This document shows positions 1 through 23,884 of a stretch of 23,884 nucleotides of DNA, piece by piece (the first letter of the stretch is position 1; each line of letters begins with the position of its first letter). This DNA comes from a virus, in the IMG/VR virus record IMGVR_UViG_3300006916_000384, positions 1 through 23,884 of that record; one strand, given 5' to 3'. The translations under genes were made by a program, and so were the position numbers. Below the pieces are notes generated by a model that made no database searches, had not been told where the DNA came from, and saw only the letters and a list, made by a program, of their open reading frames with translations.

Positions 1-2
1 AC

Positions 3-581
3 AACACAGCAACATCCACAGTGGTTAGCGAGAGACAAGTTCTCAGAGATAACCCCAACACATCATTTGCGTTACCTCTCAGTGACGCAACATTAGAAAC
101 ACTTGGCCTTGTAAATCTGCTTGACGACACAAAGCCAACCTATGACCCAGCTATCGAAAATGTTATTGAGGATGTTATACAGGTACGGGATGGCGTTGCC
201 TACCAGACTTACATAGTGGTAGATAAGTCAGCCGAAGTTATAGCTAACGAACTGGCTAACAAGAAAGCTAATTTAAGAATCCAGCGTAACGCACGACTGG
301 CTGAGACTGACTGGGCCATGATGCCGGATTCTCCTCTCATCGACTACGACAAAGGCTTGATGGCAAACTACCGTGCTGCTTTGCGTGATGTCCCGGCACA
401 GGCTGGGTTCCCGAACAACGCACTTCCTGAAGGCCCCGACCAGCAGCCTTATGATTCATGGACATACAACTCTGTCGACTTTGTCTGGGAAGCCCCCCTG
501 CCTAAGCCGGACGGTGAAGCGTACTGGGATGAAGATGCGTATGAGGCAGACAATACAACAGGTTGGATAACTATAGGTTAG
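3..581 (+). CDS. Phage tail assembly chaperone-like protein, 5'-truncated by window edge
   Basis: The reading frame is open to the left edge. The first possible start, GTG at 21, has no ribosome binding site, so the true start probably lies outside the window. Counting from GTG 21, residues 89-106 read RNARLAETDWAMMPDSPL, followed by a Tyr-Arg-x-x-Leu-Arg-Asp-x-Pro stretch and GFPNNALPEGP. This arrangement is typical of the phage tail assembly chaperone family (Pfam Phage_tail_APC), which is found at the ends of tail or tail-fibre genes. The N-terminal half (roughly 1-80) has no motif I recognise. The C-terminus is rich in Trp, Asp and Tyr. The role in tail or fibre assembly is inferred from this motif and from the virion genes downstream. 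The 48-nt gap to the next gene holds an AGAGGT ribosome binding site. Confidence 0.7.
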   Translation, partial: NTATSTVVSERQVLRDNPNTSFALPLSDATLETLGLVNLLDDTKPTYDPAIENVIEDVIQVRDGVAYQTYIVVDKSAEVIANELANKKANLRIQRNARLAETDWAMMPDSPLIDYDKGLMANYRAALRDVPAQAGFPNNALPEGPDQQPYDSWTYNSVDFVWEAPLPKPDGEAYWDEDAYEADNTTGWITIG

Positions 582-629
582 AACGGCTAAGATTGTTTAT
601 ACTACCCATTTAGTGCAAAAGAGGTTGTC

Positions 630-2555
630 ATGCCTTTTACAAAGCTTCAATTCAAACCGGGAATAAACCGTGAAACAACCTCTTATTCTAACGAGGGCGG
701 TTGGTTTGATTGCGAAAAAATACGTTTTAAAGCGGGTTTTCCTGAAAAAATAGGCGGCTGGGTAAAAAAAGCGATATACAGTTTTTTAGGCACTTGTCGC
801 TCGATCCATTCATTTGTAACCTTGGGCGGTTCACAGTTAATTGGCGTGGGTACTTCGGTTAAGTTCTATATTGACGAAGGCGGTTTTTTCTACGATATAA
901 CCCCAATAAGGTCTACCACGGCGGCAGGAGACGTTACATTTTCTGCTACGGCATCTAGCTCTACTATAACCGTAACGAACAACAGCCACGGGGCGGCTAA
1001 AGACGATTTTGTGACCTTTTCAGGAGCAGTTTCGTTGGGCGGTAATATTACGGCGGATGTTCTAAACCAAGAGTATCAAATAAACGAAGTAACGGATAAC
1101 GATACTTATACCATCAGCGCACGTGCCGCTAACACGTCTATTGCTTCCATTACTGAAGATGGACAGCTAAACCCTTCATTAATCACGGCCAACGGCTCAG
1201 ATACAGGTAATGGCGGATCTTCGGTAGTAGGTGCTTATCAAATAAACAGTGGACTTTCTGTGGTGGTAACCGGGACCGGATGGGGTGCAGGAACGTGGGG
1301 CCGTAGCACATGGGGCTCTGGAACTACTTTGACTAATGTAAATCAGTTGCGCACTTATAGCCAAGACAATTTTGGGGAAGACTTGATATTTAACCCCAGA
1401 GAAGGCGGCATATATTACTGGGACACTAGTGGTAATTCTTTGGGAACAGACCGTGCGGTAGCTTTGTCCTCTTTAGCCGGGGCGGATGCAGGAACGCCTA
1501 CGAAAGCCAATCAGGTGATTGTCAGTGACGTAGACCGTCATGTTTTATTGTTTGGGTGTGATGCAAGCGACAATATTGGTGTTTTAGACCCACTACTAAT
1601 ACGGTTTAGCGACCAAGAATCTTTGACTACGTGGGACCCGACTACACAGAATACTGCCGGAGATTTAAGGGTAGGTAGTGGTTCAGAGATAGTTTGCGCG
1701 GTAGAAACTCGTCAACAAATCCTTGTTTTTACGGATGCTTCTGTGCATTCCATGCAGTTCTTGGGGCCTCCTTTTACCTTTGGTATCAACCAGATATCTG
1801 AAAACACTACTATTAACGGCCCTAACGCCGCGATTGCGATAGATGATACGGTATTCTGGATGGGCGCACGAGATTTTTATGTATATAGCGGCCAAGTCTC
1901 TAAACTTCCGTGTTCCGTGCTTTCCTACGTCTTTAATGATTTTAACTTTAATCAGAATAAAAAAGTGATGGCGGGGTCCAACAGTGCCTTCTCAGAGGTT
2001 TGGTGGTTCTATCCCTCTAGCTCATCAACCGAAGTCGATAAGTACGTAGTCTTTAATTATCAGGAAAACGTCTGGTATTACGGAACACTTACTCGCACTG
2101 CATGGCAAGATAGAGGGTTACAAACCTATCCTTTGGCCGCTTCTACGGATGGTTACTTGTACGAGCATGAAAATGGTCAAAACAATGGTAGCACCAACCC
2201 CTCTACGGCTATCACTAGCTACATAGAAAGCAGTCAGCTAGACATTGGCGACGGGGACCGATTTGTGTTCATTAACAGTATGATTCCTGACGTAACCTTT
2301 GCTTCTTCAGTTAGTGGTTCACCAACTTTGAATTTTACGCTACAAACAAGAAACTACCCCGGTGGAGAATATTTGCAGACCGACACTGATGCCGTTACGC
2401 AGTCGGCTACTACTCCCGTAGAACAATTTACAAATCAAGTATTTATGCGTCTTAGAGGGCGATCTTTTGCTATTAAAGTCGAATCTAATACGACCGACGT
2501 GCAGTGGCGATTGGGCTCTCCACGAGTTGATGCAAGACAGGATGGTAGGCGGTAA
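630..2555 (+). CDS. P22 gp10-like packaged-DNA stabilisation / tail-hub protein
   Basis: This 641-aa protein starts at ATG 630 behind AGAGGT. The N-terminus (GINRETTSYSNEGGWFDCEK, then IGGW) is typical of a large family of marine podovirus structural proteins. The middle is beta-rich and Ser/Thr/Gly-rich. Residues about 350-440 resemble the core of P22 gp10: a hydrophobic strand followed by a SMQFLGPPF-type segment (gp10 has SSTIEYFS), then an INGPNAAIAIDDTVFWMGA segment. The end, VFMRLRGRSFAIKVES, parallels the gp10 C-terminus. In P22, gp10 plugs the portal after packaging and links it to the tail needle. The same role is inferred here from this family resemblance and from the position among virion genes. 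About residues 85-170 look like an extra beta-rich insert. The stop codon overlaps the next start (TAATG), so the two are likely translationally coupled. Confidence 0.65.
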   Translation: MPFTKLQFKPGINRETTSYSNEGGWFDCEKIRFKAGFPEKIGGWVKKAIYSFLGTCRSIHSFVTLGGSQLIGVGTSVKFYIDEGGFFYDITPIRSTTAAGDVTFSATASSSTITVTNNSHGAAKDDFVTFSGAVSLGGNITADVLNQEYQINEVTDNDTYTISARAANTSIASITEDGQLNPSLITANGSDTGNGGSSVVGAYQINSGLSVVVTGTGWGAGTWGRSTWGSGTTLTNVNQLRTYSQDNFGEDLIFNPREGGIYYWDTSGNSLGTDRAVALSSLAGADAGTPTKANQVIVSDVDRHVLLFGCDASDNIGVLDPLLIRFSDQESLTTWDPTTQNTAGDLRVGSGSEIVCAVETRQQILVFTDASVHSMQFLGPPFTFGINQISENTTINGPNAAIAIDDTVFWMGARDFYVYSGQVSKLPCSVLSYVFNDFNFNQNKKVMAGSNSAFSEVWWFYPSSSSTEVDKYVVFNYQENVWYYGTLTRTAWQDRGLQTYPLAASTDGYLYEHENGQNNGSTNPSTAITSYIESSQLDIGDGDRFVFINSMIPDVTFASSVSGSPTLNFTLQTRNYPGGEYLQTDTDAVTQSATTPVEQFTNQVFMRLRGRSFAIKVESNTTDVQWRLGSPRVDARQDGRR

Positions 2556-2857
2556 TGTCCTCTCGTGAACTAGTTCGTCCGTTTTTCCCGATAGCTCCGA
2601 AAGAATATAATCAGGAGCATCAAGCGGATATACAGCGTCAGTTCGCGTTGTTTTTACGTCAAATACAGAATCCCGGCGACTCGCGGGCCACGACCCTTAC
2701 CTTAACTAACCTGCCGTCCGGGTCAGATCAGGGCCTTGCGGTAGGGGACGTGTACGAAAAAGAAGGTTTTTTAAAAATAACCTTGGCTAATACGCCAAAC
2801 GTTGCTAGTGTATCGGGGACCACGGCCCTCGGTTTGGTTACTGTTACAACTACATAA
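2555..2857 (+). CDS. Small virion-block protein, unknown function
   Basis: This is a 100-aa protein whose ATG shares one base with the upstream stop (TAATG), which fixes the start and suggests coupled translation. Residues 1-40 are polar with a likely helix (EYNQEHQADIQRQFALFLRQ). Residues 45-100 are Thr/Gly/Val-rich and end in VTVTTT, as expected of short beta strands. There is no signal peptide or membrane segment. I do not recognise a named family. Proteins of this size with a short N-terminal helix and Thr-rich end occur next to gp10-like genes in marine phage genomes and are probably minor structural or connector components. That role is inference from position. Confidence 0.75.
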   Translation: MSSRELVRPFFPIAPKEYNQEHQADIQRQFALFLRQIQNPGDSRATTLTLTNLPSGSDQGLAVGDVYEKEGFLKITLANTPNVASVSGTTALGLVTVTTT

Positions 2858-2967
2858 TGTGGTATATTTAGGTTAAAATACCATAAAATATGCGATAGAT
2901 ACTCCTGCGGAAAAATTTTCCTACCTTTCAGGACAGTGTCTCAATATTATCTAAGGAGATAGGATTG
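2858..2967 (+). other. Structured spacer/leader in the virion block
   Basis: This 110-nt gap is the longest inside the virion block. It contains an inverted repeat TGGTAT/ATACCA (2860-2865 and 2878-2883). It also contains a nested fold in which TCCTG (2903-2907) pairs with CAGGA (2929-2933) around GGAAA/TTTCC (2909-2913 and 2917-2921). Neither stem is followed by a T-run, so they are not classical terminators. AAGGAG at 2953-2958 is the ribosome binding site for the next gene. No convincing promoter was found. Confidence 0.4.
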
Positions 2968-4530
2968 ATGGCTACTATGCCTGAAGCTATAGAGGTTCCG
3001 GAAGGGGGCCTTGCATCATTTCTCACAGCTACCGTTGGCGAATGGGCCGACGAGGTTCCAGAGTCTGGTATCGGCTCTGTAAAGGCCGTGGCGGACCAGT
3101 TAGCGGAATACGGTAGGTATGAAGACACCTACATGGTCCACGCCGCAGAGGGTGAAACAGTCGTTCCTATGGCTGTTTTTGATGAAAACCCACGCCTAAA
3201 AGAATCTTTATTCCGTCAAATGCGTTCCATGGGTATTGATCCAGAGCGTTATGTGGTTGGAAACGAGCTTAACTCCCTCAACCCTGTCACCGGACAGCCC
3301 GAATTCTTTCTAAAGAAGCTTTTTAGAGGTATCAAGAAGGCCATAAAATCTGTTGTTAAGGTAGTCAAAAAGGTGGCCCCTATAGTTCTTTCGATAGGTC
3401 TAGCCATGACCCCGCTTGGTCCTATACTGGGTGCCGGGTTAGGTAGCGGTATAGGCACACTGGTTCAGGGTGGTAGCTTAAAAGATGCATTTAAAAACGC
3501 TGTGATTGGCGGGGCCGTAGGCGGTCTTACTTCCGGTATTAGCGGCGGTGTTCAGTCGGTTAGAGCAGGCGGAACCTTTACTTCGGGATTTGGGGAGGGG
3601 GTTCGCGGAGCACTGCCCGGGGCCAGCGGGGCCGCTCGTGAAGCCATCAACGCTGACTTGGCTAAACAGACCGTTGATCCATTAGCTGGAAAGAACTTAG
3701 TAACACCGCCTACTGCAGATGACTTGTTAACAAGCGTTAGGCCCGCACCAGAAGGCGTTGCCAGCATGACGGTTACCGCATCCCGTCCTGCGGCTCAAGC
3801 GCTGCCGTTCCAATTCACGCCAAAAGAGTTATATGCGGGGATGAGTGCTGCCGGTGCTACTCCAGATGCGGGCACCACAACCGCGCTTACGACCCCGGCC
3901 TCAACCACAATATCTCCGGATAACATGAAAGCCTTGGAAACTCCGGGAGTACGGGAGTCTTTAGGCGATCTCTTCTCTGGAGAGAAAGGTATTTTAGAGG
4001 CAGGTAAAGACATATTCTTTCCTAAACAATCACAAACCGATATTTTAGCTAATTACGGTTTGACTTCGGGCACAGCCACTCCTGATCAGCTTGCGATGGC
4101 AAAACAATTAGCGACAGACGCTAATGCAGGTGTTGGCTTACTGCGGTCATACGGGCCTTTGGCGGTAGCAGGAACGGGTCTTATGGCGGCTACCGGCGGC
4201 TTTGAAGCTCCAGAAACAAACATTCCTGAAGCCTTTGGTGGCGTAACTGGATGGGATTTACTACAGAAAGATCCTTCTAAATACCGTGTAGGGGTACCGA
4301 CTTACGGTACTTCCGGCATGGCCGACGGCGGTAAGGTAGAAAGCTTCCCCCGTAAGAACGGTGCCATCTCCGGTGCCGGTACAGAAACAAGTGACGATAT
4401 ACCCGCCATGCTATCCGATGGAGAGTTTGTGATGACCGCACGTGCTGTAAGAGGCGCGGGCAACGGTAGCCGCAATAATGGCGTAAAGAAAATGTACGAG
4501 TTAATGAGATCCTTTGAGAGCGTAGCATAA
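2968..4530 (+). CDS. Large virion protein with hydrophobic glycine-rich segment (putative internal/ejection protein)
   Basis: This 520-aa protein starts at ATG 2968, 9 nt after AAGGAG; an in-frame TTG at 2965 is a less likely start. Residues about 55-105 carry GETVVPMAVFDENPRLKESL and a MGIDPERYVVGNELNSLNP stretch, followed by a basic helix (KKLFRGIKKAIKSVVKVVKK). Next comes a long hydrophobic Gly/Ala/Leu region (roughly residues 135-200) of the kind seen in proteins that insert into membranes. The C-terminus has MADGGKVESFPRKNGAI, then TSDDIPAMLSDGEFVMTARA and GAGNGSR. This module recurs at the ends of marine podovirus structural proteins. A role as an internal virion protein ejected with the DNA is inferred from these features and from the neighbours. 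The stop overlaps the next ATG (TAATG). Confidence 0.7.
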   Translation: MATMPEAIEVPEGGLASFLTATVGEWADEVPESGIGSVKAVADQLAEYGRYEDTYMVHAAEGETVVPMAVFDENPRLKESLFRQMRSMGIDPERYVVGNELNSLNPVTGQPEFFLKKLFRGIKKAIKSVVKVVKKVAPIVLSIGLAMTPLGPILGAGLGSGIGTLVQGGSLKDAFKNAVIGGAVGGLTSGISGGVQSVRAGGTFTSGFGEGVRGALPGASGAAREAINADLAKQTVDPLAGKNLVTPPTADDLLTSVRPAPEGVASMTVTASRPAAQALPFQFTPKELYAGMSAAGATPDAGTTTALTTPASTTISPDNMKALETPGVRESLGDLFSGEKGILEAGKDIFFPKQSQTDILANYGLTSGTATPDQLAMAKQLATDANAGVGLLRSYGPLAVAGTGLMAATGGFEAPETNIPEAFGGVTGWDLLQKDPSKYRVGVPTYGTSGMADGGKVESFPRKNGAISGAGTETSDDIPAMLSDGEFVMTARAVRGAGNGSRNNGVKKMYELMRSFESVA

Positions 4531-5528
4531 TGGCTGTCGATACTAATATTCAGATTGTCCGCGAAGATCCTCAGATTGAGGCGTACCGCCTTGGTTTGCT
4601 GCAGGATGTAAAAGAATACATTGGAAACCGGTTAAGTGACCCTAACGCCCTTCCTCCGGCCTATCAGGTTGCCGGGATGTCCGGCATGGAAAATCAAGCC
4701 GCCGCTCTTGCCCAAGAGGGCATCGGAGGATTTACGCCATATATTCAAGGCGGTTTGGAACAGATCTTGGCGGGCCAAGAAGGCATACAAAATATTGCAT
4801 TCCCTGCACTACAGGAAGCTCAGAGATACTACACTCGTGCTGGAGAAATGGCCGGTGACCCACGCGCCGCGGCTCAGATGTATATGGACCCGTATCGGCA
4901 GGAAGTCATTGACCAGACTATGCAAGATATTTCTCGTGCCGGAGCCGCGCCTTTGCAACAGGCCCGTGCTCAGGCGGCTAACGTAGGAGCCTTTGGTGGA
5001 TCACGGCAAGCGGTTCTAGAGGGTCAGTTAGCTCGTAACGTATTGGAAGAACAGTCCCGTGCTGCTGCTAACTTACGTTCTCAGGGCTATGGTCAAGCCC
5101 AGATGTTGGCTCAACAAGGTATTGGTCAGTTAGCTAATTTAGGTGCTGGCGTAGCCGGTATCGGTGGTCAGGCGGCAGGAATTGGTACCCAAGCCGCCAA
5201 TTTGGGTATACAGCAAGCGGGCTTGGGTGAGTTGGCACAGAACCTTGGTTTGCGCGATATCACCACGCTTTCTGCTCTTGGCGGTCAGCAACGTGCCCAG
5301 CAACAGGGCGAACTGGATGCCTTGCGTCAGAGCAACGTTGCTCGCATGAACGAGCCATTCCAGTTGTACTCTTACTTATCTGACATCTATCGTGGAACAC
5401 CGAGCTCGCAAAGTGTAACAACCATGAATGCATCACAAGACCCCTCTACCGCCCTGCATGTGTTGGGTTACGGCATTGCCGGTTTGGGTGCCCTTTCTGG
5501 GGCTAAAACTGCAGGTCTTTCCTTTTAG
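4530..5528 (+). CDS. Internal virion protein, Ala/Gln/Gly-rich
   Basis: This 332-aa protein is translationally coupled to the upstream gene (TAATG). The central part has MYMDPYRQEVIDQTMQDI followed by an Ala/Gln-rich helix and NVGAFGGSRQAVLEGQLARN. This is a signature I associate with structural proteins of many marine podo- and myoviruses. Residues about 180-245 form a low-complexity run of short repeats built on ANLG, GIGGQAAGIGTQAA and QQAGLGELAQ, likely a glycine-spaced amphipathic helix. The C-terminus has a hydrophobic VLGYGIAGLGALSG stretch. Placement between other internal-protein candidates supports a role in the inner core or ejection apparatus, but the precise role is not visible in the sequence. 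Confidence 0.7.
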   Translation: MAVDTNIQIVREDPQIEAYRLGLLQDVKEYIGNRLSDPNALPPAYQVAGMSGMENQAAALAQEGIGGFTPYIQGGLEQILAGQEGIQNIAFPALQEAQRYYTRAGEMAGDPRAAAQMYMDPYRQEVIDQTMQDISRAGAAPLQQARAQAANVGAFGGSRQAVLEGQLARNVLEEQSRAAANLRSQGYGQAQMLAQQGIGQLANLGAGVAGIGGQAAGIGTQAANLGIQQAGLGELAQNLGLRDITTLSALGGQQRAQQQGELDALRQSNVARMNEPFQLYSYLSDIYRGTPSSQSVTTMNASQDPSTALHVLGYGIAGLGALSGAKTAGLSF

Positions 5529-5537
5529 GTTTTGAAT

Positions 5538-8234
5538 ATGAATATATATGACCGTCCCATGTTTATGCAGTCTGGTGGCCTCATGGAGGCTAATCCGGGC
5601 GTTGAAAATCAACTACAGCAGGTAGAACAGCAAGCCGCCACTGAAATGGAGCAGGTGGGTGCTGACTACGTAAATAACATGATGCAGGGTCTAGATTCTG
5701 CAGAGGACGCGGAGGGTATTATTAATGCCATTCGTGGCAACCAGAAACCCCTGCAGGCACGGTACGCGGAACTCGGCACCATCGTAGGTGAAGACGACGC
5801 AAGAGCTACTCCAGAATCTGTACTGGCTTTGGTACAGCCTACTCTGATGATGACAGAAGAAGGTGTTTTGGATAGTGGCATAGGCGAGCTTATGCAGAAT
5901 GTCGCGGGCAACATAGATATGGAAACCGAAGGCGGTGAGCCTACTGCCATGGGCGGTGGTCTTGGCGGCCTGATGATGCAGGGTCAGCCTGAACCGCAAC
6001 AGTATCGCGACGGTGGTCCGGTACGTTTACAAGTGGGTGGTGACCCGTACACGGAGGCATTAAAGCAGTTTGGTATTCAATCTTTTGATCCAATGCTCGA
6101 CTATGACACGCAGGTTCAGCAGGGCTATGAAACACGCCTTCCCCTCTATCAAAGCGTTATGGGTGGTGACCAAGCAAAAAAGCTCGCTCAGTCTAATTTA
6201 TTCTTTGACATAGCTCGTGCAGGATTGAATCTGGCGGGCGGTGTAGACCCTGCAACGGGTCAATCTATGGCCGGGGCACCTTTAGCGGCACAGTTAGCTA
6301 GAGCGGCTACCCCTGTAGCTACTAGTGCGCAAGAAGCAGGGCAGGCTGTACAGCAAGCGGAAATGGCTCCACGGCTCGCGGCACTTCAGGCCGCCGAAGC
6401 GCAGGAAAGAGCTAGGATTGAGCAGGTAGGAAGAGAACGTCAGGGTGCCCAGCAACAAGCCGGTCAGGGTGTACTAACTGGTCTTAATGCTTTCTTCACC
6501 GATATTCGAGATAAGTCTCTTGCAGAGCAACAGCAAGACTTAGCCCGTGTAAAAAGTGGCTTTAACATAAATGAGATCAATGCGACTTACGATAGGCGTG
6601 TAGAGGAGCTTAACGAAAGTAACAGTGCTCGGGCCTTGTTGCAGACTCAAATTGATGACGCGGCTTTCCAGAGACTAATTCGCGACGGTGAAATACGCAC
6701 CGATATAACTGGTTTAAATAACGAAGCCGCACTGAATCGTCTAATTGAGCAAGGTGAAGTAAACAAGGTTCTGCAGACTATGGGCGATGAAGCTCGTATG
6801 CAGTTGCAAGAACTTATAGGTACGCAAGAACTTCAGGCAATTGTCAAAGCAGGGGAAGAACGGGAAGTCGCAATTCGTCTACAAGCCGAGCAAGACCGAA
6901 TTACACAGGCCGAACGAGCCGAACAGAACTTGGGCTTACAAAGGGAAATTCAAACTTGGCAAGGTACGCAAAACGATCTGAATCGTGAACAAGCTAACGA
7001 TCAGTTCTTAGCCCAACTAGATTTGAACCGAGACAAACTGGAAGCAACCGCGGGTGACCCGCAGAGCTTTGCGGAATCAATTCTAGAATTCTGGAATTGG
7101 GGCGAGCCTCAGACTGCCTTTGAAAACTCTAGGGCTATGGCTCAACAGGACATTAGACAGGCGCAAATTAACGATCTGTTACGCCGCGAAATGGCCTCTG
7201 CCGATGTGGCCTTGCAGAATCGTAAACTGTCTGCACAAGAACGAGAAACTCAAAGTAACTATTTGATGGGTCTAATGAAGCTACAAGAAAATTACCAGAG
7301 TAGGTTTGGAACAGGCTTGTCTCAAAGAACGCAAGCTTTGATTGCTGATCCAAATATCATGCAAGCTTATGGATCAGGAGTTTTAGATACAGCCTCTCCT
7401 GACTTACTTGCTACACTAGAAGCAGGTTTGTCTGAGTATCTAACTCCGAAATACAGCTATAACCCTCAGACAGGGGCCTTCATGGAAGAAACACGATTTA
7501 TTCCAAGAGTTCTTCAAAACGCCTTGAATAACCGTAAAGAGTCAGGCTTCGCTCCTCCGTTTGGTTTCGCCGCAGGTGGACAGGTTATGAAAATGCAAAG
7601 AGGCGGAAATCCTAATGCAGAAGCATGGTCAAAATTTGAAGAAATGATGTCCGGAGATCGTTCCCGTGCCGCTCAGTTGGATGAAGACATAGAACTGTCC
7701 GGGCGCATAGTAGATCCCACGGTAGATGTCAGTAAATCAGTGGGTTTGTTTTCTCCTTTGAAAGACGTAGCTCGGGGGGCAACATCCTATTTTGGTGACG
7801 TGGCAGAAGGCGTATTTGGTGCGGATCGTCCGAATGCGGCATTTGCTGAAGAAAGCGCAGGTTCTTCTCAACTACAGTCTTTAGCTAACGTCACTCAGCG
7901 TTTTGTTAGAGAGTCTGTTGCCGGTAGAGCTTTGAAAGATGAAATAGAAAAGCTTGCCAAAGAACTGGTTGAACCCGGCATGATAACAAAGGAAAGGGCT
8001 CAAGCTAACTTAGCATCTATGCGGAATCAGCTTCTAGAGATACAGGACTTGGCCACATCCATTCTGGAAACGCCTGAGCGATTTAGTGCGCCGCAAGTTC
8101 AGGGTGCAAGACAGGACTTACGTAATCTTCAGCCGTTGCTAGAAAACTACGATACGGCGTTAGCTAGTTTCGAGCGTAGGTTAGAAGGGGGTAAACCAGA
8201 CCCCGCTATGTTTGATCGTTCACTACAGAGGTAG
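5538..8234 (+). CDS. Large coiled-coil virion protein with GG-V motifs (putative internal/ejection protein)
   Basis: This 898-aa protein is best started at ATG 5538 (MNIYDRPMFMQSGG). An in-frame TTG at 5532 would add two residues, and the ribosome binding site is weak for both. The MxxxDRPMFMQSGG opening is common in marine phage virion proteins. Glycine-pair motifs recur: QSGGL near residue 13, RDGGPV near 159, QVGG near 167, AAGGQV near 680 and QRGG near 690. Between about 250 and 500 the protein is dominated by Gln/Glu/Arg/Ala heptad-like sequence, so a long coiled coil is expected. Residues 780-898 look helical. The position between two other large virion proteins suggests a core or ejection component. 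No enzymatic motif was recognised. Confidence 0.7.
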   Translation: MNIYDRPMFMQSGGLMEANPGVENQLQQVEQQAATEMEQVGADYVNNMMQGLDSAEDAEGIINAIRGNQKPLQARYAELGTIVGEDDARATPESVLALVQPTLMMTEEGVLDSGIGELMQNVAGNIDMETEGGEPTAMGGGLGGLMMQGQPEPQQYRDGGPVRLQVGGDPYTEALKQFGIQSFDPMLDYDTQVQQGYETRLPLYQSVMGGDQAKKLAQSNLFFDIARAGLNLAGGVDPATGQSMAGAPLAAQLARAATPVATSAQEAGQAVQQAEMAPRLAALQAAEAQERARIEQVGRERQGAQQQAGQGVLTGLNAFFTDIRDKSLAEQQQDLARVKSGFNINEINATYDRRVEELNESNSARALLQTQIDDAAFQRLIRDGEIRTDITGLNNEAALNRLIEQGEVNKVLQTMGDEARMQLQELIGTQELQAIVKAGEEREVAIRLQAEQDRITQAERAEQNLGLQREIQTWQGTQNDLNREQANDQFLAQLDLNRDKLEATAGDPQSFAESILEFWNWGEPQTAFENSRAMAQQDIRQAQINDLLRREMASADVALQNRKLSAQERETQSNYLMGLMKLQENYQSRFGTGLSQRTQALIADPNIMQAYGSGVLDTASPDLLATLEAGLSEYLTPKYSYNPQTGAFMEETRFIPRVLQNALNNRKESGFAPPFGFAAGGQVMKMQRGGNPNAEAWSKFEEMMSGDRSRAAQLDEDIELSGRIVDPTVDVSKSVGLFSPLKDVARGATSYFGDVAEGVFGADRPNAAFAEESAGSSQLQSLANVTQRFVRESVAGRALKDEIEKLAKELVEPGMITKERAQANLASMRNQLLEIQDLATSILETPERFSAPQVQGARQDLRNLQPLLENYDTALASFERRLEGGKPDPAMFDRSLQR

Positions 8235-8240
8235 TAACCC

Positions 8241-11200
8241 ATGGCCAACGGCTTTGTTGATAAGCTAGATTACGACCTCAATGCGGCCCGCGACGCAGGG
8301 CTTACTGAATCCGATATCGCCCAATATGTATCCTCTAAAAGGGATTACGACTACACCGGTGCCCGAGAGGCTGGTTTAACTGACCTCGACATTATTCAGT
8401 ATAACGTTGCAGATGTTCGTGACATTGGTCCCGGTCGAGCTTTTCTAGAACAAGCGGTAGCCTCTACGGGTGAAGGTGCTTTAGCCATGGCCGGTCTACG
8501 CGCTGGTGCCGGTTTAGGTTCCGCTGCAGGGAGCTTTGCGGGCCCTGTTGGCGGTATTGTAGGCGGCGTTTTAGGCGGTGGTTTGGGCTTAGTTGGCGGC
8601 GCAGTTTTGGGTGAGGCGGGTGAAAGGAAAGCTCGTGAAGCACTTGGGATTGAGGGTCAACTAAGCAGAACAGCGGATATTGGTCGTGTTGCCGGTGAAA
8701 CTTTTGGGTTTGTGATGGGCGGCGCACGGACCGGGGCTCTTGATGGTTTTCTAAAAAAAGCGACGGATAATTCAGTAGGCCGCGCTTTAGGTTTGAATTT
8801 AGGCGAAGTAAAGCCCACTAACTTAGGCTCTGATTTGATGTTTCAGGCCGCCGCTAATGCCTCTAACAAGCTCCGAAAAACCGTTGTAAACGGAGAAGAG
8901 ATATTTGTTCCGGCAGGTCAGGCAAGATTACTTAAAGGTCCCGCGGCAGAAAACTTTTTTGAAAAAACGGGTGGCTTGCTAAAACGTTTAGAAGACAACT
9001 TTACTCGTTTTAGAACAGAGGGGGCCGAAGCTCCCGGCAGACGTGCGTTAGGTCAGGCGTTTACTGCAACTAAAATAGCCGGTGCAGGGGCATTAGCGGA
9101 AGGTTTAGATCCCGGTAATGAGTTTGTTCGCGTACCTTTTGAAATGGCCGCAGGATTTGTGGTTTTTCCTATGGAGGTGGCCCAATACGCCGCTAATACA
9201 GTTAAAAACGTTGGCAGTAATTTAAACGAAAAACAACGGCGCATAATGCGAGATGCCTTGGAGGGCACGTTAGAGTCATTTCCTGAAGATATCCGTCCCG
9301 ACGTAGAGGATGTTGTCACTGCTTTACGCGGAGCAGAACCTGCGGGGGCTACTGCCCTCAAAGAGGCGGGAGAGGACATTACACTTACCGCCGCGCAAAA
9401 GACGGGGATGAAATTTATTCAAGATCTTGAGGACGTTGCCAAGAAGCTTAACCCTCAAATGGCCGCTACCCTTCGTCGTCAAGCCGAACAATCTAACGAA
9501 GCCGTTGCCCGTATGATTCAGTCGATGATTGAAACGGGGGACCCTACTTTACTGTATGAAGCCGCAAACATAGAACGCGCCGCGCTAGATCTTTATTTGG
9601 ATAATCAAGTTAACTTGGCTGTATTGCGAGCTCAAGACGCGGCTGACCGAGTGTTAAGAGTCAACGATGGCGTGGTTAATGAAGACTTAGCCAGTAAAGC
9701 CGGTCAGATGCTTGAAAACGTTGCTCAATCTACCATAAAAAGTGCTAGATCTATGGAGTCTGAGTTATGGAATGCTTTGCCTAAAGATTTGGATGCTAGT
9801 GCAGACAATATAGTTTCTACTTTCTTATCTGAAATAGTGCCTCCGGAGGGCACTCTTGCCAACCTAAGCACAATTGATCCTTTCACTAAAAGTTTCTTGA
9901 AACCTTTGTTGGGGGAACAAGGCACTGATGCTTTGGAGCTACCCGGAAAATTAGACGTAACTCGACAGAACTTTGCGAGTCAGGAATTAGATTTAAGAGA
10001 TGCCCTTTCGGATGCCGATATTTTGGCAACTATGCCCGCTAAAACGACTAATGTTATGTTGCGGGAAAAAGCAAAAGAATCGATAAGACTACGGAACTAT
10101 CCATATTTTGATCAGCCAACTATTTCCGAAGAAATGGACAGGATAAGTAATAGCCAAATTCATTCTGTAGAAGATATTGATTTTGTAGTTAGTGAATTAA
10201 ACGGTAAATTGTTTGAACGCGCAAACATAGAAATGCCCGGCAAAGGTAAATCTAGTAAGAAATTCATATCCAACCTTCTTAGCAATCTGCGGACAATGCC
10301 TGATGACTTAAAACAAGAATTTGTAAATGTAGATATTAATGAAATCGTAAATAAATATAAGACAGGTAACTTGGGTGGCACTCGTTTAGATAAACCTATA
10401 TATAATGATCAATCAAATTTGTTTGGAAAAAAAATTCCCAGTGGCAAAAATCGTCTGAAAGAGGAAGGAATTTCACTTCTTTTTGAGAACTACCAAGATA
10501 CTTTTAAAAAGTTACAGCGTTATGTAAGTCGTAGCTTAGATTTCGCGTCGATGGAACAGGAAGCGTTACGTGCCGTGGAAAATTTGTCGGAAGAAGTACC
10601 TACCGTAAAACTAGGGGAACTTCTAACTTTCCGAAAACAAATGCTTGCAAAGGGTAGAGAGGCCCGTGCGAATAATCAGTCTATATCGGGCTTTTACTCT
10701 ACTTTGGCAGATGCCGCGCTTAATGATATGAACATAGGTCGTTATGCGGATCTGAGTCAGTTGAAAGGCCAAGAATTACAAAACGCTATCGATTTAAAAT
10801 CAGCTTTTCAGTTTTCTAGAAGTTTGAATGATAAGCTTACTAGAGCTTTTACCGGTGATTTATTAGCCACGGATCGCACTGGCCGCTCTCGAGTGATGCC
10901 AGAGCTCGCGGTAGAAAAAATGATCAGTGGCAGTGCGTTAGCCAGCTTCAACCGGTACAAACAATTGGACGAAGCTCTCGACTTCATACAACGTGAAGTA
11001 GGCGGTGGTGATCCAAGCGCACCGATTATACGTGGTGAGGGAGAACTTGCCGATGTCACCTTCCAAGACCTACGCAATCAAGTAAACGGCAGTGTAGATG
11101 CTTTTATGCGCTATAAACTGGGCGAAGTTTTTAATAAGCCAAACGTATCTCCCAACCAGTTAGCGAATGATCTGGATAGGTTTAAGGCTAAATATGCGTC

Positions 11201-12335
11201 GATTATCGACAATGTCCCGGACCTAAAGAAAGATCTAGACAATGTAGCTTCTGCACAAAGAACCTATGCCCTTTCTTTGGAGCAACAAGCCTCCGAACAA
11301 AAGCCTAACTTTATAAAAAACCAGACAGCTTTCGGGAAATTTCTCAATTCGCCAGACAACCCCGGGGCAACTTTGTCTGCAATTATTGGAACGCCAAGTA
11401 AAAAGGGGCTTAACAAACCAGAGTCATATACTCAGTTTAGTAATTTAGCAAATGAAGTTAAGAAAGCCTCAAGGGATAACCCCGGTTTACCTGATGGCTT
11501 CAAGAGCACCGTATATGAAGTTGCCTTTCAGTCGTCTACTAGTGATTCCGGCAAGATAAACTATGATGGTTTAGAAGAATATTTATTTACCCCCTTATCT
11601 CGAAATAAAGAGTCCGTAATGGATGTCTTGAAAAGAAAGGGATTTGTAGAAGAATCCGAAATAAAAACTTGGAAAGATTTACTGGAAGTAGGTCGAGCAT
11701 TTGACAGGACCATATCTTCAGGAAATTTGTCAGAAGCGGATGCGCAACTTCTACAAACGGCATCTTGGGTACGTGACATGATTTCAGCTTGGATTGGTGT
11801 TGCAGGTTTAAAACAAATAGTTAACAGAGTGCCCGGTTTAAAAAATATTATGGGGGACATAACTATTCAAGAAGCCTCTTTTGCGGCAAATTATGCGCGG
11901 CGCGTGTTATCTAAGCTACCGCAACAAGAAAGCAGACAGTTGTTTTACGAAAGCATTAGCAATCCAGAGCTTTTAGCGGACATACTGGAGGGCACCGGAT
12001 ATAAACAAACATCTGCCTCTGAAAATATCCTTAAACGTCGGTGGGAAAGAGCACTCAATTCCCTGTTCGGTGTTGGGGCGGGTAGGTTAATAATCTCATC
12101 GGTGGATGAGTCAATGCCAGAAGAGAGCGAGTCGTTACCCGCACCTGCTCCTACGCAAGCACCGGCACCCGCTCCAGTTGCGGCTAGACCTCGGCCCGCG
12201 GCACCTGCTCCACAGCCTACTCCCGCTCCCGCCCCTGCAGGAAACTTGCAGGAAAGCAGACAACGGTTTGCACAGCTTTATCCTTTTGATGTGACAAGCG
12301 ACGTTATTAGATCAAGAGGGACTGAAGGGGTTTGA
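8241..12335 (+). CDS. Giant internal virion (ejection) protein
   Basis: This 1364-aa protein starts at ATG 8241 behind AGAGGT. The N-terminus has two tandem copies of a DYD-x4-AR-x-AGLT-x2-DI-x-QY module, in residues about 10-55. Next comes a glycine zipper (about 85-125, with GGIVGGVLGGGLGLVGGAVLG) suited to membrane insertion. A very long helical region with no catalytic motif that I recognise follows. Near residues 1290-1330 is a Pro/Ala linker of repeated APAP, and the protein ends with SRQRFAQLYPFDVTSDVIRS, a tail signature shared by marine podovirus virion proteins. Size, zipper and position as last gene of the virion block fit an ejected inner-core protein comparable in size to T7 gp16, but no transglycosylase motif was seen. 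Its 3' end overlaps the opposite-strand helicase by 24 nt. Confidence 0.75.
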   Translation: MANGFVDKLDYDLNAARDAGLTESDIAQYVSSKRDYDYTGAREAGLTDLDIIQYNVADVRDIGPGRAFLEQAVASTGEGALAMAGLRAGAGLGSAAGSFAGPVGGIVGGVLGGGLGLVGGAVLGEAGERKAREALGIEGQLSRTADIGRVAGETFGFVMGGARTGALDGFLKKATDNSVGRALGLNLGEVKPTNLGSDLMFQAAANASNKLRKTVVNGEEIFVPAGQARLLKGPAAENFFEKTGGLLKRLEDNFTRFRTEGAEAPGRRALGQAFTATKIAGAGALAEGLDPGNEFVRVPFEMAAGFVVFPMEVAQYAANTVKNVGSNLNEKQRRIMRDALEGTLESFPEDIRPDVEDVVTALRGAEPAGATALKEAGEDITLTAAQKTGMKFIQDLEDVAKKLNPQMAATLRRQAEQSNEAVARMIQSMIETGDPTLLYEAANIERAALDLYLDNQVNLAVLRAQDAADRVLRVNDGVVNEDLASKAGQMLENVAQSTIKSARSMESELWNALPKDLDASADNIVSTFLSEIVPPEGTLANLSTIDPFTKSFLKPLLGEQGTDALELPGKLDVTRQNFASQELDLRDALSDADILATMPAKTTNVMLREKAKESIRLRNYPYFDQPTISEEMDRISNSQIHSVEDIDFVVSELNGKLFERANIEMPGKGKSSKKFISNLLSNLRTMPDDLKQEFVNVDINEIVNKYKTGNLGGTRLDKPIYNDQSNLFGKKIPSGKNRLKEEGISLLFENYQDTFKKLQRYVSRSLDFASMEQEALRAVENLSEEVPTVKLGELLTFRKQMLAKGREARANNQSISGFYSTLADAALNDMNIGRYADLSQLKGQELQNAIDLKSAFQFSRSLNDKLTRAFTGDLLATDRTGRSRVMPELAVEKMISGSALASFNRYKQLDEALDFIQREVGGGDPSAPIIRGEGELADVTFQDLRNQVNGSVDAFMRYKLGEVFNKPNVSPNQLANDLDRFKAKYASIIDNVPDLKKDLDNVASAQRTYALSLEQQASEQKPNFIKNQTAFGKFLNSPDNPGATLSAIIGTPSKKGLNKPESYTQFSNLANEVKKASRDNPGLPDGFKSTVYEVAFQSSTSDSGKINYDGLEEYLFTPLSRNKESVMDVLKRKGFVEESEIKTWKDLLEVGRAFDRTISSGNLSEADAQLLQTASWVRDMISAWIGVAGLKQIVNRVPGLKNIMGDITIQEASFAANYARRVLSKLPQQESRQLFYESISNPELLADILEGTGYKQTSASENILKRRWERALNSLFGVGAGRLIISSVDESMPEESESLPAPAPTQAPAPAPVAARPRPAAPAPQPTPAPAPAGNLQESRQRFAQLYPFDVTSDVIRSRGTEGV

Positions 12336-13784
12336 CAAGAAGTCAGAAGCGTCCTCCCTAAGGACGCTACTGGCAAGATTAATTTTGTTGCGTAACGCAG
12401 TTATAATTTTTTCATCGACGGTATTTGGGGAAATTAAGTCGATATACGTAACAGATTTAGTTTGACCTATTCTGTGCGCACGGTCCTCTGATTGGAGCCT
12501 TATTTCCAAGTCATAGCTATTACTGTAATAGATAACCGTGTCTGCGGCGGTTAAAGTAATTCCGTATCCCCCGGTACGAGGTTGCCCCACAAAGAAGCGC
12601 AAGGGTGACGTTTCATCCTGAAAAGCATCAACTATTTCTTGACGTTCTTCTTGTGGGGTTCCCCCGTGATATGTTGCGACCGAGTCCATCCCGAAACGGT
12701 CACGCAGGGCTTCAGCAATTTTTTGGATATCATACGTCCATGTACCCCAAATTATTGCTTTACCCTGTACCTCCTCCACAATCTCTAGCAATCCCGCTAA
12801 ACGATTGTTTACGATAGGTTCGATATCGCCATCATCTGGGCGTAAAAACCCGCACGTTATTTGATGAAGACGCATAATTTGTGTCAAAACGGACTGAGTT
12901 GTGGCTAACTCTCCGTTTTCTAGTCGTGCCAAAGCCAGTTGATTCATCTGGTTGTACAACTTAGCTTGCTCGTTAGTGAGCGGTATATTCCTTGTTGTGT
13001 AGACTTTTGGCGGCAGGTCCAAACAATCTTTTTTTAGCACCCTGCAACTGAATTTATCTAATTTCTCAGACAACTCATCTAGCTTTCTGTAGCCAACGAT
13101 CTTGTTAAACGGCCTACCTTGTCCGCTTTGCCTCTTAACGAGCACAGCATAACGGGCCTGAAAAGCGTAGTAGCTACGGAAATTGAGGGCATCCGGGGAC
13201 AGAAAATCGCATTGACTGAAAAGATCCATCGGGCTTTGTGTAATAGGGCTACCTGTCAGAATACGGCGGTACTTGGCCCTACGGCCCAGATTAATTACAG
13301 TCTTGGTACGCATAGCGTTACGGTTTTTTATGGTGGTGCTTTCGTCAACAATCACCATGTTGTCCGGATTGAGCTCAAGGTATTTTGCGGCAGAAGCCGC
13401 CCCTTTTTTCGTGGACAAGGCTTCTATGTTCATAACCAGAATGTTTAGCGTGTTAGGTTCTTTCTGTTGAGGGACCGCTATCTTTGCGATGTCCTCTGAA
13501 AACTTTTTAGTGAAGTTTGACTGCCAACGGACAGCCCTGCAGTCGATCCTATCCGGCATATGTATAGGTATTTCTTTCTTATACCAGTTATCGAAGACAC
13601 CCTTGGGGGCCAGTATTAATGCGGTATCCACTTCTTTTTGTTCAAACAGCGCGGCCAACGTATCTATCGCAACCTTAGATTTACCGGTGCCCATTTCCAT
13701 CAACAACGCATAAAATTTCTCGCGCCACGAATCTTCCCATATTTCTTTTTGGTGGGCATATGGCTTTGTTTTGAACTCGTACAT
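12312..13784 (-). CDS. SNF2-family (superfamily 2) DNA helicase/translocase
   Basis: This 490-aa protein starts at the ATG complementary to 13782-13784, with AGGAA about 9 nt upstream. The N-terminal Q-like segment (YAHQKEIW) precedes Walker A MGTGKS at residues 31-36. Motif II is VDES (146-149) and motif III is LTGSPI (176-181). The second RecA-like lobe ends with QSEDRAHRIGQ (431-441), the diagnostic SNF2 motif VI. Such proteins are ATP-driven double-strand DNA translocases; phage copies usually accompany replication or recombination genes. This one is alone on the minus strand, opposite the replication block, with its own TATAAT promoter. Both ATPase lobes are present and no nuclease or other extra domain is visible. 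It may act in fork restart, branch migration or transcription remodelling. The ATPase assignment is firm and the biological role is inference. Confidence 0.92.
   Translation of the reverse strand: MYEFKTKPYAHQKEIWEDSWREKFYALLMEMGTGKSKVAIDTLAALFEQKEVDTALILAPKGVFDNWYKKEIPIHMPDRIDCRAVRWQSNFTKKFSEDIAKIAVPQQKEPNTLNILVMNIEALSTKKGAASAAKYLELNPDNMVIVDESTTIKNRNAMRTKTVINLGRRAKYRRILTGSPITQSPMDLFSQCDFLSPDALNFRSYYAFQARYAVLVKRQSGQGRPFNKIVGYRKLDELSEKLDKFSCRVLKKDCLDLPPKVYTTRNIPLTNEQAKLYNQMNQLALARLENGELATTQSVLTQIMRLHQITCGFLRPDDGDIEPIVNNRLAGLLEIVEEVQGKAIIWGTWTYDIQKIAEALRDRFGMDSVATYHGGTPQEERQEIVDAFQDETSPLRFFVGQPRTGGYGITLTAADTVIYYSNSYDLEIRLQSEDRAHRIGQTKSVTYIDLISPNTVDEKIITALRNKINLASSVLREDASDFLSNPFSPS
12348..12368. 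other. Perfect hairpin at the convergent gene junction
   Basis: AGCGTCC (12348-12354) and GGACGCT (12362-12368) form a perfect 7-bp stem with a 7-nt loop. It lies 13 nt past the stop of the giant virion gene and inside the last codons of the minus-strand helicase. There is no T-run on either side. It could slow or process transcripts at the collision point of the two operons, but it is not a standard intrinsic terminator. Confidence 0.4.
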
Positions 13785-13800
13785 TTATTTTTTCCTGTGC

Positions 13801-13829
13801 TTGACATAAGAGATTATATGCGACATTAT
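13801..13829 (+). promoter_or_regulatory. Sigma70-like promoter for the replication block
   Basis: TTGACA at 13801-13806, a 17-bp spacer and CATTAT at 13824-13829 form a perfect -35 with a 4/6 -10. The predicted start near 13836 gives a leader of about 45 nt to the ATG at 13881. The site physically interleaves with an opposing promoter for the helicase. Confidence 0.75.
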
Positions 13830-13841
13830 GCGCCTTCGCAA
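13813..13841 (-). promoter_or_regulatory. Divergent sigma70-like promoter for the SNF2 helicase
   Basis: On the minus strand, TTGCGA (complement of 13836-13841), 17 bp, then a perfect TATAAT (complement of 13813-13818). The predicted start near 13806 gives a leader of about 22 nt to the helicase ATG at 13784. The -10 lies inside the spacer of the forward promoter and the -35 lies just past the forward -10, so both promoters cannot be occupied at once. Confidence 0.65.
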
Positions 13842-13858
13842 GAGCCAACAAAGCTCTT
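13840..13858 (+). other. 5'-leader hairpin of the replication-block transcript
   Basis: AAGAGC (13840-13845) and GCTCTT (13853-13858) form a 6-bp stem with loop CAACAAA, a few nt after the predicted transcription start and just upstream of the AAAGGAGA ribosome binding site. No T-run follows. It may stabilise the 5' end. Confidence 0.5.
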
Positions 13859-13880
13859 TAATCACGAAAAGGAGACTCTT

Positions 13881-14453
13881 ATGAGTAATTTGTTCCAAGA
13901 AATGGAAGCCGACCAAGCCAAAGCTTCCGACATTGATAATATCGATGATTCTGGCTTGAAATCTGTGGCAGAGGTTGCCCGGCAAATCACCGAAACCGAA
14001 GCCAAACTAGCACATCACGAACAAGAGCTAAAAGATATTAAAAAGAAGCTCTTGAAACTTACCGACGAAGATCTACCCGCGTTACTACAAGAAATCGGTG
14101 TATCCGAATTTAAGCTAGATGATGGTAGCGAAGTCAAAGTGCGTCCTACTTATGGGGCACACATCAAGGTAGAAAACAAGGAAAAAGCTTTTAACTGGCT
14201 TAGAGAAAACGGCTTTGATGACATCATCAAGAACGTTATTTCTTTCCAGTTTGGCCGTGGTGACGATAATGACGCAAGCCGTTTAATGGAAATGGCTAGT
14301 GAGCAAGGTTACGACCCACTGCAGAAGCAAGACGTGCATTCACAAACACTGAAAGCCTTTGTAAAAGAACGCATCGAAAAGGGTGAGGAATTACCCATGG
14401 ATCTATTTGGAGCGTTTGTTGGACAGAGAGCAACTGTAAGGAGAGTCAAATAA
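13881..14453 (+). CDS. Conserved phage protein of the replication block, coiled-coil
   Basis: This 190-aa protein starts at ATG 13881, about 7 nt after a strong AAAGGAG. Longer in-frame starts upstream are rejected because they would run through the promoter and into the helicase gene. Residues about 25-65 form a predicted coiled coil (ARQITETEAKLAHHEQELKD, then a Lys-rich stretch). A compact domain follows with FKLDDGSEVKVRPTYGAHI and NWLRENGFDDIIKNVISFQF. A similar architecture occurs in marine phage proteins next to SSB-like genes, but I know of no assigned activity. As the first gene after the strong promoter and coupled by TAATG to the SSB-like gene, it is probably an abundant early protein. 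A role in replication or in modulating host functions is inference. Confidence 0.75.
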   Translation: MSNLFQEMEADQAKASDIDNIDDSGLKSVAEVARQITETEAKLAHHEQELKDIKKKLLKLTDEDLPALLQEIGVSEFKLDDGSEVKVRPTYGAHIKVENKEKAFNWLRENGFDDIIKNVISFQFGRGDDNDASRLMEMASEQGYDPLQKQDVHSQTLKAFVKERIEKGEELPMDLFGAFVGQRATVRRVK

Positions 14454-15313
14454 TGGCTAACGCTAAACCTAAAGAAGTAGTAAAGAAAGAAGAAGGCGCA
14501 TTGGCGGTCATGAATATGTTCGAGGCCGATGCTAACCATATGAAGGAAAATCTGGATCAAGACGATCTGGCGTTACCCTTCTTAAAAATCATAGCCGGTA
14601 ACAGCGAGTTTCTGAACGACCATGAAACGGCTCGTGGCGGGGATATTTTAAACTCCATCACCATGGAAGTTTACAAAGGCAAGGAAGGCATTCGCGTTAT
14701 CCCTTGTGCATATCAGCGTAGGTTTTTAGAATGGAGCCAACGTGGTAGTGACGGACAGGATAAGAAGCCGCCAAAGGCTATTTATACCCCGTCACAGGCC
14801 CGCCCTAAAACAGAGCGGTGTAAAGAAGATAACATCGACTACGTTTTAGATGCGGATGGAATATATGTACCCGGTCAGTCTGACTACATTCAGGAAGTAG
14901 CACAGCATTTTGTGCTGCTCCTGAACGAAGACGGTACATATCAACCTGCTCTGATATCACTAAAATCAACTGGATTGAAGATCAGTAGGAAATGGAATTC
15001 GATGGTACAGACCAGATCTATGGTTAACAGCAACGGGGTGCCTTTCAATCCCCCACGCTTCAGCCATATCTATCACCTCAAGACTGTTGCAGACAGCAAT
15101 GCAAAGGGTTCTTGGCACCAGTGGGAAATCTCACTAGAAGGTGTCGTAGAGGACGCAAGCTTGTATGGTGCGGCACGGTCCTTTGCAGAGGGCATCAACA
15201 AGGGCGAAGTAGAAGTACGTCACACTGATGACAGCGAACCGTCCGCGGCCCCGGCTCCTAAACCGGCAGAAGTTGTGACTGAGGAGGGGAATACCGACGA
15301 TATTCCGTGGTAG
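14453..15313 (+). CDS. Putative single-stranded DNA-binding protein (SSB-like, acidic C-tail)
   Basis: This 286-aa protein overlaps the previous stop (TAATG). AAGGAGAG lies just before it. Residues about 40-100 (LPFLKIIAGNSEFL, GGDILNSITMEVYKGKEGIR, VIPCAYQRRFLEW) match a widespread phage family often considered ssDNA-binding. The last 25 residues are Pro/Ala/Glu-rich and end in TDDIPW, closely resembling the DDIPF tip of bacterial SSB and analogous to the acidic tail of T7 gp2.5. In those proteins the tail recruits replication partners. An OB fold cannot be shown by eye, so SSB function rests on the tail, the location in the replication block and family resemblance. A terminator directly downstream suggests it is expressed at a higher level than the primase and polymerase. 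Confidence 0.7.
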   Translation: MANAKPKEVVKKEEGALAVMNMFEADANHMKENLDQDDLALPFLKIIAGNSEFLNDHETARGGDILNSITMEVYKGKEGIRVIPCAYQRRFLEWSQRGSDGQDKKPPKAIYTPSQARPKTERCKEDNIDYVLDADGIYVPGQSDYIQEVAQHFVLLLNEDGTYQPALISLKSTGLKISRKWNSMVQTRSMVNSNGVPFNPPRFSHIYHLKTVADSNAKGSWHQWEISLEGVVEDASLYGAARSFAEGINKGEVEVRHTDDSEPSAAPAPKPAEVVTEEGNTDDIPW

Positions 15314-15320
15314 TAAATGG

Positions 15321-15345
15321 GGGGGCCTTCGTGGCCCCCTTCTTT
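15321..15345 (+). terminator. Rho-independent terminator after the SSB-like gene
   Basis: GGGGGCC (15321-15327) and GGCCCCC (15333-15339) form a 7-bp GC stem with loop TTCGT, followed by TTCTTT. It lies 7 nt after the SSB-like stop. No promoter was seen in the short gap to the primase, so downstream genes probably depend on partial read-through. Confidence 0.75.
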
Positions 15346-15358
15346 CGGGTGAAAAATA

Positions 15359-16897
15359 ATGACAGAAGCACAGAAATTTGCGCGTATATTTGCCGGGTTA
15401 AAACTAGCCTACGGCACTTATGCTATAAAAGGAAAAAATGCCAAAGGCAAGGCCCAAGGCCAAGCTCTAATACATAAAAATCCCCGGACCAAAGAACATT
15501 GGGAAGGGCACCTGTCTGGAAAAGGCCAGAGCATCGGTATTATACCGATCAACGAAGAAAACAATTGCGTCTGGGGATGCATTGATGTCGATCAATATCC
15601 ACTGGACCACAAAGAATTAGTACAAAAAATACAGAGAATGAAGCTTCCGTTGGTGGTTTGCCGTAGCAAATCAGGGGGAGCACACTGTTTTCTTTTTACC
15701 AAAGATTGGATTCCTGCCAAACAAATGCAGGAGGTTCTCCAACATATAGCCGCGGCCCTCGGATATGGCGGTTGTGAAATTTTCCCAAAACAAATCCGGT
15801 TACAGCTAGATCGCGGAGACGTGGGTAACTTCCTGAATCTGCCGTATTACGATGCGGAAGAAGGATTACGCTACTCCATCAAGCCAGACGGTTCCAGTGC
15901 CACTCTTGAAGAATTCTTTAAGATGCACGAGCAGAACGCTCAGACCCCAGAGCAGGTATCGGCCCTGACCATCGAAGATGATGGGGACAACATAATCGTG
16001 AAGGATGGTCCTCCCTGCTTGCAGATCCTTTGCGCTCAAAAAATATCCGAAGGCGGACGGAATAATGGCCTGTTTAACGTGGGTGTGTATTTACGTAAAG
16101 CTTATCCTGATTCGTGGGAAGGCGAGATCTTGGACTACAACGCCAAATATTTTGATCCTCCCCTGCCTCTAAGTGAAGTCAACGTTGTGGCCAAGCAGTT
16201 GCAACGGAAAGACTACGCCTACAAGTGTAAGGATGCCCCTATAAACGATTACTGTAATGCAGAGCTTTGTAAAACACGCAAATTTGGAATCGAAGCGGCA
16301 ATCACGGGAGCGACTATCGCCAATCTGCGTAAATATAACTCCACTCCGCCTATCTGGTTCATGGACGTTAACGGACAACCGTTAGAGCTAGATACCGATG
16401 GCCTGATGCAACAATCTTATTTTCAGCGATGTTGTGTAGAACAGCTTAATTTTATGCCTCGAACAATGAGTAGGCAGGTCTGGGAAGGCCGTATAAATCA
16501 ACTGCTGACAGAGATGTCTGAGACGGATGGCAACATCATTGAAGTCTCTGCAGACGCTAGTATCCCGGGTCAGTTCTACGATTTCTTAGAAGAGTTCTGT
16601 ACCACTATGCAACGAGCGGAACAGAGGGAAGAAATACTATTGCGCCGCCCTTACACGGACGAAGAGCGAAACAGGACTTTTTTCCGCCTGAAAGACTTTG
16701 AAGCGTTTCTCAAGAAGAATAAGTTCTTTGAGTACAAATCTGCCAAAGTTGCACAACGATTAAGAGACATTAACGGTGAAGCTGTATCTCTCAAGATAAA
16801 CGGTAAAGCTGTTCGAGTATGGTCTATACCTAGCTACGATAATACCGAGTTGACCGTTCCTACCCCAAACATGGGTACGGGCGAGTCACCGTTCTAA
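15359..16897 (+). CDS. AEP-type DNA primase (TOTE-like archaeo-eukaryotic primase domain)
   Basis: This 512-aa protein has the archaeo-eukaryotic primase catalytic pattern. It includes metal-binding CIDVDQY (Asp76 and Asp78), the SGGAHCFLF motif with His109, then EIFPKQ and GNFLNLPYY (156-164). This resembles the AEP domain named after TOTE conflict systems, also found in phage primases. Residues 220-286 look like a helical primase C-terminal domain. Cys290, Cys299 and Cys304 (YKCKDAPINDYCNAELCKTR) form a zinc-finger-like cluster. The end (about 405-495, with DFEAFLKKNKFFEYKSAKV and AVRVWSIP) looks like a winged helix. No helicase or nuclease domain is fused, unlike full TOTE systems, so replication priming is the likely job. 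The start has a weak GGGTGA site. It is coupled to the next gene by TAATG. Confidence 0.82.
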   Translation: MTEAQKFARIFAGLKLAYGTYAIKGKNAKGKAQGQALIHKNPRTKEHWEGHLSGKGQSIGIIPINEENNCVWGCIDVDQYPLDHKELVQKIQRMKLPLVVCRSKSGGAHCFLFTKDWIPAKQMQEVLQHIAAALGYGGCEIFPKQIRLQLDRGDVGNFLNLPYYDAEEGLRYSIKPDGSSATLEEFFKMHEQNAQTPEQVSALTIEDDGDNIIVKDGPPCLQILCAQKISEGGRNNGLFNVGVYLRKAYPDSWEGEILDYNAKYFDPPLPLSEVNVVAKQLQRKDYAYKCKDAPINDYCNAELCKTRKFGIEAAITGATIANLRKYNSTPPIWFMDVNGQPLELDTDGLMQQSYFQRCCVEQLNFMPRTMSRQVWEGRINQLLTEMSETDGNIIEVSADASIPGQFYDFLEEFCTTMQRAEQREEILLRRPYTDEERNRTFFRLKDFEAFLKKNKFFEYKSAKVAQRLRDINGEAVSLKINGKAVRVWSIPSYDNTELTVPTPNMGTGESPF

Positions 16898-18402
16898 TGT
16901 ACCGGATATTCGGACCTCCGGGCACAGGAAAGACCACTAAAATGCTTGATATGGTAGACCGCGCCCTGAGTGACGGGATTCCTTCAAGCCAGATTTCATT
17001 TTTTGCTTTCACCCGAAAGGCGGCGAGCGAAGCGAAGGAACGTGCCGCTCGTCGTTTTTCTCTCAATCCGCAGGAAGATCTGCCTTATTTCAGGACATTG
17101 CACAGCTTCGCCTACCGTAGTCTGGGCCTGAGTGAGCGTAACCTGATGCGGGCAGAAAACTTTAAGGACCTGTCAAAAAAGATAGGCTTAGAATTGACCG
17201 TGTCCCGTGGCGGAGACTTTGAAGATGGCGAAACGACGACCACGGACCATCCCATACTAAACCTGATCAACCTAGCGCGATTAAAAAAAACGGATCTGCG
17301 CAGGGAATATAATAAAAGTGGAATGCATAACGTGCCGTGGATGGAGGTAGATTACGTAGACCGCTGTTATTCTGAATACAAGAGAATCCACTCCCTGATT
17401 GATTACACCGATATGCTCGCCCTGTTTGTAAAGGATGCCGATCGGATTTGCCCTCGGTTCAAAATATCTTTTCTAGACGAAGCACAGGACTTATCGCTTC
17501 TGCAGTGGGATATTGCCAATGCAATCGATAAGAAGTCTGAAAGGATGTACTGCGCAGGCGATGACGATCAGGCAATCTTTAGATGGAACGGTGCCGACGT
17601 GGACCATTTTATCTCTTTACCCGGCGGTAGTGAGGTGCTGGAGCAATCCTATCGAATCCCGGCCAGTGTCCACACACTAGCTGAAAGCATTGTACGCCGC
17701 ATAAAACGTAGATTTCCCAAGACATACAAGCCCCGGAAAGAAACAGGTTCGGTGTCCAGAATCAACGAAATACGTGAGCTAAACATGGATACAGGCAGTT
17801 GGCTAATCATGGCTCAAGCTAACTATATGCTCACGCCACTGGCTAATGAGCTCAAGAATCTGGGCTATCTGTTCGAGCGCAACGGTCAACGGTCCATTTC
17901 TGAGCGGTTGTCTGCAGGGGTGAACGGTTGGGAGGCCCTGAGAAAAGGCCGAGCTATAGAAAAAAAGATTGCCGATAAAATGTACAGCCTTATGAGTGGC
18001 AACAATAAGCACATCGCCCGGGGCATGAAAAAGATAAAAGGCAATAGTGACGATACGTTTACTCTCGAAGAATTAAAAGAACATCATGGGCTTTTAGTAG
18101 ACAAGGACCTTGTTTGGTATGAGGCACTAGACCTGATACCCGATCAAGACATCGTTTATGTAAAAGCTTTGTTGAGGAAAGGCGAAAAATTTAACGCACA
18201 AGCCCGAATAAAACTGTCCACGATCCACGGCACAAAAGGTGGTGAGGCGGACAATGTAGTTTTATTTACCGATTTAACTGCCGCGGCCCTGCAGACTCAG
18301 AGCGATGATCTGCACCGTGTGTTTTATGTGGGCGTTACACGAACCAGAGAACGATTATTTATAGTCGATCCTGAAGACTATCAAAGGGCATATCAATTAT
18401 GA
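16897..18402 (+). CDS. UvrD/Rep-like superfamily 1 DNA helicase
   Basis: This 501-aa protein has a start that overlaps the primase stop (TAATG). Walker A GPPGTGKTT is at residues 6-14, the Ia-type FFAFTRKAASEAKERA at about 35-50, and motif II LDEAQDL at 193-199. Motif III GDDDQAIFRWNGAD is at 221-234 and motif IV QSYRIP at 250-255. Near the C-terminus come motif V STIHGTKGGEADNV and motif VI VFYVGVTRTRERLFI. All SF1A helicase motifs are present. At about 500 aa it is shorter than UvrD or Rep (about 670-720), with reduced 1B/2B domains as in phage helicases. It probably unwinds DNA ahead of the polymerase or in repair, together with the primase and polymerase that flank it. No nuclease domain is fused. 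Confidence 0.92.
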   Translation: MYRIFGPPGTGKTTKMLDMVDRALSDGIPSSQISFFAFTRKAASEAKERAARRFSLNPQEDLPYFRTLHSFAYRSLGLSERNLMRAENFKDLSKKIGLELTVSRGGDFEDGETTTTDHPILNLINLARLKKTDLRREYNKSGMHNVPWMEVDYVDRCYSEYKRIHSLIDYTDMLALFVKDADRICPRFKISFLDEAQDLSLLQWDIANAIDKKSERMYCAGDDDQAIFRWNGADVDHFISLPGGSEVLEQSYRIPASVHTLAESIVRRIKRRFPKTYKPRKETGSVSRINEIRELNMDTGSWLIMAQANYMLTPLANELKNLGYLFERNGQRSISERLSAGVNGWEALRKGRAIEKKIADKMYSLMSGNNKHIARGMKKIKGNSDDTFTLEELKEHHGLLVDKDLVWYEALDLIPDQDIVYVKALLRKGEKFNAQARIKLSTIHGTKGGEADNVVLFTDLTAAALQTQSDDLHRVFYVGVTRTRERLFIVDPEDYQRAYQL

Positions 18403-18563
18403 AAATAAAAGTAGACGGCGAAGACTTGCATTATAAAAAATGCGGGAAATGCCAAAAAACAGCAAAAGAAGTAATTAACGCGCAGACTAACGTGCGACAA
18501 GGTTGGTACTGCGAGTGCAAAAACTTCATAAAAGCAATAGGCAGAGAGAGGGTTTGGAAATGA
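18399..18563 (+). CDS. Micro zinc-ribbon protein (54 aa)
   Basis: This 54-aa frame begins with ATG overlapping the helicase stop (ATGA) and ends with a TGA overlapping the polymerase start (ATGA). It therefore fits exactly between two recognised replication genes. Cys15-x2-Cys18 (KKCGKCQK) and Cys38-x-Cys40 (WYCECKN) give four potential zinc ligands separated by 19 residues. The rest is rich in Lys and Arg. The tight overlaps on both sides and the paired cysteines argue that it is a real gene. It might be a nucleic-acid-binding or polymerase/helicase accessory factor; that is inference, and no family name is offered. Confidence 0.75.
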   Translation: MKIKVDGEDLHYKKCGKCQKTAKEVINAQTNVRQGWYCECKNFIKAIGRERVWK

Positions 18564-20491
18564 AAGGCAAGACCGGAAAACTACAAATGGCGATGTTTCC
18601 GCCAAAATCGGATTGGTTACCCCCAGAGCATCCTTTTCCCGAAGCTATCTTAGATGCAAAGGAAATAGCCATAGACGTTGAAACACGCGACCCAGACCTG
18701 AAAGCTAACGGCCCCGGTTGGCCTACGAAGAACGGCGAAGTTGTAGGCTACGCCATCGCTGTGCCCGGATGGAAAGGTTATTTCCCCGTAGGCCACGTCG
18801 GCGGCGGTAATCTAGATAGCCGCATAATTAACAAATTCCTCAAGAAAGTCTTTGAATGCCCCGCCGATAAGATCATGCATAACGCTCAGTACGACCTTGG
18901 TTGGATACGGGCAATGGGCTTTGAGGTAAAAGGCAGAATAATTGACACGATGCTCACCGCGTCACTACTAGACGAAAACCGGTTTTCCTACAGCCTGAAC
19001 GCCATCTGCTATGACTGTTTGGGCAAAACCAAATCAGAGAAGACCCTGACCGAAGCCGCGCAGGAGTTTGGAGTCGATCCCAAGGGAGAGATGTGGAAGC
19101 TCCCTGCTATGTACGTTGGCCCCTACGCCGAAGTCGATGCTGAGATCACACTAGAGCTCTGGGCACACCAGAAAACCCAGCTTAATCAAGAGGATCTTTG
19201 GGATATCTGGAAAATGGAAACCGCCCTACTGCCCGGACTCGTGGAAATGACATGGCGCGGAATCCGTGTGGACTTGGACCACGCCGAACGGACCAAGCAG
19301 GAATTGATAAAACGCGAAAAAGAAGTAAGGCGCGAAATCAAGAAAATCGCCGGTTTCGACGTGGAGATATGGGCGGCGGCCAGTATAGCCAAAGCATTTG
19401 ATTCTGCAGGATTGGAGTTTGAACGAACAGAAAAAGGCGCACCTAGCTTTACCAAACTGTTTCTGGCCAACCATCCTAAAAAGCTTCCACAGCTAATCGT
19501 CGAAGCTCGTAACTTAAATAAGATGCAAACCACGTTTATCGACTCCATATTGAAGTTTGTCGCTAGGGATGGCCGCGTTCATAGCCACATCAATCAAGTG
19601 CGCTCTGACGACGGCGGTACCGTCTCAGGCAGATTTTCAATGAACAACCCCAACCTTCAACAGATCCCGGCCCGCGACCCAGTGTTAGGCCCCATGATCC
19701 GCCGATTATTTTTGCCGGAAGAAAATACCCAGTGGGCGGCAATAGACTTCTCGCAACAGGAACCACGGATCTTGACCCACTATGCCCATGCATTTAGCCA
19801 ATATCGCAACATCGACACGCCAAGCGTTACAAATTTCGTTAATGCCTACAAGAACGATCCAAAGATGGATTTCCACAGCATGGTGGCGGAGATGGCCGAT
19901 ATCCCCCGTAAACAAGCGAAAGTGATTAATCTGGCGATGATGTACGGCATGGGCGTAAACAAGCTCTCCGGACAACTGGATATCTCGCTAGAAGAAGCCA
20001 AAGAACTGACGCGCCAGTACCACGACCGAGTGCCTTTTGTGAAGCAATTGATGCAAGGGGTGCAGGGTCATCTGGACAATCCCCGCTCAAAAGGCTCTAT
20101 AAGGTCCCTGAAAGGCCGTAAATGCCGTTTTGATATGTGGGAGCCCGATTCGTTTGGTATGAACAAAGCAATGCTTCTAGACGACGCTCTGAACTTCTAC
20201 GGGCCTACCACGAGGTTAAGACGAGCATACACCTACCGGGCCTTGAATCGCCTCATACAGGCAAGTGCCGCGGACATGACAAAGCAGGCCATGGTAAATC
20301 TTCTGGAAATGGGCGAAATTCCCATGCTACAGATCCACGATGAATTGGCTTTTTCTGTTACAGACGAAGATCACGCCCGGCGGCTCGCGGAAGTTATGGT
20401 TAACGCCGTGCCTCTAATCGTGCCAAATCGGTGCGATATCGAAATTGGACCCACGTGGGGAGATTGCGTTGAAATTGATCAAGATATATAA
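18560..20491 (+). CDS. polA: Family A DNA polymerase with 3'-5' exonuclease
   Basis: This 643-aa protein starts at ATG 18560, overlapping the zinc-ribbon stop and preceded by a GAGAGGG stretch. The exonuclease domain has Exo I DVE (Asp39, Glu41), Exo II HNAQYDL (107-113) and Exo III YAEVD (189-193). The polymerase domain has VSGRFSMNNPNLQQIP (355-370), motif A AIDFSQQEPR (394-403) and the O-helix RKQAKVINLAMMYG (450-463). Motif C is QIHDE (591-595). All catalytic acids are present and there is no 5'-nuclease domain, as usual for phage replicative polymerases. Aligning the O-helix with E. coli Pol I places Arg450, Lys454, Leu458 and Tyr462 opposite Arg754, Lys758, Phe762 and Tyr766. The 762-equivalent is therefore Leu. 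Motif A is DFSQQEPR rather than the usual DYSQIELR. Confidence 0.96.
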   Translation: MKGKTGKLQMAMFPPKSDWLPPEHPFPEAILDAKEIAIDVETRDPDLKANGPGWPTKNGEVVGYAIAVPGWKGYFPVGHVGGGNLDSRIINKFLKKVFECPADKIMHNAQYDLGWIRAMGFEVKGRIIDTMLTASLLDENRFSYSLNAICYDCLGKTKSEKTLTEAAQEFGVDPKGEMWKLPAMYVGPYAEVDAEITLELWAHQKTQLNQEDLWDIWKMETALLPGLVEMTWRGIRVDLDHAERTKQELIKREKEVRREIKKIAGFDVEIWAAASIAKAFDSAGLEFERTEKGAPSFTKLFLANHPKKLPQLIVEARNLNKMQTTFIDSILKFVARDGRVHSHINQVRSDDGGTVSGRFSMNNPNLQQIPARDPVLGPMIRRLFLPEENTQWAAIDFSQQEPRILTHYAHAFSQYRNIDTPSVTNFVNAYKNDPKMDFHSMVAEMADIPRKQAKVINLAMMYGMGVNKLSGQLDISLEEAKELTRQYHDRVPFVKQLMQGVQGHLDNPRSKGSIRSLKGRKCRFDMWEPDSFGMNKAMLLDDALNFYGPTTRLRRAYTYRALNRLIQASAADMTKQAMVNLLEMGEIPMLQIHDELAFSVTDEDHARRLAEVMVNAVPLIVPNRCDIEIGPTWGDCVEIDQDI

Positions 20492-20521
20492 TTCTATGCG
20501 ATACATTTTGAGGTGACATGG

Positions 20522-20764
20522 ATGGACACAAATAAATGGAAAAGCGTCCTGCTTCCGCGGGACGTGTACGAAAACATAGTCGTGATTAGCCACGTTGAAG
20601 GGCGCACTATCAGCGGCCAACTGCGCGTCATTTTTGAGTCATGGAAGAACGCTAATCTATCGACTAAAGACCAGAGATACCTGCAGGAAGAACTTGAGAA
20701 GTACCGTAAGCAGATCAGCAACGGTGAAGAAGATTCTGACAAAGAATCTGTTTTTTCGATATGA
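20522..20764 (+). CDS. Small ribbon-helix-helix-like protein
   Basis: This 80-aa protein is best started at ATG 20522, about 6 nt after AGGTG; an in-frame GTG at 20513 would leave no such site. Residues 6-42 (WKSVLLPRDVYENIVVISHV then EGRTISGQLRVIFESW) have the strand, helix, turn and helix spacing of ribbon-helix-helix DNA-binding domains. The C-terminal half is charged and helical (LQEELEKYRKQ) with an acidic tail. Such proteins are often phage repressors or antitoxins; a regulatory role near the polymerase gene is plausible. There is no recognisable toxin partner, although a 59-aa protein starts at its stop codon (ATGA). Confidence 0.7.
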   Translation: MDTNKWKSVLLPRDVYENIVVISHVEGRTISGQLRVIFESWKNANLSTKDQRYLQEELEKYRKQISNGEEDSDKESVFSI

Positions 20765-20940
20765 CAAAAATTACTCTTGAATTGTCAGGTACTGAGGCGG
20801 AAAAGGTTCTGCAGGATATTCAACTATTAAACCACTTGCTTCAGGACCTCGCCGATAAAATCGATGATCTCCAATCTCAATTGTTAGCTCCAGTTGATCC
20901 GCCCAAGAAGGTGACACGTAAAAAGCGTGGTAGTGAGTAG
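20761..20940 (+). CDS. Small 59-aa protein overlapping the endolysin gene antisense
   Basis: The ATG at 20761 overlaps the stop of the ribbon-helix-helix-like gene (ATGA). The frame encodes a strand-like N-terminus (MTKITLELSG), a leucine-rich helix (VLQDIQLLNHLLQDLADKID, with more Leu following) and a basic tail (KKVTRKKRGSE). No separate ribosome binding site is present, so coupled translation would be needed. From 20771 on, the whole gene is antisense to the C-terminal 57 codons of the endolysin. The plus-strand wobble base faces the second codon base of the endolysin. Function unknown. The ATGA coupling and protein-like sequence favour a real gene; the antisense overlap is the reason for caution. 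Confidence 0.5.
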   Translation: MTKITLELSGTEAEKVLQDIQLLNHLLQDLADKIDDLQSQLLAPVDPPKKVTRKKRGSE

Positions 20941-21253
20941 CTCCGCCCGTCACATCGGGCGTATACTTAGCCACTAAAGCGTTTATTACTGCGAAACCCC
21001 AAGCCTGACGATTCTTAGGATCGTCACTTAGTCCATCGCAATACCATGAATATTGGCATCGGTGGCGAACTGGAACTTCCGGTGCCCAGCTATATGTTGG
21101 GCCTTCTTTAACCACGGCACACGGTTCATCCGGATAATCTTCCGACTCCACACGATTTAAAACTACTTGCGCCACGGCAATTTGACCCAAAGGCTCTTGA
21201 TCGCGGGCCTCAAAGTAAATGTTCAGAGCAAGACAAAGTAGCGTTTCAATCAT
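20771..21253 (-). CDS. SleB/CwlJ-like cell wall hydrolase (endolysin)
   Basis: This 160-aa protein belongs to the Hydrolase_2 (SleB-like) family. Near the start is LNIYFEARDQEPLGQIAVAQ, containing the conserved catalytic-type Glu15, followed by VVLNRV. CQYSWYCDG is at about 66-74, GGATHYHAFYVSPSWA at 103-118 and IGDHRFYR at 127-134. The family cleaves peptidoglycan and serves as endolysin in many phages of Gram-negative hosts. The ATG complementary to 21251-21253 is chosen because it overlaps the stop of the upstream zinc-ribbon gene (ATGA) and sits at the usual domain start; an upstream in-frame ATG would lie inside that gene. No convincing signal peptide is present (a short hydrophobic stretch at 5-12 belongs to the domain), so release by a holin is expected. 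It is the last gene of a three-gene minus-strand operon. Confidence 0.9.
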   Translation of the reverse strand: MIETLLCLALNIYFEARDQEPLGQIAVAQVVLNRVESEDYPDEPCAVVKEGPTYSWAPEVPVRHRCQYSWYCDGLSDDPKNRQAWGFAVINALVAKYTPDVTGGATHYHAFYVSPSWADQLELTIEIGDHRFYRRGPEASGLIVEYPAEPFPPQYLTIQE

Positions 21254-21420
21254 TGTGGACAATCCATAAACGTCCCGTCGTAAAAGGAAACGTCGTAGTT
21301 TAAATCCAACACACAATCAGGGCATACGGCACACATCAGCGTTCCACGCTCCCCGGCCATGGCGTCTTCTATTAAAGGGTGGAGCTCAAAAAAGAAACTG
21401 CACTTAGTGCACTCAAACAT
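21250..21420 (-). CDS. Small cysteine-rich (zinc-ribbon) protein
   Basis: This 56-aa frame runs from the ATG complementary to 21418-21420. GGAAG lies 8 nt upstream, inside the end of the HTH gene. A longer version starting at 21474 is possible but has no clear ribosome binding site and would overlap the HTH gene much more. Cysteines at 4, 7, 30, 33, 36 and 54 give CTKC and CAVCPDC knuckles typical of a zinc ribbon. Its stop overlaps the endolysin start (ATGA), so it is co-translated with the lysis gene. Function is not evident; a small regulatory or nucleic-acid-binding role is possible. Confidence 0.72.
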   Translation of the reverse strand: MFECTKCSFFFELHPLIEDAMAGERGTLMCAVCPDCVLDLNYDVSFYDGTFMDCPQ

Positions 21421-21574
21421 TTTTGCGTCTTCCACGGTATAGCCAATCACGGATGGTATCAATCGGGATGTCATAGTTTTTCGCCAACCATTTTAACGAT
21501 CGTTTCTCTATTGTACGCTGATAGCGTATTTCTTCGACTAATTCTAAAGGGTATTTTGGGGGTCTGCCTGCCAT
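21413..21574 (-). CDS. Small HTH protein with AT-hook-like N-terminus (53 aa)
   Basis: The ATG complementary to 21572-21574 has a good TTAGGA site about 7 nt upstream. The frame encodes 53 residues: an AT-hook-like GRPPK at 3-7, a helix LELVEEIRYQ, then SLKWLAKNYDIPIDTIRDWL (26-45), a clear helix-turn-helix of the homeodomain-like/terminase-small-subunit type, and a basic GRRKN end. Its 3' end overlaps the zinc-ribbon start by 8 nt. It is therefore the first gene of the minus operon ending in the endolysin, and could regulate that operon or the opposing promoter region at 21644. The DNA-binding motif is clear; the target is inference. Confidence 0.75.
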   Translation of the reverse strand: MAGRPPKYPLELVEEIRYQRTIEKRSLKWLAKNYDIPIDTIRDWLYRGRRKNV

Positions 21575-21643
21575 GTTTATTCCTAATTGGTGAAAAAAGG
21601 CAAATTTACCACAAGGATTATTTAATTTCTATGTGATTTTTAG

Positions 21644-21672
21644 TTGACAACACCTTTTTTGGGGTTCAATAT
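21644..21672 (+). promoter_or_regulatory. Sigma70-like promoter for a small RNA/leader
   Basis: TTGACA (21644-21649) is a perfect -35, followed by a 17-bp spacer and CAATAT (21667-21672), a 3/6 match to -10. The predicted start near 21679 coincides with the first base of an 8-bp stem-loop. The -35 lies inside the palindrome GTTGACAAC (21643-21651), so the minus strand also shows TTGTCA, but no good minus-strand -10 follows. Confidence 0.55.
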
Positions 21673-21678
21673 CCCTAT

Positions 21679-21758
21679 TACAGACTTCTCCTAAATAAAC
21701 GCAGTCTGTATTTTCCTTTTAGTTGGTTTGATTGCCCCCTTCACAGGGGGCTTTTTTT
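21679..21758 (+). ncRNA. Candidate small RNA or attenuated leader, about 80 nt
   Basis: From the predicted start, TACAGACT (21679-21686) pairs perfectly with AGTCTGTA (21703-21710), enclosing a 16-nt loop that begins with TCTCCT. A U-rich linker of about 23 nt follows, then an intrinsic terminator with seven Ts (21734-21758). Promoter, 5' stem-loop with exposed loop, linker and terminator is the standard layout of a bacterial trans-acting small RNA. The loop TCTCCT is complementary to AGGAGA, which occurs in the ribosome binding sites before 2968, 13881, 14453, 21796, 22390 and 22541. Because no promoter lies between the terminator and the gene at 21796, it could instead be an attenuator whose read-through feeds that operon. 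No protein-coding frame fits. Confidence 0.55.
21734..21758 (+). terminator. Rho-independent terminator upstream of the small-gene cluster
   Basis: GCCCCCT (21734-21740) and AGGGGGC (21745-21751) form a 7-bp stem with loop TCAC, followed by TTTTTTT (21752-21758). It ends 37 nt before the ATG at 21796. Confidence 0.88.
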
Positions 21759-21795
21759 CCAAACAAACACACACATTTTATGAGAGGAGAGACTC

Positions 21796-21984
21796 ATGCA
21801 CAAAGATAAAGAAGCAGTGCTCAAAAAACGCATCTGTGAAATCCTTACCGGTCTTTCTAAGCCCGAAACAAAAATATCTGACATCATCGCTGACCTGATG
21901 ATCTTAGTCTACGAATGCGAAAGAAACGCCCTTAAAGAGTCAAAAGACGCGCTTCTGAAAACAATAGAGGATATGAAGGCATGA
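21796..21984 (+). CDS. Small hypothetical protein (62 aa)
   Basis: ATG 21796 follows a very strong purine-rich site (GAGAGGAGAGA). The 62-aa product is mostly charged and helical: KEAVLKKRICEILTGLSKPE, then DIIADLMILVYECERNALKE and a Lys-rich end. No family was recognised. It is first in a five-gene run of overlapping small ORFs and probably depends on read-through of the terminator just upstream, or on a promoter further away. The stop overlaps the next start (ATGA). Confidence 0.72.
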   Translation: MHKDKEAVLKKRICEILTGLSKPETKISDIIADLMILVYECERNALKESKDALLKTIEDMKA

Positions 21985-22145
21985 TTCTTTTTAGTTATTT
22001 ACTAATTAGCACCATGCTTTTTTTATTAGGTTTTTTCTCGAACATCTTGTCCCCAGACATTCATGACAAGGAAACCCGCATAGCCGTGGCGATTCAAAGC
22101 GTCATGGTTATCCTTGGGATATATTTATTAGTGGGATATTTTTGA
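21981..22145 (+). CDS. Small two-helix membrane protein (54 aa), possible holin
   Basis: This 54-aa frame starts with ATG overlapping the upstream stop (ATGA) and its TGA shares a base with the next start (TGATG). Residues 2-19 (ILFSYLLISTMLFLLGFF) and about 35-54 (AVAIQSVMVILGIYLLVGYF) are two clear hydrophobic segments. A short polar loop containing SPDIHDKETR separates them. This hairpin topology suits a class II holin or other small phage membrane protein. The endolysin lacks a convincing export signal and so would need a holin, but it is on the opposite strand in another operon. The membrane location is well supported; holin function is a guess. Confidence 0.68.
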   Translation: MILFSYLLISTMLFLLGFFSNILSPDIHDKETRIAVAIQSVMVILGIYLLVGYF

Positions 22146-22372
22146 TGCTTACTATCGAAAGCGGAATACCCATTTCAGAAAAAATCGAAGAGCCCCGAAA
22201 AAACTGGGGCTATTGGATGAATATTGCTAAAAAAATGAAGCCGGGGGACTCCGTTAAAGTCTTCCGTAAAGTGCAGGCAGTAGCCTTAACCAACGCCATA
22301 CGGGCCCGAGGCTACCCAAGCCTGTATCGCGGTCTGCCCGACGGTAAATACCGTGTGTGGCGGAAACCATGA
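22145..22372 (+). CDS. Small conserved phage protein (75 aa)
   Basis: ATG 22145 shares its A with the upstream stop (TGATG). The 75-aa product begins MLTIESGIPISEKIEEPRKN. It continues with W-x-N-x-AKKMKPGDSVKV, a helical ALTNAIRARGY segment, and ends with DGKYRVWRKP. Short phage proteins with an N-terminal IESGIP, a central MKxGDS and a C-terminal YRVWR are common. I recognise the pattern but know of no assigned function. The basic helix followed by a beta-hairpin-like end could bind nucleic acid. No start other than the overlapping ATG fits the frame better. Confidence 0.75.
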   Translation: MLTIESGIPISEKIEEPRKNWGYWMNIAKKMKPGDSVKVFRKVQAVALTNAIRARGYPSLYRGLPDGKYRVWRKP

Positions 22373-22389
22373 TTAACAAGGAGAAAACT

Positions 22390-22548
22390 ATGGGACGCGA
22401 CCCAAACGACATCGCAGAGCTCGAACGCGACTACAACGAAACCCATGGGCCGTCACACCAACGGCTCAAAGAAAAACTCGAACACGAGCAAGACGAAGCC
22501 GACAAAATGATCGAAGAAATCGAAAAAGGAGAAATCAACTATGGTTAA
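22390..22548 (+). CDS. Small acidic coiled-coil protein (52 aa)
   Basis: ATG 22390 lies 6 nt after a perfect AAGGAG (22378-22383), so it is preferred to upstream in-frame starts. The 52-aa product is almost entirely charged (ERDYNETHGPSHQRLKEKLE then HEQDEADKMIEEIEKGE), as in a single amphipathic or coiled-coil helix. Function unknown. The gene sits between small phage genes, and its last 8 nt overlap the next gene. Confidence 0.65.
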   Translation: MGRDPNDIAELERDYNETHGPSHQRLKEKLEHEQDEADKMIEEIEKGEINYG

Positions 22549-22762
22549 GAAAAAATATTACGCCAAAACAAGTCAGCACAATACTTGGATCAAACTCGAA
22601 ACAACCGACCTGACAAAAGCAAAAGATCTCGCGCAGGCTTTCTTTAAACCCGCAACCAAGATCTACCTGTCCCAGATGCCCGATGACCTGATCTCGGAAA
22701 TCGGACCGGGGTTCAACATCATCGCCGAATACGCCAATGGAACGTGGACCGCGACCGCTTAA
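22541..22762 (+). CDS. Small hypothetical protein (73 aa)
   Basis: ATG 22541 is 8 nt inside the preceding gene and follows AAGGAG, which is embedded in that gene's coding sequence. The product starts MVKKKYYAKTSQHNTWIKLE and has a helical TKAKDLAQAFFKPATK section and a C-terminal beta-like FNIIAEYANGTWTATA. It looks like a small alpha/beta domain. No family was recognised. It is the last gene of the small-gene run that begins at 21796. Confidence 0.7.
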   Translation: MVKKKYYAKTSQHNTWIKLETTDLTKAKDLAQAFFKPATKIYLSQMPDDLISEIGPGFNIIAEYANGTWTATA

Positions 22763-22876
22763 TCGCCTATCATCCGATCTCCCCCCAACGGCCTTTCCAT
22801 ATTCTCTCCTCTTTCACGTTCGATCTGGTTAGGTTGTTGGGGGACCACTCCCCTGAAACCCGCGTAATACGTGGGG
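22763..22876 (+). other. Non-coding region with competing GC-rich hairpins
   Basis: No gene is visible. CCCCCAAC (22782-22789) can pair with GTTGGGGG (22836-22843), while GGGGA (22840-22844) can instead pair with TCCCC (22849-22853) around loop CCAC. AACCC near 22857 can pair with GGGTT ending at 22878, which reaches the -35 of the next promoter. A pyrimidine tract TCTCTCCTCT (22803-22812) is the exact complement of the ribosome binding site at 21783-21792. There is no T-run, so no standard terminator. Confidence 0.4.
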
Positions 22877-22905
22877 TTGACATTTACACATAATTATAGT
22901 ATACT
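22877..22905 (+). promoter_or_regulatory. Strong sigma70-like promoter
   Basis: TTGACA (22877-22882), 17-bp AT-rich spacer, TATACT (22900-22905): 11 of 12 consensus bases at the ideal spacing. The predicted start near 22912 gives a leader of about 50 nt to the ATG at 22962. Confidence 0.85.
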
Positions 22906-22911
22906 TGTTTT

Positions 22912-22931
22912 GTTGGGTCAAAGAACCCAAC
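22912..22931 (+). other. 5'-terminal stem-loop of the transcript
   Basis: GTTGGGT (22912-22918) and ACCCAAC (22925-22931) form a perfect 7-bp stem with loop CAAAGA, beginning at the predicted transcription start. It probably protects the 5' end of the mRNA. Confidence 0.6.
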
Positions 22932-22961
22932 CGATCTTTAACAACTAAAAAGGAAAATACT

Positions 22962-23372
22962 ATGAGATACTTTGTAAAAAGTAGTAACTACCTATGGGGT
23001 GACGACAAAATTCTGCAGTGCGCACTGATCAAGTGCCGCCTGTCAGAACAAAGCCGGGACAAAGCCTACTCCGACGCAATTGAATGGTTTATGGACAATC
23101 CCGAAACACCGTTGTCAAAACATCTGGACGAATGCCTCGAAATGCGGGCCGACGACCTCCGACCTCTCGAGGAAAGAGAAACCGCCGAAGCCATCATTTA
23201 CGAGTACGACGATCAGATGTGGAAGCTTCATGAGGTCTGCGATTATACCGGCTCACCCACTTGGGAATGGATCGGCAAAGGAAAAATGCCAGATCGCAAA
23301 ACCAACCATCCGTGGCTAAGAAAAACGCACGTCGAAATCTACGCTTGCGGAAGGCCAAAGGGGGTGAAGTGA
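22962..23372 (+). CDS. Hypothetical protein (136 aa)
   Basis: ATG 22962 follows AAAAAGGAAAA and is the first gene after the strong promoter at 22877, so early high expression is likely. The 136-aa product starts MRYFVKSSNYLWGDDKILQC and is rich in Trp, Asp and Glu. Helical sections include KAYSDAIEWFMDNPE and HLDECLEMRADDLRPLEE. The C-terminal part ends with THVEIYACGRPKGVK. There is no membrane segment or metal-site pattern. I do not recognise it. Small acidic proteins expressed from a strong host-type promoter in phages often target host functions, but this is only an inference from expression context. TGATG couples it to the next gene. Confidence 0.78.
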   Translation: MRYFVKSSNYLWGDDKILQCALIKCRLSEQSRDKAYSDAIEWFMDNPETPLSKHLDECLEMRADDLRPLEERETAEAIIYEYDDQMWKLHEVCDYTGSPTWEWIGKGKMPDRKTNHPWLRKTHVEIYACGRPKGVK

Positions 23373-23548
23373 TGATAATCGTAGATAAAGATCGATACGA
23401 TAAAGGTATACGTTACAGAGTAGTTGAAGACACAGGCTCTATCTTCTACTTTGATGAAGGTCTTACCAAAGATCGACAGAAAGCGTACATCAATCGTGGC
23501 CGTACAGTCGATAAGATTGTGCCAGATCGAAAGGTAGTGCAAACGTAA
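23372..23548 (+). CDS. Small hypothetical protein (58 aa)
   Basis: ATG 23372 shares its A with the upstream stop (TGATG), and GGGTGA lies just before. The 58-aa product (MIIVDKDRYDKGIRYRVVED then TGSIFYFDEGLTKDRQKAYI) has alternating beta-like segments and is rich in basic and acidic residues. No family was recognised. An intrinsic terminator follows within 10 nt, so this is the last gene of the two-gene unit driven by the promoter at 22877. Confidence 0.7.
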   Translation: MIIVDKDRYDKGIRYRVVEDTGSIFYFDEGLTKDRQKAYINRGRTVDKIVPDRKVVQT

Positions 23549-23555
23549 AACTTGA

Positions 23556-23579
23556 ACCCCGCTTCGGCGGGGTTTTTTT
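23556..23579 (+). terminator. Rho-independent terminator with UUCG tetraloop
   Basis: ACCCCGC (23556-23562) and GCGGGGT (23567-23573) enclose a UUCG loop, followed by a run of Ts to 23579. This is a textbook intrinsic terminator closing the 22877-driven unit. Confidence 0.95.
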
Positions 23580-23580
23580 C

Positions 23581-23594
23581 GTTATATATATAAC
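23581..23594. repeat. AT palindrome
   Basis: GTTATATATATAAC is a perfect 14-bp palindrome directly after the terminator. It could be a protein-binding site or an easily melted element at the edge of the structured non-coding region. Confidence 0.5.
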
Positions 23595-23633
23595 TATTTT
23601 CAAGAAATAAAAAAAAATAAAAATGAAAAAAAG

Positions 23634-23708
23634 TGCCGTAACCGGTGTATCCGTGTAACCCAATGGCTCGGAGCCCACGGATCACGGTGCTTTGAGTGGG
23701 TTACGGCA
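23634..23708. repeat. Nested inverted-repeat element (75 nt)
   Basis: The outer arms TGCCGTAACC (23634-23643) and GGTTACGGCA (23699-23708) are a perfect 10-bp inverted repeat. Inside, ATCCGTG (23649-23655) pairs with CACGGAT (23676-23682), and GGCT (23665-23668) pairs with AGCC (23672-23675). A second GTAACCC (23655-23661) could pair with the same right arm, GGGTTAC (23698-23704), giving alternative folds. The element is not followed by a T-run, lies between an intrinsic terminator and an A/T-rich region, and has no coding frame. It resembles an origin, a processed structured RNA or a recombination site; which one cannot be decided here. Confidence 0.6.
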
Positions 23709-23720
23709 GTGCTTCAAAAA

Positions 23721-23750
23721 GGTATACAGGTATACACCACTTATACAGTG
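23721..23750. repeat. GGTATACA tandem repeat with adjacent inverted repeat
   Basis: GGTATACA occurs twice in tandem (23721-23728 and 23729-23736). TATACA recurs at 23742-23747 inside CACT/AGTG arms (23738-23741 and 23747-23750). The spaced copies look like iteron or operator half-sites. Confidence 0.45.
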
Positions 23751-23780
23751 AATCAAAACTCGTTAAGGGGGGTCAGAAAG

Positions 23781-23803
23781 TTTTTTTTTTTTTTTTTTTT
23801 TTT
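23781..23803 (+). repeat. Homopolymer of 23 T
   Basis: An uninterrupted run of 23 T residues follows a G6 stretch (23767-23772) and GTCAGAAAG. Such a run is exceptional in a compact phage genome; its exact length is likely unreliable. Confidence 0.8.
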
Positions 23804-23817
23804 AAATAGAAAAAAAG

Positions 23818-23823
23818 TATAAT
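23818..23823 (+). promoter_or_regulatory. Possible -10 element for the last gene
   Basis: A perfect TATAAT lies 28 nt before the ATG at 23852. The -35 position falls in the T-run and does not match TTGACA, so the promoter would rely on the A/T-rich upstream region or an activator. Confidence 0.35.
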
Positions 23824-23851
23824 TTTGGTAAATTCCATTTTGAGGGTAATA

Positions 23852-23884
23852 ATGAAAATATACTTCATGCCAAATAAACGTGGG
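23852..23884 (+). CDS. Start of a further gene, truncated by window edge
   Basis: ATG 23852 follows GAGGG (23842-23846) with 5-nt spacing, and the frame (MKIYFMPNKRG) is open to the end of the window. Only 11 codons are visible, so no function can be assigned. The good ribosome binding site and the upstream TATAAT make it a likely gene. Confidence 0.5.
   Translation, partial: MKIYFMPNKRG

Follow-up and report, generated by a model that had tools for sequence, protein, structure and literature searches.

The window analyzed here is a 23.9-kb piece of the genome of an uncultured tailed phage, taken from a virus record, and its gene content includes tail genes, a helicase, a primase, and a family-A DNA polymerase. 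By polymerase comparison, the nearest named phage is DSL-LC04 (53% identity), whose host is given as Gammaproteobacteria; the Pelagibacter phages HTVC023P and HTVC027P share about 49% polymerase identity with the window phage. An RNA element lies in a 221-nt gap between a small HTH-like gene on the minus strand (21413-21574, 53 aa) and an operon of small genes that begins at 21796. The HTH-like gene is divergent from the RNA and marks the locus across the lineage. Its product is lineage-specific, ranges from 45 to 53 aa, and has no significant Pfam or PHROG family. Searches of isolated phages with the DNA and the HTH protein gave zero matches, and thus no cultured relative that carries the RNA. 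A search of bacterial genomes with the HTH protein also gave zero matches, and thus no link to a host or prophage.

The element occupies the plus strand from 21644 to 21758. The initial annotation had described a perfect -35, a predicted start on the first base of an 8-bp stem, a 16-nt loop opening with TCTCCT, and an intrinsic terminator, and direct reading of the sequence bears out each of these. The -35 hexamer, TTGACA (21644-21649), overlaps a motif that recurs throughout the lineage in the divergent promoter (resembling TNTGTGA..AACAAGTTGA). Most of the relatives whose locus was read, whether or not they have the RNA, show a hexamer of the TTGA or TTGAC type in the corresponding position. 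In most relatives, the divergent promoter also carries a ATGTGANAANCAAGTTGA-like motif, which may be an operator for the HTH-like protein. After a 17-nt spacer comes CAATAT (21667-21672), the sole candidate -10 at this spacing, which escaped a consensus scan because it has only three of six consensus matches. Given this weak -10, the exact transcript start is a prediction, presumably 21679, the first base of the stem. The 5' hairpin (21679-21710) pairs TACAGACT (21679-21686) with AGTCTGTA (21703-21710), as indicated by folding and by a compensatory change, and encloses the 16-nt loop (21687-21702). The loop starts with UCUCCU (21687-21692), a motif of the anti-Shine-Dalgarno (anti-SD) type, of which CUCC is retained in all relatives. 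The linker GUAUUUUCCUUUU (21708-21720), whose first 3 nt lie within the stem, is predicted to pair with gene 22962 at its ribosome-binding site (RBS). The intrinsic terminator (21734-21758) consists of the stem-loop GCCCCC-TTCACA-GGGGGC (21734-21751) and seven T residues that reach 21758; a terminator scan placed it among its two strongest. Signals for a promoter and a terminator of its own are therefore present in the element, and both are conserved, the -10 being weak. The 81-nt unit has a folding energy of -23.0 kcal/mol, compared to -14.0 +/- 2.8 kcal/mol for dinucleotide shuffles (z = -3.2), and 1 of 200 shuffles folded equally well. A leader ORF and a tRNA were looked for at the element, and neither was found. 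Rfam 15 covariance models gave no match at 21640-21800, even at E values up to 5.

Two related phages, represented by L084/L165 and L001/L326, carry the same unit and together with the window phage form what we call class 1. L001 was found by polymerase search (94% polymerase identity), and L084, with its near-identical copies L085 and L086, by a search with the HTH alignment (92% HTH identity). In L084 and L001 the whole unit has the position, order, and spacing seen in the window and is divergent from the HTH-like gene. The -10 reads CAATAT, CAGTAT, or CACCAT in the three phages. Between the window stem (TACAGACT/AGTCTGTA) and that of L084 (TACTGACT/AGTCAGTA), both sides have changed and pairing is retained; one A-U pair has become U-A in L084/L165, a compensatory change, and the end pair U-A has become U-G in L001. 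These pairs were compared by hand, as an automatic MAFFT alignment put the L001 hairpin in the wrong place. Loop length varies (16, 13, and about 28 nt) while CUCC is constant throughout, the UUUUCCUUUU portion of the linker is invariant, and the terminator is unchanged or nearly so. The same anatomy at the same locus, the compensatory stem change, and the constant CUCC argue for more than chance, and the initial annotation's small-RNA reading, which it held open to refutation by a stem and loop not conserved in related phages, finds the stem retained with a compensatory change and the loop retained in its core. A strict class-1 hairpin pattern recovered only the known relative and L083, the latter a chance match inside coding sequence; a looser pattern recovered L001, the L084, L085, and L086 copies, and otherwise unrelated sequence.

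Candidate targets of the UCUCCU loop are AGGAGA-type RBSs. AGGAGA precedes the genes at 2968, 13881, 14453, 21796, 22390, and 22541, as the initial annotation had listed. Among these sites are the RBS of the Pam3 gp34-like gene 14453 (14440-14445), whose orthologues in three class-2 contigs, described below, carry AAGGAGCTA, and that of 21796, the first gene of the downstream operon (21785-21790), which could also pair with the linker if transcripts read through. These matches span only 6 to 7 nt. Fourteen of the 15 class-1 GGAG-type RBSs continue with A, compared to 50% in relatives that lack the RNA (P = 9e-4, kinship ignored). We considered this usage as proof of loop targeting and downgraded it, since half of the relatives' RBSs do likewise. 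Because GGAGA is the usual RBS sequence of the lineage, the UCUCCU loop alone is weak evidence, and its fit to AGGAGA-type RBSs is no more than suggestive of loop targeting; the earlier caution that the anti-SD match could be a by-product of canonical SD sites was justified for the class of the window phage. Extended to the whole element, this caution becomes an alternative explanation, namely a promoter-proximal terminator with an incidental hairpin, in which the matches reflect pyrimidine-rich RNA facing purine-rich RBSs. The common use of GGAGA is what such a by-product would predict; the compensatory stem change and a loop core that stays constant while loop length changes are not.

A stronger case for an RBS-matched loop comes from more distant phages rather than from the class of the window. 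In phages that share the divergent HTH-like gene, the locus holds either nothing, with the promoter leading straight into a gene (for example, L002, L005, and L012), or an analogous unit composed of a promoter, a hairpin with UAGCUCC in its loop, and a terminator. This hairpin-plus-terminator arrangement, which we call class 2, occupies the locus in well over a dozen contigs (L066, L044, L045, L146, L147, L150, L163, L134, and most of L167-L188). The -10 in class-2 phages is TATACT, TATTAT, or TACTAT. Class-2 stems covary (CCAAG/CUUGG, ACCAA/UUGGU, and UCUAG/CUAGA) around the invariant UAGCUCC. In L066 and in the L146 group, as in the window, the hairpin begins about at the predicted transcript start, and L134 and L044 have it further downstream. 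Judged by position and design, class 2 appears to be an analogue of class 1, and the two are likely homologous. Searching 257 Gb of bacterial genomes with the class-2 pattern gave 35 matches, and on inspection none had the promoter-hairpin-terminator layout; two Halieaceae contigs, at first suspected to represent hosts, matched the pattern without the anatomy. In L044, L045, L167, and similar contigs, an ORF for a small basic protein (MAAKKDKKWIQKA...) with no visible SD starts immediately past the T-run that ends the class-2 terminator.

The RBSs of class-2 phages match this loop beyond the SD core. The 9-nt sequence AAGGAGCTA, the complement of UAGCUCCUU, was present in 9 of 10 contigs searched, in some of which the sole match was the antisense of the RNA gene itself; the reversed control pattern was found twice. 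Wherever AAGGAGCTA was read outside the RNA gene, an ATG followed within a few bases. GGAGCTA is the exact complement of the UAGCUCC loop, and GGAG-type RBSs continue with CTA at 19 of 79 sites in seven class-2 contigs, compared to 6 of 432 at related loci that lack the RNA (Fisher P = 4e-12, although the class-2 contigs are mutually related and the RBS counts are not fully independent). GGAGCTA RBSs precede about ten unrelated gene families in several contigs, including those of the Pam3 gp34-like protein, a C5 cytosine methylase, and a GP88-like protein. The RNA loop can select for the CTA extension; the universal anti-SD tail of 16S rRNA cannot, and does not explain it. The gp34-like gene illustrates the correspondence: its RBS is GGAGCTA in three class-2 contigs with AAGGAGCTA (L318, L320, and L322) and GGAGAG in class-1 phages, and neither motif occurs in the RNA-less relatives read. 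The class-2 contigs L324 and L327 are exceptions, with no matching RBS change at this gene.

In the window phage, the best-supported pairing is predicted to involve the linker, not the anti-SD loop. Target prediction against RBSs, which the initial annotation had proposed as a check, identified a 13-nt complement of the linker, AAAAGGAAAATAC (22948-22960, plus strand), in the RBS directly before the ATG at 22962. The gene that begins there (22962-23372, plus strand) encodes a 136-aa protein with no Pfam or PHROG family and was found only in close relatives. With the RNA gene excluded, neither strand of the window has a longer complement to the RNA body than these 13 nt; 3 of 2000 shuffled RNAs (about 0.15%) reached 13 nt against any of 25 RBSs. 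That a few shuffles do so is compatible with a by-product, as is the low complexity of the linker, which limits the weight of the complementarity argument.

Comparison with relatives strengthens the prediction. The match is retained in L165. A search with the 22962 protein found L332, which has the flanking gene order of the window and is likely a fragment of another relative; it shares a metagenome with L001, and that the two belong to one genome is only presumed. The L001 linker, GUGUUUUCCUUUUG, and the L332 RBS, CAAAAGGAAAACGC, form 12 Watson-Crick pairs and, in addition, one G-U and one G-C pair. Relative to the window, an A-U pair has been replaced by G-C, with both sides changed. Cognate linker-RBS duplexes have energies of -21.3, -19.2, and -22.9 kcal/mol, compared to -17.8 and -17.3 kcal/mol for swapped combinations. 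RBS sites are not top-ranked in sliding-window duplex energies, where 22941 comes about sixteenth (-22.4 kcal/mol, compared to -24.0 kcal/mol for the best); this genome-wide ranking is uninformative because GC-rich chance duplexes score higher. With linker and target changing together, and with the class-2 enrichment, we regard a mere by-product as improbable. L332 has two tandem, diverged genes of the 22962 type (517-1340), of which only the first has an RBS matching the L001 linker.

The initial annotation had also suggested that the element is an attenuated leader of the 21796 operon. In this cis-acting arrangement, most transcripts would stop at 21758, and in those that read through, the linker would mask the first RBS. 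Consistent with this, and as noted previously, the interval from 21758 to 21796 has no further sigma-70-like promoter, and in a 120-nt fold UUUUCCUUUU is paired to the AUGAGAGGAGA region, sequences that are identical in L084/L165. The element nevertheless folds as two independent hairpins, with neither the alternative antiterminator fold nor the leader peptide of a classical attenuator. In L001, the downstream RBS (GAGAG) now matches poorly, yet the linker and loop core are retained, and in the class-2 phages L146 and L066 the stretch beyond the terminator is long enough for a promoter of its own and has promoter-like sequence. A cis leader also leaves unexplained both the set of GGAGCTA RBSs and the change of the linker in step with a distant gene's RBS. 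It accounts for less than a small RNA does, and we consider it unlikely; L001 argues against cis action as the main role, and the 120-nt fold makes it a possible second role besides action in trans.

We therefore favor a small RNA that acts in trans. The anatomy, its conservation, the stem covariation, the complementarities, the RBS enrichment, and the linker-target co-change, all established by sequence comparison, support this reading well, and complementarity to separately encoded target mRNAs has been maintained in evolution, as expected of a trans-acting small RNA. The element probably encodes a phage small RNA that masks the RBSs of several phage genes. The promoter common to the lineage, beside the HTH-like gene, would drive an RNA of approximately 80 nt that extends from its own promoter to its own terminator and would pair in trans over the RBSs of phage mRNAs, blocking translation start. 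In the window phage, the linker GUAUUUUCCUUUU would pair with the RBS of 22962, and the UCUCCU loop may add the AGGAGA-type RBSs of 13881, 14453, 21796, 22390, and 22541. The equivalent RNA of distant relatives would act through its UAGCUCC loop on the GGAGCTA set. Transcription, repression as the sign of regulation, its timing, control by the HTH-like protein, and any involvement of an RNA chaperone are inferred.

The initial annotation had allowed for RBSs of either phage or host mRNAs. Bacteria have small RNAs with anti-SD loops for which many mRNAs are established or proposed targets (PMC7717549, PMC3927594), and phage RNAs that act on host genes are known (PMC12197685), so the element might be a decoy whose anti-SD loop reduces translation of those host mRNAs that have strong SD sites. 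Complementarity to phage RBSs, however, extends past the SD core (GGAGCTA; GGAAAATAC) and points to phage targets, which makes a host-directed decoy quite improbable. Regulation of phage RBSs is the favored part of that proposal, given the extended complementarity; the loop by itself carries little weight in the window phage.

The predicted RNA resembles several known regulators in part. The c4 antisense RNA of phages P1 and P7 has sequences, likely in loops, that are complementary to an RBS region and block translation of ant (PMC12197685). Like c4, the RNA proposed here is phage-encoded and would pair with the RBS of a phage gene. Unlike c4, which targets the ant mRNA, it appears to have several unrelated RBSs that share one seed, and it has a gene of its own, running from promoter to terminator, that diverges from an HTH-like gene. 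In Alphaproteobacteria, SmelA075 and SmelA099, with CCUCCUCCC loops, and Bartonella BbsR14, with TTCCTCCTAA, are proposed to pair with RBSs (PMC3927594, PMC7717549) and likewise present an anti-SD motif in hairpin loops. Those RNAs are host-encoded and of the CCUCC type, with three to four hairpins in SmelA075 and SmelA099 and two in BbsR14, whereas the present RNA is phage-borne, has one such hairpin with UCUCC or UAGCUCC, and has predicted phage targets. With its single hairpin and the loop UCUCCUAAAUAAACGC, it falls outside the CCUCCUCCC family, which is defined by CCUCCUCCC loops on each of three or four hairpins. PreS of phage lambda, described as acting on host dnaN, and VpdS of VP882, described as acting on phage and host RNAs, are both Hfq-dependent (PMC12197685); they too are phage-encoded regulators of RNAs encoded elsewhere, and a sequence relationship was checked via Rfam only. 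The phage small RNAs reviewed in the open-access literature were mostly found singly, in temperate phages of model bacteria. Against that literature, a seed-matched set of RBSs spanning multiple phage genes, with apparent co-evolution, would be unusual.

We speculate, more tentatively, that these phages use a private RBS code, in which one small RNA per phage has a seed that defines, by exact extended complementarity, the phage genes to be silenced together, and RBSs of unrelated genes across the genome change with the seed. One branch would use GGAGCTA, and another GGAAAATAC or GGAAAACGC. Sequence comparison by itself points, in these uncultured marine phages, to a small RNA whose regulon comprises several phage genes and whose target sites co-evolve. 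A seed-matched RBS set could provide a simple, testable rule for spotting such regulators in metagenomic viruses, and the regulators themselves a possible layer of timing control at translation.

Further elements lie nearby. A second long hairpin occupies the 3' UTR of 22541 (22782-22843 in the window, 4511-4572 in L165, and about 350-430 in L332). Its stem covaries, and its loop is of the anti-SD type (AUUCUCUCCUCU in the window and L165, GUCCUCCC in L332). In the window and L165, this loop is a 10-11-nt complement of the RBS of 21796, which suggests that the two elements may cross-regulate. L165, as well as L330 and L331, has an extra promoter-terminator unit (L165 4578-4685; TTGACA-17-TATATT ... 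AACCTCGTTTCGACGGGGTTTTTT) that is absent from the window; it lies between the second hairpin and the promoter of the 22962 homologue and is possibly another small RNA module. Finally, non-coding DNA at 23600-23800 of the window is kept across the lineage and contains A-tracts, TATATATA, GTAACC/GGTTAC repeats, and a long T-tract, an arrangement that looks like a replication origin or something similar.
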